From contig NZ_CP131914.1 of assembly GCF_040529045.1 (NCBI RefSeq), positions 3,394,501 to 3,458,500 on the forward strand: 64,000 nt of DNA. Reading direction: 5' to 3'. This DNA is from Xanthomonas indica. GTDB taxonomy: Bacteria; Pseudomonadota; Gammaproteobacteria; Xanthomonadales; Xanthomonadaceae. The notes under the pieces are model-generated. The model ran no database searches. It was not told where the DNA came from and saw only the letters and a list, made by a program, of their open reading frames with translations. The position numbers and the translations under genes are program-made. Below, piece after piece: positions 1-64,000 of this stretch (position 1 is its first letter; each line of letters begins with the position of its first letter).

Positions 1-2
1 CC

Positions 3-416
3 AACGCCGGGCAGCCGCCGCGCGCCCTGCGCAAGGTCGCCTCCGGCGGCGAACTGTCGCGCATCTCGCTGGCGATCGAGGTCGCCGCGCTGGGCCTGGA
101 CGCGGTGCCGACCATGGTCTTCGACGAAGTGGACTCGGGCATCGGCGGCGCCGTCGCCGACATCGTCGGCAAGAAGCTGCGCGCCCTCGGCGAGCAGCGC
201 CAGGTGCTGTGCGTGACCCACCTGCCGCAGGTCGCCGCCCAGGGCCACGCCCATTACCGGGTCAGCAAGGCACCGGTCGAGGGCATGACCCAGAGTTCGG
301 TGGAACTGCTGGCCCCGCGCCAGCGCGAGGAAGAACTAGCCCGGATGCTGGGCGGCGTCGAGGTCAGCAAGGAAGCCCGCGCCGCAGCCAAGCGGCTGCT
401 GCTCAGCGCGGGCTGA
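3..416 (+). CDS. recN: DNA repair protein RecN, C-terminal fragment (5' end outside window)
   Basis: Only the last 137 codons are present; the reading frame is open from the left edge. The fragment carries the ABC-type ATPase signature region (SGGELSR), the Walker B segment with its catalytic acid (TMVFDEVDSG) and the H-loop region (CVTHLPQVAAQ). This arrangement is typical of RecN, the SMC-like ATPase that acts on double-strand breaks in recombinational repair. The ending, a short helix rich in Ala and Arg, matches full-length RecN, so only the N-terminal half and the coiled coil are missing because of the window edge. Identification is strong; the start and any LexA site lie outside the window. 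Confidence 0.93.
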   Translation, partial: NAGQPPRALRKVASGGELSRISLAIEVAALGLDAVPTMVFDEVDSGIGGAVADIVGKKLRALGEQRQVLCVTHLPQVAAQGHAHYRVSKAPVEGMTQSSVELLAPRQREEELARMLGGVEVSKEARAAAKRLLLSAG

Positions 417-930
417 GCCGCGGCCATCGCACGCGGCACCGCTGGGCCAAACTGCCCCGACCCACATGGGCAATCTGGATCGGATCACAAAGCGGCACAG
501 CCCCAGCCGCCAATGCAGCTAAACCGCGAGCATCAACAAGCCCCTCTCCCGCCGGGAGAGGGGTTGGGGTGAGGGTTCGGCGCGAAGCGACCCGCTGACG
601 TGATCCACGCGGCCGCCACCCGGACCCTCATCCGCCCCTTGCGGGGCACCTTCTCCCGATGGGAGAACGGGGAAACCTTAGCCCCTCTCCCACCGGGAGA
701 GGGGTTGGGGTGAGGGTACGGCGCGGAGCGACCCGCCGACGTGATCCACGCGGCGACACCCGGACCCTCATCCGCCCCTGCGGGGCACCTTCTCCCGATG
801 GGAGAAGGGGTAAGCCTTAGCCCCTCTCCCGCCGGGAGAGGGGTTGGGGTGAGGGTCCGTGGCGAAGCCCTCGCGCATCTGGCGCACAAGGAGGGGCCAC
901 ACGCGGACCGAGTTCACCCGGCGGCGGAAC
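417..930. other. Gene-free gap between recN and fur, filled by a tandem repeat
   Basis: No reading frame here looks coding. Most of the gap (541-857) is a 140-base tandem repeat, described separately. recN and fur converge on it, so the repeat lies in the shared 3' region of both genes. Confidence 0.8.
541..857. repeat. Tandem repeat, about 140-base unit, 2.25 copies
   Basis: Copies start at 541, 682 and 821 (periods 141 and 139). The third is cut after about 37 bases. Each unit opens with a palindromic CTCTCCCGCCGGGAGAG block followed by GGTTGGGGTGAGGGT. It later carries the near-complementary ACCCTCATCCGCCCC and a second hairpin, TTCTCCCGATGGGAGAA. The unit is therefore itself an inverted-repeat element. 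The same opening block occurs once more, alone, at 53205-53240. Confidence 0.9.
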
Positions 931-1353
931 TCAACCCTTCTTGCCGCTGGGCCGCTTGCTGCGCACGTACAGCACCAGGGAGTGTTCTTCCAGCTCGTAG
1001 CCGTGATCGGCAGCGATCTTGCGCTGCAATTCCTCGATCTCCGCGCTTTCGAACTCGATGATCTTGCCGGTATCCACGTCCACCATGTGATCGTGGTGGC
1101 CGCCGCGGTCCAGTTCGTACACCGCCTGGCCGCCCTCGAAGTTGTGCTTGAGCACCAGCCCGGCCGCCTCGAACTGGGTCAGCACCCGGTACACCGTGGC
1201 CAGGCCGATCTCGTCGCCGTGGTCCAGCAACTGCCGATAGATCTCCTCGGCGGTCATGTGGTGCCGCGCCGATTTCTGCTCCAGCAGCTCGAGGATGCGC
1301 ATCCGGGGGTGCGTGACCTTCAGGCCGACTTTGCGCAGATCGTGGGATTCCAT
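931..1353 (-). CDS. fur: Ferric uptake regulator Fur
   Basis: This 140-residue protein is an iron-responsive transcriptional repressor. The N-terminal winged helix includes HPRMRILELLEQ and the recognition helix LATVYRVLTQF. The C-terminal dimerisation domain holds the metal-binding HHDH motif. The protein contains no cysteine: the CxxC structural zinc site of E. coli Fur is replaced (MVDVDTGK), as in Pseudomonas Fur. An in-frame ATG five codons further upstream exists, but the start at 1353 is preceded by GGAGA at proper spacing. It is divergent from bamE with 94 bases between, an arrangement known for fur and omlA in Xanthomonas. Identification is very secure. Confidence 0.96.
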   Translation of the reverse strand: MESHDLRKVGLKVTHPRMRILELLEQKSARHHMTAEEIYRQLLDHGDEIGLATVYRVLTQFEAAGLVLKHNFEGGQAVYELDRGGHHDHMVDVDTGKIIEFESAEIEELQRKIAADHGYELEEHSLVLYVRSKRPSGKKG

Positions 1354-1421
1354 GGCGTCTCCGTTCATAGCTGGTTTATCGCCAGCTGCCTGGGAATGGG
1401 TCGCGGCGGTCGCCGGGAGTG

Positions 1422-1427
1422 TATCAT
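1422..1427 (+). promoter_or_regulatory. Candidate -10 element for bamE in the fur-bamE gap
   Basis: TATCAT sits about 20 bases before the bamE start. No good -35 is evident. The gap is only 94 bases, so the divergent promoters must overlap; this fits reports for xanthomonads but is an inference here. Confidence 0.35.
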
Positions 1428-1447
1428 CGACGCGATTTCATTCAGCC

Positions 1448-1855
1448 ATGTCCCCGATGCGCAATCTCCTGCTGGTCGCCGCTGTTGCCCTGTCCACCGC
1501 TGGCTGCGGCATCATTTACAAGCAGCCCATCTACCAGGGCAATCTGATCAAGCCGTCGGCCGTGGAGCAGCTCAAGGTCGGACAGAGCAAGCAGCAGGTC
1601 AGCGCGCTGCTCGGCAGTCCCTCGATTCCGGATCCGTTCCACGCGCAGCGCTGGGACTACACCTCCACCGAGCGTGTCGATCGCCTGGGCCATACCGAGA
1701 TCAAGAACTTCGTGGTGTTCTTCGACAACGACATGGTCACCCGCTGGGAAGGCGACTATTTCCCGGATCAGGACGAAGAGCTGGCCAAGAACAGCGTGCG
1801 CCAGTTCGGCCGCAACCTGGCCAAGGACAAGAAGAAGCAGCGCCGCGGCGAATGA
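1448..1855 (+). CDS. bamE: Outer-membrane lipoprotein BamE (SmpA/OmlA)
   Basis: A 135-residue lipoprotein that, by family, is the small BamE component of the outer-membrane beta-barrel assembly machine. The signal peptide ends in a lipobox (LSTAGC), placing the acylated cysteine near residue 20. The mature part has the SmpA/OmlA fold signature: a YQGNLI segment, then VGQSKQQVSALLGSP and a FHAQRWDYTST strand. The basic tail (KDKKKQRRGE) is longer than in E. coli. Two in-frame ATGs, 1448 and 1457, are possible; neither has a strong ribosome-binding site, and the second gives a more compact signal peptide. It is divergent from fur. Confidence 0.92.
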   Translation: MSPMRNLLLVAAVALSTAGCGIIYKQPIYQGNLIKPSAVEQLKVGQSKQQVSALLGSPSIPDPFHAQRWDYTSTERVDRLGHTEIKNFVVFFDNDMVTRWEGDYFPDQDEELAKNSVRQFGRNLAKDKKKQRRGE

Positions 1856-1888
1856 GCCAGCGGCCGCGTCACCGTCACGCCCGGCCGC

Positions 1889-2143
1889 TCAGCGCGGCTT
1901 GGCGCGGCGGCGCCTGGCGTCCTTGGGATCGATCAGCAGCGGCCTGAGCAGTTCCACCCGATCGCCCTCCTGCAGCAGCCGCGTCGGTGCGGCGACCTCG
2001 CCATAGACCGCGCACGGCATGCCGGGCGTCGCCTCGGGCAACGCAGCAGCGGCCAGCGCATCGGCCACCGTCGCGCCCTCCGGCAGGTCCAGCCGCTGCG
2101 ACACGAAACGCTCCGGCCAGGCCAGCACCACCTCGATCCGCAC
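1889..2143 (-). CDS. rnfH: RnfH family ubiquitin-like protein
   Basis: An 84-residue protein of the RnfH/UPF0125 family, a beta-grasp fold of poorly defined role. It usually lies next to ratA, as here. The conserved pattern is visible: an opening strand (VRIEVVLAWPER), GATVADAL, the segment GDRVELLRPLLIDPK, and a basic tail (ARRRRAKPR). I chose GTG at 2143 because it is the only start that gives the family length. It follows the ratA stop by 5 bases, so the two genes are probably translated from one message. Confidence 0.85.
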   Translation of the reverse strand: MRIEVVLAWPERFVSQRLDLPEGATVADALAAAALPEATPGMPCAVYGEVAAPTRLLQEGDRVELLRPLLIDPKDARRRRAKPR

Positions 2144-2148
2144 GGCGG

Positions 2149-2580
2149 CTAGGCCTGTTCCCGGTCGGCCACGCGCACGAAGTCGTTGACCATGCGGTCG
2201 GCCAGGCTCTGGAAGCCCAGCGCCAGCGCCGGCCCCAGCAGGCGCGAGGCCGGTTCGAAGTCGAGCATCAGGCTGACCTTGCTGGCGTGTTCGTTGAAGC
2301 CCTGGAAGGTCCACTGCCCCTGCAGGCGCTTGAACGGGCCGTCGCGCAGCTGCATATCGATGCGATCCGGGCGCTGCAGGCTGTTCTCGGTGGTGAACCA
2401 GGTGCGGAACGAGCCCAGCCCCAGGTCCAGCCGTGCCACCAGGACGCGGTCGTTCTGCTCGAGGATATGGGCCGCATCGCACCAGGCGAACCGGCGCGGA
2501 TAGGCGGCGACGTCGTTGACCAGATCGAACATGCGCGTTGCGGCGTGTTCGACCAGAGCGCTGCGGCGGATGATAGGCAT
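2149..2580 (-). CDS. ratA: Type II toxin-antitoxin RatA / START-like coenzyme Q-binding protein
   Basis: A 143-residue START-like (SRPBCC) protein. E. coli RatA is reported to block 70S ribosome association, while mitochondrial and Caulobacter relatives bind coenzyme Q; which role applies here cannot be seen. Family marks are [12 protein letters not shown] at the start, [17 protein letters not shown], and a long C-terminal helix ([14 protein letters not shown]). An in-frame extension upstream encodes a hydrophobic stretch but overlaps the smpB control region and is unlikely to be used. It is divergent from smpB (58 bases) and forms a unit with rnfH. Confidence 0.9.
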
Positions 2581-2638
2581 TCGGACGGGAAGTGGGACCA
2601 AGACGTTCGGGAGGCCCCGAATCGGAGACAATAGCAAG

Positions 2639-3142
2639 ATGAGCAAGAAACCCGTCAAGGATAAAGCAAACGGCGCGACGGCCAACAAGACCATCGCCCT
2701 GAACAAGCGCGCGCGCCACGAATACCACCTGGAGGACCGCTACGAGGCCGGCCTGGCCCTGCAGGGCTGGGAGGTGAAGTCGATCCGCGCCGGCCGCGCC
2801 AACATCGGCGAGAGCTACGCCTTCGTGCGCCAGGGCGAACTGTTCCTGTTCGGCGCGCAGATCACCCCGTTGATCCAGGCGTCCACCCATGTGGTTGCCG
2901 ACGACCGGCGCACGCGCAAGCTGCTGCTGCACCGGAACGAGATCGACAAGCTGATCGGCCGCGTCGAGCGCGACGGCTACACCCTCGTGCCCACCGCGAT
3001 GTACTGGAGCAAGAACAAGATCAAGCTCGAGATCGCGCTGGCCAAGGGCAAGCAGGACCACGACAAGCGCAACGCGGCCAAGGACCGCGACTGGGCCCGC
3101 GACAAGCAACGGATCATGCGCCGGCACAACAAGAATGCCTGA
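2639..3142 (+). CDS. smpB: SsrA-binding protein SmpB
   Basis: A 167-residue RNA-binding protein that delivers tmRNA to stalled ribosomes in trans-translation. The family core is present: [18 protein letters not shown], the [11 protein letters not shown] motif, LFGAQITPL, and the basic C-terminal tail ([14 protein letters not shown]) that enters the mRNA channel. Its RNA partner ssrA lies 3.4 kb downstream on the same strand. A GGAGA lies about 10 bases before the ATG. The stop codon is followed within eight bases by a 38-base dispersed repeat. Confidence 0.96.
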
Positions 3143-3149
3143 GGGCTGA

Positions 3150-3187
3150 GATGATCAGCCATCCGGCTGCTGAAAAGCCGGGGATTC
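3150..3187 (+). repeat. 38-base dispersed repeat, copy 1
   Basis: The copy reads GATGATCAGCCAT, then a small hairpin CCGGCT...AGCCGG, then GGGATTC. An inverted copy is at 3701-3738 and another inverted copy at 52161-52198. It begins eight bases after the smpB stop. Confidence 0.85.
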
Positions 3188-3254
3188 GGGATTTGGGATT
3201 CGCAGGGGCGGCTTCCCCGCGCGCCTCCCGCGTTCCTACCGCCTCGCCTCTCCC

Positions 3255-3277
3255 GTAGGAACGGCTTCAGCCGCGAG
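3255..3277 (+). repeat. Single REP sequence of the GTAG type
   Basis: It reads GTAGGAACGGCTTCAGCCGC followed by GAG. This is a solo copy of the half-element that forms paired REPs at 17631, 56918 and 63934. The GTAG head plus a short imperfect hairpin is the hallmark of REP elements in Stenotrophomonas and Xanthomonas. Confidence 0.75.
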
Positions 3278-3288
3278 GCGCTGAGGCC

Positions 3289-3320
3289 GGGATTGGGGAT
3301 TGGGGATTGGGGATTGGGGA
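3289..3320 (+). repeat. GGGGATT heptamer run
   Basis: About four tandem GGGATTG-phase heptamers. Runs of four G tracts of 3-4 bases could fold as a G-quadruplex. Related runs occur at 3605-3624 (C-rich strand), 41389-41422 and 51938-51984. Confidence 0.85.
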
Positions 3321-3424
3321 GTCGAGAGTCGAAGGCAGCTCCCCGGCGCAACAATTCGGCCGCGCGCAGCGCAGCTCGCCGAAGCTCGGCAGCCGCAAGC
3401 GCCCCTTGAGCGCATGAATGCCTT

Positions 3425-3447
3425 GTAGGAGCAGCTTCAGCCGCGAC
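3425..3447 (+). repeat. Single REP sequence of the GTAG type
   Basis: It reads GTAGGAGCAGCTTCAGCCGC followed by GAC. It differs by one or two bases from the copies at 3255 and 56918 and has no inverted partner nearby. Confidence 0.75.
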
Positions 3448-3604
3448 GCGACGAAGTCGGAATCTCGACACGAAGCCGTGCGATTCGGGGCGCAACGCGC
3501 GCCAGGCTTTTCCATGCCCTGATCCCAGAAAAGTTGGCCTTCATCCGCCGCAGCGAAGCAGATTCCCACACGAAAAACGATGACACCTGGGAACCGCCGT
3601 TGCA

Positions 3605-3624
3605 AATCCCCAATCCCCAATCCC
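3605..3624 (-). repeat. Heptamer run in reverse orientation
   Basis: Three AATCCCC units; the minus strand reads GGGGATT. It belongs to the same family as 3289-3320. Confidence 0.75.
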
Positions 3625-3700
3625 GGCCTCCCCGGCTGCAGCCGCTCCCACACGGGAGCCGCGCCAGCAAGGGGAGCCGCCATTGCGAATCCCCGCTCCC

Positions 3701-3738
3701 GACTCCCCGGCTTTTCAGCAGCCGAATGGCTGATCATC
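3701..3738 (-). repeat. 38-base dispersed repeat, copy 2 (inverted)
   Basis: The reverse complement matches copy 1 except for about two bases. It lies eleven bases past the stop of the minus-strand hydrolase-subtilase gene, so both copies sit just downstream of convergent genes. Confidence 0.85.
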
Positions 3739-3748
3739 CCGGCCCCGC

Positions 3749-6424
3749 TCACGTCCCCCCAAGCATCCGCATCAAGCTCGGCAGTCCACTGCCCTGCATG
3801 TAGCGATCGCGCTGCAGGTCCAGGCACTGCGCCAGCACCAGCTGCTTGACCCGGTCCGGTGCGCCGATGAACTCGCGGCGCACCGACAGGAAGGCGGCGA
3901 TCAGCCCGGACACATGCGCCGCGGCCATGCTGGTGCCGCTCATCTCCACCATCCAGGTGCCCGGATCCGCGACCGCATAGCCGTGGTGGGCCGACAGGAT
4001 CTTTTCGCCCGGCGCGACCAGGTCGGGCTTGTAGCGGCCGTCGGCCGTCGGGCCGCGCGAGGAGAAATACGAAATGCCGTAGCTGTGCGGGCTGCTCTTG
4101 TGCACCGAGCCCACCGCCAGCGATTCCTCCAGGTTCGCCGGGTCGCCGATGCTCAGATCCAGGTTCAGCGGATAGGCCTCGCCGTCGCCCTGCATCAGCC
4201 AGGCCAGGCCGTCGTTGCCGGCCGCGATCACCACCACCACGCCCTGCCGCCACAGCCGGCGCAGTTCGTTGCACAGCGGAGTGAAGCCGCAGCCGTAGCT
4301 CTCCGCGTCGAAGTAGCCGCCCAGGCTCAGGTTGACCCCGTGCACCACCAGTTCGCCGGCACGCTCGTTGAGTTCGGCCACCTGCTGCACGCCCTTGATG
4401 ATCCACGAGTCGCGGCCGTTGCCGTCGTCGTCCAGCACCTTCAACCCGTAGAGCCGCGCCAACGGTGCCATGCCGGCGAACTGCAACGGCGCGGTGGCCG
4501 GCGCGCCCGGCAGCGGCGCCTCGCATTGCCCGGCGATGATGCCGGCCACGTGGGTGCCGTGGCCGTTGCCGTCGAGCGCGTCGAAACCGGCCTCGCCCGG
4601 GCGCAGCGCGCGTGGGCGCCCGCGCTGGGTGCAGTCCCATTGGGCAAGCACGGTCGGCGGCTGCCCGGCGACGTGGAAATGCGGATGCGCCGCGGCGATG
4701 CCGCTGTCCAGCACCGCCCAGCCGATGCCGGCGCCGAGCGCGCGATAGGCCACCTGCGCCGCATCCACCTGGATCGTGCTGCGCGACTGGTAGATCAGCG
4801 CGCGCTTGCCCGCATCGCGCCACAAACGCTTGAGGTTGAGGTCGCGATAGCGCTCGCGCAGGCTTTCGATCTCGAACCGGGTCAGCCGCGCCGACACGTA
4901 GCGCTGCAGGGTGTCCTCCAGTTCGATCTGCGCATCCAGCGCCTCGCCCTGCAGCCCGGTGGAGGCCTGGGTCAGCGCGCGCAGCGCCGCGATCAGCGCA
5001 TGCTTGCGCTGCGCCGCATCGCCGGCATCGGACAATCGTTCGAGTTCGATCAGCACCTCGTGCCGATAGTCCGGCGCGCGCGCCTCCAACTGGTCGGACA
5101 GGTCCTTGATCAGCACCGGATGCGCGATCGGCTGGTCGAAGCCCACCCCCACCGCGCGCCGCACCTCGGCCCGCACGTCGGGGATGGACAGGTAGCCGGC
5201 GGCCGAATGCGGGTTGCGCTGCCAATCCGGGTTGATCTTCGAACCGGCGATGTTCTGGAAGCGCCCGTCGGCATCGGCAATGTCGTCGCTGAGATCGTCG
5301 TCCAGGGCCACCGGGTCGCGCCGCTCGGCGACGTTGACCCAGCGCGCCACGCAAGGCGGAAACGGCAGCTTCGGCGTTCCGGTCCACGCCTTGAACATGC
5401 TGCGCACCACCGGCAGGCCCAGCGGCGAGCCGAGCGTGAGCAGCAGCGAGACCTCGCAATCCTGCAGCTGCAGCTCGCGCAGCACGTCGTAGGCGATCAG
5501 CGAGCCCTGGCTGTGCGCGATCACCACGAACGGGCCGCCGCCGGCGCGGATGCGCTGCAGCAGGCTCTCGCGCATCTGCGTGCGTCGCGCCGGCACGAAG
5601 AAGAAGTCGTGCACGTCCTGCAGCAGCGCCGCGGAGATCAGCTTGAGCAACGCGCGGTTGAGCACGTCGACCACGCCTTGCGCATGCACGCCAGTGGTTG
5701 CGGTTGCCGTCGCTGGCGCCGCTGCCTCCACCTCGTCCAGCAGCTGCTGCAGCCGTGCGCGCTCGACCTCGCTGGCGGCCAGGGTGTCGGCGAGCTGGCG
5801 CAGATCGGCCAGCTGCGGGGCCACGCCGAGCGCGCTGAGGACACGCTGCTCGGCCTGGTTCAACACCGGGCCGCGATCCTGATCCTGGCAATCGCCCGGT
5901 TCCGGCGACGGATAGCGCTCGCGATTGACCCAATAGGCCATGCGCGTGCGCTCGCCCATCGCGCGCCCGAACAGGGCGCGGTCCCACTGGCAGCGCAATA
6001 CCTCGGCCGGCGGCTTGTTGCCGATGCCATGGATGTAGACGACCGTGCGTGCCTGCCCCTGCGCCAGCGAGCCTTCGCCGGTGGCCTTGGGCCGCAACGC
6101 GCTGCCGGCCGGCGGCGTGGCGGCGGCCATCGCCGAGGCAGGTCTGCTGGCGCTTGGAGCCGCGATATTGGACTTGGGCGGTGCAGCGGCCCGTGCCGAT
6201 GCGGGTGCCCTCGTCGCTGTCGCTGTCGGTGCCGGCGTCGCCGTCTTCGGCGCCTTGGCGGCACGCGTGCCACCCGCCGTCGTCTTGCGCGCTGCCGCTC
6301 TCGGCTTGGCGGCGGATGTCGCCTGCGCCTTGACCGGCGCCTTGCCGGGTGTGGGCCTAGAGGAGGTGACGGATGCCTTCGGCGCGGACCCGTTGCTGCG
6401 GCCACGCGGCTGTCTGCTTGCCAT
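3749..6424 (-). CDS. Alpha/beta hydrolase - subtilase (S8) fusion protein
   Basis: An 891-residue protein with two enzymatic modules. Residues 1-115 are a basic low-complexity tail rich in Ala, Pro, Thr and Lys, with no signal peptide. Residues about 125-440 look like an alpha/beta hydrolase: YIHGIGNK oxyanion region, nucleophile elbow AHSQG (Ser305), Asp370 in RRDPVA and His406 in NPHSAAGYL. After a helical linker, residues about 570-891 form a subtilase with Asp573 (VLDSGI), His622 (GNGHGTHVAG), Asn737 (AAGNDG) and Ser832 (SGTSMAAAH), so all catalytic residues are present. The start at 6424 has GGAG upstream; the frame extends 31 codons further but with no ribosome site. It stands alone between repeats and ssrA. 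Substrate and location are unknown; the lack of an export signal argues for a cytoplasmic or non-Sec-exported enzyme. Confidence 0.85.
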   Translation of the reverse strand: MASRQPRGRSNGSAPKASVTSSRPTPGKAPVKAQATSAAKPRAAARKTTAGGTRAAKAPKTATPAPTATATRAPASARAAAPPKSNIAAPSASRPASAMAAATPPAGSALRPKATGEGSLAQGQARTVVYIHGIGNKPPAEVLRCQWDRALFGRAMGERTRMAYWVNRERYPSPEPGDCQDQDRGPVLNQAEQRVLSALGVAPQLADLRQLADTLAASEVERARLQQLLDEVEAAAPATATATTGVHAQGVVDVLNRALLKLISAALLQDVHDFFFVPARRTQMRESLLQRIRAGGGPFVVIAHSQGSLIAYDVLRELQLQDCEVSLLLTLGSPLGLPVVRSMFKAWTGTPKLPFPPCVARWVNVAERRDPVALDDDLSDDIADADGRFQNIAGSKINPDWQRNPHSAAGYLSIPDVRAEVRRAVGVGFDQPIAHPVLIKDLSDQLEARAPDYRHEVLIELERLSDAGDAAQRKHALIAALRALTQASTGLQGEALDAQIELEDTLQRYVSARLTRFEIESLRERYRDLNLKRLWRDAGKRALIYQSRSTIQVDAAQVAYRALGAGIGWAVLDSGIAAAHPHFHVAGQPPTVLAQWDCTQRGRPRALRPGEAGFDALDGNGHGTHVAGIIAGQCEAPLPGAPATAPLQFAGMAPLARLYGLKVLDDDGNGRDSWIIKGVQQVAELNERAGELVVHGVNLSLGGYFDAESYGCGFTPLCNELRRLWRQGVVVVIAAGNDGLAWLMQGDGEAYPLNLDLSIGDPANLEESLAVGSVHKSSPHSYGISYFSSRGPTADGRYKPDLVAPGEKILSAHHGYAVADPGTWMVEMSGTSMAAAHVSGLIAAFLSVRREFIGAPDRVKQLVLAQCLDLQRDRYMQGSGLPSLMRMLGGT

Positions 6425-6520
6425 TGCGCTGCTCCATGCCTGGGGGAATGCCTGGGGGACGGCGGCGTGACAGGGCCGGCGTCGCAGTGAAGCCAGCTTA
6501 AGCGTGGTCTGTCTCAAGGC

Positions 6521-6549
6521 TTGTGACTGCCCTCCCCGATCCCTACACT
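6521..6549 (+). promoter_or_regulatory. Probable sigma-70 promoter of ssrA
   Basis: TTGTGA and TACACT are separated by 17 bases. The -10 ends 28 bases before the mature 5' end of tmRNA, leaving a short 5' leader for RNase P to remove. The inference rests on position and motif match. Confidence 0.6.
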
Positions 6550-6577
6550 GTGCAGGTCAGCGTTTGACGTTGTCCCC

Positions 6578-6929
6578 GGGGGTGCACTGGTTTCGACGGG
6601 GGTTGCAAAATCGCTTGGCGCATGCCGAGGGGGCAGCTTTCCTCGTAAATCCAGCAGCAAACTTATAGTTGCCAACGACGACAACTACGCTCTGGCCGCT
6701 TAAGGCCTAGCCCCGAAATCGCTTGTGTCCGTGCTCGCGACGTAGGGTCATTATCACGGAATCGCCGGTGGTGGCTGCCTGTCAGCCATTGGCTAAATCA
6801 AGCAGGCTGGTCCTGGGATGCGCTTCGCACATCGTGCTGTTCCGGGATGAGATCCAACGATGAGCTAAGCATGTAGTGCCGGGGATGGAGTGCCTTCGGA
6901 CGGCGGTTCGATTCCGCCCACCTCCACCA
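6578..6929 (+). ncRNA. ssrA: Transfer-messenger RNA (tmRNA)
   Basis: This 352-nucleotide RNA rescues stalled ribosomes with SmpB. The 5' end GGGGGTG pairs with CACCTCC just before the encoded CCA (6927-6929), giving a seven-pair acceptor stem with one G-U. The conserved GTTTCGACGG and the T-arm (GGTTCGATTCC) are present. The tag frame is at 6671-6703: GCC AAC GAC GAC AAC TAC GCT CTG GCC GCT TAA, giving ANDDNYALAA. The tag ends in the ALAA degradation signal recognised by ClpXP. smpB lies upstream on the same strand. Boundaries are set by the acceptor pairing. Confidence 0.96.
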
Positions 6930-6957
6930 TCCAAACGTCCATGGACGTGCAAACAAG

Positions 6958-6996
6958 GCTGGAATCCCGATCGCATCGAGGTTTCCGGCTTTTTTT
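6958..6996 (+). terminator. Intrinsic terminator of ssrA
   Basis: GCTGGAA pairs (one G-U) with TTCCGGC around an 18-base loop and is followed by seven T. It begins 29 bases after the tmRNA CCA end. Confidence 0.75.
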
Positions 6997-7155
6997 GTGC
7001 CTGATGCCGGCCGGCAGCACGCGGGACGGCATCGCCACAGTAGCGCCACGCTCGCCACTGGGATCAACCATCGTGCGGTCGCATGCCATAGTGAGGCTAC
7101 CAATGACCCCGCGTCATCACAGGTAGGCCCCGCGATCACTCGCTGAGGAAGAACC

Positions 7156-7665
7156 ATGAAACGCATTCTTTTCGTGCCCATGCTATGGATGGCGCTGGCC
7201 GGCACCGCGCAGGCCGTTGAGCCAGAGTTTGCGCAGGTGTCACCCGGCGTGTGGATGGTGACGGTCAAGAATCACGCCGGCATCTTCGCCAGCGCTGCAA
7301 CGACCAAGCGCAAAGCGCTTCTCGCTGCCAACGCGTTCGCCGCCGCCAAGAACATGCAGGCGGTACCGGTGGCAATGGAAGCGGTGGACGCAGGTGGACC
7401 GGGCCAGTGGCCATACGTCGAGTATCAGTTCCGTCTAGTTCCGCAAGGTTCCGATGAGACCGTCGGGTTGCAGCCACGAGCCGACCTGCAAATCGAGGTG
7501 AACGCGAGCGCGGCATCGCCGGCCGCAACCGGCGATGCGCCGCGCGCACTCGGCGCGCAGCCTGATCTATACACCGAACTGTTGAAGCTCGACGACCTAC
7601 GGAAGAAAGGCCTGCTCACCGATGCCGAGTTCCAGGTGCAGAAGGCCAAGCTGCTGTCGCGCTAG
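7156..7665 (+). CDS. Secreted protein with C-terminal SHOCT-like domain
   Basis: A 169-residue hypothetical protein. Residues 1-20 are a typical signal peptide ending in GTAQA, so it is probably periplasmic or released. Residues 25-115 have no fold I recognise but contain alternating strands. Residues about 138-169 (LLKLDDLRKKGLLTDAEFQ) match the short SHOCT helix pair, commonly found at protein C-termini and thought to bind partners. GAGGAAG precedes the ATG. It lies alone between ssrA and the SDR operon on the other strand. The function is unknown. Confidence 0.75.
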   Translation: MKRILFVPMLWMALAGTAQAVEPEFAQVSPGVWMVTVKNHAGIFASAATTKRKALLAANAFAAAKNMQAVPVAMEAVDAGGPGQWPYVEYQFRLVPQGSDETVGLQPRADLQIEVNASAASPAATGDAPRALGAQPDLYTELLKLDDLRKKGLLTDAEFQVQKAKLLSR

Positions 7666-7820
7666 CCACGTCGAAAGCGCTCACGCAGTGTTCTACTCCA
7701 CGTTCCGGACGAACGCCACGTTGCCAGAGAACGAAACGCGCCCCGCCCCATCACGCTCGCTGGCGTCAAAATGACAGCCGACGGAACAGCAGCCGAAAAC
7801 AACTCCAGCTTCCACCATCG

Positions 7821-7843
7821 GCTCCTGCGAAACATGCAGGAGC
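7821..7843 (-). terminator. Candidate hairpin at the end of the SDR-GMC operon
   Basis: GCTCCTGC and GCAGGAGC pair around a seven-base loop, 29 bases past the stop of the minus-strand SDR gene. No U tract follows, so it may be a processing or pause hairpin rather than a true terminator. Confidence 0.4.
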
Positions 7844-7872
7844 ATCTCCTTCGTCCCGAGGTCAGTTTCGAC

Positions 7873-8676
7873 TCACCCCGCAATGGTCTGCACCGACCCC
7901 GAATCGACCCGGATACCGGCACCATTGATGAAGCTGGCGCGCTCGGAGCACAGAAACACAACCGCCGCCGCCACCTCTTCCGGCCGGCCACGCCGCTTGA
8001 GGACCATGCCGGGACGCTCCTCGTCCAGGAACGACGACACCGCTTCATCGAAGGTCATGCCCTTTTCCTTCGCGCGCTTGTGCATCATTGCGTCGGTCAT
8101 CGGGGTATGGATGAACGCGGGCGACACCGTGTTGACCAGTACGTTGTCGCCACCGTAGGCCTTGGACAGGCCCTTGGCCAGACTCAGGATTCCGGCCTTC
8201 GACGCGCAGTAGGCCAGTTCGTCCACATAGGGCTGCACGGCGTCCTCGGACGCGAACAGGACGATCCGCCCCCAGCCGTTTCGGCGCATCGCGGGAATCG
8301 CTTCGCGGCACATCCGCACCGCGCCCATCAGGTTGATGTCCAGCGTTTCGAGCCACCCCGCATCGCTCACGTCGAGGAAGTCGCCGGTCGCCCCGGTGAC
8401 GCCGGCCGCATTGACGTAGATATCCGGATCGCCCAGCTGTGCCCGGACCTGCGCCCAGATCTCCGCGACATCGTTCGCACGCGTCACATCGCCCGCCACG
8501 GCGATCACCTCGCCCAGGCCCGACAGCTCGGACAGCGCCTGATCGAGCGTGCCGTCCGCACGGTCGGTGATCGCCACACGCACGCCGGCCTGCAGCAGTT
8601 GGCGGGCGGTTTCCTTGCCCATGCCCGAGTCGGCGCCACTGATCAGGGCAGTCCGATGGTTGATTCCAAGGTCCAT
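7873..8676 (-). CDS. Short-chain dehydrogenase/reductase (SDR)
   Basis: A 267-residue classical SDR. The cofactor site is SGADSGMGKETA near residues 14-25, NAAG occurs near 89, and the catalytic pair is Ser (LFASEDA) with YxxxK (YCASK). Asp at the end of strand two (AITDRAD) suggests NAD preference. The C-terminus has the usual SDR ending (GAGIRVDSGSVQTIAG). It is third in a minus-strand operon, 36 bases after the GMC oxidoreductase gene. It may act on a product of that enzyme, for example interconverting alcohol and ketone. The substrate cannot be told from sequence. Confidence 0.88.
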   Translation of the reverse strand: MDLGINHRTALISGADSGMGKETARQLLQAGVRVAITDRADGTLDQALSELSGLGEVIAVAGDVTRANDVAEIWAQVRAQLGDPDIYVNAAGVTGATGDFLDVSDAGWLETLDINLMGAVRMCREAIPAMRRNGWGRIVLFASEDAVQPYVDELAYCASKAGILSLAKGLSKAYGGDNVLVNTVSPAFIHTPMTDAMMHKRAKEKGMTFDEAVSSFLDEERPGMVLKRRGRPEEVAAAVVFLCSERASFINGAGIRVDSGSVQTIAG

Positions 8677-8712
8677 GTCGTTTTCCTCGTTGGGTGAAGG
8701 GGAAGCAATCGC

Positions 8713-10236
8713 CTAGTGCGCGAGAAACCGCTCGGCGGTGCGCAAGCCGAGTGCCATCTGTGTCAGGGCCGGATTGGCCGCCAATGCGCTGGGGAAGACC
8801 GAGTTGTCGCAGACGTAGAGATTGCCGATGTCGAACGAACGGCCATCCGGATCGACCACGGCCTGCGCGGGATCGCGGCCCATGCGACAGGTGCCGAGCG
8901 TGTGTGCCGAGCGCGCGGCGGCGAAGATGTCCTGGGCGCCGGCCGCCTCCCAGATCGCCTGCAGCGTGCGTCTGGCGTGGGCATCGATCGCCTGTTCGTT
9001 GGGTCCGTAGCTGAAGTCGACCCGCGCCTTGCGCAGGCCGAAGGCATCGCACTCGTCGGCGAGCGTCAGGCGATTGGTGTCCTGCGGCAGGCATTCGCCA
9101 TTGATGCCGATGCCGGCCAGACGGTTGTAGCGCGTCATGGTCCGCACCAGCGCCGCGCCCCAGCGGCCGGCACCACGCGCCAGCGTGTTGGCGAGCGTCA
9201 CCGGCTGCACGCCCAGGCTCTGGATCAGATAGCCGCCGGCAAACTCGGCCTGCGCGGGGCGCAGCATGTCCTCGCTCATCAGCGAGGAGGGGTAGCCGCG
9301 GTTCATGCGCATGTCCATGTCGAACGTGCCCCAGACCTGGGTCGCGACATGTGCCATGAAATTGCGCCCGACCTGTCCACTGGAGTTGGCCAGTCCCAGG
9401 TTCAGCAGCAAGCGCGGCGTTTCCACGCCGCCGGCGCATAGAAACAAGGCCGTGCAACGCTGGCGCAGTTCGCGCTCGCCCTGCCGGTAGACGACGCCGG
9501 TGACCGCGCCCAGGCTGTTGCGCTCGATGCCGACGACCCGGCAATCGGTGCGCAGGTCCGCACCGTGCGCCCGTGCCAGCGGCAGCCAGGTCGTGTCCAC
9601 GCTGACCTTGGCGCCATTGCTGCAGCCCTGATGACACGCACCGCAGTTGTTGCAGGCCACGCGCGTGCCCCAGTGCGGCTGTTCGTGCGGCCGGGTGACT
9701 AGCGCCGCCGGTGCATCGGCGGCCGTGATGCCGAGCGCACGGCAGCCGCGCTCCATCGCCTCGGCGGGTGCGTTGCGCTGGGCAGGCGGGAAGGCATAGC
9801 AGCGCTCTCCGTCCCATGGGTAGACCGCCGGCCCGGACACGCCGATGAAGCGTTCGACGCGCTGGAGGTAGGACAGCAGTTCTTGGTGCGCGATCGGCCA
9901 GTCTTCGCCCTGGCTGGTCTGCGTGCGTAGTTGCAGATCGCGCGGGTCCGGGCGCGGGCAGAACGCGCCCCAGTGCAGCGTCGATCCGCCGAGCCCCGCA
10001 CCGGAATTGTTCGGGCCGAACGCCGTCGGCGTCCGCCCTCCGCTGAGGCGCTCTTCCATCCAGTAGATGTCCGTCGCCAGTTCGTCCGCGCGGTGCGCAT
10101 CCGGGCCGAACGCGGCGCCGGCTTCCAGCACCACCACCGAGACGCCGGCCTGCGCCAGTCGCGCGGCCAGCGGACCGCCGCCGGCGCCGCTGCCGACCAC
10201 GACCGCATCCACCGCCGCAGTCGATACGACGCTCAT
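8713..10236 (-). CDS. GMC family FAD-dependent oxidoreductase with cysteine cluster
   Basis: A 507-residue flavoprotein that oxidises an alcohol or sugar hydroxyl. The FAD-binding fold starts at residue 11 with VVVGSGAGGGPLAARL; GLGGSTLHWG at 81-90 is the second GMC signature. The C-terminal substrate domain contains the His of SAHTLGTCRMG and the closing VCDNSVFPSALAANP segment. Residues 195-205 carry four cysteines, C-x2-C-x2-C-x3-C (ACNNCGACHQGC), resembling the iron-sulfur insertion of FAD-glucose/gluconate dehydrogenase catalytic subunits; that it binds a cluster is an inference. The start codon overlaps the stop of the upstream gene (ATGA), so the two are probably translationally coupled. 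No Tat or Sec signal is visible. Confidence 0.9.
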   Translation of the reverse strand: MSVVSTAAVDAVVVGSGAGGGPLAARLAQAGVSVVVLEAGAAFGPDAHRADELATDIYWMEERLSGGRTPTAFGPNNSGAGLGGSTLHWGAFCPRPDPRDLQLRTQTSQGEDWPIAHQELLSYLQRVERFIGVSGPAVYPWDGERCYAFPPAQRNAPAEAMERGCRALGITAADAPAALVTRPHEQPHWGTRVACNNCGACHQGCSNGAKVSVDTTWLPLARAHGADLRTDCRVVGIERNSLGAVTGVVYRQGERELRQRCTALFLCAGGVETPRLLLNLGLANSSGQVGRNFMAHVATQVWGTFDMDMRMNRGYPSSLMSEDMLRPAQAEFAGGYLIQSLGVQPVTLANTLARGAGRWGAALVRTMTRYNRLAGIGINGECLPQDTNRLTLADECDAFGLRKARVDFSYGPNEQAIDAHARRTLQAIWEAAGAQDIFAAARSAHTLGTCRMGRDPAQAVVDPDGRSFDIGNLYVCDNSVFPSALAANPALTQMALGLRTAERFLAH

Positions 10237-11591
10237 GGATGCGCCTTGGGCAGCAGCTGCCAGGCCTCGCGGCGATCGGCGACGGTTTCCTGGTAACCGG
10301 GGCTGCCCGCGCCCAAGCCGCCCACGGCGAACCCGTCGTAGCCCAAGGCGGCCATGGTGACCGGAAGGCTTGTCCAGATACGCACCGTCTCGGCACGCAC
10401 GTCTTCGAACCAGGCGGCGAGTTGCGCCGCGCTCCATCCGCACGCGGGACAGTCGCCTGCCTCGCTCAGGAAGATGGCGCGCAGCCAGCCGTCCTGTTCC
10501 TGTGCAGGCAAGGCGGCGAAGCCGCCGGACAACGCGTCCAGCGCATCCAGCCCCATCGGCCAGGCGAGACGGTCGGGCGGCAGGTCGGCAAACCGCCACC
10601 CGTCCCCTACCTCCTTGGCGAGATCGACGTCGATGCGGCGCGCGATATCGCGGGCGTCGCCCGCACCATCCAGAACGCGCTCGACCACGGCGGCCAGCGT
10701 GCCTGACTGGCGCTCGCTCAATATGCCTTTTGCCGCACGCGACGGCCCGGCATGGCGATGCAGCAGCGCCTTGCGCATCGTCGGGGCGACGCGCTCGGCA
10801 TTGAGCAACGCCACGAAGTCGTCGGGCAGCCGGCGTGCCGCGGTACCGTCGACGTGCGCGGCGATCAACGCCGCGAGCGCCTGCGGTCGTTCGTAGGGAA
10901 TCAGGTGTGCTGCCTGCGCCACCACGGTGAGGTGCGCATCGCGGTAATGCGGCAGGTTCCAGCGCCGCTGCGCCGTCTCGTCGAGATCGCCGTCCTCGCT
11001 GCCCGCGACCACGAGCGCGGGCACGTCGATGCAGCCGGCCTGCGCCGCGCAGTCCTCGCGGCTGCCATGGGTGAGCCAGGCGTTCCATGCGCGCGCGCTG
11101 CTGCGCAGGACATCGTCGACAGCGCCGCCACGCGGCGATGTCGGCAACGGCGCCGCGCAGTTGTCGTCGATGAACTGTTCGGCCTGCTGCCGCGTGGGGC
11201 CGGCACCGTCGAACCAGGACAACATGGTCTGCCGCCGGGATTCGTCCATCGGCTCAGGCGCGGGCGGCGATGCGGCCACTAGGACGACCCCGGCCAGGCC
11301 AGCGAGCCCGGCCATGCCATCGCGCGCGCGCGCGGCGGCCAGGGTGGCGATCTTCCCACCCATGCTGTGGCCCACCACATACCAGCAATTCGGCCTGTCG
11401 CGCGCAACTGCGCCTGCGAACCAGTCCACCAGCGCGGTCACATCCGGGCGATCCAACGCCGGCGCAGTGCCGAAGCCTGGAACATCCAGTGCGATGCAGT
11501 CGAAGCGCGGTTGCAAAACATCGATCACCGAAGACCACTCGCGCCCGCTCGAGCCGAGGGCGTGCAGGAAATACAGGACCGGTTTTCCCAT
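10233..11591 (-). CDS. Alpha/beta hydrolase fused to gluconate 2-dehydrogenase subunit 3-like domain
   Basis: A 452-residue two-domain protein. Residues 1-250 are an alpha/beta hydrolase: LYFLHALGSSG oxyanion region, nucleophile GHSMG (Ser76), acid in AGSEDGD near 200, and His229 in QAAHLIPYERP. From about residue 285 the sequence changes to a helical region (LSERQSGTLAAVVERV, LDALDALSGGFAALP, and the ending MAALGYDGFAVGG...SPGY). This resembles the small (gamma) subunit of gluconate/glucose dehydrogenases, normally a separate Tat-exported chaperone-like partner of a GMC subunit. The GMC gene follows with an ATGA overlap. Start 11591 has GAGGTG upstream; the frame extends further without support. 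Domain assignment of the second half is by motif memory. Confidence 0.75.
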   Translation of the reverse strand: MGKPVLYFLHALGSSGREWSSVIDVLQPRFDCIALDVPGFGTAPALDRPDVTALVDWFAGAVARDRPNCWYVVGHSMGGKIATLAAARARDGMAGLAGLAGVVLVAASPPAPEPMDESRRQTMLSWFDGAGPTRQQAEQFIDDNCAAPLPTSPRGGAVDDVLRSSARAWNAWLTHGSREDCAAQAGCIDVPALVVAGSEDGDLDETAQRRWNLPHYRDAHLTVVAQAAHLIPYERPQALAALIAAHVDGTAARRLPDDFVALLNAERVAPTMRKALLHRHAGPSRAAKGILSERQSGTLAAVVERVLDGAGDARDIARRIDVDLAKEVGDGWRFADLPPDRLAWPMGLDALDALSGGFAALPAQEQDGWLRAIFLSEAGDCPACGWSAAQLAAWFEDVRAETVRIWTSLPVTMAALGYDGFAVGGLGAGSPGYQETVADRREAWQLLPKAHP

Positions 11592-11812
11592 GGTGCACCT
11601 CGATGACGGTGACGCACGATGGACCAGCCTTCGTCCACGCCACGTGGAGGCCCACACAGGCAGATGCCGTCTTCACCGGGCCTCGGCAGAGAGGCCACTA
11701 CCGTCGGGCTGCCCTCCCCTTCGCAGCATCTCCATGCTTCATCGACACGTCACGCTGGAATCGAAGACGCCCCAGCGCGGCCCTGACGCGCCCTGGCGTG
11801 GAGCCTGAGCAC
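11592..11812. promoter_or_regulatory. Divergent control region between the hydrolase-GMC-SDR operon and the GH15-SDR operon
   Basis: The 221 bases between two oppositely directed operons must hold both promoters. I do not see convincing -35/-10 pairs or a clear operator. No local regulator gene accompanies the island. Confidence 0.5.
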
Positions 11813-13666
11813 GTGCCCACGACAGCCCGGCCACGCCGCTCGACCTCAAGCGCCGGCCGCACCGAGGGTGCGCTACCGATCGAACAGTACGGCGCACTCG
11901 GCGAAGGACGCTCGGTCGCCCTGACCGGATCGGACGGATCGATCGATTGGTGGTGCGCGCCCAACATGGACAGCCCGCCGCTGTTCGACCGGCTCCTGGA
12001 CGCCGAGCAAGGCGGCTACTTCGTGCTGGCCCCGGACGCGCCCTTCCGCACCGAGCGGCGCTATCGGAAAGACAGCAATGTCCTGGTCACCACGTTCACC
12101 ACCGCATCCGGCCAGGCGACGCTGACCGAGTCGCTCAACAGCGGGCATGCGGGACGGCTGCCCTGGTGCGAACTCGCACGACGCATCGAGTGCCAGCGCG
12201 GAACCATGCGCTTCCGGCTGGAGCTGAAATTCAGCTTGCGGGCGCAGAACGCCAGCCCGTACTGCGCGGCGATCGGCCCGCACACCGTATTTCATGTCGA
12301 CCGCCTGCTTGGCGTCATGATCCACGACGACAGGCTGAGCTGCGCGTGGTCGGACCACGGCGTTCGCGGCGAGATCACCGTGGCCAAGGGACAACGCGCG
12401 ACGATCGCCCTGGTCGTCGGCGAGGACGAGCCGCTGGTCGCGCCCACCATCGGGGAGATCGACAGCCGCATCGATCTGACCGACAAGGAATGGCGGGCAT
12501 GGTCGAAGAACGTGACCTTCCCGCACGAGGGTCGGGATTTTTTCGTCCGCAGCGCGCTCGCGCTCAAATTGCTGCTCTATTCGCCCTCCGGCGCCATCGC
12601 CGCTGCCGCGACGACGTCGCTGCCCGAACGCATCGGCGGCGACAAGAACTTCGATTATCGCTATGCCTGGATCCGCGATGCCGGCTACACCATCCAGGCG
12701 TTTCTCGCCGCCGGCCTGGAAGCGGAATCGAAGGCTGCCTTCACCTGGCTGATCCGGCAACTGCGCCAGCACGGGCCGAAAGTCGTGTTCACCCTGGACG
12801 GCGGACTGGTGCCCGACGTCGTCGAACTGGAGGCCGCCGGCTACCGCAACACGTTGCCGGTCGTGCGCGGCAATCTCGCCGGTGGGCAACACCAGCACGG
12901 CATCTACGGCGACATCTTCGAGACCGCCTATTGCTTCGTGAGCCGCGGCAACATCCTGGACGCATCCAGCGCCGAATTGCTGTCCCGGCTTGCCGACCAG
13001 TGCGCCGATCACTGGCGCAAGGCCGACTCGGGGATCTGGGAGTTGCCCGAACTGCAGCACTACACCATGTCCAAGGTCAGCTGCTGGCAGGCGCTGGCCA
13101 GGGCCGTCGAACTGGCCGACCAGGGCCAACTGCCGACGACGTGTCGCGATCGCTGGGAACGGGAGCGCGACAGGATCAAGGACTGGATCGAAGTCCACTG
13201 CTGGTCGGACGCGCAGCAGGCCTTCGTGATGTATCCGGGCAGCGACAAGCTGGATGCGTCGGTGGCGCTGGCCGCACGGTTCCGCTTCGACGGCAAGGAT
13301 CGGCTGTTGGCGACGCTGGACGCGATCGACCGCGTGTTGGGCGCCGGCGCGTTCCATTACCGCTACTCCGGCATGGCGCAGGAAGAAGGCTGCTTCGTCG
13401 CGTGCTCCTACTGGATCGCCGAAGCCTATGCCCGCCTGGGACAGAAAGCCAAGGCCAGGAAACGGCTGGCCCGACTCAATGCCGCGCTCGATCGCTGCAA
13501 CGGCCTGTTGAGCGAGATGGTCGATCCGCACACTGGCGCGTTCCTGGGGAATTTCCCGCAAGGACTGAGCCATCTCGCCCAGATCATGGCGATGTCGACC
13601 ATCGAGAACACCACAACCAATCCGGTAAAACTCCGTCCACACGCCAACAAGAGGAAGACACGATGA
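11813..13666 (+). CDS. Glycoside hydrolase family 15 protein (glucoamylase-like)
   Basis: A 617-residue protein. The N-terminal beta-sandwich begins with PIEQYGALGEGRSVALTG and DGSIDWWCAPNMDSPPLFD, typical of bacterial GH15 enzymes that cleave terminal alpha-glucosidic bonds (starch, trehalose). The (alpha/alpha)6 barrel contains ERIGGDKNFDYRYAWIRDA around residue 280 and MAQEEGCFVACSYWIAEAY near 525, which bear the acidic catalytic pair. No signal peptide is evident, so it is probably cytoplasmic. I chose GTG 11813 because GGAG lies nine bases upstream and the length fits the family; GTG 11798 is an alternative. Its stop overlaps the next start (ATGA). Confidence 0.9.
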   Translation: MPTTARPRRSTSSAGRTEGALPIEQYGALGEGRSVALTGSDGSIDWWCAPNMDSPPLFDRLLDAEQGGYFVLAPDAPFRTERRYRKDSNVLVTTFTTASGQATLTESLNSGHAGRLPWCELARRIECQRGTMRFRLELKFSLRAQNASPYCAAIGPHTVFHVDRLLGVMIHDDRLSCAWSDHGVRGEITVAKGQRATIALVVGEDEPLVAPTIGEIDSRIDLTDKEWRAWSKNVTFPHEGRDFFVRSALALKLLLYSPSGAIAAAATTSLPERIGGDKNFDYRYAWIRDAGYTIQAFLAAGLEAESKAAFTWLIRQLRQHGPKVVFTLDGGLVPDVVELEAAGYRNTLPVVRGNLAGGQHQHGIYGDIFETAYCFVSRGNILDASSAELLSRLADQCADHWRKADSGIWELPELQHYTMSKVSCWQALARAVELADQGQLPTTCRDRWERERDRIKDWIEVHCWSDAQQAFVMYPGSDKLDASVALAARFRFDGKDRLLATLDAIDRVLGAGAFHYRYSGMAQEEGCFVACSYWIAEAYARLGQKAKARKRLARLNAALDRCNGLLSEMVDPHTGAFLGNFPQGLSHLAQIMAMSTIENTTTNPVKLRPHANKRKTR

Positions 13667-14556
13667 CCGACCGACTGAAGATGCAGGACCCGCGCGAACA
13701 GTACCCCAAGCCGCCCTTCCCGCCTCAGCCGCAACCAGTTCCAGGCAAGGCCTCGGACATGGATCCGGTGCCCGACCATGGCGAGACCAGCTATCGCGGC
13801 GCGGGCAAGCTGGCGGGCCGCCGGGCGCTGGTGACCGGTGGCGACAGCGGCATCGGCCGCGCCGCGGCGATCGCCTTTGCACGCGAGGGTGCCGATGTGG
13901 CCATCTCCTTCCTTGCCGAGGAAGCGTCGGACGCGCAGGAGGTCATCGCCCTCATCGAGGCCGAAGGACGCAAGGCGATCAGCCTCCCGGGCGACATCAC
14001 CGATCGTCAATGGTGTGCGGAACTGGTCGAGAAGGCCGTCGCCGGCCTGGGCGGCCTGGACATCCTGGTGATCAACGCGGGCCGGCAGCAGTATCGGGAA
14101 GAGATCGGCGAGGTGAGCGACGAGGATTTCGACAAGACGCTGAAGACCAATCTCTACGCCATGCACTGGATCTGCCGCGCCGCGGTCCCGCACCTTCCGC
14201 CGGGCGCCGCGGTGATCACCACCGCGTCGATCCAGGCGTACGACCCGTCGGCGATCCTGCTCGACTACGCGACCACCAAGGCCGGCATCGTCGCCTACAC
14301 CAAGGCATTGGCGGCACAGTTGAGCGAAAAGGGCATCCGGGCAAACGTGGTGGCACCCGGTCCGTTCTGGACCGCGCTGCAGTCGTCTGGCGGCCAGCCG
14401 ATGGAGGCGGTCACCCAGTTCGGCTCAAAGACGCACTTCAAGCGCCCTGGCCAGCCGGTCGAAATCGCACCGCTGTATGTGCTCCTCGCCAGCCAGGAAG
14501 GCAGCTACCTGACCGGCGAAGTGTTCGGCGCGACCGGTGGTGCCGGCGTCGCCTGA
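13663..14556 (+). CDS. SDR family oxidoreductase (YghA type)
   Basis: A 297-residue SDR of the extended-N-terminus group that includes E. coli YghA. A proline-rich lead (PKPPFPPQPQPVPG, then MDPVPDHGETSYRGAGKLAGR) precedes the Rossmann fold with TGGDSGIGRAAA near residue 59. NAG occurs near 139, and the catalytic residues are Ser in TTASIQAYDP and YATTK. FLAEE after strand two suggests NADP use. The start overlaps the GH15 stop (ATGA) and has GAGGAAG upstream, so the pair is co-translated. It may handle an aldehyde or sugar alcohol made by the island; that is inference. Confidence 0.9.
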   Translation: MTDRLKMQDPREQYPKPPFPPQPQPVPGKASDMDPVPDHGETSYRGAGKLAGRRALVTGGDSGIGRAAAIAFAREGADVAISFLAEEASDAQEVIALIEAEGRKAISLPGDITDRQWCAELVEKAVAGLGGLDILVINAGRQQYREEIGEVSDEDFDKTLKTNLYAMHWICRAAVPHLPPGAAVITTASIQAYDPSAILLDYATTKAGIVAYTKALAAQLSEKGIRANVVAPGPFWTALQSSGGQPMEAVTQFGSKTHFKRPGQPVEIAPLYVLLASQEGSYLTGEVFGATGGAGVA

Positions 14557-14991
14557 CGCGTCGTGGGACAGGTGCACGCCCAGGCGTGCACCTGCCTGCA
14601 TAGCCATCGCGTCATGTTTCCCATGTGTCGCCATGCGCGGGCGACGCCAGCGGTCCATGTCCATCTGCATGACGCCGCACAGTGCTGCTGCGCGGCCTCC
14701 CGACGCGCGGCCGCCGTGGCTGACCCAGCGTGCTCCCGGAGAGCGCGCAGCAAGCACTGCTTTGGGCATGCGGCGCAATCGGCGATACTGCCGACGAAGC
14801 CCACACTCGCCGTCCGGACGCTCAGGGAACATCGTCCACGCATCTGGACAACTGCCCCCCGTCCAATCGTTGCCTGCGAACGGCGCCGGGTGAACCGGCC
14901 GACAGCGAACCCGTCGAGCGCCGGCGTGTGCGACCTTCCATCGCGCTGCGCCAGCGTTCCGACATTCGCCATTCTTCATGCAGGTAGCCTG
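14557..14991. other. Gap before the VOC gene
   Basis: Apart from the hairpin at 14569-14594 I see no gene, repeat or recognisable promoter here. Frames that cross it lack a ribosome site and do not resemble proteins. Confidence 0.6.
14569..14594 (+). terminator. Hairpin after the GH15-SDR operon
   Basis: CAGGTGCACGC pairs with GCGTGCACCTG (11 pairs, four-base loop) 13 bases after the SDR stop. It lacks a U tract, but position and stem strength suggest a transcription end. Confidence 0.55.
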
Positions 14992-15375
14992 ATGCTCCAC
15001 CATGTTTCGTTCGGCGTTCGCGATCTTGCCGTCGCAGGCGCGTTCTACGATGCCGCACTGCGACCATTGGGTTACCTGCGCGTGTTCGAGGACGAGACTG
15101 CGATCGGGTACGGCATCGCCGAGGGCAGCGACGATCTGTTCTGCCTGAAACTGCATGACCGCGCCACGGCGCCGGGACCCGGTTTCCACCTGGCGTTCGC
15201 CGCGACAACGCAGTTGCAGGTGGACGCGTTCCACCGTGCCGCACTGCAAGCCGGCGGTCGCGACAATGGCGCGCCCGGCCTGCGTCCCGACTATGGGGAC
15301 GCCTACTACGCCGCGTTCGTCATCGACCCGGATGGGCATCGCATCGAGGCCGTCTTCAATCCACTGGGCAGCTAG
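14992..15375 (+). CDS. VOC superfamily protein (glyoxalase/bleomycin resistance fold)
   Basis: A 127-residue protein with the paired beta-alpha-beta-beta-beta units of the vicinal-oxygen-chelate fold. MLHHVSFGVRDLAVAGAFYD supplies the first metal-binding His and the start signature. The C-terminal repeat has YAAFVIDPDGHRIEAVFNP with the usual final Glu ligand. Such proteins are metal-dependent lyases, dioxygenases or binding proteins, and the substrate cannot be told. AGGT precedes the ATG by about seven bases. It stands alone on the plus strand. Confidence 0.85.
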   Translation: MLHHVSFGVRDLAVAGAFYDAALRPLGYLRVFEDETAIGYGIAEGSDDLFCLKLHDRATAPGPGFHLAFAATTQLQVDAFHRAALQAGGRDNGAPGLRPDYGDAYYAAFVIDPDGHRIEAVFNPLGS

Positions 15376-15898
15376 GTCTGCAACACCGGTCCGGGTCCAT
15401 TGTCGGGGAGCCACGGGTTCGTAGACGGCAGCATCCAAACCCGTTGCGGCAAAGTCGGCGGCAATGGACCTCGCCAGTACGGGACGCGCATCAGATCAGC
15501 GATGCTGCCCGTACGCTGTCTGAGTCGGCGGCGAGCCGCGCATCGCCAAAGCGCTGCCCGGAAACGCAAAACGCACCGGCAGGTGGATGCCTGCCGGTGC
15601 GTGAAAAAAGTGGTCCAGCCGCGGATGCCTGCATCCTTGAAGCAGCCCCAGGCATCGCCCCGGCCGCACAGCTGGTACGCGCATCATGCGTGGGCACCCG
15701 TTACGCCAGCGTCCTCGAGGCGTTGCGAAATGATGTCGGCCGTGTCGTGGCCGTGCGACGAGAGGGCGTGGCGCCGCTCTTCCCCCGCGACGATCACGTG
15801 TACCGGCGTCGGCAATCGAAAAGCCTGGCAACGCGCCGACATCTCCGTCACCAGCGGCCTGTAGGGTGGAATGCTCTTTCCGATCGAGACTGCCCGCC
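15376..15898. other. Gap with one strong hairpin
   Basis: There is no supported gene in these 520 bases. The only structure is the hairpin at 15572-15601. Long frames on both strands have arginine/serine-rich shadow composition. Confidence 0.55.
15572..15601 (-). terminator. Strong hairpin, terminator-like on the minus strand
   Basis: CGCACCGGCAGG pairs perfectly with CCTGCCGGTGCG over a six-base loop. The left flank is AAACGCAAAA, which reads TTTTGCGTTT after the stem on the minus strand. No minus-strand gene is seen to its right, so it may serve an unseen transcript or act on plus-strand readthrough from the VOC gene. Confidence 0.5.
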
Positions 15899-16072
15899 AT
15901 GCCCTTGACCCAGGAACAGCTGCGCATCCTGCAGGACATCCACGCCACCACGCCGGTCAGCGAGGCAGAGGCGGCCTGGGCGGTGCGCGAGAACTATGCG
16001 GCGCAAGGCGAGGATGGCGATCTCGCGCTGAGCCAGAAAGGGCTGAAGGCCATCGACGGTAACGACGCCTAG
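15899..16072 (+). CDS. Small hypothetical protein, 57 residues
   Basis: A short acidic protein starting MPLTQEQLRILQDIH, with AEAAWAVRENYAAQGEDGDLA in the middle. The composition (balanced acidic/polar residues, two predicted helices, no run of Arg or Pro) is unlike the surrounding shadow frames and suggests real coding. No transmembrane segment or signal peptide is visible, and I recognise no family. A strong Shine-Dalgarno is absent. It might be an artefact; confidence is moderate. Confidence 0.45.
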   Translation: MPLTQEQLRILQDIHATTPVSEAEAAWAVRENYAAQGEDGDLALSQKGLKAIDGNDA

Positions 16073-16560
16073 CCCATCCGTGGCGGGCGCGCCGCGCGCG
16101 GATCCTGCCCGCGCCGGTCACGCTGCCGGGCCAGTATGACGCGTCGGAGCGGCGGCTTCGCTGACCGCGATACGCGCAACGCCGGTTTGACGCCACCGCG
16201 GAGACGCCAGGCGCAACGCGCCTGACCTCGCCCGAGCCGGCGCTGCGCGCCACCTTCCCGGAGGGAGGAGGAATCAGCTGCGCGCGTCCTTCCGTAGCCC
16301 TCCCCTACCGGCCGCAACCAGACACGGCCTGCCGCGTGGCACAGGCGATCGGTGCGACGCCGGTCGCTGCGTCAACGCGACGCTGTCGCGGCGCGCAAGG
16401 TGTCGGCAATTCCACTACGCCGCGTTCAGCATCGGGATACGCACCACAAAAGCATCTTGGGCATGGAACTTGCTTCTTCCACCGCAACACTCTTCCGCCA
16501 TCCTGACGTCGCCATGTTCGTCGCCCGCCCCCGTTCAACAGCCCGCCATGACCATGCGCC
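16073..16560. other. Gap upstream of the diguanylate cyclase
   Basis: I see nothing in these 490 bases that supports a gene, repeat or clear promoter. The region must hold the promoter of the downstream cyclase. Confidence 0.55.
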
Positions 16561-17571
16561 GTGCCGGAGCGCCTCTCCGTGAGCGCGGGCTTGACCCTGC
16601 GCCGGCACTTCCGGCTTGGCATCATCAAGGTCCTCGGTCCCTCCACGGCCGGGGTACTGCTGCTGTTCGCCCTCTACCAGATCGCGATCGGCGCGCCGTT
16701 GACCGCGCTGGCCGGCGCCGCCCTGGCCGGCTTGGCTGCGTTGGCGACCTGGCTGGCCCTGCATCGCGGCGACGGCCGCATGGATCCGTTGCTGTCGCTG
16801 AGTTGGCTGCTGGGCAGCGCCCTGGCCTGCCATGCGCTGCGCCATGCCGCGGTGCCGTGGCTGTACCTGGTGATGATGAGCAACTTCTTCGCGGTCACGC
16901 GCAATGTCGCCCTGGCCTGCAACGCGACCCTGATCGCGGTGCTGCTGGTGGTCACCCCGAGCACGCTGGGTGCCGAGCATTTCTTCTCCATGCTGGCGGT
17001 GTCGCTGCTGATCACCGGACTGGGCTACATGCTGGCGTTGCGGGTGGAAGGCGATCGCCTGCAACTGGAGCAACTGGCCTCGCACGACTCGCTGACCGGG
17101 CTGCCGAACCGCCGCATGCTCGAGCGCAGCCTGTCGCAACGGGTGGCCGATCCACGCCGGGCGACCCGCCGGCATGGCTTGATCGTGCTCGACATCGATC
17201 ACTTCAAGGAGGTCAACGACCTCTACGGCCATGCCGAGGGCGATCGGGTGCTGGTCGAGCTGGCCACGTTGCTGCGCGCGCAGGTGCGCGCGCCGGACGA
17301 GGTGTTCCGGTTCGGTGGCGAGGAGTTCGTGGTGGTGGCGCGGCTGCAGTCCGCGACCGAACTGTCCGCCTTCGCCAGGCGGCTGCACGACGCCGCGCGC
17401 ACGGCGCTGCGCGGCCCCAACGGCACCATCACCGTGTCGCTGGGCGCGGCGATGCTGTGCGACGAGGTGCAGTGGCACGACTGGTTCTCGCGTGCCGACA
17501 CCGCGCTGTACCAGGCCAAGAACAACGGACGCGACCGCTACGTGATCGCCGAGGACGTGGCGCAGGACTGA
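16561..17571 (+). CDS. Membrane-bound diguanylate cyclase (GGDEF)
   Basis: A protein of about 336 residues that makes cyclic-di-GMP from two GTP. Residues 22-160 contain five or six hydrophobic segments forming a membrane sensor with no named domain. The GGDEF domain follows from about 170: SHDSLTGLPNRR, then DIDHFKEVND, and the active-site motif GGEEF at 252-256. An RxxD inhibitory I-site (RAPD, 243-246) lies exactly five residues before it, so product inhibition is likely. GTG 16561 is the first possible start after an in-frame stop; GTG 16579 has a better GGAG spacing and may be the true one. It is monocistronic. Confidence 0.92.
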   Translation: MPERLSVSAGLTLRRHFRLGIIKVLGPSTAGVLLLFALYQIAIGAPLTALAGAALAGLAALATWLALHRGDGRMDPLLSLSWLLGSALACHALRHAAVPWLYLVMMSNFFAVTRNVALACNATLIAVLLVVTPSTLGAEHFFSMLAVSLLITGLGYMLALRVEGDRLQLEQLASHDSLTGLPNRRMLERSLSQRVADPRRATRRHGLIVLDIDHFKEVNDLYGHAEGDRVLVELATLLRAQVRAPDEVFRFGGEEFVVVARLQSATELSAFARRLHDAARTALRGPNGTITVSLGAAMLCDEVQWHDWFSRADTALYQAKNNGRDRYVIAEDVAQD

Positions 17572-17630
17572 GCGGCCGGCACCGGCGGCAGACGCGGCGC
17601 CATCCGGTCCGGCAGCCGTCACCAGCCTCC

Positions 17631-17697
17631 GTGGGAGCGGCTTTCAGCCGCGACGGGCTTCACCGGGAACGCCCGTCGCGGCTGAAGCCGCTCCTAC
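17631..17697. repeat. Paired GTAG-type REP (REPIN-like), variant head
   Basis: The left arm GTGGGAGCGGCTTTCAGCCG and the right arm, whose complement reads GTAGGAGCGGCTTCAGCCGC, face each other over about 20 bases. It lies between the convergent cyclase and outer-membrane channel genes. The left arm has one base change in the head (GTGG) and one insertion. Confidence 0.8.
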
Positions 17698-17805
17698 AGG
17701 AAACCCGCACCGGCCTGGTGCTGACAAAAAGCAGATGAAGTGAGGTGCCGAGAAGGCCACGGTGCGTGCCGTCGGCCTGCACCGCGGCCTTCGCAGCACC
17801 CCCAA

Positions 17806-19263
17806 TCAGCGCGCCTGCAGCGCGGACGCCGCCACCGCGGTGGTCGCAACGTCCCTGCCGGCCTCCGTGCCTGCATCCTGGCCCCAGCCGCCGAGCGCCT
17901 TGTACACCCGCACCACGCCGATGTTCACCGCCGCTTCGGCGTCGGCCAGGTCGGCCTCGGCGGTGAGTTGCGTGCGCTGCGCATCGAGCAGGGTCAGAAA
18001 ATCCTCCGAGCCTTCGCGATACCGGATCTGCGCCAGCGCCTCGGCGCGCTGCGCGGCCTGCGTCTGTTCGGCCACGATCGCCAGCCGCGCCTGCTCGTGG
18101 GCATAGGCAGTCAGGGCGTTCTCGGTGTCCTCCAGCGCGCCGAGCACGGCCTTCTCGTAGTCGGCGGCGGCGCCGTCGGCCTGCGCCTCGCTCGCGCGCA
18201 GGCGCGCCCGCACGCTGCCCATGTCGAACGCCGCCCACTGGATCGACGGAGTCAGCGACCAGGCCTTGCTGCGTCCGTGCAACAGGGCGCCGGCATCGCC
18301 GGACAGGAAACCGACGAAGCCGGACAGGCTGATCCGCGGGAACAGGTCGGCGGTGGCCACGCCGACCCGTGCGGTCGCCGCCGCCAGGCGGCGTTCGGCG
18401 CTGCGCACGTCGGGACGCCGGCGCAGCAACTGCGTGGTGTCGCCCAGCGGCAAGGCCCGCGCATAGGCCGGGGTCGGCTGGGGCGCCAGCAGCGCATCGA
18501 GCGCGCCTGGCGGCTTGCCCAGCAGCACCGCCAACCGGTGCCGCGCCTGCGCGGCGTCCACTTCCAGCAACGGGATGTCGGCCTCGATCGCCTTCAGCCG
18601 CGCGCGGCTGCTCTGCACGTCCAGTTCGCTGCCGGCGCCCAGCCGCCAGCGGGTCTCGGTCAGGCGCTGGGTATCGCGCAGGTTGTCCAGCGTGGTGCGC
18701 GCCAGCGCGATGCGCTTCTGCGTGCCACGCAGGGCGAAGTAGTTGCGCGCCACCTCCGCGGCCACGGTGACCTGGGCGTCGGCCAGGCCGGCCTGTTCGG
18801 CCTCCAGATCCGCACGCGCAGCCTCGCTGGCACGGCGCTGGCGCCCGAACAGGTCCAGCTCCCAGCCGGCATCGAAGCCGAGCCGGTAGCTCTCGGTCAG
18901 CACGCGCGCGCCGCCGGCATCGGCGTCCGGCGCCTTGCCGCGGGTGTAGTCGCCGCCGGCGGTCACGTGCGGCGCCTGGTCCAGGCGCTGCTCGGCGAAG
19001 ACCGCGCGTGCCTCGTGCACGCGCGCCAGGGCGATGCGCAGGTCCAGGTTGGCGACCAGGCCGTCGTGCACCAGTTGCTCCAGCACCGGATCGTCGAACT
19101 GCGCCCACCAGGACGCGACCGGCGAATCGGTTGCGAACACCGGCGACGCCGCGCCCTGCAGCGTCACCGTCGGCTGCACCGGTGCGCGGTAGTCGGGGCC
19201 GACGCTGGCGCAGGCGCTGAGCAGCGCCAGCGCCAGCGCGCCGAGTGCGGGACGGATCACCAT
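17806..19263 (-). CDS. RND efflux outer-membrane lipoprotein channel (NodT/OprM family)
   Basis: A 485-residue outer-membrane factor. The signal peptide ends with lipobox LLSAC (acylated Cys18), followed by SVGPDYRAP, the classic OprM/NodT opening. Long helical repeats with LALARVHEARAVFAEQRLDQ and a second internal repeat (LGAGSELDVQSSRARL) form the trimeric tunnel. It is last in the minus-strand efflux operon; its ATG overlaps the stop of the preceding SDR by seven bases. It supplies the outer-membrane exit for the adaptor and pump encoded upstream. Confidence 0.94.
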   Translation of the reverse strand: MVIRPALGALALALLSACASVGPDYRAPVQPTVTLQGAASPVFATDSPVASWWAQFDDPVLEQLVHDGLVANLDLRIALARVHEARAVFAEQRLDQAPHVTAGGDYTRGKAPDADAGGARVLTESYRLGFDAGWELDLFGRQRRASEAARADLEAEQAGLADAQVTVAAEVARNYFALRGTQKRIALARTTLDNLRDTQRLTETRWRLGAGSELDVQSSRARLKAIEADIPLLEVDAAQARHRLAVLLGKPPGALDALLAPQPTPAYARALPLGDTTQLLRRRPDVRSAERRLAAATARVGVATADLFPRISLSGFVGFLSGDAGALLHGRSKAWSLTPSIQWAAFDMGSVRARLRASEAQADGAAADYEKAVLGALEDTENALTAYAHEQARLAIVAEQTQAAQRAEALAQIRYREGSEDFLTLLDAQRTQLTAEADLADAEAAVNIGVVRVYKALGGWGQDAGTEAGRDVATTAVAASALQAR

Positions 19264-19991
19264 GGCAGCACCTGTCCGACATGGGTGTAGCTGCCGGTGG
19301 GGCCGTCCGCGTCGAGCAGCGCCATCATCACGCTGCTGCGCGCGCCGTCGGCCACTTCCAGCTCGCCCTCGCCGGAGTTCATGTCGGTCTTCACGTAGCC
19401 GGGGTGGATGGTGTTGACCTTGATCGGGGTGTCGCGCAGTTCGTAGGCCAACTGGATGGTCCAGGCATTCACCGCGCTCTTGGACACGTTGTAGGCCGGC
19501 ACCTTGAAGTCGTAGATCGGCGAGCCCGGCTGGCTGTGCAGCGTCAGCGAGCCGAGCAGGCTGGAGACGTTGACGATGCGCGCGGCCGGCGCTTCCCGCA
19601 GCAGCGGCAGGAACGCCTGGGTGACCGCGATCAGGCCGAACAGGTTGGTGTCGAAGGTCTCGCGCCAGGTCTCCAGGGTCTGCTGCGAGACGCTCAGGCG
19701 CAGGTCGTCGCGCAGGATGCCGGCGTTGTTGACCAGGATGTCCAGCCGCCCGTGGCGTGCGCGCACCGTGTCCACCGCCGCGGCGATGCTGGCGGCGTCG
19801 GTGACGTCCAGGGTCAGCGGCTCCACCGGCAGGCCCTCGCCCTGCAGTTCCAGCGCCGCGGCGCTGGCGCGGGTGGCATCGCGCCCGGCCAGCAGGGTGC
19901 GCACGCCGGCCTCGGCCAGTTGCCGCACGGTATGCAGGCCGATGCCGCGGGTGGCGCCGGTGACCAGGGCGATCTTGTGTGCTGCGTTCAT
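19257..19991 (-). CDS. SDR oxidoreductase within the efflux operon
   Basis: A 244-residue SDR: TGATRGIGLHTVRQL near residue 10, LLAGRDATRA (Arg after strand two, suggesting NADP), NNAGILRDD near 86 and YNVSK active site with Ser in NVSSLLG. AGGAG lies seven bases before the ATG; in-frame extension upstream lacks support. It sits between the pump gene (31 bases) and the channel gene (seven-base overlap). This fixed place suggests it may modify an efflux substrate or a related metabolite, but nothing shows this directly. Confidence 0.9.
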   Translation of the reverse strand: MNAAHKIALVTGATRGIGLHTVRQLAEAGVRTLLAGRDATRASAAALELQGEGLPVEPLTLDVTDAASIAAAVDTVRARHGRLDILVNNAGILRDDLRLSVSQQTLETWRETFDTNLFGLIAVTQAFLPLLREAPAARIVNVSSLLGSLTLHSQPGSPIYDFKVPAYNVSKSAVNAWTIQLAYELRDTPIKVNTIHPGYVKTDMNSGEGELEVADGARSSVMMALLDADGPTGSYTHVGQVLPW

Positions 19992-20022
19992 TGCGAAACT
20001 CCTGAGAAAAATGGGAAAAGGA

Positions 20023-23000
20023 TCAGCCGTGTGCCGGCGCGTCGGCGTGGGCCGGCGCATGCGAGACCAGCGGCCGCCCGGCCAGCTTGCGCAGGGCGAC
20101 ATAGAACACGGGGGTGAGGAACAGACCGAACAGGGTCACGCCCAGCATGCCGGCGAACACGGTGATGCCGGTGGCCGAGCGCACTTCCGCGCCCGCGCCA
20201 TGCGAGAACACCAGCGGCACCGTGCCGGCGATGAAGGCGATGGAGGTCATCACGATCGGGCGCAGGCGCAGGCGGCAGGCCTGCAGCGCCGATTCGACAA
20301 TGCCCTTGCCCTGCAGTTCCAGTTCGCGGGCGAACTCGACGATCAGGATCGCGTTCTTGCACGCCAGGCCCATCAATACCACCAGGCCGACCTGCACGAA
20401 CACGTTGTTGTCGCCACCGCTCAGCCACACCCCGAACAACGCCGACAGCAGGGTCATCGGCACGATCAGGATCACCGCCAGCGGCAGCGTCCAGCTTTCG
20501 TACAGCGCGGCCAGCACCAGGAACGCCAGCAGCACCGCCAGCGGGAACACCACCAGCGCCGCATTGCCCTGGGTCGCCTGCTGGTAGCTCAGGTCGGTCC
20601 ACTCGATCTCCATGCCGTTGGGCAGCACCTGCTTGGCGATCTGGGTGATCTTGGCCATCGCCTCGGCCGAGGACAGCGATCGCGCATCCGCCTCGCCGGC
20701 CAGGTCGGCGGCCGGATAGCCGTTGTAGCGCAGCACCGGGTCCGGGCCGTAAGTCTGCTTGATGGTGACCATCGAGCCGATCGGCACCATCTCGCCCTGA
20801 GCGTTGCGGGTGCGCAGCCGGGCGATGTCCTCCACGCTCTCGCGGAACGGCGCATCGGCCTGGGCGATCACCTGCCAGGTGCGGCCGAACTGGTTGAAGT
20901 CGTTGACGTAGGTCGAGCCCAGGTAGGTCTGCAGGGTATCGAACAGATCGGTCAGGGCCACGCCCTGGGCCTTGGCCTTGACCCGGTCGACCTCGGCATC
21001 GAGCTGCGGCACGTTGGCCTGGTAAGTACCGATCGGGAAGCTCATGCCCGGGGTCTGCGCCACCGCGCCCTGCATGGCGCTGACCGCGTTCTGCAGCGCA
21101 CCGTAACCGAGGTTGGCGCGGTCCTCGATGAACAACTGATAGCCGTTGCCGTTGCCCAGGCCGAGGATCGGCGGCGGCATGAAGGCGAACGACATGCCCT
21201 CGCCCAGTTGCGCGATGCGCTGGTTGATCTCGGCATTGATTTCCAGCGCGCTGCGGTGGCGCTGCGCGAACGGCTTCAGCGGCAGGAACACCACGCCGGT
21301 ATTGGGCGTGTTGGTGAACTGCAGCGCGTTGAGGCCCGGGAACGAGATCGCATGGGCCACGCCGTCGGTCTGCATGGCGATGGTGGCCACCTTGCGCAGC
21401 ATCGCGTCGGTGCGCTCGATCGAGGCGCCTTCCGGCAGCTTCACACCGGCGATCAGGTACATCTTGTCCTGGGTCGGGATGAAGCCGCCCGGCACCGCCT
21501 TGAACATCAGCCCGGTGACCAGCAGCAGCGCCACGTACACCGCGAACACCGCGCCGCGGCGACCCAGGATGCGCGACACCGCGCCCTGGTAGCGGTCGGA
21601 ACTGCGGTGGAAGAAGCGGTTGAACGGACGGAACAGCCAGCCGCCGAACAGCCGCTCCATGCCGCGCGACAGGCGGTCCTTGGGCGCGTCGTGGCCTTGC
21701 AGCAGGCGCGCGGCCAGCGCCGGCGACAGGGTCAGCGAGTTGATCGCCGAGATCACCGTGGAGATGGCGATGGTCACCGCGAACTGCTTGTAGAACTGCC
21801 CGGTCACCCCGGACAGGAACGCCATCGGCACGAACACCGCGCACAGCACCAGCGCGATCGCGATGATCGGGCCGGACACCTCGCGCATCGCCTGGTGCGC
21901 GGCCGCCAGCGGGGTCAGCCCCTCCTCGATGTTGCGCTCCACGTTCTCCACCACCACGATCGCATCGTCGACCACGATGCCGATCGCCAGCACCAACCCG
22001 AACAGGGTCAGCGTGTTGATCGAGAAGCCCAGCAGGTACAGCGCGGCGAAGGTGCCGACCACCGACACCGGGACCGCGATCAGCGGAATGATCGAGGCGC
22101 GCCAGGTCTGCAGGAACAGGATCACCACCAGCACCACCAGCAGCACCGCCTCCAGCAGGGTGTGGACCACCGCGCTGATCGAGTCGCGCACGAAGATGGT
22201 GGTGTCGTACACCGCCTCGTACTTCACGTCGTCGGGGAACTGCTTGGTCAGCTCGTCCATCTTGGCGATGACCTGGTCGCGGATCCGCAGCGCATTGGCG
22301 CCCGGCGCCTGGAAGATGCCGATGCCGACCGCGTTCTTGCCGTCCAGCTGCGCGCGCAGGGTGTAGTCGCCGGCGCCCAGCTGCAGGCGGGCGACGTCGG
22401 ACAGGCGCACGGTCTGGCCGTCGGCGCCGACCTTGAGCACGATGTCGCCGAACTCCTGTTCGGTGCGCAGGCGGCCCTGCGCGTTGATCAGGGTCAGGAA
22501 CTTGCTCTCGGGCATGGGCTCGGCGCCGAGCTGGCCGGCGGAGACCTGCACGTTCTGCTCGCGCATCGCCGCGACCACGTCGCTGGCGGTGAGGCCGCGT
22601 GCAGCCACCCGTTCCGGGTCCAGCCAGGCGCGCATCGCGTAGTCGCCGCCGCCGAACACCTGCGCATCGCCCACGCCCTGGATCCGCGCCAGCGCGTCCT
22701 TGACGTGCAGGCGCGCGTAGTTGCGCAGGTACAGGCTGTCGTACTTGCCCTTGGGCGAGGTCAGGTGCACCACCATCAGGAAGGTGGGCGACTGCTTCTG
22801 CGTGGTCACGCCCTGCCGGCGCACGTCCTCGGGCAGGCGCGCCTGCGCCTGCGCCACGCGGTTCTGCACCTTGACCGCGGCATCGTCCGGATCGGTGCCC
22901 GGGCGGAAGGTCACGGTCATCTGCAGCACGCCGTCGGAGCCGGCGACCGACTTGATGTACATCATGTTCTCCACGCCGTTGATCGCTTCCTCCAGCGGCG

Positions 23001-23193
23001 TGGCGACGGTCTCGGCGATGACCTTGGGGTTGGCGCCCGGATACACCGTGCGCACCACCACCGAGGGCGGCACCACGTCCGGGTACTCGCCGATGGGCAG
23101 CAGCGGGATGGCGATCAGGCCCGCGGCGAAAATGACGATCGACAGCACGGCGGCGAAGATCGGCCGGTCGATGAAGAATCTGGAAAAGTCCAT
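20023..23193 (-). CDS. RND multidrug efflux pump, inner-membrane transporter (HAE1 family)
   Basis: A 1056-residue proton-driven exporter, the usual length for AcrB/MexF. It opens MDFSRFFIDRPIFAAVLSIV, the typical first transmembrane helix. The proton-relay aspartate pair occurs near residue 409 (GIVVDDAIVVVENVER). Porter-domain marks include PGANPKVIAETVATPLEEA and YPDVVPPSV; a second transmembrane block (LYESWTLPLAVILIVP, LVVLMGLACKNAILIVEF) closes the duplication. Similarity in style is closest to MexF/OqxB-type pumps, which export chloramphenicol, quinolones and phenolics. It is cotranscribed with the adaptor (135 bases upstream), an SDR and the outer-membrane channel. Confidence 0.95.
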   Translation of the reverse strand: MDFSRFFIDRPIFAAVLSIVIFAAGLIAIPLLPIGEYPDVVPPSVVVRTVYPGANPKVIAETVATPLEEAINGVENMMYIKSVAGSDGVLQMTVTFRPGTDPDDAAVKVQNRVAQAQARLPEDVRRQGVTTQKQSPTFLMVVHLTSPKGKYDSLYLRNYARLHVKDALARIQGVGDAQVFGGGDYAMRAWLDPERVAARGLTASDVVAAMREQNVQVSAGQLGAEPMPESKFLTLINAQGRLRTEQEFGDIVLKVGADGQTVRLSDVARLQLGAGDYTLRAQLDGKNAVGIGIFQAPGANALRIRDQVIAKMDELTKQFPDDVKYEAVYDTTIFVRDSISAVVHTLLEAVLLVVLVVILFLQTWRASIIPLIAVPVSVVGTFAALYLLGFSINTLTLFGLVLAIGIVVDDAIVVVENVERNIEEGLTPLAAAHQAMREVSGPIIAIALVLCAVFVPMAFLSGVTGQFYKQFAVTIAISTVISAINSLTLSPALAARLLQGHDAPKDRLSRGMERLFGGWLFRPFNRFFHRSSDRYQGAVSRILGRRGAVFAVYVALLLVTGLMFKAVPGGFIPTQDKMYLIAGVKLPEGASIERTDAMLRKVATIAMQTDGVAHAISFPGLNALQFTNTPNTGVVFLPLKPFAQRHRSALEINAEINQRIAQLGEGMSFAFMPPPILGLGNGNGYQLFIEDRANLGYGALQNAVSAMQGAVAQTPGMSFPIGTYQANVPQLDAEVDRVKAKAQGVALTDLFDTLQTYLGSTYVNDFNQFGRTWQVIAQADAPFRESVEDIARLRTRNAQGEMVPIGSMVTIKQTYGPDPVLRYNGYPAADLAGEADARSLSSAEAMAKITQIAKQVLPNGMEIEWTDLSYQQATQGNAALVVFPLAVLLAFLVLAALYESWTLPLAVILIVPMTLLSALFGVWLSGGDNNVFVQVGLVVLMGLACKNAILIVEFARELELQGKGIVESALQACRLRLRPIVMTSIAFIAGTVPLVFSHGAGAEVRSATGITVFAGMLGVTLFGLFLTPVFYVALRKLAGRPLVSHAPAHADAPAHG

Positions 23194-23328
23194 GGGTGGT
23201 GGTCCTGGAAACGGATGAAACGGGGGGCCGGGCGCGGACGCAGGCATGCCGGTGGCGACGCCGGGCCGTTGCGGGCCCGGCGGGTACGGCCGACACGACT
23301 CGGCCGGTGGTGCGTCGACGCCCGCGAC

Positions 23329-24534
23329 TCAGTCGAGGGCGACGGCCTGGCGCGGTGCGGTCGGGGACGTGGTCTGCGCGATGGGCTTGGCCTGCACCGG
23401 CATGCCGGGCATGAACACCTTCTGCACGCCGTCGACGATGACCTTGTCGCCGGCGGACAGGCCGCTGCGCACGATGCGCAGGCCCTCGGCGCTGCGGCCG
23501 AGCTGCACGTCGCGCCGCTGCGCCTTGCCGTCCTTGTCGACCACGTAGACGTACTTGCGGTCCTGGTCGGTGAGCACCGCGCGGTCGTCGATCAGCACCG
23601 CGTCGAAGCGGCCGCTGCCGAGCAGCCGCACCCGCGCGAACAGGCCCGGGGTGAAGCGGCGGTCGGCGTTGTCCAGCAGCGCGCGCACGTGGATGGTGCC
23701 GGTGCTGCGCACCAGCTGGTTGTCGAGGAAATCGACCTTGCCGGCATGCGGATAGCCGTCCTCGCCGACCAGGCCGACCTGCACCGGCAGGCTGCCGTCG
23801 CGCTCGCTCGGGCGCTGGCCGTCGCGCGCCATCTGCGCATAGCGCAGGAAGGTGCCTTCGTCGGCGTCGAAGTACACGTGCACCTTGTCCAGCGACACCA
23901 GCGTGGTCAGCACGCTGGCGCTGTCGCCGGCGCTGACCAGGTTGCCGGCAGTGACCATCGCGCGGCCGGCGCGGCCGTCGATCGGCGCGCGCACCTGGGT
24001 CCATTCCAGGTTCAGGCGTGCGCTGTCCACTGCCGCCTGCGCGGCCAGCACGTCGGCCTGTGCCTGCTCGGCGGCGGCGCGCCGCTGTTCCCAGCTCTCG
24101 GTGGAGATGGCCTGCTGTTCGGACAGGGTCTTGGCACGCGCGGCCTCGCTGGCGCTGAGCTTGGCCTGGGTGCGTGCGCGCGCCAGGTCGGCCTCGGCGC
24201 GGGCCAGTTCGGCGCGATAGCTGCGCGCGTCGATGGTGAACAGCACATCGCCCTTCTTCACTTCCTGGCCTTCGACGTAGTTGACCTTGTCGATGTAGCC
24301 GGACACGCGCGGGCGCAGGTCCACGTGTTCGACCGCCTCGACACGGCCGCTGAACTCGTCCCACTGACTGATCTGCTTCTGCAGCGCGGGCGCCACGCCC
24401 ACGCTCGGCGGCGGCGGCGCGCCCTGTTCGTTGGCCTGGCTGCCGCAGGCGGCGAGCGTGGCGACCAGCAGCGCCACCGCCAGCGGGCGCAGGGCGCCCG
24501 GCAGCAGGCGCGACGGCATCGGAATCGGATTCAT
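23329..24534 (-). CDS. RND efflux periplasmic adaptor (membrane fusion protein)
   Basis: A 401-residue lipoprotein with signal peptide and lipobox ending at Cys30 (VATLAAC). The core has the lipoyl half VEHVDLRPRVSGYIDKVNYVEGQEVKKGDVLF, split here by a long helical hairpin (ARAEADLARARTQAKLSASEAARAK), then the second lipoyl half WTQVRAPIDGRAGRA and a beta-barrel domain. This is the standard AcrA/MexE order. The start overlaps the stop of the upstream SDR gene (ATGA). It links the RND pump to the outer-membrane channel encoded downstream. Confidence 0.94.
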   Translation of the reverse strand: MNPIPMPSRLLPGALRPLAVALLVATLAACGSQANEQGAPPPPSVGVAPALQKQISQWDEFSGRVEAVEHVDLRPRVSGYIDKVNYVEGQEVKKGDVLFTIDARSYRAELARAEADLARARTQAKLSASEAARAKTLSEQQAISTESWEQRRAAAEQAQADVLAAQAAVDSARLNLEWTQVRAPIDGRAGRAMVTAGNLVSAGDSASVLTTLVSLDKVHVYFDADEGTFLRYAQMARDGQRPSERDGSLPVQVGLVGEDGYPHAGKVDFLDNQLVRSTGTIHVRALLDNADRRFTPGLFARVRLLGSGRFDAVLIDDRAVLTDQDRKYVYVVDKDGKAQRRDVQLGRSAEGLRIVRSGLSAGDKVIVDGVQKVFMPGMPVQAKPIAQTTSPTAPRQAVALD

Positions 24535-25304
24535 GGAGAGACCTCGTGGGTGGAGAAGGAAAACGGCAAGGCGTTGAGCAGCGCGCTGCGCGGACGCGCG
24601 ACATGGCGGCGATCGATTTCGACCAGCGCGCGGTCCGGCCGCTGCGGATCGGCCAGCAGGTGGACCACGGCGCGGCCAACGCCGAGGGTGGTGAACCAGT
24701 CCGGGCAATCGCCGATGGCGTCGTCGCTGCGACACACCGGCTCGGACAGCGACAGCAGGTGCACGTGCACGCCCAGCGGCTTGGCTTCCTCGTGCAGCAC
24801 CTGGGCGAGCATGCGGATCGCCGCTGCCGCCACCGAACTGTCGCCGTGCCCGGACCAGGCGCGCAGCGCGCAGGGACTACCCAACAGGACGTAGCGGCCG
24901 CCGCGCGGATGCTCGGCCAGCAGCGGCAGCAGATGCCGGGCCGCGGCCAGGTGCGGCAGCAGGTCGGCATCCAGGCGCTTGCGCAGCGCGCTCAGCGGCC
25001 GCTCCAGCAGGCGCCCGGGGCGCAGCGGACTGCCCAAAGCGGCGACCACCGCGGCCAACGGCCGCGGCCGCTGCGCGACCTCGGCCACCAACGCGGCGGC
25101 GGCCGCGTCGGTGGCGACCGAACCGCACAGCACGTCCAGGCCGGGCTCGTCGCGGTGGCGATCGCGCAGCGCCGCGAGCCGGGCGCGGTCGCGGGCCACC
25201 GCCAGCACCGGGCTGCCCGCCTCCAGCAGCGCCTGCACCACGCCCTGCCCGACCGTGCCGCTGCCGCCGAGGACCAGGACCTCGGGGGCCAACATCCCGC
25301 TCAC
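24531..25304 (-). CDS. NAD(P)-binding SDR-like protein, first enzyme gene of the efflux operon
   Basis: A 257-residue Rossmann-fold protein starting LVLGGSGTVGQGVVQAL, with AVARDRARLAAL after strand two. It is an atypical SDR: the usual catalytic tyrosine motif is not obvious (GHGDSSVAAAAIRM in its place), so it may be a binding protein or use another chemistry. GTG 25304 is chosen because GGAGG lies nine bases upstream; ATG 25295 is the alternative. Its stop overlaps the adaptor start (ATGA), and its start overlaps the stop of a small upstream frame (GTGA). It is divergent from the LysR gene. Confidence 0.8.
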   Translation of the reverse strand: MSGMLAPEVLVLGGSGTVGQGVVQALLEAGSPVLAVARDRARLAALRDRHRDEPGLDVLCGSVATDAAAAALVAEVAQRPRPLAAVVAALGSPLRPGRLLERPLSALRKRLDADLLPHLAAARHLLPLLAEHPRGGRYVLLGSPCALRAWSGHGDSSVAAAAIRMLAQVLHEEAKPLGVHVHLLSLSEPVCRSDDAIGDCPDWFTTLGVGRAVVHLLADPQRPDRALVEIDRRHVARPRSALLNALPFSFSTHEVSP

Positions 25305-25525
25305 GGGACTTTTCCTCCCGCCGACGGGACAATCGCGATGCGGCCCAGCCGGTCGTTGCCGGACGCGCCCAGGCGCAAACTGCTGCCGCCCTGGCGCCGC
25401 GGCGGCGGCGTGAACTCGCGAAACGCTTTCGGATAAGGGGATTGCGCCGATGCCGAGGGCGCGGAACGGCGCCGCAGCTGGCGATCGGGGCAGGCGAAAA
25501 ACTGGAACAGGGTGCGCATCGACAT
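25301..25525 (-). CDS. Small upstream frame of the efflux operon, 74 residues, uncertain
   Basis: An ATG-started frame (MSMRTLFQFFACPDRQLRRR...) whose TGA overlaps the GTG of the following gene as GTGA, in line with the ATGA overlap at the next junction. It is basic and proline/serine-rich after residue 15, has no known domain and only a weak ribosome site. It could be a leader peptide that couples translation or a chance frame in GC-rich DNA. I cannot decide between these. Confidence 0.35.
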   Translation of the reverse strand: MSMRTLFQFFACPDRQLRRRSAPSASAQSPYPKAFREFTPPPRRQGGSSLRLGASGNDRLGRIAIVPSAGGKVP

Positions 25526-25580
25526 GGGCAAAGACCGTCGGTGATGGCGAATGCGGACAAATTAGGCGCCAAAGCCGCAC

Positions 25581-25609
25581 TTGATTAGTCCGAATTAAGG
25601 GGAATAATC
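25581..25609 (+). promoter_or_regulatory. Candidate promoter/operator region of the LysR gene and divergent efflux operon
   Basis: TTGATT and ATAATC are 17 bases apart upstream of the LysR start, in an AT-rich island. The overlapping ATTAGTCCGAAT is a partly symmetric sequence of the kind bound by LysR proteins (ATT and AAT ends). The assignment is by position and composition only. Confidence 0.4.
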
Positions 25610-25651
25610 GTCCCGCTACCGGTCCAATCGTCTCCACCTCAAGGAACCGCC

Positions 25652-26755
25652 ATGAGCCACGATCTGAACGACACCCTGATCTTCGTCAAGGTGGTCGAGC
25701 AAGGCAGCTTCATCGCCGCGGCCAATGCCCTCGGCCTGCCCAAGACCACCGTCAGCCGCAAGGTGCAGGACCTGGAGGCGCGGCTGGGCGCGCGCCTGCT
25801 GCACCGGACCACGCGCCGGCTCGGGCTGACCGAGGCCGGCGCGGTCTACCACGAGCATTGCCAGCGCATCGCCCGCGAACTGGAGGAAGCCGAGAGCGCG
25901 GTGGGCCAGTTGCAGGCCGGCCCGCGCGGCTGGCTGCGCTTCAGCGTGCCCTACTCGGCCGGCATCTCCTGGGTGGCGCCGATCCTGGGCGAGTTCCACC
26001 GCCAGCACCCGGAAGTGCGCCTGGAGATGATCATGACCAGCGACAAGGTCGATCCGATCGCCGAAGGCGTGGACGTGGCCCTGCACATGGGCACGCTGCC
26101 GGATTCGACCATGGTCGCGCGCAAGCTCGCCACCTTCCGCACCCAGGTCTTCGCCAGCCCCTACTATATCGAACGCCATGGCGAGCCGCTGCATCCGGAC
26201 GACCTGCAGCACCACCGCACGCTGGCGCTGAGTACCGGCCGCAACGGCGGCAACCGGCTGTGCTGGCCGCTGCGCAATGGCAAGCAGAGCGGCGAGTTCC
26301 TGGTCCAGCCAATCCTGCTGGCCAACGACTCGGCGGCGCTGATCGGCGGCCTGGTCTGCGGCGAAGGCCTGGTGCTGGCCAGCGATGCGACGATCAAGCC
26401 GCTGATCGAAGCCGGCAAGGCGCGGCGCGTGCTCGGCGGCTGGGTCGGGCCGGACCTGGACTTCAACGCGGTGTTCCCGGGCGGGCGCATGCTCTCGCCG
26501 AAGGTGCGCGCCTTCGTCGACTTCCTGGTCGACAAGCTCAACTTCGACGTCAGCTACATGATGGCGCAGTGCCCGGCCAAGCTGGCCACGCAGCAGGCCG
26601 AGGACGGCGCCGAGTTCACCCTGTGCAGCGGCGTGGCGATGAACACGCAGTCGTTGGGCAACGTGCCGCGCATCGCCACCTCTCCCGCACCAGTTCCTGC
26701 GGATGCGGCGCTGGACGCGGAAGCCGAGGACGAAGAGGACGCGGCGCTGGTCTGA
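25652..26755 (+). CDS. LysR-family transcriptional regulator, probable efflux operon regulator
   Basis: A 367-residue protein. The N-terminal winged helix (residues 5-65) contains FVKVVEQGSFIAAANALGLPKTTVSRKV, as in the CrgA/AphB-like LysR group. The inducer-binding domain spans about 90-300 (LRFSVPYSAGISWVAPILGEF to FVDFLVDKL). Unusually, a tail of about 65 residues follows, ending in an acidic stretch (ALDAEAEDEEDAALV); the family normally ends near 300-310. AAGGAA precedes the ATG. It is divergent from the RND operon, the usual place for a regulator that senses a pump substrate and activates or represses the operon. Confidence 0.92.
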   Translation: MSHDLNDTLIFVKVVEQGSFIAAANALGLPKTTVSRKVQDLEARLGARLLHRTTRRLGLTEAGAVYHEHCQRIARELEEAESAVGQLQAGPRGWLRFSVPYSAGISWVAPILGEFHRQHPEVRLEMIMTSDKVDPIAEGVDVALHMGTLPDSTMVARKLATFRTQVFASPYYIERHGEPLHPDDLQHHRTLALSTGRNGGNRLCWPLRNGKQSGEFLVQPILLANDSAALIGGLVCGEGLVLASDATIKPLIEAGKARRVLGGWVGPDLDFNAVFPGGRMLSPKVRAFVDFLVDKLNFDVSYMMAQCPAKLATQQAEDGAEFTLCSGVAMNTQSLGNVPRIATSPAPVPADAALDAEAEDEEDAALV

Positions 26756-26798
26756 GCCGCGCCGCGCGCGGCGCGTCGCATCGGCACGCCAGAAACGC

Positions 26799-26823
26799 GA
26801 ACGGGCCGCAATGCGGCCCGTTC
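26799..26823. terminator. Terminator-like hairpin between lysR and the OmpA-like gene
   Basis: GAACGGGCCGC and GCGGCCCGTTC form an 11-pair stem with a three-base loop. The two genes converge here, so it may act for both. U tracts are weak on either side. Confidence 0.65.
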
Positions 26824-26845
26824 GTCGTTGCGCTCGGCGGCTCGG

Positions 26846-27553
26846 TCAGCCGGCCGAGGCGCGCAGCGGCACCACGCGGATCTCGACGCGACGGTTCTGC
26901 GCGCGGCCGGCCTCGGTGCTGTTGTCGGCAATCGGATACTTCTTGCCGGCGCCCAGGGTCTGGATGCGCTCGGGCTGCACGCCCTGTGCGGTCAGGTATG
27001 CGGCCACCGAGGACGCGCGCTGTTCGGACAGGCGCTGGTTGACCGCATCGCTGCCGATGCTGTCGGTGTGGCCGACCACTTCGATCATGGTCTGGTTGTA
27101 TTCGCCCAGGGTCTGGGCCACGCCGTTGAGCGCCGAATAGAACTGCGGCTTGAGCGTGGACTGGTTGAAGTCGAAGGTGATGCCGTCGGGCAGGTTGAGG
27201 GTGATGTTGTCGCCGTCGCGGCGCACGTCGATGCCGGTGTTGGCGGTGCGCTCGCGCAGCGCGCGTTCCTGCCGATCCTGATAATTCCCGATCGCCGCGC
27301 CGCTGAGCGCGCCGATGCCGGCGCCGATCATCGCGTGCTGGCGGCGCTCGGTGGCGCTGCTGCCGCTGAGCAGGCCGGCGGCCACGCCGACCGCGGTGCC
27401 GATCAGCGCGCCGCGGCCGGTGCGGTTCTGCTGCTCGGTGGGGTTGCCGTACTGGTCGCGCTGCACGTAGGAGCCGCCGGTGGCGCAGGCGGACAACACC
27501 AGCGCACTGGCCAGGGCCACGGACCCGCCGCGAAGGGTGGTCGTTTTCATCAT
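26846..27553 (-). CDS. OmpA-family lipoprotein with glycine-zipper segments
   Basis: A 235-residue protein. The lipobox LVLSAC ends the signal peptide, so it is membrane anchored. Residues about 45-90 hold two glycine-zipper segments (GALIGTAVGVAAGLL and MIGAGIGALSGAAIG) predicted to insert in or span the membrane. The C-terminal half is an OmpA domain that binds peptidoglycan: FDFNQSTLKP, VVGHTDSIGSDAVNQRLSEQRA and AGRAQNRRVEIRV carry the conserved Asp and Arg contacts. Two adjacent ATGs are possible at 27553 and 27550; GGAGAG precedes both. It resembles YiaD/YfiB-type envelope proteins. Confidence 0.9.
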   Translation of the reverse strand: MMKTTTLRGGSVALASALVLSACATGGSYVQRDQYGNPTEQQNRTGRGALIGTAVGVAAGLLSGSSATERRQHAMIGAGIGALSGAAIGNYQDRQERALRERTANTGIDVRRDGDNITLNLPDGITFDFNQSTLKPQFYSALNGVAQTLGEYNQTMIEVVGHTDSIGSDAVNQRLSEQRASSVAAYLTAQGVQPERIQTLGAGKKYPIADNSTEAGRAQNRRVEIRVVPLRASAG

Positions 27554-27644
27554 GTTCTCTCCGAACCTGGTTTGACGTGGCCGCAGCATAAACAGCGCCA
27601 CGCGAGGCGCGGATGAACGCAGCCCGGCGTGCGATGCGCCCGGT

Positions 27645-29099
27645 TCAGGAAGACGGCAGCAGGGTCTCGGCGTCGGCGGCGCGCAGCGGCTGCTCCCAGT
27701 CGCTCATCAGCGCCAGGTACAGCAGCTTCTCGAATTCGGCGCCGACCCGCCGCATCACCGCGTCCGGATCGGGAATCAGCCGCGCATCGCCGATCAGGCC
27801 GAAATGCACGCGATGGTTGTAGCTCATGATCGACACGCCGACGCCGATCGACCCGGTCTGCGGCACCCAGAACATCATCTCGCGCACGCGGCTGCCGGCC
27901 AGATACAGCGGTTGCTGCGGCCCCGGCACGTTGGTCGCCACGGTGGTGGCCTTGCGGCTGAACAGGTCCAGCGCCGCCGACTGCAGCGCCGCCGGGGCCA
28001 TGCCCACGGCCGCCAGCAGGCCGAACACCACCATCGCCTGGCGCGACTGCTTGAGCTGCTGCATCGATCGGGCCACGCACTGCAGGCGCCGCACCGGATT
28101 GGCCTCGCCCACCGGCAGGTCCAGGAACACCAGGCCGAAGTGGTTGCCGAGCTTGCGCGCATGCTCCAGCGGGCGCAGGTTGACCGGCACGGTGGCACGC
28201 AGGGTCACCCCGTCCAGGCGTTCGCCGCGCTCGAGCATGTAGTCGCGCAAGGCGCCGGCCATGGTTGCCATCAGCACGTCGTTGACCGTGCAATCGCAGG
28301 CGCGGCCGACCGCCTTGACCTCGTCCAGGTCCAGCGGCTCGGCCCAGGCCACGCGCTTGCTGACGCCGAGGCGGCCGCGCAGCAGCGTCGGCGGATCGTC
28401 GGCCAGCAGCAAGGCATTGACCAGCTCGCGGCCGATCAGCCCGCCTTCGCGCGCCAGCATCTGCGGCAGGTTCGGGTCCTGCGCCATCGCCCGGCCCTTG
28501 TCGAGCATGCGCCCGCCGAGCTTGAGGTAGCGGTCCACCGCGCCGACCCGGCGCACCACCTCCTTGCCGTCGTCCTTGAGCCAGGCGCGGCCGAGCTGCG
28601 CCGACGGCTCCGGGGTGCGCTGGGTATCGGTCAGCGACAGCAGCACCTGCACCAGGGCAATGCCGTCGGCGTAACTGTGGTGGATCCGCGCCACCAGCGC
28701 CGAGCCGCCTTCGTAGCGTTCGATCAGGTGGAACTGCCACAACGGCTTGGTCTTGTCCAAGGGCGTGGACGCCATCTGCCCGGCGAAGCGCTCCAGCGCC
28801 TTCTTCTGCCCACGCCCCGGCAAGGCCGACAGGCGCACGTGCCAGTCCAGATCGAAATCGTCGTCGCGCTGCCAGTACGCGCCGGTGGCGGTCTCCACCG
28901 GCTTCTGCAGGAACCGCGGGAAGGCCAGGAAGCGCTTGCGCACCAGTTGCTTGAGCGCGGGCAGGGTCAGCGGCTCGTCGAACATCAGCACGCCGGTGAT
29001 CATCATCGGATTGGTCGGCCGGTCCATCCGCAACCAGGCGGTGTCCACGCGCGACATCGGTTCGCGCTGCGGCTTGCGGCGAGCTGAGCTGGTGGCCAT
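27645..29099 (-). CDS. Wax ester synthase / diacylglycerol acyltransferase (WS/DGAT)
   Basis: A 484-residue acyltransferase predicted to join acyl-CoA to a fatty alcohol or diacylglycerol, giving storage lipids. The catalytic motif is HHSYADG at 140-146 (family HHxxxDG, second His as base). Other marks are PLWQFHLIER, VNDVLMATMAGALRDYM and ATNVPGPQQPLYLAG. A basic N-terminus and no signal peptide suggest cytoplasmic face association. AGGAG lies five bases before the ATG. It is on the same strand as the photolyase gene and the OmpA-like gene, but gaps near 90-100 bases leave co-transcription open. Confidence 0.9.
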   Translation of the reverse strand: MATSSARRKPQREPMSRVDTAWLRMDRPTNPMMITGVLMFDEPLTLPALKQLVRKRFLAFPRFLQKPVETATGAYWQRDDDFDLDWHVRLSALPGRGQKKALERFAGQMASTPLDKTKPLWQFHLIERYEGGSALVARIHHSYADGIALVQVLLSLTDTQRTPEPSAQLGRAWLKDDGKEVVRRVGAVDRYLKLGGRMLDKGRAMAQDPNLPQMLAREGGLIGRELVNALLLADDPPTLLRGRLGVSKRVAWAEPLDLDEVKAVGRACDCTVNDVLMATMAGALRDYMLERGERLDGVTLRATVPVNLRPLEHARKLGNHFGLVFLDLPVGEANPVRRLQCVARSMQQLKQSRQAMVVFGLLAAVGMAPAALQSAALDLFSRKATTVATNVPGPQQPLYLAGSRVREMMFWVPQTGSIGVGVSIMSYNHRVHFGLIGDARLIPDPDAVMRRVGAEFEKLLYLALMSDWEQPLRAADAETLLPSS

Positions 29100-29197
29100 G
29101 CGGGCTCCTGTCCGAGCCCGGAGTGAATCATGCGTCGGCGAAGGGCGTCAATCGCGCGCCCAGGCCACCTGCGCACGCCGCCGTGGCGGCGCGGCGT

Positions 29198-30619
29198 TCA
29201 GCCGGCGGCGGTCTCGCGGTAGGCGGCCAGCGCCGCATCGCGGCCCGCCGCCAGGTCCACGATCGGCTGCCGCGGATACTGAGGTGCAGCGCGCGCCAGC
29301 CGCTGCGGCGCCTGCCACGGGGCGAAGCGGTCGGCCACCGGCAGCGCCGCCAGTTCCGGCACCCAGCGCGCGATGTAGTCGCTCTTCGGGTCGAACTTCT
29401 GCGCCTGGGTCACCGGATTGAACACGCGGAAATACGGCGCGGCATCGGCGCCGGTGCCGGCCACCCACTGCCAGCCCAGCGTGTTGTTGGCCAGGTCGGC
29501 GTCGACCAGGGTGTCCCAGAACCAGCGCGCGCCTTCGGACCAGTGCACGCGCAGGTGCTTGCACAGGTAGCTGGCGACGATCATGCGCACGCGGTTGTGC
29601 ATCCAGCCGGTGTGCCACAGCTCGCGCAGGCCGGCATCGACGATCGGCACGCCGGTGCGTCCGCGCTGCCAGGCGTGCAACTGCGCGGGGTCGGGTTTGG
29701 CCCAGCGAAAGCGCGCGAAGCGCGGATTGAGGTTGCGTTCGGGCGTGTCGGGGAAATGGTGCAGCAGGTGGTGGGCGAAATCGCGCCAGCCGAGCTGGCG
29801 GATGTAGCCGTCGATGGCCGCAGCGGTGGCGGCGCGGCGATGGCGTTCGAGCGTGGCGACGATGTGCCACGGTGCGATCTCGCCGAAATGCAGGTGCGGC
29901 GACAGCCGCGAGGTGCCGACCTGGTCCGGGCGGTCGCGGCCATCGAGGTAGTCGCGCAGCGCGCCGTCGACGAACACGTCCAGCGCCTCGTGCGCGCCCG
30001 CCTCGCCCGGCTGCCAGACCTCCCAGAAGCCGCGGTCCCAATCCAGCGCCGGCGCCAGGCCGAGCCGCTCCAGCGGCAGGCTTTGCAGGCCCGCGGGCGG
30101 CGGCGGCAGCGTCTTCGGCGCAGGCTGCAGCGCCGGCACCTGCCAGTGGCTCAGCGCGCTGCGCCAGAACGGGGTGAACACCTTGTACGGACCGCCCTGC
30201 TGTGTCGCCAGTTGCCAGGGTTCGAACAGCAGCGCGCTGTTGTGGCTGTGCACCTCCAGGCCCTGTTCGCGCAACGCGCGCTTGAGCCGCGCATCGCGCG
30301 GTTGCGTGGCCGGCTCGTAGCGGCGATTCCAGTACACCGCCACCGCGCCGCAGTCGGCGATCACCTGGCGCAACGCGGTCTCGGCCGGGCCCTGGCGCAG
30401 GATCAGGCGCGAACCGCGTTCGCGCAGTTGCGCGTCCAGCGCCGCCAGCGAGCGCTGCAGCCAGCTGCGCGAGGCCGCACCCGCGGCCCACGCGCCCTCG
30501 TCCTCCGGGCTGTGCAGGTAGACCGGCACCGGCGTATGCCCGGCGTCCAGGGCAGCTTGCAACGCAGGTTGATCGTGCAGGCGCAGGTCGCGCCGGAACC
30601 AGACGATGGCGTAGCTCAT
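29198..30619 (-). CDS. phrB: Deoxyribodipyrimidine photolyase
   Basis: A 473-residue flavoprotein that splits cyclobutane pyrimidine dimers using blue light. The N-terminal antenna domain starts YAIVWFRRDLRLHDQPAL. The FAD domain carries TSRLSPHLHFGEIAPW and ELWHTGWMHNRVRMIVASYL, with the tryptophan electron chain region WFWDTLVDADLANNTLGWQW and the closing YFRVFNPVTQAQKFDP, all class I CPD photolyase marks. Length matches E. coli PhrB (472). The start at 30619 gives the family N-terminus; the frame runs further upstream without meaning. Confidence 0.95.
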   Translation of the reverse strand: MSYAIVWFRRDLRLHDQPALQAALDAGHTPVPVYLHSPEDEGAWAAGAASRSWLQRSLAALDAQLRERGSRLILRQGPAETALRQVIADCGAVAVYWNRRYEPATQPRDARLKRALREQGLEVHSHNSALLFEPWQLATQQGGPYKVFTPFWRSALSHWQVPALQPAPKTLPPPPAGLQSLPLERLGLAPALDWDRGFWEVWQPGEAGAHEALDVFVDGALRDYLDGRDRPDQVGTSRLSPHLHFGEIAPWHIVATLERHRRAATAAAIDGYIRQLGWRDFAHHLLHHFPDTPERNLNPRFARFRWAKPDPAQLHAWQRGRTGVPIVDAGLRELWHTGWMHNRVRMIVASYLCKHLRVHWSEGARWFWDTLVDADLANNTLGWQWVAGTGADAAPYFRVFNPVTQAQKFDPKSDYIARWVPELAALPVADRFAPWQAPQRLARAAPQYPRQPIVDLAAGRDAALAAYRETAAG

Positions 30620-31116
30620 GCGCGAAGGGACGCAGCCAAGGACGCGCCATGATACGGATCGGGTGCAGTGGCCAGGTGAGCATGCGGCGACGCGCGCCGC
30701 ACACGCCTGGCGATGCCGGTGCGTATGCCGCGCATGCCCCGGACTGATTTCGTAGACATCGCCGCGCGCCACGCGCGTGCGCCTCGCGCGCCCTGCTATA
30801 ACGCCGAGGCGGGCGCCGTCATGTCGAAGCGGCGCCGCGACCGCTGCTGTTGGATGACGTTCCGGGGAAGGGCGTCATCCGTGCTTTCGCTGCACCGCGT
30901 ACGACACGGCCACGGCCGTCTCGCGCGCATGGGGACATCCGCCATCGCCTCTGCGACCTCACGGCCACCACGGCCGGCGAGTGCGGCTGCGTGCGGCCCG
31001 AACCGCCCGCGCCCGGATCTGCATCTGCAGGGCCGCGACGCGCTGCGGGCAGCGAATGGCGCAGCGCGCTCACGCCCATCGCCGACATCCGCAAGACCTT
31101 CAGGAGAGCAAGACCC
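30620..31116. other. Divergent gap between the photolyase and the secreted orphan
   Basis: There is no supported gene in nearly 500 bases. One inverted repeat is present: GGATGACG (30852-30859) and CGTCATCC (30873-30880) with 13 bases between. The right part must hold the promoter of the secreted protein. Confidence 0.6.
30852..30880. promoter_or_regulatory. Inverted repeat upstream of the secreted orphan gene
   Basis: Arms of eight perfectly matched bases, GGATGACG and CGTCATCC, flank a 13-base centre. It could be an operator for a dimeric regulator or a small hairpin. No regulator gene is adjacent. Confidence 0.35.
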
Positions 31117-31629
31117 ATGGACAAGCGCATCGCAAAAGCCGCCCTCACCCTCGCACTGAGCCTCGCCGCCCCGCTGGCGATGGCCTGCACCACCGAGCCG
31201 GGCGAATTCCAGAACGAAGTCGGCGTCGACAATGGCGTCGAATGTGGCGGCGGCGGCGGTGGTGGCGGCAGCACGCCGGTCTACACGCTGCAGGGCGTGA
31301 TCCAGAACCAGGGCTACGAGTCCGACAATCGCCCGGCCGGCGGCAAGCGCCTGAAGATCCGCGCCTACTCGCGTTTCGCCAACGCCAACAACGACCGCGT
31401 CGACGCCCGCTACATCAACGTGCGCTGCAACGCCTACGACCCGTACGGCAACGGCTACACCACCGACTACGACGAGGAAGGCAATGGTGCCCTGGTCGAC
31501 GTGCACTTCACGTCGAACTTCGTCTATGGGATCTACCGCAAGATCACCGTGGTCTGCACCCACCACGCCGAGTACGGCGCCAACACCTACGACGCCACCA
31601 GCAACGCCGAGATCGAGATTCCGTACTGA
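31117..31629 (+). CDS. Small secreted protein of unknown function with polyglycine linker
   Basis: A 170-residue protein. Residues 1-23 are a signal peptide (ending PLAMA), the mature part begins with Cys-Thr-Thr, and there are four cysteines in all. Residues about 45-53 form a run of eight glycines and a serine that separates a short acidic segment from a C-terminal domain of about 115 residues with strong beta-strand pattern (YTLQGVIQNQGYES, LVDVHFTSNFVYGIYRKITV). It is predicted periplasmic or released. AGGAGAG precedes the ATG. I recognise no family. Confidence 0.75.
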   Translation: MDKRIAKAALTLALSLAAPLAMACTTEPGEFQNEVGVDNGVECGGGGGGGGSTPVYTLQGVIQNQGYESDNRPAGGKRLKIRAYSRFANANNDRVDARYINVRCNAYDPYGNGYTTDYDEEGNGALVDVHFTSNFVYGIYRKITVVCTHHAEYGANTYDATSNAEIEIPY

Positions 31630-31650
31630 TCGTCGCGCCGCGCGGCCGGG

Positions 31651-31705
31651 GTCCGCAGCGTTGCGGACGCCCCGCCGGTCACCGCCGTTGCCCGCGCATG
31701 CGGGC
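31651..31705. terminator. Two GC hairpins between the convergent orphan and dnaB genes
   Basis: GTCCGCA/TGCGGAC at 31651-31668 and GCCCGC/GCGGGC shortly after, each with a four-base loop. No U tracts follow; a role in ending transcription is only suggested by position. Confidence 0.35.
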
Positions 31706-31711
31706 GGCGGC

Positions 31712-33130
31712 TTACTCGAACGCCCCCACCGAATCGTGGGCGAGATTGTCGAAGCGGGTGTATTCGCCGAAGAACTTGAGCTTGCACGACCCGGTCGGGC
31801 CGCCGCGGTGCTTGCCGATGATGATTTCGGCCAGGCCCTTGTCCGGCGAATTTTCCTTGTTGTAGTAGTCGTCGCGGTAGATGAACACGATCATGTCCGC
31901 GTCCTGCTCGATCGCGCCGGATTCGCGCAGGTCGGCCATCACCGGGCGCTTGTCGGTCCGCGTTTCCAGCGAGCGGTTGAGCTGCGACAGCGCGATCACC
32001 GGCACTCCCAGTTCCTTGGCCAGGCCCTTGAGCGAACGCGAGATCTCCGAGATCTCGGTGGCGCGGTTCTCGCTGTTGCCGGGCACCGACATCAGCTGCA
32101 GGTAGTCGATCACGATCAGGCCCAGGTCGTGCTCGCGCTTGAGCCGGCGCGCCTTGGAGCGCAGCACTTCCGGCGACACGCCCGGCGTGTCGTCGATGAA
32201 GATCTTGGTCTCCTTGAGCATCTTGATCGCGCCGGTGACCCGCGCCCAGTCCTCGTCCTCGAGCTGGCCGGTACGCAGGCGTTGCGCGTTGATGCGGCCG
32301 TTGGAGGAGATCAGGCGCATCGCCAGCTGCGAAGCCGACATTTCCATCGAGAACACCGCCACCGCCTTCTTCGACTTGATCGCCGCGTACTCGGCGATAT
32401 TCAGCGCGAAGGTGGTCTTGCCCATCGCCGGACGCGCGGCGAGGATGATCAGGTCGGTCGGCTGCAGGCCGGCGGTCATCGCGTCGAAGTCGTTGTAGCC
32501 GGTCGGCAGGCCGGTGATGTTGCCGCCGTTCTCGAAGCGGTTGCGCAGCTCCTCGAACGCGTCCTTCAACGCGCCGGGCATCGCCACGAAGTCGCTGCGC
32601 CCGCGCGCGCCGGCCTCGGCGATCTGGAACACCGCCTTTTCCGCCGACGCCAGCAACTCGGCGCTCTCGCGCCCTTCCGGCTGGAAGCCGTCGTTGACGA
32701 TGGTGGTGCCGACCTCGATCAGCTGCCGCAGCACCGCCTTGTCGCGGACGATTTCCGCGTAGGCGGCGATGTTGGCGGCCGAGGGCGTGGTGCTGGCCAG
32801 TTCGATCAGGTAGGCGCCGTCGCCGACCATCTCCAGCTTCCCCTGCGACTCGAACCACTCGCCCAGGGTCACCGCGTCGAACGGGCGCCCTTTCTCGGCC
32901 AGCTCGCGGATCGCGCGGTAGATCAACTGGTGATCGCGCCGGTAGAAATCCTTGTCGGTGAGCTGGTCGTTGACCCGGTCGTAGGCCTCCGGCGCCAGCA
33001 TCAGGCCGCCGAGCACGGCCTGTTCGGCCTCGATCGAGTGCGGTGGCACGCGCAACTGGTCGAGACGCGGCTCGCTGCGTTCGCTGCGCTCGCTCTTGCG
33101 ATCGCCGCGGTAGCCGGGACGGGCGGACAT
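31712..33130 (-). CDS. dnaB: Replicative DNA helicase DnaB
   Basis: A 472-residue hexameric helicase that unwinds DNA at the replication fork. The N-terminal DnaG-binding domain includes PHSIEAEQAVLGGLML and GRPFDAVTLGEWF. The RecA-like motor has Walker A ARPAMGKTTFALN, Walker B region LGLIVIDYLQLMSV, and the ATP-contact motifs ALSQLNRSLETR and IIIGKHRGGPTG. A short arginine/serine-rich lead (GDRKSERSERSEPR) precedes the core. There is no intein. The ATG at 33130 gives a length close to E. coli DnaB (471). Confidence 0.97.
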   Translation of the reverse strand: MSARPGYRGDRKSERSERSEPRLDQLRVPPHSIEAEQAVLGGLMLAPEAYDRVNDQLTDKDFYRRDHQLIYRAIRELAEKGRPFDAVTLGEWFESQGKLEMVGDGAYLIELASTTPSAANIAAYAEIVRDKAVLRQLIEVGTTIVNDGFQPEGRESAELLASAEKAVFQIAEAGARGRSDFVAMPGALKDAFEELRNRFENGGNITGLPTGYNDFDAMTAGLQPTDLIILAARPAMGKTTFALNIAEYAAIKSKKAVAVFSMEMSASQLAMRLISSNGRINAQRLRTGQLEDEDWARVTGAIKMLKETKIFIDDTPGVSPEVLRSKARRLKREHDLGLIVIDYLQLMSVPGNSENRATEISEISRSLKGLAKELGVPVIALSQLNRSLETRTDKRPVMADLRESGAIEQDADMIVFIYRDDYYNKENSPDKGLAEIIIGKHRGGPTGSCKLKFFGEYTRFDNLAHDSVGAFE

Positions 33131-33372
33131 AGGCTGGGTCTTCTCTGTGGGCGCGGACGCCGGGCGCGGCCTCACCGCGGCCCGGGCACCGATTTTAGTC
33201 GCCGCGCCCGGCTGCGGCTAGGGCGAGGCGCCGGCCGGGAGCGCCGCGCACATCAGCGTAGTCGCCCACCCTGGGGACAAGTCTGGGGACAAGCGGTTGA
33301 GAACCTCGCCGACGCCCAGCCAAGCAAAGCCGCTGCTCCCTACGCGCCACCGCCAGCGCGCCCCGGCACTGC

Positions 33373-33927
33373 TCAGGCCTGCAATTCGTCGATCCAGGCG
33401 ATGAACTTGTCCATGAAACCGGCGAGGAACTTGCGGGTGCGCTCGTCGTCGATGGCGCCGTCCTCGGCGATCAGGCCCTCCTTGAACTGCAAAAAGATCT
33501 CCGGCTGGCCCAGCACCGGCATGTCCAGGTAGGCCAGCACGTTGCGCAAGTGCTGCTGCGCCAGGGCGCTGCCGATCGCCCCGGGCGAGGTCCCGCACAC
33601 CGCCGCCGGCTTGCCGGCGAAGGCGCTCTCGCCGTACGGCCGCGAACCCAGGTCGATGGCGTTCTTGAGCACGCCGGGGATGGAGCGGTTGTACTCGGGG
33701 GTGACGAACAGCACCGCGTCGGCGCCGCTGACCTGCGTCTTCAGGCGTCGGCCCTGCGCCGGATAGTCGTGGTCGTGGTCCTGTTTGTACAGCGGCAGGT
33801 CGCCGATCTCCACGTACTCGAAACGGGCGCGGTCGCCAGCGAGGCGCTCCAGCGCGTGCGCCAGGCGCCGGTTGAACGATTCCTTGCGCAGGCTGCCGAC
33901 GAACACGGCGATGCGGTACTGGCTCAT
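33373..33927 (-). CDS. NADPH-dependent FMN reductase (flavodoxin-like)
   Basis: A 184-residue protein of the chromate/quinone reductase group. The FMN phosphate loop is GSLRKESFNRRLAHAL near residue 11, and the flavin-ring segment FVTPEYNRSIPGVLKNAID is near 75. These enzymes reduce quinones or azo dyes by two electrons and guard against redox stress. It lacks a signal peptide. It is on the same strand as, and 50 bases downstream of, the GST gene, so the two may share a transcript with a detoxification theme. Confidence 0.9.
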   Translation of the reverse strand: MSQYRIAVFVGSLRKESFNRRLAHALERLAGDRARFEYVEIGDLPLYKQDHDHDYPAQGRRLKTQVSGADAVLFVTPEYNRSIPGVLKNAIDLGSRPYGESAFAGKPAAVCGTSPGAIGSALAQQHLRNVLAYLDMPVLGQPEIFLQFKEGLIAEDGAIDDERTRKFLAGFMDKFIAWIDELQA

Positions 33928-33979
33928 GGCGTAGCTCCTGACTGAATGAATCTTCAGGCTAGCCGCCGGCGCGCGGCAG

Positions 33980-34657
33980 TCAGGTGAACGCCGTGGCCGT
34001 CCCCGCCAGCGCCAGGCGCGCGCGTACCTCGTCCGGCAGCGGCGGCAGCGCCACGAAGCCCGGCGTGGCGCGGACCCGCTGCAGCCAGTCGCACAGCGCC
34101 GGATAGTGCGCCAGCACGATGCCGGCGTCGCCGGCGCAGTGGGTGTAGGCGAACAGCGCGATGTCGGCAATGCCGTAGGCCGGGCCGGTGAACCAGGCCT
34201 GCGTCTGCAGGTGCTGTTCCATCACCGCCAGCGCCCGCGTCGCCCCCTCGCGCAGGCGCGGCAGTTCGGCGCGGCGCGGCGAGTCGGGCGGCGTCCAACC
34301 GCAGACGAAGCGCGCCACCGCAACGTAGGGTTCGTGGCTGTACTGCTCGAAGAACAGCCAGCTCAGCGCCTGCGCCCGCTGCCAGGGATCGGCGGGCAGA
34401 TGGCCGGTGCCCTCGGCCAGCCAGCACAGGATGGCGTTGGATTCGGCGAGCACGCGCCCGTCCTCGCGCTCCAGCAGCGGCACCTTGCCGTTGGGATTCT
34501 TGGCCAGGAACGCCGGGGTGCGGGTCTGGCCGTTGGCGCTGTCAATCTCGACCCAGCGGTAGGCGCAGCCCAGTTGCTCCAGCAACAGCCGCACCTTGTA
34601 GCAATTGCCGGACAGCGCCATGCCGTACACGGTCAGGGGGACACGTTCGGCTGCCAT
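33980..34657 (-). CDS. Glutathione S-transferase family protein
   Basis: A 225-residue protein. The thioredoxin-like half has LTVYGMALSGNCYKVRLLLE, with Ser/Asn at the usual activation position, then KNPNGKVPLLE (cis-Pro) and LAESNAILCWLAEG (Glu-Ser glutathione contact). The helical half is FFEQYSHEPYVAVAR to YGIADIALFAYTHCAG with the conserved N-capping Asp. Start 34657 follows AAGGAG by six bases. Seventy-odd bases upstream on its own strand lies a 13-base guanine run. Confidence 0.9.
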   Translation of the reverse strand: MAAERVPLTVYGMALSGNCYKVRLLLEQLGCAYRWVEIDSANGQTRTPAFLAKNPNGKVPLLEREDGRVLAESNAILCWLAEGTGHLPADPWQRAQALSWLFFEQYSHEPYVAVARFVCGWTPPDSPRRAELPRLREGATRALAVMEQHLQTQAWFTGPAYGIADIALFAYTHCAGDAGIVLAHYPALCDWLQRVRATPGFVALPPLPDEVRARLALAGTATAFT

Positions 34658-34729
34658 GCATCGCTCCTTGCTTGCTGAAGGGTCGGGATTGGGGAGTCGG
34701 AAATGGGGATGCGCAAGAGCGGTGCCTCG

Positions 34730-34742
34730 CCCCCCCCCCCCC
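34730..34742. repeat. Homopolymer of 13 C (G on the minus strand)
   Basis: A run of thirteen C in the 110-base gap between the GST start and the GNAT stop. Runs this long are prone to slipped-strand change and also to assembly error. Confidence 0.9.
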
Positions 34743-34767
34743 GACGACGCTCCGCCGCGGCCGCGGG

Positions 34768-35307
34768 TCAGCGCCGCGCCTGCCATTGCGCGCGCGACTG
34801 TCCCCAGACCTCGATCGGCTCCTGCGGCAGCGGCTCCGGCAATTGTCCGGGACGCAGATAGCGCGACCCGAGCTTGCCCGCCACCGCCTTGGAGTTGGCG
34901 TTGTCCGGCGCGATCACGTGGATCACCTCGCTCCAGCCCAACTGCGCGAACGCCCAGTCGATCGACGCCGCGGCCGCCTCCGGCGCATAGCCATGGCCCC
35001 AGTACGCACGCGCGATACCCCAACCGACCTCCGTGCCCGGCCAGCCGTGCGGCTGCCAGGGGCCGACCCGGCCGATCCACTGCCCGCTGCGCTTCTCGAT
35101 CACCGAGAACATCGCAAATCCCTGCAACTGCCAACTGCCGACCATCGTCGCCAGGCCGCGCCAGACGGCAGACGGCGCCTGCACCCCGCCGAGGTGATGC
35201 ATGGTCTCGACATCGGCGGAAAATGCGCAGAACGCCGCGAAATCCTCGGCGGTCGGCGGGCGCAGCAACAGGCGCTCGGTTTCCACGCGCACATCGAAGA
35301 CGCTCAT
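34768..35307 (-). CDS. GNAT family N-acetyltransferase
   Basis: A 179-residue protein of the RimJ/RimL-like GNAT subgroup. VETERLLLRPPTAEDFAAFCAF opens the fold, EVGWGIARAYWGHGYAPEAA carries the acetyl-CoA pyrophosphate loop (variant of Q/RxxGxG/A), and VIHVIAPDNANSKAVAGKLG is the conserved final strand-helix. Such enzymes acetylate protein N-termini or small amines; the target is unknown. AGGAG lies eight bases before the ATG. It follows the acyl-CoA dehydrogenase by 48 bases on the same strand. Confidence 0.88.
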   Translation of the reverse strand: MSVFDVRVETERLLLRPPTAEDFAAFCAFSADVETMHHLGGVQAPSAVWRGLATMVGSWQLQGFAMFSVIEKRSGQWIGRVGPWQPHGWPGTEVGWGIARAYWGHGYAPEAAAASIDWAFAQLGWSEVIHVIAPDNANSKAVAGKLGSRYLRPGQLPEPLPQEPIEVWGQSRAQWQARR

Positions 35308-35355
35308 CGTCGGTTCTCCTGCAAAACGGGCCCGCGCCACGCGCGGGACATGGAT

Positions 35356-36519
35356 TCAAAACGCATTGATACCGGTCAGCTCGCGACCGACCACCAGTTG
35401 GTGCACGGTCTCGGTGCCCTCGTAGGTGATCACCGATTCCAGGTTCAGCGCATGGCGGATCGCGCCGTAGTCGGTGGTGATGCCGGCGCCGCCGAGCAGG
35501 TCGCGACATTCGCGGGCGATGTCCAGGGCCATGCGCACGTTGTTCCACTTGGCCAGCGACACCTGCGCCGGCTGCAGCGTGCCGGCGTCCTTGAGCCGGC
35601 CCAGTTGCAGCGCGAGCAACTGCGCGGCGGCGATGCGCCGCGCCATGTCGGCCAGCTTGATCTGCGCGCTCTGGGTCGCCGCCAGCGGGCGTCCGAACAG
35701 CATGCGTTCGCCGGCATAGGCCAGCGCCTCGCGCAGGCAGGCGATGGCCGCGCCGATCGCGCCCCAACTGATGCCGTAGCGGGCCTGGGTCAGGCAGCCC
35801 AGCGGACCCTTCAGCCCGCGCACGCCGGGCAGGCGCTGGCTGTCGGGCAGGCGTACGTCGTCGAAGAACAGCGCCGAGGTCACCGAGGCGCGCAGGCTCA
35901 TCTTGTGGGCGATGTCCTGGGTGCCGAAGCCCGGGGTGCCGGACTCGACCAGGAAGCCCTGGATGCCGTCCTCGGTCTGCGCCCACACGATCGCCACGTC
36001 GGCGATGCTGCCGTTGGTGATCCACATCTTGCTGCCGCTCAAGCGCCAGCCATCGCCGTCGCGCACCGCGCGGGTCTGCATCGCCGCCGGATCGGAGCCG
36101 CCCTGCGACTCGGTCAGGCCGAAGCAGCCGATCGCGGTGCCGGCGGCCATCGCCGGCAGCCAGCGCTGGCGTTGCGCGTCGCTGCCGTAGGCGTGGATCG
36201 GGTACATGCACAGCGAGGACTGCACGCTGACGAAGCTGCGCAGGCCGCTGTCGCCGCGCTCCAGTTCCTGGCAGATCAGGCCGTAGCAGACCGCGTTGAG
36301 GCCGCCACCGCCCTGCCCGGCCGGCAGGCTGGCGCCAAGCAATCCCAACTGCGCCAGTTCCGGCACCAGTTCGCGCGGGAACCGCGCCTGGTCGAAGGCG
36401 TCGCCGATCACCGGCAGCACCCTGGCATCGACGAAGCACGCCACCGCCTGCTGGATCGCGCGTTCCTCCTCGCTCAGCAGCGCGGCTACGTTGAACAGGT
36501 CGTCGCAAGGCAGGGGCAT
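35356..36519 (-). CDS. gcdH: Glutaryl-CoA dehydrogenase (acyl-CoA dehydrogenase family)
   Basis: A 387-residue FAD enzyme predicted to oxidise and decarboxylate glutaryl-CoA to crotonyl-CoA in lysine/tryptophan breakdown. The stretch LRSFVSVQSSLCMYPIHAYG matches the glutaryl-CoA-specific segment including the arginine that binds the free carboxylate. CFGLTESQGGSDPAAM and SKMWITNGSIADVAIVWA are FAD/substrate motifs; the catalytic Glu lies in ITYEGTETVHQLVVGRELTG. Length fits the family (about 390). No other lysine-degradation gene is adjacent. Confidence 0.88.
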   Translation of the reverse strand: MPLPCDDLFNVAALLSEEERAIQQAVACFVDARVLPVIGDAFDQARFPRELVPELAQLGLLGASLPAGQGGGGLNAVCYGLICQELERGDSGLRSFVSVQSSLCMYPIHAYGSDAQRQRWLPAMAAGTAIGCFGLTESQGGSDPAAMQTRAVRDGDGWRLSGSKMWITNGSIADVAIVWAQTEDGIQGFLVESGTPGFGTQDIAHKMSLRASVTSALFFDDVRLPDSQRLPGVRGLKGPLGCLTQARYGISWGAIGAAIACLREALAYAGERMLFGRPLAATQSAQIKLADMARRIAAAQLLALQLGRLKDAGTLQPAQVSLAKWNNVRMALDIARECRDLLGGAGITTDYGAIRHALNLESVITYEGTETVHQLVVGRELTGINAF

Positions 36520-36582
36520 GGCGGTGTCCACGGCGAAAGCCGCATTGTATCGGCCCTGCCCGCGCCGCCACCCGCAGACAGA

Positions 36583-36610
36583 CGAAGGCCGGCGCAAGCG
36601 CCGGCCTTCG
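36583..36610 (-). terminator. Hairpin after the glycine-zipper gene
   Basis: CGAAGGCCGGCGC pairs perfectly with GCGCCGGCCTTCG (13 pairs, minimal loop) about 20 bases past the stop of the minus-strand gene and before the dehydrogenase start. There is only a weak U tract. Confidence 0.65.
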
Positions 36611-36631
36611 GAGATGCAACCTGGGTGCGCC

Positions 36632-37447
36632 TCAGCGCTGGCTGACGGCGCTGTCGCCGGCCGAGGCGGTCTGGGTGACCAGGCGGCCGTCCAGCACCGG
36701 CAGGCGGTCGCTGTTCGGGCGGTCGTCCATGCGCACGGTCTTTTCCTGGCCGTCGTAGCGATAGGTCACGTCGTAGCCCTTGACAACGTCCTGCGTGCCC
36801 ATGGCGATGCGGCTGCCCGGCTTGCTGTCCATGCGCATGGTGCCGGTGCTGCCGTCGTCGTTGCGGTAGGTGACGTTGTAGCCGGTGATGGTCGAGGACT
36901 GCGCAGTGCTGTTCTCGGTGTGGCACTGACGCTCGGTGCGGTCGACCACGCGGCCGCCGACGTGGTTCTGGTCGATGCGGTTGCCGATGAAGCCACCGGC
37001 CACCGCGCCGGCCGCGGTCGCGGCCTTGCGGCCATTGCCATGACCCACCTGGTTGCCGAGCAGGCCGCCGACCAGCGCACCGACCACGGTGCCGCCGACG
37101 TTGCCGTCGCGCTCGGGCAGGCGCTCCTGCACCACCACGTCGTTGCAGACCTGACGCGGGGTGGTGGTGGTGGAGGTCTCGCGCAGTGGCTCGGTACCGA
37201 TCACCTCGGCATAGCGCTGCTGTTTCTGGGTGATCGGGTCGACCCGCACCACGTCGGCGTAGTCCAGCTTGCCGCCGACGCTGTTGTCCAGCGCGCTGTC
37301 GCCACGCGTATTGTCCAGGGCCGGACGCACGTCGCTGTTGGCGACGTCCACCGGTTTGTCGCGATTGTTCATGAAGGCCGCGGTGGCGACGCCGCCGACC
37401 AGCAAGGCGCCAGCCGCGACCAGAACGGTTGTCGTAGTGCTTTTCAT
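36632..37447 (-). CDS. Glycine-zipper 2TM-domain envelope protein
   Basis: A 271-residue protein. An N-terminal hydrophobic segment (VLVAAGALLVGGVATAAF) acts as anchor or signal. Residues about 118-160 form the Rick-17kDa/2TM zipper: GGTVVGALVGGLLGNQVGHG and AATAAGAVAGGFIGNRID. The C-terminal part holds two copies of a strand motif (TGYNVTYRNDDGSTGTMRMD and KGYDVTYRYDGQEKTVRMDD), an internal duplication of about 38 residues. The family is linked to envelope stress and outer-membrane integrity, but the exact role is unknown. AGGAG lies seven bases before the ATG. Confidence 0.88.
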   Translation of the reverse strand: MKSTTTTVLVAAGALLVGGVATAAFMNNRDKPVDVANSDVRPALDNTRGDSALDNSVGGKLDYADVVRVDPITQKQQRYAEVIGTEPLRETSTTTTPRQVCNDVVVQERLPERDGNVGGTVVGALVGGLLGNQVGHGNGRKAATAAGAVAGGFIGNRIDQNHVGGRVVDRTERQCHTENSTAQSSTITGYNVTYRNDDGSTGTMRMDSKPGSRIAMGTQDVVKGYDVTYRYDGQEKTVRMDDRPNSDRLPVLDGRLVTQTASAGDSAVSQR

Positions 37448-37620
37448 GTGTGCTCTCCTGCGGGCTGACCGCGTTGTCTACGGTGCTGTGATTACCATGC
37501 GGAAGCTGAACCAATCCGCTCCCTATTCAGCAATGCGTCGGCGCCGCGACTGGTAACGCCGCCAGAACGTCGCCATATCGAGGCTGTTAGCGTTTCCACC
37601 GCTCCTCCGGAGGACGTGCC

Positions 37621-37857
37621 GTGCCCAATCCGATCGTGTATCCGCTGCTGCGCTGGGCGGGCAAATTGCGCTACCCGACGCTGTTCAAGATCACCGCCGG
37701 GCTGTTCGTGCTGAGCGTGCTGCTGCCCGACCCGGTGCCCTTCATCGACGAGATCGTGTTCGGCCTGGGCACCTTGCTGCTGGCCAACTGGAAGAGCCGC
37801 ACGCCGGCGCCGGCCACCGAGCCGCTGACCTCCACCGCGCGGCGCGTGCGCCGCTGA
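37621..37857 (+). CDS. Small membrane-associated protein, DUF6116-like
   Basis: A 78-residue protein starting with GTG after a strong GGAGGA. Residues 24-45 (ITAGLFVLSVLLPDPVPFID) and 46-56 (EIVFGLGTLLLANW) are hydrophobic, giving one or two membrane segments, followed by a basic tail (TARRVRR). The pattern LPDPVPFIDEI is typical of a small conserved xanthomonad/gamma-proteobacterial family. It ends six bases before tatD-like, so the two form an operon. Confidence 0.75.
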   Translation: MPNPIVYPLLRWAGKLRYPTLFKITAGLFVLSVLLPDPVPFIDEIVFGLGTLLLANWKSRTPAPATEPLTSTARRVRR

Positions 37858-37863
37858 GCGCCG

Positions 37864-38658
37864 ATGCCGTTGATCGACAGCCACTGCCACCTGGATGCGG
37901 AGGAGTTCGATCCGGACCGCGCCGCGGTGGTGGCGCGCGCGCAGGCGGCCGGTGTGCAGGCGCAGGTGGTGCCAGCGGTCACTGCGGCCTCCTGGCCCAA
38001 ACTGCGCGCGGTGTGCGCAGCCGCGCCCGGCCTGTATCCGGCGTACGGCCTGCATCCGCTGTTCCTGGACCAGCACCGCCCCGAGCACCTGCCCTTGCTC
38101 GGCGAATGGATCGAACGTGAGCGCCCCTGCGCCATCGGCGAGTGCGGCCTGGACTTCTTCGTCGAAGGGTTGGACGAAGCCGAGCAGCAGCGGTATTTCG
38201 TCGGGCAACTGCAACTGGCACGCACGTTCGACCTGCCGGTGATCGTGCATGCGCGGCGTGCGGTGGACGCGGTGATCCTGGCGATCCGCAAGGTCGGCGG
38301 CGTGCGTGGCGTGGTGCACAGTTTCGCCGGTAGCGCCGAGCAGGCCGCGCAGTTGCGCTCGCTGGAGTTCCTGATCGGCCTCGGCGGGCCGGTCACCTAC
38401 GAACGGGCGCAGCGCCTGCGCCGGCTCGCCGCCACGGTGCCCCTGGAGCAATTGCTGCTGGAAACCGATGCGCCCGACCAGCCCGATGCAGCGATCCGCG
38501 GGCAGCGCAACGAACCGGCGCGGCTGCGCACGGTGCTGGACACAATCGCCGCGCTGCGCGATGTGCCTGCTGCGGCCATCGCCGCGCAGACCACGGCCAA
38601 TGCGCGGCGGCTGTTCGGCCTGCCCGACGCGAGCGCCCGCACGCCCGTCGCCCCCTGA
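37864..38658 (+). CDS. TatD-family metal-dependent hydrolase
   Basis: A 264-residue protein of the YjjV/TatD group, two-metal phosphoesterases with DNase or aminoacyl-tRNA quality-control roles. Metal ligands are in DSHCHLD at residues 5-11, GECGLDFF, VIVHARRA, GVVHSFAG and LLETDAPD, all conserved. It follows the DUF6116 gene by six bases, sharing its upstream ribosome site region. There is no signal peptide. Confidence 0.93.
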   Translation: MPLIDSHCHLDAEEFDPDRAAVVARAQAAGVQAQVVPAVTAASWPKLRAVCAAAPGLYPAYGLHPLFLDQHRPEHLPLLGEWIERERPCAIGECGLDFFVEGLDEAEQQRYFVGQLQLARTFDLPVIVHARRAVDAVILAIRKVGGVRGVVHSFAGSAEQAAQLRSLEFLIGLGGPVTYERAQRLRRLAATVPLEQLLLETDAPDQPDAAIRGQRNEPARLRTVLDTIAALRDVPAAAIAAQTTANARRLFGLPDASARTPVAP

Positions 38659-39131
38659 CGCGGCACGTCGCTGCGAACAGCACACTTCGACACTGCGCGT
38701 CGCTTACTGACGCGTTGGCACAGGAAGCGACGCCAGCCGTCGGCCGCGTATGGCATGGCTGCAAGCGCCTGGTGTGGCGCCTCGCCTGGCGAGGCAGCTT
38801 TCGTCCGAAACTGTGAACTGAGCAGCCTGATCGCCGTGCTTTCGCGAGGTTTCGGCATGCTCGCTTCTGCTACTGTGCACCGCGCTGAAACGGCGAGCGG
38901 CTCCTTTGTCCGCCAGGCACCGGAGTGTGAATCCGTTCGCTTTCAGCAAAGGCTTGGCGGCCGGCTCGATGGCACGCGTTCTGGCAGATCGGATCCTCCT
39001 GGCGTGAAACAACCGGCAAGCCGCATCCCCTACCCGCTTCTCCACGGCGCGCGGCGCACGCACGCGATCGTGTCGTCCTGCGCTGCCGCTCCGGCGCGAA
39101 CGACGATGGCGCGCACCCGGGCGCTGCGACG
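38659..39131. other. Gap between the TatD gene and the EAL gene
   Basis: I find no supported gene in 470 bases. A short palindrome GCCTCGCC/GGCGAGGC occurs near 38780-38797 and might end the upstream transcript. The remainder shows nothing recognisable. Confidence 0.55.
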
Positions 39132-40547
39132 ATGAAGAGCGGCACGAGTTCGGAAAAACCCGCCTCCAACGGCGAAAGCTGGGTCTCCCTGAAATTCCGC
39201 GACAGCAATCGCAGCCGCAAGATGCGCAGCACCCTGACCCTGGCCGGGGTCTCGTGCACCACGCTCGGCGCCCTGTGGACGGTGTGCTACCTGTATTACG
39301 GCCGGCCGGAGTTGGCGTTCGCCTTCGTCGGACTGACCGCCGTGGGCCTGCTGGCGCTGGGCCGCCGCCGCCATTGCGACGAGGCCTCGCTGTCGCTGGT
39401 GGCGCACGGCATCTTCGTCGTGGTGCTGGTGATCTCGATCATCGACGCGCCGATCGGCACGGTGCCGCGCTCGGTGCATACCTTCTTCCTGCCGCTGGCG
39501 GCCGGCGCGCTGTTCGTGTTCGACCGCAGCCGCCGCTACCGCGCGCTGGTGTTCCCGCTGGCCTGCCTGGGTGCCTTCGTCGCGTTCGGCTCGGGCGAAC
39601 TGGACTGGCTGGCGCCGGCGTCCTCGCCACCGCTGGGGATGCGCCGGCTCGGCGCGATCTCCAACATGGCGTGCGCGGCCGGCTTGCTGGCGGCGATCCT
39701 GCACATCTACCGCAACGACGTGAACGCGCGCATTTCGCTGGAGCGGGAATTGGCGCGTGCGGTCGGCAACAACGAGATCGAGGTGTTGTACCAGCCGCAG
39801 GTCAACGCGAACGGCCACATGCTCGGGGCCGAGGCGCTGGTGCGCTGGCGGCACCCCAGCGGCAAGCTGCTGACCCCGGACAAGTTCATCCCGCTGGCCG
39901 AAGAGAGCCAATTGATTCGCGAAGTGGGACTGGAAGTGCTGCGTCAGGTCTGCCGCACGCTGCGGCGCTGGTCGCTGGAACCGGACCTGCGTGCCCTAGT
40001 GGTGGCGGTGAACGTCAGCCCGGTGCAGTTGCTCGATCCCAACTTCGTGGCCTCGGTGAAGCAGGTGATCACCAGCGAGGGCGTGGCGCCGGCATCGCTG
40101 GAATTCGAGCTGACCGAGTCGGCGCTGTACGTGGACACCGCCGGGGTGCGCGCCAAGATGCACGAACTCAAGACCTTCGGCATCGGCTGGGCACTGGACG
40201 ACTTCGGCACCGGCTTCTCGTCGCTGGCGATGCTCAGGACGCTCCCCGTCACCAAGCTCAAGATCGACCGGCAGTTCGTCAACGACGCCAAGGCCGACGA
40301 ATCCTCGCGGCGCCTGCTGGCCAAGATCGTGGAGATCTCCGAGGTGATGGGCATGGTCGCGCTCGCCGAAGGCATCGAGGATGCGCAGCAGTGCGAGATG
40401 CTCTCGGCGATGGGCTGCCGGCACTTCCAGGGGTTCCTGTTCGGCCGGCCGCAGCCGGCGCAGGACCTGGAACGGCTGGCCACGCTGCAGGCCGGCACCG
40501 AGCGCAACCTGGCGAACGCTGCGCCGCCGCCAGCCGCCACGCGCTAG
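39132..40547 (+). CDS. Membrane EAL-domain cyclic-di-GMP phosphodiesterase
   Basis: A 471-residue protein. Residues 35-195 contain about six hydrophobic segments forming an uncharacterised membrane sensor. The EAL domain from about 205 has the full active-site set: GAEALVRW (EAL at 234-236), VNVSPVQLLD, FELTESALY, DDFGTGFSSL, KLKIDRQFV, LAEGIED and QGFLFGRP. It should therefore hydrolyse c-di-GMP. There is no GGDEF domain. It works against cyclases such as the one at 16561. Its stop codon overlaps that of the convergent tcdA gene in a CTAG. Confidence 0.93.
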   Translation: MKSGTSSEKPASNGESWVSLKFRDSNRSRKMRSTLTLAGVSCTTLGALWTVCYLYYGRPELAFAFVGLTAVGLLALGRRRHCDEASLSLVAHGIFVVVLVISIIDAPIGTVPRSVHTFFLPLAAGALFVFDRSRRYRALVFPLACLGAFVAFGSGELDWLAPASSPPLGMRRLGAISNMACAAGLLAAILHIYRNDVNARISLERELARAVGNNEIEVLYQPQVNANGHMLGAEALVRWRHPSGKLLTPDKFIPLAEESQLIREVGLEVLRQVCRTLRRWSLEPDLRALVVAVNVSPVQLLDPNFVASVKQVITSEGVAPASLEFELTESALYVDTAGVRAKMHELKTFGIGWALDDFGTGFSSLAMLRTLPVTKLKIDRQFVNDAKADESSRRLLAKIVEISEVMGMVALAEGIEDAQQCEMLSAMGCRHFQGFLFGRPQPAQDLERLATLQAGTERNLANAAPPPAATR

Positions 40548-41356
40548 GCGGCCGCGGCCTCGCGCGCCGCGGCGCGCTTCAACAGCATCTCCAGGGCCTT
40601 GCCGACTGCGGCGAAGGCGAACGCACCGGTGATGTGGGTGGCCGCGCCCAGGCCGGCGCCGCAGTCCAGGTTCAAGGCCGCATCCGGCCCCAGCGCCGGG
40701 CGCAGTCCACAGACGCTGCCGTCGGCCTGCGGGTAGCGCACGTTCTCCAGCGAGTACACCGCCGGCACGCCGAAATAGCGCTGCGGGTTCTTGGGAAAGT
40801 TGAACTCGCTGCGCAGTTTCTTGCGGATCAACGCCAGCATCGCGTCGTGCTCGGTGCGCGACACGTCGCGGATCCGCACCAGGGTCGGATCGGTGCGTCC
40901 GCCGGCCGAGCCCACCGTCAGCAGCGGCAGCTTGCGCCGCCGGCACCAGGCGATGGTCTCGACCTTGACCCGGAAGCTGTCGCAGGCATCGATCACCAGG
41001 TCGAAGCCGGCATCGAGCAGGTCGGCGATGTTGGTCGGGGTCAGGAAGGCCTCGACCGCGACCGCCTCGATCTGCGGGTTGATCGCCACGCAGCGCTCGG
41101 CCATCGCCACCGCCTTGTTGCGCCCGTACTGCCCGGCCAGCGCCGGCAACTGCCGGTTGGTGTTGGAGACGCAGATGTCGTCGGCGTCGATCAGGGTCAC
41201 ATGGCCGACCGCCGAACGCGCCAGCGCCTCCACCACCCACGAGCCGACCCCGCCCATGCCCACCACCGCCACCCGGCACTGCGCCAGCCGCCCGATCGTG
41301 CCTTGCCCGTAGAGCCGGTCGATGCCGGCGAAACGCTCGCGCCATTGTTCGTTCAT
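40544..41356 (-). CDS. tcdA: tRNA threonylcarbamoyladenosine dehydratase TcdA (CsdL)
   Basis: A 270-residue E1-like enzyme that cyclises t6A37 of ANN-decoding tRNAs in an ATP-dependent step. RFAGIDRLYG opens the family; the nucleotide site is VAVVGMGGVGSWVVEAL, then IDADDICVSNTNRQ and the adenylation segment VIDACDSFRVK. PNPQRYFGVPA-type and GAGLGAATHITGAFAF segments follow. ATG 41356 is preferred to GTG 41362. Its stop interlocks with that of the EAL gene. Confidence 0.93.
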   Translation of the reverse strand: MNEQWRERFAGIDRLYGQGTIGRLAQCRVAVVGMGGVGSWVVEALARSAVGHVTLIDADDICVSNTNRQLPALAGQYGRNKAVAMAERCVAINPQIEAVAVEAFLTPTNIADLLDAGFDLVIDACDSFRVKVETIAWCRRRKLPLLTVGSAGGRTDPTLVRIRDVSRTEHDAMLALIRKKLRSEFNFPKNPQRYFGVPAVYSLENVRYPQADGSVCGLRPALGPDAALNLDCGAGLGAATHITGAFAFAAVGKALEMLLKRAAAREAAAA

Positions 41357-41388
41357 CCGCACATTTTAGAGGATCGCTGGGTGGAGTC

Positions 41389-41422
41389 GGGATTCGGGAT
41401 TGGGGATTGGGGATTGGGGATT
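41389..41422 (+). repeat. GGGGATT heptamer run
   Basis: Four to five tandem units (first one GGGATTC) directly upstream of a small cytochrome gene and between divergent starts. Same family as 3289 and 51938. Confidence 0.85.
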
Positions 41423-41501
41423 GCGCCGCTGGTCTGCGCGGGCGACGCCGTCGGCGGCGGCAGGCGTACCATCGGCGTTCCTTCCCGCCGCGCCTGCCGC
41501 C

Positions 41502-41930
41502 ATGGCCAAGCCGACGCCACCCGCCTCCGTCTCCCGCTATCTGTTCGTGTTGCTGGCCGGACTGCTGCTCGGCCTGGTGCTGACGGTGATGGCGCTGCGC
41601 GCGGTACAGGCGCGGCAGGATCCGTTCCCGCGCAGCCTGATGCAGGTCATGGGCAAGCAACTGGCGTTGCTCGAACGCGACACGGCGCACCGGCAATGCA
41701 GCGGCGCCGGTCCGCAGGCGCGCCTGCGCACGTTGCGCCTGCTCGGCGACACGCTGGACACGGCGTTCCCCGACCTGGCCGACGACAGTCGCTTTCGCGA
41801 GCACGCCGAGGCGCTGCGCGCCGGCGTGGATGCGGCGCTGGCACAGCCGCCGGCCGACTGCGCCGCGCTGGTGCAGGCACGCCAGCGGATCGACGAACGC
41901 TGCGACGCCTGCCACCGCGATTTCCGCTGA
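41502..41930 (+). CDS. Membrane-anchored small c-type cytochrome-like protein
   Basis: A 142-residue protein. An N-terminal anchor (YLFVLLAGLLLGLVLTVMAL, residues 13-32) is followed by a helical domain, and a single haem-binding motif CDACH lies at the very C-terminus. This resembles class II (c'-type) cytochromes, four-helix bundles with the haem site near the end. A methionine sixth ligand is not assigned. The start at 41502 avoids an upstream frame made by the heptamer repeat. Role unknown; electron transfer or gas sensing is possible. Confidence 0.75.
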   Translation: MAKPTPPASVSRYLFVLLAGLLLGLVLTVMALRAVQARQDPFPRSLMQVMGKQLALLERDTAHRQCSGAGPQARLRTLRLLGDTLDTAFPDLADDSRFREHAEALRAGVDAALAQPPADCAALVQARQRIDERCDACHRDFR

Positions 41931-42230
41931 GCATCCGACGAGCTCGGACGAACGTCCTGCGCCCGTCTGGCGGCATGCGATCCGCGCAGATCGATGTCGA
42001 CACGGTCCGCGTTTCCGCCGCCGTGCCATTGCGCAGATCGCGGAGCCGCCGACGCGCTGTGTGCCGACTGCCCCCTCGCACGCTTGCATGAATTGCCGCT
42101 GACGCCGGCCGCGGCGAGGCTGAACGGCACCTGCCAGGGTTGGCGTTGCATTCACGCAGGGGTGGACAGGATGCGTGCGAACGCGGCGCTGCCGCCGCGC
42201 TCCACACACTGTCTGTCGAGGAGAGCACCC
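41931..42230. other. Gap before the glycine-zipper lipoprotein
   Basis: Three hundred bases with no supported gene. An open frame continuous with the next gene encodes a Cys/His-containing stretch but lacks a ribosome site and family resemblance. Confidence 0.5.
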
Positions 42231-42713
42231 ATGAAGATTCAACTGATGGCCACCGCTGCCGTGGCGACCCTGGCGCTGGCAGGCTGCGCCACGTCCCCCG
42301 GCTATGGCGGCGGTTACGGCGGCGGCTACAGCCAGCCGGCGCGCGGCGGTTACACCCAGACCCGCTGCGCCGACTGCGGCATCGTCACCCGCATCGACAC
42401 CGTGTCCTCGGGCCGCACCGCGCCGTCGGCCACCGGCGCGATCCTGGGCGGCATCGTCGGCGCGGTCGCCGGCCACGAGATTTCGGACCACACCGGCGGC
42501 AGCAAGGGCAACCAGAACGTGTCGGCGGTAGCCGGCGCGGCGGCCGGCGCGCTGGCCGGCAACCAGATCCAGAAGAACGTCACCAGCGACACCTACGACG
42601 TGCACGTGCAGATGGACGACGGTCGGGTGATCGTGGTCAACCAGCGCGACCTGGCCGGCGTGCGCGAGAACACCTACGTGCGCGTGGTCAACGGGCGCGT
42701 GGTGCCGCGCTGA
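42231..42713 (+). CDS. Glycine-zipper 2TM-domain lipoprotein (SlyB/Pcp-like)
   Basis: A 160-residue lipoprotein with lipobox ALAGC (Cys near residue 19), then a Gly/Tyr-rich stretch with GYGGGYGGGYSQP. CADCGIVTRIDTV precedes the zipper GAILGGIVGAVAGHEISD and AGAAAGALAGNQIQ. The C-terminal strand pair is YDVHVQMDDGRVIVVNQ and YVRVVNGRVVPR. SlyB-like proteins respond to envelope stress and sit in the outer membrane. GAGGAGAG lies seven bases before the ATG. It resembles the gene at 36632, but the two are not adjacent. Confidence 0.9.
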   Translation: MKIQLMATAAVATLALAGCATSPGYGGGYGGGYSQPARGGYTQTRCADCGIVTRIDTVSSGRTAPSATGAILGGIVGAVAGHEISDHTGGSKGNQNVSAVAGAAAGALAGNQIQKNVTSDTYDVHVQMDDGRVIVVNQRDLAGVRENTYVRVVNGRVVPR

Positions 42714-42739
42714 TTCGCGCCGGCGGCATTGCCTGAAAC

Positions 42740-42770
42740 GCAAAAAGGCCCGCACTGCGGGCCTTTTTGC
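42740..42770. terminator. Bidirectional intrinsic terminator
   Basis: GCAAAAAGGCCCGC and GCGGGCCTTTTTGC pair over a three-base loop. The A and T tracts provide U runs on both strands, suiting the convergent lipoprotein and cold-shock genes. Confidence 0.9.
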
Positions 42771-42803
42771 TGCGCGTGGCGCGACGCGGCGCGCGACGGC
42801 GAC

Positions 42804-43022
42804 TCAGAGCGGCTGCACCGCGTCGGCCTGCAGGCCCTTCTGGCCCTGCACCACGGTGAAGCTGACCTTCTGGCCTTCCTTCAGGCTCTTGAAGCCCTGG
42901 GTCTGGATGGCGCGGAAGTGCACGAACACGTCTTCGCCGTTCTCGCGGCTGATGAAACCGAAACCCTTGGCATCGTTGAACCACTTCACGATGCCGTTTT
43001 CGCGATTGCCAGTACCGTTCAT
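42804..43022 (-). CDS. Cold-shock protein (CspA family)
   Basis: A 72-residue single-stranded nucleic-acid chaperone. [21 protein letters not shown] contains RNP1 (KGFGFI) and VFVHFRAI contains RNP2; [17 protein letters not shown] closes the five-strand barrel. The extra four N-terminal residues are common in xanthomonads. AAGGAG precedes the ATG at 43022 by about nine bases. A candidate promoter about 180 bases upstream implies a long 5' leader, a feature used by many csp mRNAs for cold-dependent translation. Confidence 0.95.
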
Positions 43023-43203
43023 GATCGACTTACTCCTTGGAACACGTCTCAGGGGTGGGTACGCCGGGGGTGCGGCGGCTGGTTGCAAGGAGGAAGCGAG
43101 GTATAACGATGTAGCGGATCGATGGATCTACCGCATCAGGCCACGATTCACGGTGACCTTTGCAAACGCAGCGGCTGCAACTTACCCCGGCCAAAATGAA
43201 AAT

Positions 43204-43232
43204 GCAATCATCAAAAAGACCCCATCTGTCAA
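43204..43232 (-). promoter_or_regulatory. Candidate promoter of the cold-shock gene
   Basis: On the minus strand a perfect TTGACA is followed after 17 bases by GATTGC, in an AT-rich patch of an otherwise GC-rich region. Transcription from here would give a leader of about 175 nucleotides. Confidence 0.5.
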
Positions 43233-43260
43233 CCCCCAAACTGCCCCCGCGGTGAGCCAC

Positions 43261-43746
43261 ATGGACCCTGCGTTCATCTATTACCTGTGTGCCGGGCTGC
43301 TGGTGTTGGTCGGGCTGGCGGGGGTCGTGCTGCCGGCCCTGCCGGGGACGCCGCTGATGTTCGCCGGGTTGCTGCTGGCGGCCTGGGCCGACGGCTTCCA
43401 GCGCGTGGGCTGGCCGACGCTGACGGTGCTGGGCGTGCTGACCGCGCTGTCGCTGCTGGTCGACCTGCTGGCCACCGCCTTCGGCGCGCAGCGCGTCGGC
43501 GCCAGCCGCAAGGCGCTGTGGGGGTCGGTGCTGGGCGGGATCGCCGGCATGTTCTTCATGCCGATCGGGCTGTTCGTCGGCCCCTTCGTCGGCGCCCTGG
43601 TCGGGGAATACTGGCACGGCCGCGAACTGCGGCAGGCGACCCGGGTCGGGGTCGGCACCTGGCTGGGGATCGTGCTGGGCACCGCCGCCAAGCTCGGCCT
43701 GGCGCTGGCGATGCTTGCGCTGTTCGCGGTGGCCTGGGTGCTCTGA
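43261..43746 (+). CDS. DUF456 family membrane protein
   Basis: A 161-residue protein with four to five transmembrane segments. LVGLAGVVLPALPGTPLMFAG and a glycine-rich middle (GSVLGGIAGMFFMPIGLFVGP...GALVGEYWHG) are the DUF456 signature. It is predicted to be an inner-membrane protein of unknown function. A GGTGAG lies just before the ATG. It is divergent from the cold-shock gene. Confidence 0.85.
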   Translation: MDPAFIYYLCAGLLVLVGLAGVVLPALPGTPLMFAGLLLAAWADGFQRVGWPTLTVLGVLTALSLLVDLLATAFGAQRVGASRKALWGSVLGGIAGMFFMPIGLFVGPFVGALVGEYWHGRELRQATRVGVGTWLGIVLGTAAKLGLALAMLALFAVAWVL

Positions 43747-43888
43747 AGCAGCACGCCTGAAGACGGCGTCGCGGCGACAGCATGAACGTGTGATGACCCT
43801 GTTGTCGTCACTTCCTGTATTTTCGCTGCCGGCCATTTACCCCGGCAGCGCACCACCCGCCCGCGCCGCCCGTTGCAGCGAGAACCGC

Positions 43889-45040
43889 ATGTCCCACCGC
43901 CAGGTCCGTCCCCTGTTACTGCTGTCGATCGCGGCCGTGCCGCTTGCGCACGCGCAGGAAGTCCTGCCCACCCCCGCCTCGCCGGAAGCCTGCGTGGCCA
44001 TCTCCAGCGATGCCGCCCGCCTGGCCTGCTACGACCAGGCACTGTCGCGCCGGACCGCCGACCCGCAGGCCGCCGACGCCGCGGCGCAGGCCGCCAGCGA
44101 ACGCCAGAAGCAGAAACTGGACGCGACCCTGCCGGAGGACGCCGGCGTCGCCGAACGCGCCCGCCAGCGGGCCGCGGCGATCTTCAAGGAGGATCGCTAC
44201 GACAGCACCATCGCCAATGCCGGCAAGGGCTCGCTGCTGGACAGCCGCTGGGAACTGGCCAAGGACTCCAAGCTGGGCACCTTCCAGTTGCGCGCCTACA
44301 AGCCGGTGTACCTGCTGCCGGCGTTCTGGACCAGCAAGAAGAACGAACTGCCGTCCTCGCCGAACCCGGCCAACACGGTGACCACCGCCGAGCCGCTGGA
44401 CAGCGTGGAGGCGAAGTTCCAGCTGAGCTTCAAGACCAAGATCGTGGAGAACATCTTCGGCGACAACGGCGACCTGTGGGGCGGCTACACCCAGAGCTCG
44501 CGCTGGCAGGTCTACAACGCGGAGCAATCGCGGCCGTTCCGCGAGACCAACTACGAGCCGGAACTGATGCTGGTGTTCCGCAACAACTACAGCCTGTTCG
44601 GCTGGAAGGGGCGGATGACCGGCATCCAGCTGACCCACCAGTCCAACGGCCGCAGCGATCCGCTGTCGCGCAGCTGGAACCGGGCGATGCTCAACATCGG
44701 CCTGGACCGCGACAACTGGGCGCTGGTGCTGCGCCCCTGGTACCGCATCCCGGAGAGCCGCAAGCAGGACAACAACCCGGACATCGAGGACTACATGGGC
44801 CGCGGCGACGCGACCCTGATCTACAACCGCAACGGCCACGAGGTGGCGCTGATGGCGCGGCACTCGCTGCGCGGCGGCGACCGCTCGCACGGCGCGGTGC
44901 AACTGGACTGGGGCTTCCCGATCAGCAACCTGCTGCGCGGCCATGTGCAGGTGTTCGACGGCTACGGCGAAAGCATGATCGACTACAACCACCGCGCCAC
45001 CTACGTCGGCGTCGGCATCTCGCTGCTGGAGTGGTTCTGA
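43889..45040 (+). CDS. pldA: Outer-membrane phospholipase A (PldA)
   Basis: A 383-residue protein with signal peptide (ends PLAHA). The N-terminal 100 residues are an alpha-helical extension absent from E. coli OMPLA, then a 12-strand barrel. The catalytic site is HQSNGRSDPLSRSWNR, giving His250, Ser252 and Asn264, matching the E. coli His142/Ser144/Asn156. It hydrolyses misplaced outer-leaflet phospholipids and is calcium dependent as a dimer. The barrel ends in Phe, as expected for a Bam substrate. Confidence 0.92.
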   Translation: MSHRQVRPLLLLSIAAVPLAHAQEVLPTPASPEACVAISSDAARLACYDQALSRRTADPQAADAAAQAASERQKQKLDATLPEDAGVAERARQRAAAIFKEDRYDSTIANAGKGSLLDSRWELAKDSKLGTFQLRAYKPVYLLPAFWTSKKNELPSSPNPANTVTTAEPLDSVEAKFQLSFKTKIVENIFGDNGDLWGGYTQSSRWQVYNAEQSRPFRETNYEPELMLVFRNNYSLFGWKGRMTGIQLTHQSNGRSDPLSRSWNRAMLNIGLDRDNWALVLRPWYRIPESRKQDNNPDIEDYMGRGDATLIYNRNGHEVALMARHSLRGGDRSHGAVQLDWGFPISNLLRGHVQVFDGYGESMIDYNHRATYVGVGISLLEWF

Positions 45041-45288
45041 GCCGCCACGGCTGAGCGACGCGCGCGCCGCCCAGCTGGGCGTCGCGCGCGCTGGCCATGC
45101 GTCCGTCGCGCACGACAGCGCGGAGTGCCGCGTTGCTGCGGCCACGGCATGCGCAAGCTGACTTCATAGTTTTTCGCGCACGCGCGGTCGCGATGCGCGC
45201 TGCACATGGGGCCTCTTCGAGGGCGCGTCGCCGCCCCACTCCGACGGCGGCGCAGCCGCCACGCGACCGCGCCGCGCTCGCCGATCGC

Positions 45289-47343
45289 TCAGAACCGGTA
45301 GTTGCCCTTCAGCCACAGGTTGCGGCCCGGTTCGGCGATGCGCACCGGGTCGGCCGGGAAGCCGAAATCGGCGCTGCCGGCCAGGTTGAGATGTTCGCTG
45401 TAGCGCCGGTCGAACACGTTGTCGATGCCGGCGCTCAGCCGCAGCCCCTCGCTGACCCGGTAGCCGCCGCTCAGCCCCAGCGTGGCGAAACCGGCGCTGC
45501 GGCCGAGGTCGCGGCCGACCACGTTGCCCTGGTCCAACGCCACCCGACCCTGCCGCGCAACCGCGCGCAGCAGTGCCCCAGCCGACCAGCGCTGCCCTTC
45601 CCACTGCACCTGCAGCCGCGATTCCAGCGGCGGCATCTGCGGCAATGGCGTGCCGTCGCTGCGGTTCTCGCCCCAGGCATAGGCCAGCGTGCCGCCGAGG
45701 GTCAGGCCCGGCAGCGGCTGCCAGTCCAGTCCCGCCTCGGCGCCGGCGATGCGCGCATCGACGTTGTCGACGCGAGTGGTGGTGCCCATCATCCCGCCCT
45801 CGGCATAGGTGAACAGGATGAAGTCCTGCACCCGCCCGGCGTAGGCGGAGACCCAGCCTTGCACGGTCGCGCCGCGGTACTGCAGGCCGAGATCGAGCTG
45901 GGTGGTGCGCTCCGGGCGCAGCCCGGCGAAGGCGTTGGCCGCGCCGCTCGGGCCCATGTCGGCGGAAAACAATTCCCAGTAGTCGGGCATGCGTGCGCTG
46001 CGGCCGAGGCCGGCATACCAAACCGTGTCGGCCGAGAGGGTGCGCTCCACGCGCAGGAAGACGCTGCCCAGGTCTTCGCGGCGCGTCTGTCCGGCGGTGG
46101 GATTGGGCATGCCCATCATGCCGACGCTGCGGCGGGTGTCCTCGACCTGCGCGCGGTCCAGGCGCAGGCCGGCGATCCAGCGTTGTGCCGTGCCGGCGCC
46201 GAAGGTGGCTTCAGTGAAGGCGCCCAGGGTGTCGAACCGCGCATCGGTCCGCCACGGCACGCTCCGGTACATGCCCTCGCCGCTGGCGCTGCGGTCGCGG
46301 TGGCGGCTTTGCTGGGTGTCGAGGCCGGCCTGGACCACCACCTGGTTCCAGCGCCACTCCGATTCCACGCGCCCGCCGCGGGTACGCCGGTCCACGTTGG
46401 AGGCCATCGGCATCGGCATCGCCGACTGCGGATTGGGCCGGCGCAACGTGTAGTTGTCCATGACGTGGTCGGCATCGTTGACATAGGCATTGGCGCGCAA
46501 CGCCTCCCAGGCGCCGGGCAGATCGGTGCGCTCGAAGCGCGCGGCATAGCTGGTGCGGCGGAACTGGCTGCCGTCCATGCTGCGCCCGGCATAGCGCGCC
46601 AGGCCATCGCCGCTGCCGGCGGAGAACTCCAGCACGGTGTCCGGGTCCGGGGTCCAGCCGACCGCGGCATCGGCATTCCATTTGCGCCAGCGCGAGGGCA
46701 CCACCGCGCCATCGCCGTCGCGGTAGTCGCCGGACTCGGAGCGGTTGGCGTCCACGCGCGCGTAGCCGCTGCGGTTGCCGCCGCGCAGATCGAGGTTCTG
46801 GTCGTTGCGGTTCCAGGAGCCGACCAGCGCACTGGCCTCGCCTTGCAACGTCGGCACGGCGTAATGCGGGGTGTCGCGCTCGAAGCGCACGGTGCCGGCG
46901 GAGGCGCCGGGCCCCCAGCGCACGGTCTGCGGGCCCTTGACGATGGTGAGCCGGTCGAAGGTTTCCGGGGCGATGTAGGACAAGGCGTTGTCCATGCGCG
47001 CCGGGCACGCCCCGATCAGGGTGCCGTCGTTGCTGAGCACGTTGAGGCGCGAGCCGAACATCCCACGCAGCACCGGATCGCCATTGGTGCCGCCGTTGCG
47101 GATCGCGGCGAAGCCGGGCACGGTCTTCAGGTAGTCGGCGCCATCGCTGGCCGGCACCGGCTGCCGCGGCAGCTTCGGATCGACCGTCCAGGTCAGCGGT
47201 GCGACCGGGGCGGTGGCGGTCACCTGCATCCGGTCGAGGGTGGTGGCGTCGGGCGCCTCGGCATGGCCGGACGCGGGAAACAGACTGGCGAAAATGCAGC
47301 ACGACAACGCCGCCCGCGCGGGCGACGGCAGGAACTGGGACAT
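45289..47343 (-). CDS. TonB-dependent copper receptor
   Basis: A 684-residue outer-membrane receptor. A signal peptide ends near residue 28 (ASGHA); the plug has DYLKTVPGFAAIRNGGTNGDPVLRG and RLTIVKGPQTVRWGPGASAG; the barrel ends in Phe (LWLKGNYRF). The family is that of OprC/NosA, which imports copper. Methionine-rich loops (AMPMPMASN, GMMGMPNP, EGGMMG) are consistent with Cu(I) binding. GGAG lies eight bases before the start. It is encoded downstream of, and 35 bases from, a His/Cys-rich DUF2946 protein on the same strand, an arrangement often seen for copper uptake. Confidence 0.9.
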   Translation of the reverse strand: MSQFLPSPARAALSCCIFASLFPASGHAEAPDATTLDRMQVTATAPVAPLTWTVDPKLPRQPVPASDGADYLKTVPGFAAIRNGGTNGDPVLRGMFGSRLNVLSNDGTLIGACPARMDNALSYIAPETFDRLTIVKGPQTVRWGPGASAGTVRFERDTPHYAVPTLQGEASALVGSWNRNDQNLDLRGGNRSGYARVDANRSESGDYRDGDGAVVPSRWRKWNADAAVGWTPDPDTVLEFSAGSGDGLARYAGRSMDGSQFRRTSYAARFERTDLPGAWEALRANAYVNDADHVMDNYTLRRPNPQSAMPMPMASNVDRRTRGGRVESEWRWNQVVVQAGLDTQQSRHRDRSASGEGMYRSVPWRTDARFDTLGAFTEATFGAGTAQRWIAGLRLDRAQVEDTRRSVGMMGMPNPTAGQTRREDLGSVFLRVERTLSADTVWYAGLGRSARMPDYWELFSADMGPSGAANAFAGLRPERTTQLDLGLQYRGATVQGWVSAYAGRVQDFILFTYAEGGMMGTTTRVDNVDARIAGAEAGLDWQPLPGLTLGGTLAYAWGENRSDGTPLPQMPPLESRLQVQWEGQRWSAGALLRAVARQGRVALDQGNVVGRDLGRSAGFATLGLSGGYRVSEGLRLSAGIDNVFDRRYSEHLNLAGSADFGFPADPVRIAEPGRNLWLKGNYRF

Positions 47344-47378
47344 GGATTGGACTCCAGAAAAGAACGGCGCCGGCGCGC

Positions 47379-47822
47379 CTAGCGCACCGGAAGCAGGAGG
47401 GCGTTCTGGAGATTGAGTGGCGGTCCGCGCGCGGCGTGCGCGCGCCAGCGCACGGCGGCGTGGATGCGATGACGCAATGGCGTCGCGGTTGCAGGCGCGG
47501 GCAGCGCAGCGGCTAGCAGCAGGACGATCGCCAGCCACGGCAACAGCCGTGCGGCGAGCAGGCAGTAGTCGCAGGCGGCGTGCGCCGAGCCATGGTCGCG
47601 CTGCACGCCCGACGCGTCTTCGTGGCCGGCGTGGACGGCGCCGTGCTGCGGCTGCAGGTCGGCGTCGGCCTGCAATCCGGCCGCGGTGCACAACGGCACC
47701 GGCAGCGTCGCCGCCTCGAGCAGGCGGCTGGCCACCGGCGCGACCACCAGCAACAGCGCGGCCAGCAAGGCGGGCCAACGCATCAGGCGGCGCAGTCGGG
47801 CGGGAGCACGGAGGAAAGACAC
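47379..47822 (-). CDS. DUF2946-like membrane protein, copper-associated
   Basis: A 147-residue protein. Hydrophobic segments at about 15-33 (RWPALLAALLLVVAPVA) and 88-107 (LLPWLAIVLLLAAALP) flank a His-rich loop (HGAVHAGHEDAS, HGSAHAACDYC) that could bind metal. DUF2946 proteins often accompany TonB-dependent copper receptors, as here. The start is uncertain: GTG 47822 gives the longest product; ATG 47783 lacks a ribosome site as well. Functional role unknown. Confidence 0.7.
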   Translation of the reverse strand: MSFLRAPARLRRLMRWPALLAALLLVVAPVASRLLEAATLPVPLCTAAGLQADADLQPQHGAVHAGHEDASGVQRDHGSAHAACDYCLLAARLLPWLAIVLLLAAALPAPATATPLRHRIHAAVRWRAHAARGPPLNLQNALLLPVR

Positions 47823-48151
47823 CAGGCGATTCTAGGCGGCAGAGCCGGCGGCGGGCCGACTGTGGTGGCGGGTGCGACAACGTGACGCAGGACGGCGACG
47901 CCCTGCGTCGCTCAGCGCTACCCGGCGCTTCCATGCGCGAGGCACACCACGCGAACGGTCAGCGCGCCTGCCTTCGATCCATGGGTCCTTGGTTTCGATT
48001 CCCAGGGCGCAGGCCAGGAAAAAGCACGCGTTAGTGCAGCGTCCGCGAGCGCCTGCGCGTTGTCCTGGGACGAGGACAGGGAAAACACGGTCACCGACGC
48101 TAGACAACGCTGCGGCCGCTGACGTCCGACGCGGCGCCTGTGCGCCGCCAC
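47823..48151. other. Gap between the DUF2946 gene and the GST
   Basis: Both neighbours are on the minus strand. I see no gene, repeat or clear promoter in these 330 bases, though the promoter of the copper operon must lie here. Confidence 0.55.
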
Positions 48152-48787
48152 TCACATCCAGTCGGTAATGCCTTCCCGCCGATAGGCTTCGTGGAACGCC
48201 GGGCGCGCCTTCATCCTGTCGGCCAGCGCCTTCAGCGCCGGCCAGGTGTCGGTGGGCCGCGGCATGTTGCGCGACCACCGCATCAGCATGACCAGCACGA
48301 AGTCGGCGGCGCTGCAGTGTTCGCCGAGCAGATAGGGGCCGCCCTGCTCCAGCTGGGTCGCCACCTCATCCCAGGCCTTTTCCAGGAACGCGCGGGCGTT
48401 GGCGCGCACGTGCTCGGCGTTGTCGGCGCCGGCCGGTTCGTCGGCGTAAAACCAGGCGCGGTAGGCCGGCATCAGGGTGTAGGCGCCGAACAGCATCCAG
48501 CGGTAGTAGGCCGCACGCTCGGGCGTGCCCGGCGGCGGCGCCAGGCCGGCATGCGGATAGAGGTCAGCCAGATGCATGGCGATGGCGACCGATTCGGTCA
48601 GCACCTGCCCGTCCAGCACCAGGGTCGGCACCCGCCCCTGCGGGTTGATCGCCAGATACTCGGGACTTTTTTGCTCCTGGCGCTCGAAATCGAGCATGCG
48701 CAGTTCGAAATCGACCTGCAGTTCGATCAGCAACCAGTGCACGACGAACGAGGCGGTACTGGGCGAACCATAAAGCACGATGGACAC
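48152..48787 (-). CDS. Glutathione S-transferase family protein
   Basis: A 211-residue protein. LYGSPSTASFVVHWLLIEL starts the thioredoxin-like half with a Ser in the active region; NPQGRVPTLVLDG gives the cis-Pro and LTESVAIAMHLAD the Glu-Ser pair. The helical half ends with LLGEHCSAADFVLVMLMRW (conserved Asp cap). GTG 48787 is chosen from the family start; GTG 48778 is possible. It is unrelated in detail to the GST at 33980. Confidence 0.88.
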   Translation of the reverse strand: MSIVLYGSPSTASFVVHWLLIELQVDFELRMLDFERQEQKSPEYLAINPQGRVPTLVLDGQVLTESVAIAMHLADLYPHAGLAPPPGTPERAAYYRWMLFGAYTLMPAYRAWFYADEPAGADNAEHVRANARAFLEKAWDEVATQLEQGGPYLLGEHCSAADFVLVMLMRWSRNMPRPTDTWPALKALADRMKARPAFHEAYRREGITDWM

Positions 48788-48896
48788 GACGCTTTCCCCG
48801 GAGGTGGAACCAGCGCCGATTATTGCCGCGACGCCGGCGCGCCGCCAGCGCCGCGCGGAACGCCGGCATCCTCGCCGGCGTTCGCGCCGCCGCCGA

Positions 48897-50417
48897 TCAG
48901 GCCTCGACCACCACCGGGATCTTGCCGATGCGGGCCTGCCACTCGCGCGGGCCGGTCTTGTGCACCGACTCGCCGCTGGCATCGACCGCCACGGTCACCG
49001 GCATGTCCTTGACCTCGAACTCGTAGATCGCCTCCATGCCCAGGTCTTCGAACGCCAGCACCTTGCTGGCCTTGATCGCCTTGGACACCAGGTAGGCCGA
49101 GCCGCCGACCGCCATCAGGTACACCGCCTTGTTGTCGCGGATCGCGGCGATCGCCGCATCGCCGCGCTCGGACTTGCCGACCATGCCCAGCAGGCCGGTC
49201 TGCTCCAGCATCTGCCGGGTGAACTTGTCCATGCGCGTGGCGGTGGTGGGGCCGGCCGGGCCGACCACTTCGTCGCGCACCGGATCGACCGGGCCGACGT
49301 AGTAGATGAAGCGGTTGGTGAAGTCCACCGGCAGCGTCTCGCCGCGGTTGAGCATGTCGATCATGCGCTTGTGCGCGGCGTCGCGGCCGGTCAGCAGCTT
49401 GCCGTTGAGCAGGATGGTCTCGCCCGGCTTGAAGCTGGCAACTTCCTCGCGGGTGATGGTGTCCAGATTCACCCGGCGCGCATTGGTCGGGTTGTAGGTG
49501 AGCTTGGGCCAGTCTTCCAGCGAGGGCGGATCCAGCATCACCGCGCCGCTGCCGTCCAGGGTGAAGTGCGCATGGCGGGTGGCCGCGCAGTTGGGGATCA
49601 GCGCCACCGGCAGGTTGGCGGCGTGGGTCGGGTAGTCCTTGACCTTGATGTCCAGCACCGTGGTCAGGCCACCCAGGCCCTGCGCACCGATGCCCAGCGC
49701 GTTGACCTTCTCGTACAGCTCCAGGCGCAGTTCCTCGGCACGGTTGGACGCACCGCGGGCCTGCAGGTCGACGATGTCGATCGGCTCCATCAATGCTTCC
49801 TTGGCCAGCAGCATCGCCTTCTCGGCGGTGCCGCCGATGCCGATGCCGAGCATGCCCGGCGGGCACCAGCCGGCACCCATGGTCGGCACGGTCTTGAGCA
49901 CCCAGTCGACGATGGAATCGGACGGGTTGAGCATGGCGAACTTGCTCTTGGCCTCGGAGCCGCCGCCCTTGGCCGCGACGATGACGTCGACGGTGTCGCC
50001 GGGGACGACCTTCACGTTGACCACCGCCGGAGTGTTGTCCTTGGTGTTCTGGCGCTTGCCGGCCGGGTCGGCCAGCACCGAAGCGCGCAGCTTGTTGTCC
50101 GGATGGTTGTAGGCGCGGCGCACGCCCTCGTTGACCATGTCCTCCACGCCCATGGTGGCGTCGTCCCAGCGCACGTTCATGCCGATCTCGAGGAACACGG
50201 TGACGATGCCGGTGTCCTGGCAGATCGGCCGGTGGCCCTCGGCGCACATGCGCGAATTGATCAGGATCTGCGCGATGGCGTCCTTGGCCGCCGGCGACTG
50301 CTCGCGCTCGTAGGCCGCGGACAGGTTCTTGATGTAGTCGACCGGGTGGTAGTAGCTGATGTACTGCAGCGCGTCGGCGACGGACTGGATGAGGTCTTCC
50401 TGCTTGATCGAGGTCAC
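48897..50417 (-). CDS. Class I (iron-sulfur) fumarate hydratase
   Basis: A 506-residue homodimeric fumarase that interconverts fumarate and malate in the TCA cycle, using an oxygen-sensitive [4Fe-4S] cluster. Family marks are HRPICQDTGIVTVF, SKFAMLNPSDSIVDWV and GWCPPGMLGIGIGG in the N-terminal domain, and the C-terminal beta domain with GETILLNGKLLTGRDAAHKR and VVGPAGPTTATRMD. Cysteines of CQDTG, WCPPG and NCAATRHA are the expected cluster ligands. It starts with GTG at 50417 and no clear ribosome site is visible. It is divergent from the ECF41 sigma factor gene. Confidence 0.94.
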   Translation of the reverse strand: MTSIKQEDLIQSVADALQYISYYHPVDYIKNLSAAYEREQSPAAKDAIAQILINSRMCAEGHRPICQDTGIVTVFLEIGMNVRWDDATMGVEDMVNEGVRRAYNHPDNKLRASVLADPAGKRQNTKDNTPAVVNVKVVPGDTVDVIVAAKGGGSEAKSKFAMLNPSDSIVDWVLKTVPTMGAGWCPPGMLGIGIGGTAEKAMLLAKEALMEPIDIVDLQARGASNRAEELRLELYEKVNALGIGAQGLGGLTTVLDIKVKDYPTHAANLPVALIPNCAATRHAHFTLDGSGAVMLDPPSLEDWPKLTYNPTNARRVNLDTITREEVASFKPGETILLNGKLLTGRDAAHKRMIDMLNRGETLPVDFTNRFIYYVGPVDPVRDEVVGPAGPTTATRMDKFTRQMLEQTGLLGMVGKSERGDAAIAAIRDNKAVYLMAVGGSAYLVSKAIKASKVLAFEDLGMEAIYEFEVKDMPVTVAVDASGESVHKTGPREWQARIGKIPVVVEA

Positions 50418-50482
50418 GGCTGGCTCTGCGGCTGGCGGGGGGAAACCCGCCCATTTTAGGGCAAAGTGGCGGCCCCGCCCGC

Positions 50483-50509
50483 TGTCACGCCGGTACGCCC
50501 TGTTCCGTC
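50483..50509 (+). promoter_or_regulatory. ECF41-type promoter of the sigma factor gene
   Basis: TGTCAC, 17 bases, then CGTC, ten bases before the ATG. The same two boxes at identical spacing, with matching flanks (GCTGTCACGCCGG, CGTCCTGG), occur at 51411-51437 before the partner gene. TGTCAC(A)/CGTC is the promoter motif reported for ECF41 sigma factors. Confidence 0.75.
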
Positions 50510-50518
50510 CTGGTCGTC

Positions 50519-51397
50519 ATGACCCACGATCCGACCTTCGAATCCCACCGCCCACGGCTGTTCGGCCTGGCCTACCGCCTGCTCGGCAGCCGCGCCGACG
50601 CCGAGGACACCGTGCAGGACGCCTGGCTGCGCTGGCAGGCCAGCGACCGCGGCGCGATCCGCGACCCCGAAGCCTGGCTGGTGACCGCCACCACCCGGCT
50701 CGGCCTGGACCGCCTGCGCGCGGCGCGCAGCGCCCGCGTCCACTACGTCGGCCCGTGGCTGCCCGAACCGCTGGAGATCGCCGACGCCGCCGACCCGGCC
50801 GAGCGCCATGACCGCACCGAACAGGTGTCGCTGGCGTTCCTGGCGCTGCTGGAGCGGCTCGGCCCGCACGAGCGCGCCGCGTTCCTGCTGAAGGAGGCGT
50901 TCGACTACGACTACGCGCAGATCGGCCGCACCCTGGAGCGCAGCGAGGCCGGCTGCCGGCAACTGGTGCACCGGGCGCGCGAGCGGCTCGGCCAGGGCCA
51001 GGCGCGCTTCGCGGTCACGCCCGAGCGCCACCGCCAGTTGCTGGAGCGCTTCCTGCACGCCTCGCAGCGCGGCGACCGCGCCGCCATCGCCGCCCTGCTG
51101 CATGCCGACGCGCAGTTGCGCTCCGACGGCGGCGGCAAGGTCACCGCCAGCCTGCGCCCCTTGCACGGCGCCGAGCGCATCGGCCGGCTGTACTGGGCCG
51201 TGGCGCGGCGCAGCCTGGGCCTGCAGGCGCGGATCGGCACGGTCAACGGCGAACCGGCGATCCTGCGCTTCCTGGGGCCACGGCTGCACTCGGCGACGGT
51301 GCTGGTGATCGACGGCGAGCGCATCGCCGAGGTGCTGACCCTGATGAACCCGGACAAGCTGCCGGTGCCGGTGGCGCCGCCTGCCGCCGACGACTGA
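50519..51397 (+). CDS. ECF41-group RNA polymerase sigma factor with SnoaL-like C-terminal domain
   Basis: A 292-residue sigma factor. Region 2 (residues 8-70, GLAYRLLGSRADAEDTVQDAWLRW) and region 4 (105-160, LLERLGPHERAAFLLKEAFDYDY) flank the WLPEPL linker motif (80-85). The C-terminal 120 residues form a SnoaL-like domain with DGGGK at 203-207 and NPDKL at 277-281. All three are hallmarks of ECF41, where the C-terminal domain replaces an anti-sigma factor and tunes activity. The adjacent partner gene and shared promoter support autoregulation and a one-gene regulon next door. The signal is unknown. Confidence 0.94.
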   Translation: MTHDPTFESHRPRLFGLAYRLLGSRADAEDTVQDAWLRWQASDRGAIRDPEAWLVTATTRLGLDRLRAARSARVHYVGPWLPEPLEIADAADPAERHDRTEQVSLAFLALLERLGPHERAAFLLKEAFDYDYAQIGRTLERSEAGCRQLVHRARERLGQGQARFAVTPERHRQLLERFLHASQRGDRAAIAALLHADAQLRSDGGGKVTASLRPLHGAERIGRLYWAVARRSLGLQARIGTVNGEPAILRFLGPRLHSATVLVIDGERIAEVLTLMNPDKLPVPVAPPAADD

Positions 51398-51410
51398 CCT
51401 GCGCCGGCGC

Positions 51411-51437
51411 TGTCACGCCGGGACGCGCCGCCGCGTC
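51411..51437 (+). promoter_or_regulatory. ECF41-type promoter of the partner gene
   Basis: TGTCAC - 17 bases - CGTC, located between the sigma factor stop and the partner start and nearly identical to the motif before the sigma gene. It predicts direct control by the sigma factor. Confidence 0.75.
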
Positions 51438-51455
51438 CTGGAGGGGAAGGCGGCC

Positions 51456-51923
51456 ATGGTGGCCGCCATGCTCGGACCCACCATGCCTTTCCACCGCATC
51501 GACTACACCCGCCACGAACCCGAGGCGTACCGCGCCCTGCTCGGCGCCAGCCAGCAGGTCCACGACGGCACGCTCGGCAGCGCCCTCACCGAACTGGTGT
51601 TCCTGCGCGTCTCCCAGCTCAACGGCTGCGCCTACTGCATCGACATGCACGCCACCGCCCTGCGCCGCGCCGGGACCGAGCCGCGCAAGCTCGACACCCT
51701 CGCCGCCTGGCGCGACAGCCGCTTCTTCGACGCCCGCGAGCGCGCCGCGCTGGACTGGGCCGAGGCGCTGACCACGCTGCCCGCCGGCGCGCCGCCGCAG
51801 GCCGTCTATGACGCGCTGGCAGCGCAGTTCGATCCGGCCGGGATCAGCGCGCTGACCATGGCGGTGGCGGTGATCAACGCCTGGAACCGGCTGGGCGTGG
51901 GACTGCAGCCGGCACTGCCGTAA
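51456..51923 (+). CDS. Carboxymuconolactone decarboxylase / AhpD-like protein
   Basis: A 155-residue all-helical protein with the AhpD-type redox motif C-x2-C-x3-H at 58-65 (CAYCIDMH), so it is probably a thiol peroxidase-like or alkylhydroperoxidase-like enzyme. SQLNGCAYC and ERAALDWAEALT are family strings. This is the 'COE' partner typically found beside ECF41 sigma genes. Three in-frame ATGs are possible (51456, 51468, 51483); the first has GGAGG upstream, but the last matches the usual family start MPFHRIDY. Confidence 0.9.
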   Translation: MVAAMLGPTMPFHRIDYTRHEPEAYRALLGASQQVHDGTLGSALTELVFLRVSQLNGCAYCIDMHATALRRAGTEPRKLDTLAAWRDSRFFDARERAALDWAEALTTLPAGAPPQAVYDALAAQFDPAGISALTMAVAVINAWNRLGVGLQPALP

Positions 51924-51937
51924 AGGCGCTGCGCGCT

Positions 51938-51984
51938 GGGATTGGGGATTGGGGATTGGGGATTGGGGATTGGGGATTGGGGAT
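51938..51984 (+). repeat. GGGGATT heptamer array, about seven copies
   Basis: Near-perfect tandem heptamers starting 15 bases after the stop of the AhpD-like gene. This is the longest array of its family in the window and offers seven G tracts. Confidence 0.92.
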
Positions 51985-52019
51985 TCGGATTCGGATTCGG
52001 ATTCGGATTCGGATTCGGA
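51981..52019 (+). repeat. GGATTC hexamer array, six copies
   Basis: Six perfect GGATTC units directly continue the heptamer array, as if one repeat had mutated and then expanded with a new period. Confidence 0.92.
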
Positions 52020-52160
52020 GGCAGGATCGCGTAGTCGGCAAAGATGCCTGGCGCATCAAAACTCCCGGATGCTCGCCGCTGGACGCACGACCACGCACGC
52101 CAACGCCAGGCAGGCCCACAGCGTGCGCGGTTCTGCTTGCACGGACCCCACCCCAGTCCC

Positions 52161-52198
52161 GAATCCCCGGCTTTTCAGCAGCCGAATGGCTGATCATC
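52161..52198 (-). repeat. 38-base dispersed repeat, copy 3
   Basis: Same sequence as 3701-3738 and inverse of 3150-3187, starting GAATCCCCGGCTTTTCAGCA. It lies about 75 bases upstream of the deiminase-like start. Confidence 0.85.
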
Positions 52199-52274
52199 CC
52201 GCAACACGTCCACCGACATGTCCTCGCAACACGGCGCCGCTAGCGTGGCGCGCATCTCAACGCGGAGCGCGCGC

Positions 52275-53177
52275 ATGATCGAGAACGTCCTTGCTGGCGG
52301 CCTGGCCGAGGAGACCGACCTGGCCCTCGCGTCCCCCGAGCCGCAGTTCCACACTGGCGCCGGCCATCGCCACCGCCTGCTGATGTGCGCGCCGCAGCAC
52401 TTCGCGGTGGACTACGTGATCAACCCCTGGATGGAAGGCAACGTCCACGCCGCCAGCCGCGAGCGCGCGCAGGCGCAGTGGAACGCACTGGTGGCCGCCG
52501 CCGAGGCGGCAGGTGCCCGCGTCGACTGCATCGCCGCGGCGCCGGGCCTGCCGGACATGGTATTCAGCGCCAACGCCGGCCTGGTGCTCGGCGATCGCTT
52601 CGTGCCCAGCCGCTTCCGCCACGCCGAGCGCCGCGGCGAGGAAGCCTTGTTCACCGCCTGGTGCCGCCAGGCCGACCTGCGCATCCGCGAACTGCCGGAA
52701 CAGGTGTATTTCGAAGGCGCCGGCGATGCGCTGCTGGACCGCGGCGCGCGCCGGCTGTGGATGGGCCACGGCCACCGCAGCGACCTGGCCGCCGCGCACG
52801 AACTGACCGACCTGCTGGACATCGAGGTGGTGCCGCTGCGCCTGGTCGACGCACGCTTCTATCACCTGGACACCTGCTTCTGCCCGCTGCGCGACGGCTA
52901 CCTGCTGTACTACCCGGCCGCGTTCGATGCCGACGCGCAGCAGGCGATCGCCCAGCACATCCCCGCATCGCGGCGCATCGTCATCGGCGAGGCCGACGCC
53001 CTCGCCTTCGCCTGCAATGCGGTGGACCTGGACGACACCCTGCTGCTCAACCGCGCCTCGCCCGACCTGTGCGCCGCCCTGGCCGCGATCGGCTACCGCG
53101 TGGTGCAGACCCCGCTGGACGAATTCCTCAAGGCCGGCGGCGCCGCCAAGTGCCTGACACTGCGGCTGGACGAATAA
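52275..53177 (+). CDS. Arginine deiminase-superfamily enzyme (dimethylargininase-like)
   Basis: A 300-residue guanidino-group modifying enzyme (amidinotransferase/DDAH/CtlX type). Fold marks are HFAVDYVINPWM, PDMVFSANAGLV, VYFEGAGDALLD, a His-containing FYHLDTCFCPL and the catalytic cysteine in GGAAKCLTLRL near residue 295. Members hydrolyse arginine, methylarginines or citrulline-related compounds; the exact substrate is not readable. Start 52275 follows GGAG by seven bases. It stands alone between repeat elements. Confidence 0.88.
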   Translation: MIENVLAGGLAEETDLALASPEPQFHTGAGHRHRLLMCAPQHFAVDYVINPWMEGNVHAASRERAQAQWNALVAAAEAAGARVDCIAAAPGLPDMVFSANAGLVLGDRFVPSRFRHAERRGEEALFTAWCRQADLRIRELPEQVYFEGAGDALLDRGARRLWMGHGHRSDLAAAHELTDLLDIEVVPLRLVDARFYHLDTCFCPLRDGYLLYYPAAFDADAQQAIAQHIPASRRIVIGEADALAFACNAVDLDDTLLLNRASPDLCAALAAIGYRVVQTPLDEFLKAGGAAKCLTLRLDE

Positions 53178-53204
53178 GCCGAAAGAGGCCCCCGCCGCGA
53201 TCAG

Positions 53205-53240
53205 CCCCTCTCCCACCGGGAGAGGGGTTGGGGTGAGGGT
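53205..53240 (+). repeat. Single copy of the CTCTCCC-GGGAGAG repeat block
   Basis: CCCCTCTCCCACCGGGAGAG followed by GGGTTGGGGTGAGGGT, identical to the start of the second unit of the 541-857 tandem repeat. It is placed just after the deiminase-like gene. Confidence 0.88.
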
Positions 53241-53291
53241 GCGGGACGCGCATGACACGGCCGGCGCACCGGACAGCCCGCGCCGCCCCCA

Positions 53292-53552
53292 TCAGCCTAG
53301 ACCGAGAACCGCATTGAGCACCTCGCGCCACACCTGATCGAGGTCGATGCCGCCGCGGCCACCGAACAAGCGAAACACGCTGTAGCCGATCGCGAAGCCG
53401 ACATACGACAGCGTCAGCACCACCATGACGGCGTTGCCCCACCACAGCAGCGCGGCGGCGAACAGAACGAAGACCGCGCAACCGAGCAGCTCGCGCCGCG
53501 ATGGCAGGTGCGCACCCACGGGGGCGACGATAGGCGCGACGGGATCGGACAT
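53292..53552 (-). CDS. Small two-segment membrane protein, unknown function
   Basis: An 86-residue protein. Residues 23-40 (LLGCAVFVLFAAALLWWG) and 43-62 (MVVLTLSYVGFAIGYSVF) are hydrophobic, followed by a short cytoplasmic or periplasmic tail (GGRGGIDLDQVWREVL). GAGG lies seven bases before the ATG. I recognise no family. It is divergent from the ABC exporter gene but not obviously linked to it. Confidence 0.65.
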   Translation of the reverse strand: MSDPVAPIVAPVGAHLPSRRELLGCAVFVLFAAALLWWGNAVMVVLTLSYVGFAIGYSVFRLFGGRGGIDLDQVWREVLNAVLGLG

Positions 53553-53701
53553 GGCAACAGCCTCGGCGGGACATCGACGAGACTAACCGACGCCTCGCCT
53601 TCGGAGGTCGCGCGCCAACCACCCGGGTCAGCGCCGGTGCAGCCGGCGCCCCGGCGCGGCCCACACTCCCCGCCCACACCCGCCCCCGGCACAATGCGCT
53701 G

Positions 53702-55585
53702 ATGGCATCTTCTTCCCCTTCTCATGGCGGCGCCCGCACCGCGCCCCGCACCGGCCCGAGCCTGCGCGAGCGCTTCGACGCGATGCGCAACCTGCCGCCG
53801 TTCCTGCGCCAGATCTGGCAGACCAGCCGCTGGCTGACGCTCAGCAGCATCGGCTTGCGCGTGGTCCGCGCGCTGCTGCCGGTGGCCTCGCTGTACGTCG
53901 GCAAGCTGATCATCGACGAGGCGATCCACCTGGTCGGGCAATCGCCCGGCTTCGACGCGCTGGGCCAGGCCCTGGCCAGCGGCCGCCTGAACCGGCTGCT
54001 GGAACTGCTGGCCCTGGAACTGGCGCTGGCGATCGCCTCGGACCTGCTCGGGCGGCTGGTCAGCTATGCCGACACGCTGCTGTCGGAGCTGTTCAACAAC
54101 ACCACCAGCGTGCAGTTGATGGAGCACGCCGCGCAACTGGACCTGGAGGATTTCGAGGATCCGGAACAACAGGACCGGCTGGACCGCGCGCGGCGCCAGA
54201 CCATGGGCCGCATGAACCTGATGAGCCAGTTGTTCGGCCAGGTGCAGGACGCGATCACCGTGGTCAGCTTCGCGGTCGGCCTGCTGGTCTACGCGCCGTG
54301 GCTCATCGCCCTGCTGGCGGTGGCGCTGGTGCCGGCCTTCATCGGCGAGGCGCACTTCAACGCGCTGGGCTACTCGCTCAACTTCCAGTGGACGGCCGAG
54401 CGCCGCCAGCTCGACTACCTGCGCCAGCTCGGCGCCAGCGTCGAGACCGCCAAGGAAGTGAAGATCTTCAACCTGCACAACTTCCTGATCGCGCGCTACC
54501 GCGCCCTGGCCGACCGCTACTTCCAGGCCAACCGCGCGCTGGCACGCAAGCGCATGCTGTGGGGCACGCTGCTGGCGGCGCTGGGCACGCTGGGCTACTA
54601 CGGGGCCTACGGCTACATCGCCTGGCGCACCGTGCGCGGCGACTTCAGCATCGGCGACCTGACCTTCCTGGCCGGCAGCTTCCTGCGCCTGCGGCAGTTG
54701 CTGGAGGGGCTGCTGATCGGCTTCTCGCAGGTCGCCGGGCAGGCGCTGTACCTGGACGACCTGTACTCGTTCTTCCGCATCGTCCCGGAGATCCGCACCC
54801 GCCCCGGCGCGGTGCCGGTGCCGCGACCGATCGTGCAGGGTTTCGTGTTCGATAACGTCGGCTTCCGCTACCCGGACGCCGAGCAATGGGCGGTGCGGCA
54901 CCTGGACTTCGCCCTGCGCGCCGGCGAAGTGCTGGCCCTGGTCGGCGAGAACGGCGCCGGCAAGACCACCCTGGTCAAGCTGCTGGCGCGGCTGTACGAC
55001 CCGGACGAGGGCCGCATCCTGCTCGACGGGCGCGACCTGCGCGACTACGACCTGGACGACCTGCGCGCCAACCTCGGGGTGATCTTCCAGGATTTCGTGC
55101 GCTATCACTTCAGCGCCGGCGAGAACATCGGCGTCGGCCAGGTCGACGCGCTGGACGATGCCCCGCGGATCCGCGCCGCCGCGCAGCGGGCGATGGCCGC
55201 CGAGTTGATCGACGGCCTGCCGCAGGGCTACGCGCAGGTGATCGGGCGCCGCTTCAAGACCGGCGTGGACCTGTCCGGCGGGCAGTGGCAGAAGATCGCC
55301 ATCGCCCGCGCCTACATGCGCGACGCACAGGTGATGATCCTCGACGAGCCGACCGCCGCGCTGGACGCGCGCAGCGAGTTCGAGGTGTTCCAGCGCTTCA
55401 AAGAGCTGTCCGACAACCGTACCGCGGTGCTGATCTCGCACCGCTTCTCCAGCGTGCGCATGGCCGACCGCATCCTGGTCCTGGCCGACGGCCGGATCGA
55501 GGCCAGCGGCACCCACGACGAACTGATGGCGCAGGGCGGCCGCTACGCGGAACTGTTCGAATTGCAGGCCGCTGGGTATCGTTGA
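53702..55585 (+). CDS. ABC exporter, fused membrane-ATPase half-transporter
   Basis: A 627-residue protein with six membrane helices in residues about 45-345 and a nucleotide-binding domain from about 375. Walker A is GENGAGKTTLVKL, the signature LSGGQWQKIAIARAYM, Walker B VMILDEPTAALD and the switch His in VLISHRFSS. LLARLYDPDEGRILLDG is typical of lipid/drug/peptide exporters. Two copies are needed to form the pump. Substrate unknown. A gene for a small secreted protein follows 28 bases downstream. Confidence 0.92.
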   Translation: MASSSPSHGGARTAPRTGPSLRERFDAMRNLPPFLRQIWQTSRWLTLSSIGLRVVRALLPVASLYVGKLIIDEAIHLVGQSPGFDALGQALASGRLNRLLELLALELALAIASDLLGRLVSYADTLLSELFNNTTSVQLMEHAAQLDLEDFEDPEQQDRLDRARRQTMGRMNLMSQLFGQVQDAITVVSFAVGLLVYAPWLIALLAVALVPAFIGEAHFNALGYSLNFQWTAERRQLDYLRQLGASVETAKEVKIFNLHNFLIARYRALADRYFQANRALARKRMLWGTLLAALGTLGYYGAYGYIAWRTVRGDFSIGDLTFLAGSFLRLRQLLEGLLIGFSQVAGQALYLDDLYSFFRIVPEIRTRPGAVPVPRPIVQGFVFDNVGFRYPDAEQWAVRHLDFALRAGEVLALVGENGAGKTTLVKLLARLYDPDEGRILLDGRDLRDYDLDDLRANLGVIFQDFVRYHFSAGENIGVGQVDALDDAPRIRAAAQRAMAAELIDGLPQGYAQVIGRRFKTGVDLSGGQWQKIAIARAYMRDAQVMILDEPTAALDARSEFEVFQRFKELSDNRTAVLISHRFSSVRMADRILVLADGRIEASGTHDELMAQGGRYAELFELQAAGYR

Positions 55586-55613
55586 GCCTGGTCCGCCCCC
55601 TCCCGACGCCGCC

Positions 55614-56012
55614 ATGCTCCGCACCCTGCTCTGTCTGTTCGCCGCCGCCCTCGCCGTCCCGGCCGTTGCCGCTCCCGCCGCGGACACGCCGGCGCCCTCC
55701 GACTACGCCGCGGCCAAGGCCCTGGCCGACCGCGACGAGGCCGGCCTGCCGGCGGCGATGGAGGAACGCCTGCAGACCCTGCAGCGCGCGGCGCTGGACG
55801 AGGGCGTGGCCAGTTGCGCCACGCCGCGCCCGGACACCTCGCCGTTCACCGTGGTGGTGCAGGTGCAGGCCGACGGCAGCGTCGGCGCCAGTTGGCGCAA
55901 CGGCACCACCCCGCTCGCGCTGTGCCTGGAGCGCTTCCTGCGCCAACGCCCGCTGCTGGCGCCGCCGCAGGCGCCGCTGTACCTGTCCTACGAGGTCTCG
56001 TTCGAGAAGTGA
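55614..56012 (+). CDS. Small periplasmic protein of unknown function
   Basis: A 132-residue protein with a signal peptide (LLCLFAAALAVPAVA, cut near residue 20), a helical middle and a C-terminal strand region (TVVVQVQADGSVGASW, YLSYEVSFEK). Two mature cysteines (VASCATP and LALCLERF) could form a disulphide. The overall pattern resembles a TonB C-terminal-like or envelope protein, but I cannot assign a family. It lies 28 bases after the ABC exporter and is probably cotranscribed. Confidence 0.65.
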   Translation: MLRTLLCLFAAALAVPAVAAPAADTPAPSDYAAAKALADRDEAGLPAAMEERLQTLQRAALDEGVASCATPRPDTSPFTVVVQVQADGSVGASWRNGTTPLALCLERFLRQRPLLAPPQAPLYLSYEVSFEK

Positions 56013-56042
56013 GCCGCTTCGCCAGGATCGGCACGGCACCAC

Positions 56043-56063
56043 AAATGAGAGTTGATCTCATTT
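56043..56063. promoter_or_regulatory. Palindromic operator upstream of fpr, Fur-box-like
   Basis: AAATGAGA and TCTCATTT form perfect eight-base arms over a five-base centre. A -10-like TAGAAT is at 56078-56083, so the palindrome covers the -35 region. The arms resemble Fur boxes of the AATGAGA...TCTCATT kind; Fur itself is encoded at 931-1353. Confidence 0.6.
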
Positions 56064-56116
56064 GAACCCGCATGGGGTAGAATGGCCGCCGTTCCTTCCC
56101 CATCACGATCAACGGC

Positions 56117-56896
56117 ATGTCTTCCGCTTTTGGCCCCGAAACGGTGCTCGATGTCCGCCACTGGACCGAGGACTACTTCAGCTTCACCACCACCCGCAAC
56201 GACGGCTTCCGTTTCGACAACGGCCAGTTCGTGATGATCGGCCTGGAGACGGAGACGCGGCCGCTGCTGCGCGCCTATTCCATCGCCAGCGCCAACTGGG
56301 AAGAGCAACTGGAGTTCTTCAGCATCAAGGTGCCGGACGGCCCGCTGACCTCGCGCCTGCAGCACATCAAGCCCGGCGACTCGGTGCTGGTCGGCAAGAA
56401 GCCCACCGGCACCCTGCTGATCAGCGACCTGCACCCGGGCCGCCACCTGTACCTGCTGGGCACCGGCACCGGCCTGGCGCCGTGGCTGTCGGTGATCAAG
56501 GATCCGGAAACCTACGAGCGCTTCGACAAGGTGATCCTCACCCATGGCGTGCGCTTCGAGAAGGACCTGGCCTACCGCGACTATTTCGAGAAGGAACTGC
56601 CGCAGCACGAGTTCCTGGGCGAGACCATCCGCGAGAAGCTGCTGTACTACCCGGCGGTGACCCGCGAGGACTTCCGCAACCGCGGCCGCCTCACCGAATT
56701 GCTCGAGAGCGGCGAGATGCAGCGCACCCTGGGCCTGCCGCCGCTGAATCCGGAACATGACCGCGCGATGATCTGCGGCAGTCCGCAGATGCTGGCCGAC
56801 CTGCGCCACACCCTGGACGCCCGCGGCTTCGTCGCCTCGCCGCGCATCGGTTCGCCGGGGCATTACGTGTTCGAGCGCGCGTTCGTCGAGAAGTGA
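56117..56896 (+). CDS. fpr: Ferredoxin/flavodoxin-NADP reductase
   Basis: A 259-residue FAD enzyme that passes electrons between NADPH and ferredoxin or flavodoxin, supporting Fe-S repair and oxidative stress defence. The FAD-binding half has NGQFVMIGLE and RAYSIAS, and the NADP half has LLGTGTGLAPWLSVIKDPE and MICGSPQMLADLR. The product ends in EK; the subclass is that of bacterial Fpr (about 257 residues). A palindromic operator 54 bases upstream suggests iron- or redox-linked control. Confidence 0.95.
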   Translation: MSSAFGPETVLDVRHWTEDYFSFTTTRNDGFRFDNGQFVMIGLETETRPLLRAYSIASANWEEQLEFFSIKVPDGPLTSRLQHIKPGDSVLVGKKPTGTLLISDLHPGRHLYLLGTGTGLAPWLSVIKDPETYERFDKVILTHGVRFEKDLAYRDYFEKELPQHEFLGETIREKLLYYPAVTREDFRNRGRLTELLESGEMQRTLGLPPLNPEHDRAMICGSPQMLADLRHTLDARGFVASPRIGSPGHYVFERAFVEK

Positions 56897-56917
56897 CGGG
56901 GCTGCATTTCTCCCGTC

Positions 56918-56980
56918 GTAGGAGCGGCTTCAGCCGCGACGGGCGTTACCGGTAAAGGTCGCGGCTGAAGCCGCTCCTAC
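56918..56980. repeat. Paired GTAG-type REP (REPIN-like)
   Basis: GTAGGAGCGGCTTCAGCCGC and its inverted copy lie about 15 bases apart between the fpr and glutathione peroxidase genes, which converge. Both arms are complete. Confidence 0.85.
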
Positions 56981-57088
56981 CGGCATAAGCGACACGGCGG
57001 CAGGTCAAAGCGAATAGTGGCGAAATATTGTGGGAGGGACTTCCCACAAGAGCAGCGACCGGTACCCGCAGCTACCCCAGTTACCCAC

Positions 57089-57580
57089 TTACCCCAGCGC
57101 CCGCTCGATAGCGTCGGCCAGCGCTTCCGGCTTGTCGGTCGGCGCATAACGCGCCAGCACCTGGCCATCGCGACCGACCAGGAACTTGCTGAAATTCCAC
57201 TTGATCGCGGCGATGCCGAGCAGCCCGGATTTCTGCTGCTTGAGCCAGCGCCACAGCGGATGCGCGCCGTCGCCGTTGACCTGCACCTTGGCGAACATCG
57301 GGAAATCGATGTCGTAACTGAGCGAACAGAACTGGCGGATTTCCGCGGCATCGCCCGGTTCCTGATGGCCGAACTGATCGCAGGGAAAGCCCAGCACCAC
57401 CAAGCCGCGATCGCGATAGCGCTGCCACAGCGCCTGCAACCCGGCGTACTGCGGCGTGAAGCCACACTTGGAGGCGACGTTGACGATCAGCAGCACCTTG
57501 CCGGCGTACTCGGCGAGCGGCTGCGCCTGTCCATCCAGCGTGGTCGCGGTGAAGGCGTAGGCGGTGGTCGGCGTATCCAT
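57089..57580 (-). CDS. Glutathione peroxidase family protein
   Basis: A 163-residue thiol peroxidase of the GPx family. The catalytic Cys39 is in NVASKCGFTPQY, with the tetrad partners Gln73 (GHQEP) and Trp128-Asn129 (WNFSKFLV). A second conserved Cys67 (FPCDQFG) and Cys85 are present, so the enzyme may use thioredoxin rather than glutathione. It has no signal peptide and is cytoplasmic. It complements the GSTs and Fpr of the window in peroxide defence. Confidence 0.93.
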   Translation of the reverse strand: MDTPTTAYAFTATTLDGQAQPLAEYAGKVLLIVNVASKCGFTPQYAGLQALWQRYRDRGLVVLGFPCDQFGHQEPGDAAEIRQFCSLSYDIDFPMFAKVQVNGDGAHPLWRWLKQQKSGLLGIAAIKWNFSKFLVGRDGQVLARYAPTDKPEALADAIERALG

Positions 57581-57906
57581 GTGGATCCTTGAGGCGCGGC
57601 GCGCCGCTGCGGCGCGGGTTCGGCGCGATGCTACGCGGTGGCCGCAGGCATCGCCAACTGCCGGCCCTACGCGCGCGTCCGCGTCGCCCGCACGGATGAA
57701 TACAACACGCTGCCAGCGCCCCCCATATGCGCCTGCACCGACTCATAGCGGTGCCGGAGAGCGCACTGCATCAACGTTCACGCCAGATGCCGCAAAGCCT
57801 CGAGCAACACGCGCAGATGCTGCAACGCTCCCATGGCTTTCGTCACGGGTCACGCCTGCCGGCCTGGGGTAGCCTGCCGGATCACCACGATTGCGGATAC
57901 CGCTTG
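57581..57906. other. Divergent gap between gpx and the M3 peptidase
   Basis: There is no supported gene in 326 bases and no clear promoter motif. The region must carry both promoters. Confidence 0.55.
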
Positions 57907-60093
57907 ATGACCTCTCGCCTCGCCCTTGCCCTCGCCGCCACGCTCGGACTCGCCATGCCCGCCTACGCCGCTCCGGCCACCACGCCCACCGCCACCACCG
58001 CGGCCACGCAGGCCAACCCGTTCTTCGCCGAAAGCCCGCTGCCGCTGCACTACCCGCAGTTCGACAAGATCAAGGACAGCGATTTCGCGCCTGCGTTCGA
58101 CGCCGGCATGGCGCAGCAGCTGAAGGAAATGCAGGCCATCGCCGATCAGACCGCCAAGCCGACCTTCGACAACACCATCGTGGCGATGGAGAAGAGCGGG
58201 CAGGTGCTGGATCGCGCCACCACCGTGTTCTTCAACCTGGTCGGTGCCGACACCAACGACACGCGCAAGACACTGCAGGCCGAGTACGCCGGCAAGCTGG
58301 CCGCGCACCGCGATGCGATCGCGCTCAATCCCAAGCTGTTCGCGCGCATCCAGACGCTGTACGACACCCGCAACCAGCTCGGCCTGGACGCGGAAGGCGT
58401 GCGCCTGATCGAGAAGTACCACAGCGACTTCGTCCGCGACGGCGCCAAGCTCGGCGACGCCGACAAGGCCAAGCTCAAGGCGATGAACGCCGAACTGGCC
58501 GAGCTGGGCACCAAGTTCAGCCAGAACGTGCTGGCCGAAGTGAACGCCGCGGCGGTGGTGGTGGACGACGTCAAGCAGCTCGACGGCTTGTCCGACGCGC
58601 AGATCGCCGCGGCCGCCGAAGCGGCCAAGGCGCGCAAGCTCGACGGCAAGTACGTGATCGCCCTGCTCAACACCACTGGCCAGCCGCCGCTGGCCCAGCT
58701 CAAGGATCGCGCCCTGCGGCAGAAGATCTACGAGGCCTCGGTGTCGCGCGGCAGCCACGGCGGCCCGTACGACAACACCGCGCTGGTATCGCGGATCATG
58801 ACCCTGCGGGCCGACCGCGCCAAGCTGCTCGGCTACCCGAACCACGCCACCTACTCGCTGGAAACCCAGACCGCCAAGACCCCCGAAGCGGTCAACGCCA
58901 TGCTCGGCAAGCTGGCGCCGGCCGCGGTGGCCAACGCCAAGCGCGAGGCCGCCGACCTGCAGGCGATGATCGACCAGGAGCAGAAGGCCGCCGGCAAGCC
59001 GAGCTTCAAGCTCGAAGCCTGGGACTGGGCCTACTACACCGAGAAGGTGCGCCAGGCCAAGTACGACTTCGACGAGTCCCAGCTCAAGCCCTACTTCGAA
59101 CTGAAGAACGTGCTGGAAAACGGCGTGTTCTACGCCGCCAACCAGGAGTACGGGCTGACCTTCAAGCAGCGTACCGACCTGCCGACCTACCGCGACGACG
59201 TGCTGGTCTACGACGTGTTCGACGCCGACGGCAGCCAGTTGGCGATCTTCATCGCCGACATGTACGCGCGTGAATCCAAGCGCGGCGGTGCCTGGATGAG
59301 CTCCTACGTGTCGCAGTCGGCGCTGACCGGCGACAAGCCGGTGGTCGCCAACCACCTCAACATCCCCAAGCCGCCGGCCGGGCAACCGACCCTGCTGACC
59401 TGGGACGAGGTCACCACCGCGTTCCACGAGTTCGGCCATGCGCTGCACGGCATGTTCTCGAACGTGAAGTACCCCTACTTCTCCGGCACCAGCGTGCCGC
59501 GCGACTTCGTCGAGTTCCCCTCGCAGGTCAACGAGATGTGGGCCGACGATCCGGCCATCCTCAAGCACTACGCCAAGCACTACCAGAGCGGCGCGCCGAT
59601 GCCGCAGGCGCTGCTGGACAAGGTGGTGGCCACCGCCAAGTTCAACCAGGGCTTCGCCACCACCGAGTACCTGGGCGCGGCCATGCTGGATCAGCGCTGG
59701 CACCAGCTCAGCCCCGGTCAGGTGCCGCCGGCGTCGGGCGTGATGGACTTCGAGGCCAAGGCGCTGGCCGCCGACGGCATCGCCTACGCGCCGGTGCCGC
59801 CGCGCTACCGCACGCCTTACTTCAGCCACATCATGGGCGGCTACGCGGCCGGCTACTACGCCTACATCTGGTCCGAGGTGCTGGACGCCAACACCCAGCA
59901 GTGGTTCAAGCAGCACGGCGGGCTGAGCCGCGCCAACGGCGACCGCTTCCGCAAGACGCTGCTTTCGCGCGGCGGCAGCGTCGATGCGATGCAGCTGTTC
60001 CAGGACTTCGCCGGGCACGCCCCGCAGATCGAGCCCTTGCTGGAGAAGCGCGGCCTCAACGCCGCGCCGGCCACCACGCCCAGCGCCCGCTGA
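57907..60093 (+). CDS. dcp: Peptidyl-dipeptidase / oligopeptidase of family M3 (Dcp-like)
   Basis: A 728-residue zinc peptidase with a signal peptide (ending MPAYA), so the enzyme is periplasmic; E. coli Dcp lacks one. The zinc site is HEFGHALHG at residues 507-515 with the third ligand Glu expected about 30 residues on (FVEFPSQVNEMW). NPFFAESPLPLHYPQFDKI is the usual Dcp opening of the mature protein. It releases dipeptides from peptide C-termini. An intrinsic terminator lies about 95 bases downstream. The start at 57907 has no strong ribosome site. Confidence 0.92.
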   Translation: MTSRLALALAATLGLAMPAYAAPATTPTATTAATQANPFFAESPLPLHYPQFDKIKDSDFAPAFDAGMAQQLKEMQAIADQTAKPTFDNTIVAMEKSGQVLDRATTVFFNLVGADTNDTRKTLQAEYAGKLAAHRDAIALNPKLFARIQTLYDTRNQLGLDAEGVRLIEKYHSDFVRDGAKLGDADKAKLKAMNAELAELGTKFSQNVLAEVNAAAVVVDDVKQLDGLSDAQIAAAAEAAKARKLDGKYVIALLNTTGQPPLAQLKDRALRQKIYEASVSRGSHGGPYDNTALVSRIMTLRADRAKLLGYPNHATYSLETQTAKTPEAVNAMLGKLAPAAVANAKREAADLQAMIDQEQKAAGKPSFKLEAWDWAYYTEKVRQAKYDFDESQLKPYFELKNVLENGVFYAANQEYGLTFKQRTDLPTYRDDVLVYDVFDADGSQLAIFIADMYARESKRGGAWMSSYVSQSALTGDKPVVANHLNIPKPPAGQPTLLTWDEVTTAFHEFGHALHGMFSNVKYPYFSGTSVPRDFVEFPSQVNEMWADDPAILKHYAKHYQSGAPMPQALLDKVVATAKFNQGFATTEYLGAAMLDQRWHQLSPGQVPPASGVMDFEAKALAADGIAYAPVPPRYRTPYFSHIMGGYAAGYYAYIWSEVLDANTQQWFKQHGGLSRANGDRFRKTLLSRGGSVDAMQLFQDFAGHAPQIEPLLEKRGLNAAPATTPSAR

Positions 60094-60186
60094 GGCGCGC
60101 CGCGGCACGGCCCATGCGGCCGTGCCGCCCGCTCGCGGCAACAGCGCAGCACCTCCACCCGCGACCAACCGCATCACCCGATACGC

Positions 60187-60219
60187 ACGACGCCCGGCTC
60201 AGCCGGGCGTCGTGTTTTT
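60187..60219 (+). terminator. Intrinsic terminator after the M3 peptidase gene
   Basis: ACGACGCCCGGCT and AGCCGGGCGTCGT form a 13-pair stem with a one-base loop and are followed by GTTTTTC. Confidence 0.88.
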
Positions 60220-60273
60220 CAGCCTGCCGTCGCGATGGCGACGCGTGTTGCGTCGCGCGCGGCCGTCGGCGGC

Positions 60274-61059
60274 TTACTGGCTGTCGCTGGAGGCGTTGAT
60301 GCTGGCACCCACCGACGCATTGCCGCTGGCCTGCCCCTGCGCCTGACCATGGCCGGCCTGCGCGCCGCCCTGGCCGCCCGCACCCGCCTGACCCGACACC
60401 GACCCGCCGTGCGTGCCCGCGCTGTGCGACGCGCTGCCACTGGCCGCACCGTTGGCACTGCCGCTGCCGGACAGGGCCGGCACCGTCGGCAGGCTGCCGC
60501 CGCTGGCGGCGCCGTTGCCGCTGCCGCTGCCGGCCGCGCTCGCCGCACCCGCAGCGTTACCGGTCACGCCATCGACTGCACCGGCGACACTGCCGGCGGT
60601 CGACACCGCCGTCGCGGGGTTGGCCGCGCTGGTCGCCGCGCCGAGCGCGCCGTCGGCCTGGCCCATCGCGCCGGCGGCCGCGCTGCGTGCCGCCGCACTG
60701 CCGCTGGCGGCCGTATTCCCGGCCAGCGTGCGGCCCTCGTTCACCGCGGCGCCGGCAGTTTGCGCCGCGCCATCCGCAGTGGCGGCGCCACGTGCCGCCG
60801 CCCGCTGCGCCGCCATGCGCGCACGCTGCGACTGTTGCTCGATCCCGCTGCGCGCGCGGTCCAGCGGGACTCCGGCGTCCAGGCGGCCGGCGCCCATGCC
60901 GTTGCCCCCGAGGCTGCCGCCGCCCAAGCCGCCCAGGGTGCCGTTGACCGCACCGCCCACGCTGCCCGCACCGCCCAGCACCTGCGCGCCGGCCACACCC
61001 GGGGTCAACGCCACCGACGCAACCAGCACCGCGCTCGCCAACAGAGTCTTGCCGTTCAT
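60274..61059 (-). CDS. Secreted low-complexity Gly/Ala/Ser-rich protein
   Basis: A 261-residue protein with signal peptide (TLLASAVLVASVALTPGVAGA). The mature chain is nearly all Gly, Ala and Ser with Gln/Asn, including a helical middle (RSGIEQQSQRARMAAQRAAA) and a C-terminal GGQGGAQAGHGQAQGQ stretch. No known domain is visible; it may be a matrix-like or structural surface protein. AGGAG lies seven bases before the ATG. It lies just downstream of the secreted subtilase on the same strand, possibly in its operon (104 bases apart). Confidence 0.65.
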   Translation of the reverse strand: MNGKTLLASAVLVASVALTPGVAGAQVLGGAGSVGGAVNGTLGGLGGGSLGGNGMGAGRLDAGVPLDRARSGIEQQSQRARMAAQRAAARGAATADGAAQTAGAAVNEGRTLAGNTAASGSAAARSAAAGAMGQADGALGAATSAANPATAVSTAGSVAGAVDGVTGNAAGAASAAGSGSGNGAASGGSLPTVPALSGSGSANGAASGSASHSAGTHGGSVSGQAGAGGQGGAQAGHGQAQGQASGNASVGASINASSDSQ

Positions 61060-61163
61060 CGCGTTCTCCTCGTGTCGCCGCAGGCCATCTGCGGCTCTCA
61101 TCTGGTCCTACGCATCGAACGGCGCAGAACATCCCCGCCGCCACGGGCGCAGACAGAATGCGT

Positions 61164-62465
61164 TCAGCCGCCCGGCGCGCGCTGCAGCGCCAGGTCCGCG
61201 CCGAGCAGGCCGGCGCCATACACCGGATCGGTGCCGGGCGCACCGAGATCGCGCGCCTGCGCCAGCAACTGCGCGCGTACCTGCGCGGCCGCCTGCGGAT
61301 TCGGCTGAGTCAATGCCTGCGCCGCCAGCCGCGCCACCAGCGGCGCGGCGAAAGACGTGCCGCGCTGCTTCTGCCAGCGGCCTTGCGGCGCCGCCGCGAT
61401 CAATTCGCCGACCGCGGCGAAGGCCACCTGCGGCCCGCGCCCGGCCTCGGGCAACACGCGTGCCCGTGCATCCACCGCAGTGACGCCAATGACGCCAGGA
61501 TAGGCCGCGGGATACAGCGGCGGTGCCGCCGGGCCGTCGTTGCCGACCGCCGCGACCAGCACGTGCCCGCGCGCGAGCATGCGCTGCACGGCGAGTTGCA
61601 GGGCGCGGTTGGCGCCGCCGATCAGGCTGATGTTGATGACCGGGACCTGGTGCTGCGCCATCCAGGCCAACGCCCCGACCAACTCGACCACGGTGCCGCC
61701 ATCGGCCTGCCCGCAGTAGATGTCGGCCGCGTACAGCGTGCGCGCGAACGGCCCGTGCGCCACCGCGCGTCCGGCCAGCAGCGAAGCGACCGCCGTGCCG
61801 TGCGGCTGCGCGCGGACCTGCCCGTCGCAGCCCCAGGCGTGCACCTGCACGCCGGCCAGCGCCGGATGCGCCGCGTCCACGCCGCTGTCGATCAAGCCGA
61901 CCACGAAGCCGCCCGGCGCGGCCCCCGTGGCCGTTGGAACAGCGGATGCGCTGGCCGCTGCCGGCGCAGGCGACGTCGCCGCCGATCCGCTGTAGACGTG
62001 GTTGTAGTCGTAATCGCCCTGCGGATCGCGCTCGCGCAATTGCTGCAGCGCACGGCGCGTGGACAGGCCCGACGGCACCTGCAGCACCACCAGGCGCAGG
62101 CCGACTTCGCCGAAGCTGCGTTGCTCCAGCACCACGAAGCCGGCCGTCTGCGCCGCCTGCAGCGCGGCCGGGTCCGGTTCCAGCGCCACCACCTGCCCGC
62201 GCATCACCACCGCGCCGCCTTCGTCGCGCTCCAGCCCGCGCGGATCGCTGCGCAGCAGCGCCTGCAGGCGTTTCAGCCGCAGCCGCTCGAGATCGCCACG
62301 CGCGTCCTGCAGCGATTCTCCCAAGCGATTCATGCCGCCCTGCATGCCCTGGGTGACGTCCCGCACCAGCCCGCCGGCCGACGGCAGCGCCAGCTGCGCC
62401 AGCGCCGGTGTCGCCACCGCCAGCCATGCCACGGCCATCCAGCGCATTCGCCTGCCCGTCGCCAT
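61164..62465 (-). CDS. Secreted subtilisin-like serine protease (S8)
   Basis: A 433-residue protein with signal peptide (cleavage after ALA near residue 23), a helical prodomain-like region (24-150) and a short serine/alanine linker. The catalytic domain from about 185 has Asp193 (GLIDSGVD), His222 (QPHGTAVASLL), Asn309 (AAVGNDG) and Ser371 (GTSFAAP), so the triad is complete. The divergent ECF sigma/anti-sigma pair starts 81 bases away, suggesting joint control. Start 62465 follows GGAG by six bases; ATG 62447 is possible. Confidence 0.9.
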   Translation of the reverse strand: MATGRRMRWMAVAWLAVATPALAQLALPSAGGLVRDVTQGMQGGMNRLGESLQDARGDLERLRLKRLQALLRSDPRGLERDEGGAVVMRGQVVALEPDPAALQAAQTAGFVVLEQRSFGEVGLRLVVLQVPSGLSTRRALQQLRERDPQGDYDYNHVYSGSAATSPAPAAASASAVPTATGAAPGGFVVGLIDSGVDAAHPALAGVQVHAWGCDGQVRAQPHGTAVASLLAGRAVAHGPFARTLYAADIYCGQADGGTVVELVGALAWMAQHQVPVINISLIGGANRALQLAVQRMLARGHVLVAAVGNDGPAAPPLYPAAYPGVIGVTAVDARARVLPEAGRGPQVAFAAVGELIAAAPQGRWQKQRGTSFAAPLVARLAAQALTQPNPQAAAQVRAQLLAQARDLGAPGTDPVYGAGLLGADLALQRAPGG

Positions 62466-62546
62466 GCCCCGCTCCGTCGTCCGCCCCTGTTGGCGTGCCA
62501 CACTAATCCTGCCATCCCGACCCGCCGTGAACGCCGCGCCGCGCCC

Positions 62547-63080
62547 ATGGAAGAAAACGCCTCCGCCGAACGTATCCCCCACATGCAAGGCGATCCCACG
62601 GCCGCCGTCGGCGACGGCATCTGCACGCTGCTGCCGCAACTGCGGCGCTTTGCGCGTGCCGTTGCCGGCCAGCGCGAGGATGCCGACGACCTGCTGCAGA
62701 TCGCGATCGAACGCGCGCTGCGCCGTGCCGCGCAATGGCGGCCGGAGACGCCGCTGCAGTACTGGCTGTACGGCATCATCCGCCACGCCTGGATCGACGA
62801 AGTGCGGGCGCAGCGGCGACGGCGACACGTGTTCGTCGATGCCGCCGAGGGCGAACACGTCGGCGACACGCCGCTGGAGCGGCAGCAGGACTGGATGGCG
62901 GTGCAGACCGCGATGGCCGCCCTGCCCGAGGAACAGCGCCTGGCGATCGCGCTGGTGCTGATCGAAGGCCTGTCCTACAAGGATGCCGCAGCGGTGCTGG
63001 AGATTCCGCTGGGCACACTCACCAGCCGGCTCGCGCGCGGGCGCGAGGCCCTGCAGGCGTCACTGGAGGCGACCGCATGA
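62547..63080 (+). CDS. ECF RNA polymerase sigma factor
   Basis: A 177-residue sigma factor. Region 2 (LRRFARAVAGQREDADDLLQIAIERAL, split here for length) and the DNA-binding region 4 (LPEEQRLAIALVLIEGLSYKDAAAVLEIPLG) are clear, with a LARGREAL ending. Its stop overlaps the anti-sigma start (ATGA), the classic sigma/anti-sigma pairing. An in-frame ATG at 62583 is an alternative start; neither has a strong ribosome site. The divergent subtilase is a probable target. Confidence 0.92.
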   Translation: MEENASAERIPHMQGDPTAAVGDGICTLLPQLRRFARAVAGQREDADDLLQIAIERALRRAAQWRPETPLQYWLYGIIRHAWIDEVRAQRRRRHVFVDAAEGEHVGDTPLERQQDWMAVQTAMAALPEEQRLAIALVLIEGLSYKDAAAVLEIPLGTLTSRLARGREALQASLEATA

Positions 63081-63859
63081 ACACCAGCATCGACACACTC
63101 ACCCTGCAGGCCTACGCCGACGGCGAACTGGAGCCGGCGCAGGCCGCGCAAGTGGAAGCGGCGCTGCGCACCGACCCGCAGCTAGCGCAGGCGCTGGAGC
63201 GGTTGCGCAGCCTGCAGGCACGGCTGCGCGCCGGCTTCGCCCCGGTGCTGGACGAAGCCGTGCCCGCGCGCCTGCTCGCCGCTGCGCGCGCACGGCCGAC
63301 CGACACGCCCAGCCAGGACGCCGCTGTCGCGGCACTGCCGCCCTCACCCATCCATGCGACGGCGCAGGCGAGCCGGCCGACGCCGCTGCGGCCGCGGGCG
63401 CGCCGCCGCTGGGCGCTGCCGGCGGCGTTGGCGGCGGCACTGCTGCTGGGGCTGTGGATCACGCAGCGACAATTGCCGCAGGGTGCCGCGCCCGGCCCGA
63501 CGGTCGCGGCAACCCAGGGCGGTGTTGCCGAGGGCGCGCTGGCGCAGGCGCTCACGCAGCAACTGTCCGGCCAGCCCCAGGGCAGCGTGCGCATCGGCCT
63601 GAGCTTCCGCGATCGCGACGGCCATTACTGCCGCACCTTCACCGTGCCGCGCGCCAGCGCCGGCCTGGCCTGCCAGCGCAACAGCGCATGGCGGGTGGAA
63701 CTGCTGGTGCCCGCCGACGAGGGCGGCGGTGGCGGCGGCATGCGCATGGCGGCCAGCCCGATGCCGGCCGCGGTGCTGCAGGCGGTGGATGCGCGCATCG
63801 CCGGCGAGGCGCTGGATGCAGACGGCGAGCAGCGCGCACGTGCGCACGGCTGGCGCTAG
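63077..63859 (+). CDS. Membrane anti-sigma factor
   Basis: A 260-residue protein. Residues 1-60 form the sigma-binding helical part (LTLQAYADGELEPAQAAQVEAAL, TDPQLAQALERLRSLQARL), without the zinc HxxxCxxC motif. One transmembrane helix (WALPAALAAALLLGLWI, about 112-129) leads to a periplasmic domain with two cysteines (DGHYCRTF and GLACQRNSAW) and a GGGGGG stretch. It should hold the ECF factor at the membrane until a signal releases it, and the secreted subtilase may be the protease that senses or cuts it; that is inference. Its ATG overlaps the sigma stop. Confidence 0.85.
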   Translation: MNTSIDTLTLQAYADGELEPAQAAQVEAALRTDPQLAQALERLRSLQARLRAGFAPVLDEAVPARLLAAARARPTDTPSQDAAVAALPPSPIHATAQASRPTPLRPRARRRWALPAALAAALLLGLWITQRQLPQGAAPGPTVAATQGGVAEGALAQALTQQLSGQPQGSVRIGLSFRDRDGHYCRTFTVPRASAGLACQRNSAWRVELLVPADEGGGGGGMRMAASPMPAAVLQAVDARIAGEALDADGEQRARAHGWR

Positions 63860-63933
63860 CAACAGCCCGACGCCCTGACTGCTCGGCCGGACAACGCGCC
63901 TTCGTATCTCTGGATCATGCCGGAACGCGTCCC

Positions 63934-63998
63934 GTAGGAGCGGCTTCAGCCGCGACGCGCGTTTCCGATGCGCCTGTCGCGGCTGAAGCCGCTCCTAC
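63934..63998. repeat. Paired GTAG-type REP (REPIN-like) near the window edge
   Basis: GTAGGAGCGGCTTCAGCCGC and its inverse frame a short spacer, 75 bases after the anti-sigma stop. It may extend beyond the window end. Confidence 0.8.
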
Positions 63999-64000
63999 GG

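Follow-up and report, generated by a model that had tools for sequence, protein, structure and literature searches.

Bacterial gasdermins place a protease beside a latent membrane effector; compared with them, the protein described here has an enzyme in place of the pore former. A pairing of caspases with alpha/beta hydrolases has been reported in VMAP (vWA-MoxR) conflict systems (Kaur et al. 2020, PMC7159879), and alpha/beta hydrolases occurring with caspase and trypsin domains have been described as membrane-lipid effectors (Kaur et al. 2021, PMC8195603); the latter are joined to bacterial death-like domains and are likened to our protein by their description. Protease-activated pro-nucleases were reported by Tuck et al. 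2025 (PMC12799240), whose nuclease-protease pairs and Canu combine a protease (trypsin, caspase) with a second hydrolytic effector. The text of PMC7159879 contains 'subtilisin' once, together with NucA nucleases, and no 'subtilase'; both words are absent from the text of PMC8195603. No S8-hydrolase fusion architecture was found in the part of PMC2605481 covered, and the S8 fusion is undescribed in the titles and abstract openings searched, a scope outside which many subscription papers lie. What appears to be new here is the combination of an S8 protease and this hydrolase in one chain, the pairing of proteases with alpha/beta hydrolases being already known.

The window (the whole 64-kb stretch of DNA analysed) carries the fusion gene at 3749..6424 on the minus strand, like all its features given below. 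It encodes 891 aa in a single intact ORF with no internal stop and is preceded by a likely ribosome-binding site, recognised by eye (GGAG, 6432..6435, 7 nt 5' of the ATG at 6424). Residues 1-124 (6053..6424) form a basic, low-complexity tail with 20 K+R vs 1 D+E, which is unconserved in the alignment and disordered in the predicted model (pLDDT 30-40). It is followed by an alpha/beta hydrolase domain with a helical insertion (residues 126-430; 5135..6049), a predicted subtilisin-propeptide-like fold (residues 453-542; 4799..5068), a linker with pLDDT <50 that is a candidate autoprocessing site (residues 545-560; 4745..4792) and a subtilase (S8) domain recognised by Pfam, PDB and PADLOC (residues 556-885; 3770..4759). 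The mean pLDDT of the whole model is 64.4. Pfam Peptidase_S8 matched residues 570-878 (E 3.2e-43, 148.5 bits vs a cut-off of 21.8), and the PADLOC model 'subtilase' (PDLC03014), which is not tied to a system, matched residues 358-884 (E 2.8e-68). Matches to the T7SS mycosins stayed far under the cut-off, and an identity with the IetAS antiphage system was rejected as well (IetS match of 27 bits vs a cut-off of 900; PADLOC IetS matches partial).

The hydrolase half shows the nucleophile elbow (HSQG) and the Ser-Asp-His order of the alpha/beta hydrolase superfamily, with Ser305 (5510..5512) as nucleophile, Asp370 (5315..5317) and His406 (5207..5209). Besides its Pfam match, the S8 half has the Asp-His-Ser order of peptidase family S8, with Asp573 (4706..4708), His622 (4559..4561) and Ser832 (3929..3931), and its oxyanion Asn (Asn737). 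All six triad residues and Asn737 are invariant in 23/23 aligned homologues; no row of the alignment has a failed catalytic motif. The order of strands and helices in the model is compatible with an alpha/beta hydrolase, the fold-search lists being filled by S8 matches. The best PDB profile matches of the hydrolase were PITPNM1/Nir2, group XV phospholipase A2, GPI inositol-deacylase, a putative lipase and LCAT (E 0.0026-0.04), weak matches that mostly cover short stretches near the nucleophile; serine hydrolases and polyketide thioesterases rank next (E 0.06 and above). Judged from these best matches, a lipid is the most likely substrate.

Relatives of the fusion are encoded at 55 genome loci, and 49 of these hold residues 126-880 in one stop-free frame, which excludes a sequencing frameshift or a chance fusion as the source of the architecture; the other six are broken or short. 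The fusion ranges from Xanthomonas to Nitrosomonas, Thiobacillus, Azospirillum and a cyanobacterium. The initial annotation had read the protein correctly as two intact catalytic modules behind a basic tail, and both triads are kept across Xanthomonas and beyond. The domain search that the annotation had called for recovered the S8 half and gave only sub-threshold matches for the hydrolase half, and structure prediction added the propeptide-like domain that it had overlooked. An origin from phage was rejected: 33 phage records match, none reaching 80% query coverage, and in the 10 listed the match is confined to stretches within residues 463-888.

Comparison of the hydrolase half with hydrolases paired with proteases revealed a single family (hhalign E 5.2e-34), with 17 invariant columns, triad included, across 14 aligned sequences. 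A protease domain adjoins or is fused to this hydrolase in 18/19 plasmid loci (L066-L084; 11 of the proteases were assigned from library matches or annotation and 7 recognised by eye). This is a raw count, from loci chosen for variety and not at random out of overlapping record sets of 6, 54 and 44. The neighbouring proteases are of the caspase, trypsin or CHAT type and the fused ones trypsin or S8; seven caspase assignments are motifs read by eye, and L075 has no match in Pfam. Some of the loci fall in VMAP-MoxR or NACHT-WD40 systems, and in three (L073, L081, L084) VMAP-M2 is present with a caspase-like N-terminus recognised by eye. In the hydrolase tree the fusions group in a single clade (98/94), whose sister group is the trypsin-paired hydrolases (100/98), and with midpoint rooting caspase-paired members surround both clades. 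Since in these plasmid loci its hydrolase relatives lie nearly always beside a protease, and often in immune-type clusters, the fusion resembles a protease-controlled effector condensed into a single chain.

It thereby shares its hydrolase family with VMAP loci, but has S8 instead of a caspase and one chain instead of two genes, and no MoxR, vWA or VMAP gene stands alongside it; its neighbours in Xanthomonadaceae are smpB and ssrA. In contrast to the pairs of Tuck et al. 2025, its candidate effector is an alpha/beta hydrolase and not an MBL nuclease, a domain that Pfam did not find in the chain and that is not encoded by the adjacent smpB and ssrA, and its activation by cleavage is putative. 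Set beside that work, this hydrolase family, which neighbours caspase, trypsin or CHAT proteases and also occurs joined to trypsin or S8, offers a concrete candidate. Its simplest test object is the fusion, where a single polypeptide contains both the protease and the candidate effector, with homologues in bacteria that are not known as pathogens, such as Nitrosomonas europaea and Pseudoxanthomonas.

In the S8 tree, too, the fusions form a single clade (99/100), and their neighbours there are S8 genes that have a different alpha/beta hydrolase as partner (89/88). The closest S8 relatives found are two-gene S8 and alpha/beta-hydrolase loci on Rhizobium and Rhodococcus plasmids, where the S8 gene comes first; in the three loci inspected, a GHSFG elbow is encoded by the gene that follows it. 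The paired hydrolase belongs to another family, and its hhalign comparison with the fusion was not significant, which leaves the idea of this family (family B; L056-L058, L062-L065) as a separate version of the N-terminal half unsupported. In Miltoncostaea, an S8 gene of the subfamily of the fusion is flanked by an LmuA/Avs1a-like MBL and a Tle1-like hydrolase gene. Both halves are found elsewhere as separate genes with other partners.

Pro-forms of subtilisins ranked first in the fold search, aligned from residue 453 of the moderate-confidence model on. Among the 50 matches listed, those starting at model residues 442-456 aligned over 300-343 residues, and those starting at 538-556 over 232-290. 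Sequence searches for a propeptide family gave no match, the propeptide being seen by fold alone. The predicted model thus points to a subtilisin-type propeptide between hydrolase and S8. The pro-subtilisins 3whi, 3afg and PCSK9, which are secreted, share with the fusion a propeptide fold followed by S8; the fusion differs by the hydrolase ahead of the propeptide. Coupled cleavage or self-processing, which the initial annotation had suggested, has become more likely through this predicted fold and through the protease adjacency of the hydrolase family; its statement that the locus gives no hint of the target does not hold, as the smpB-ssrA site is conserved in Xanthomonadaceae and a role is suggested by the two-gene and NTPase systems in which relatives of the two halves are found.

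We consider the fusion most likely to be a candidate protease-gated lipid hydrolase. To a more detailed reading, a single-chain protease-hydrolase pair and double zymogen from which a trigger releases a lipid hydrolase, we give about an even chance. Within the cytoplasm the chain would stay inactive: the propeptide would restrain the protease, and either the helical insertion or tethering would restrain the hydrolase. Infection, membrane stress or translation stress may trigger autoprocessing near 542-560, perhaps with further cuts in variable hydrolase loops (about 176-206 and 238-252); these loops are poorly conserved and therefore show no conserved cut site. The target of the freed hydrolase would be a lipid or an acyl ester, with membrane phospholipid the likeliest, and the outcome would be arrest or death of the cell. 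A natural hydrolase-only copy (L053), which has an intact-looking hydrolase with its triad kept and no protease, is hard to reconcile with the protease being strictly required.

Full-length fusions occur in 17/20 Xanthomonas genomes; two small genomes lack a full-length copy and one has a fragment. The gene lies between smpB (2639..3142, plus strand), its downstream neighbour, and ssrA (tmRNA; 6578..6929, plus strand) upstream; ssrA was found in 46/48 and smpB in 47/48 Xanthomonadaceae loci. The 64-kb window contains no NTPase neighbour gene. With no NTPase sensor at the site and one fixed locus, the module may be domesticated in Xanthomonas and Pseudoxanthomonas. Against an immune-type reading, this is a core-like gene at a fixed site in the genus, unlike patchy defence genes, no NTPase or sensor gene adjoins it, and at the seven loci outside Xanthomonadaceae the genes that could be read form ordinary-looking chromosomal surroundings. 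A bolder version of the gated-hydrolase reading, which we regard as doubtful, is a suicide switch in one polypeptide, made of an intracellular pro-subtilisin and a pro-phospholipase with the propeptide as hinge. It would have arisen from a mobile, conflict-type pair by partner swap and fusion, S8 replacing trypsin or caspase, and as a near-core Xanthomonas gene it would need no NTPase sensor, the protease itself being the sensor.

The same wide presence, fixed site and missing NTPase neighbour would suit a housekeeping bifunctional enzyme that clears damaged or acylated proteins and lipids and has no immune role, as would the purifying selection on both domains (dN/dS over 9 pairs: hydrolase 0.06-0.34, S8 0.02-0.33, tail 0.37-0.79). 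We consider this rather unlikely: the absences among Xanthomonas genomes and the 6/55 broken or short loci indicate that the gene is dispensable, and relatives of the hydrolase half are found in conflict-type contexts.

Very improbable is a catalytically idle hydrolase that serves as targeting or inhibitory domain for a protease working alone. Many accessory domains are carried by proteases, and the N-terminal half has no Pfam family above cut-off, only sub-threshold alpha/beta-hydrolase matches (Abhydrolase_6, domain alone: 22.6 bits, cut-off 26.3; 13/14 members of the hydrolase family match this model at E up to 0.1). Yet the triad, invariant in the 23 fusions, does not vary in the wider family either (14/14 sequences, at identities as low as 20%), and is kept in L053.

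An accessory role in trans-translation, with ester hydrolase and protease acting on stalled peptidyl-tRNA or tagged products, would account for the siting between smpB and ssrA, but has very little to recommend it: neither gene was found at the seven loci outside Xanthomonadaceae (searched for smpB with the Xanthomonas protein), and, as the fusion gene is transcribed away from ssrA and towards smpB, the synteny may be passive. A role outside the cell, as a secreted factor in virulence or as a toxin against other bacteria, brought to mind by the plant pathogens within the genus and by Tle1-like phospholipases, which are alpha/beta hydrolases and include the one in Miltoncostaea, is just as hard to credit, given that no export signal was noticed by eye in the sequence and no secretion or immunity gene on reading the ORF lists, and that the fusion also occurs in Nitrosomonas, Thiobacillus and a cyanobacterium.

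A long ORF on the strand opposite to the fusion gene (3914-6490, plus strand) was taken as a presumed composition shadow of that gene.

The fusion gene is a stop-free ORF of 891 codons on the minus strand (window 3749-6424), with a GGAG, read by eye, 7 nt before its start. Pfam assigned Peptidase_S8 to residues 570-878 of the protein (E 3.2e-43) and gave at most weak alpha/beta-hydrolase matches for the N-terminal half. Among PDB sequences, 152 matched at E <=0.01, and all 60 of those listed fall on the S8 half. A single scan of GTDB species genomes revealed 55 loci with relatives of the fusion. Xanthomonadaceae, which the tree output calls Lysobacteraceae, account for 48 of them, and seven lie outside the family: two in Nitrosomonas and one each in a beta-proteobacterial MAG, a Rhodocyclaceae MAG, Thiobacillus, Azospirillum and the cyanobacterium Kastovskya. 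The outside loci are 46-52% identical to the window protein over the best segment. Residues 126-880 lie in a single stop-free frame at 49 of the 55 loci, three of which (L008, L009, L018) have a stop further upstream, within the matched part of the tail. At four others (L038, L039, L041, L054) the homologue is split into pieces in different frames, at L049 the match ends at residue 602, and L053 encodes the hydrolase alone in a 366-aa ORF that retains HSLG, Asp and His. Part of these six broken or short copies may be due to sequencing errors. A search of 20 Xanthomonas genomes detected full-length stop-free matches in 17, a fragment in one and weak matches alone in two small genomes (3.5 and 3.7 Mb).

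An alignment of 23 homologues showed that S305, D370 and H406 of the hydrolase, D573, H622 and S832 of the subtilase and the oxyanion residue N737 are invariant. With both triads thus retained and both halves in one frame at most loci, the fusion of two catalytic modules proposed in the initial annotation is real and conserved. Nei-Gojobori estimates for nine pairs gave dN/dS values of 0.061-0.344 for the hydrolase, 0.064-0.509 for the propeptide region, 0.017-0.328 for S8 and 0.366-0.786 for the tail. The window protein's tail (residues 1-124) holds 20 K+R and one D+E. Of 22 homologue tails listed, 21 contain more K+R than D+E and that of L044 does not, in a count where the window's own tail is represented by a 27-residue part only; L050 has no tail.

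The protein is better explained through its relatives than via its own locus. A plasmid search with the N-terminal half returned six records, and two relatives used as queries led to 54 and 44 records; hhalign related the half to the plasmid hydrolases of L066/L067 with E 5.2e-34. Fourteen aligned family members are identical at 17 columns, including those of Ser305, Asp370 and His406. Their profile matched, in order, PITPNM1 (E 0.0026), group XV phospholipase A2 (0.003), GPI inositol-deacylase (0.0045), a putative lipase (0.0061) and LCAT (0.033) in the PDB, followed further down by an IroE-like hydrolase and polyketide thioesterases. The five best matches are lipid-acting or lipid-related, though weak and for the most part over short stretches. 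We take the likeness to PITPNM1 to point to DDHD-type phospholipases.

The neighbourhoods of family members at 19 plasmid loci (L066-L084) were surveyed for protease domains in an adjacent gene or the same chain. Pfam or record annotation identified a protease at 11 of them: trypsin in an adjoining gene (L066, L080) or fused (L072), a CHAT protease (L071) and caspases called by Pfam (L067, L068, L078) or annotation (L069, L070, L074, L079). Seven further loci (L073, L075, L077, L081-L084) carry a caspase-like His-Gly plus Asp-x-Cys motif recognised by eye, with which the count rises to 18 of 19. For L077 the call is by motif alone, and so it is for L075, whose neighbour had no Pfam match; at L073 and L081-L084 Pfam detects VMAP-M2 or NTPase and WD40 domains alone. 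VMAP-M2 occurs at L073, L081 and L084 next to a gene for a MoxR or AAA ATPase, and L082 and L083 encode NTPase-WD40 proteins. No protease was found among the annotated neighbours at L076 (Acinetobacter). The pairing of protease and hydrolase is thus evident from gene context. For caspases it was already known, since a passage of Kaur et al. 2020 (PMC7159879) describes the caspase domain of VMAP systems as always having a neighbouring alpha/beta-hydrolase gene, and one of Kaur et al. 2021 (PMC8195603) lists alpha/beta hydrolases among membrane-lipid effectors. New are the membership of the Xanthomonas fusion in a hydrolase family present in such conflict-type loci and the finding that trypsin, CHAT or S8 can replace the caspase as partner. 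On a Sinorhizobium terangae plasmid (L067, 2920-8647), ORFs for a caspase, the alpha/beta hydrolase and a patatin stand in a row. A Streptomyces plasmid (L072, 201-3900) carries an S8 gene; two genes further along, a trypsin and a hydrolase of this family share one chain, which looks like a protease-hydrolase fusion of independent origin.

On plasmids, the S8 half has its closest relatives in S8 genes from Rhizobium, Sinorhizobium and Rhodococcus. At the three loci read (L056-L058) the following gene has a GHSFG elbow. Its hydrolase gave no significant hhalign match to the N-terminal half of the fusion (probability 13) and aligned with C25-peptidase partners (E 2.2e-38) and with a Gemmobacter gene close to CHAT (E 1.6e-28); these scores define a second family. 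A Miltoncostaea plasmid (L059, 5515-9653) encodes, one after another, an S8 peptidase, an MBL protein matching the LmuA, Avs1a and RTasMBL models, and a Tle1-like hydrolase, possibly an S8 version of nuclease-protease pairs. An S8 protein on a Rhizobium plasmid (L061, 4863-6623) has a TIR-like C-terminal domain, recognised by eye, and an adjoining IS6 transposase gene.

In the midpoint-rooted hydrolase tree all fusions form one group (98/94), sister to trypsin-paired L066 and L080 (100/98), and the remaining branches hold caspase-paired rows; long branches call for caution above all at L072, L076 and L077. The S8 tree likewise unites the fusions (99/100), nearest to L056-L058 (89/88), with the same caution above all for L058-L061 and L072. 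Read together, the trees point to a single event joining halves of two pair lineages, which would have been followed by inter-phylum transfer and by descent at one Xanthomonadaceae locus.

Cleavage opens a gated nuclease in nuclease-protease pairs, according to Tuck et al. 2025 (PMC12799240), and by analogy we infer that the protease would control the hydrolase, not the reverse. Autoprocessing of the chain is likely because a predicted propeptide sits between the two halves, but the hydrolase loops suspected as cut sites are poorly conserved. The natural hydrolase-only copy L053 counsels caution, as the hydrolase may do no harm, or be of use, on its own. Gene context offers an immune role as a lead, and the core-like presence of the gene favours a domesticated or housekeeping use.

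The tmRNA gene was found at 46 of the 48 Xanthomonadaceae loci, the exceptions being L054 and the short contig L035. The search found smpB at 47, all but L049, and at L036 and L041 it is kilobases distant. The same search found neither at the seven outside loci, where the ORFs listed are, by eye, ordinary-looking chromosomal genes such as those for glycyl-tRNA synthetase and glucose-6-phosphate dehydrogenase. The hydrolase-only copy of Pseudoxanthomonas gei (L053, 5977-7077), with its triad residues present, occupies the ssrA-smpB site. The interval that separates smpB from the fusion gene (window 3143-3745) contains 75-nt inverted repeats with 87% complementarity and 453 nt between them, which look like a small non-autonomous mobile element. 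Their 32-mer core has a third copy at 52164-52195 on the minus strand, whereas chance predicts none. In Nitrosomonas europaea (L043, 8247-9258), a second stretch resembling the gene's final 39 codons, with 56% identity to those in the window, lies about 0.9 kb downstream of the fusion gene. A PemK/MazF-like ORF (8737-9078, by eye) stands between the two gene ends, as if a cassette had inserted and duplicated the gene end.
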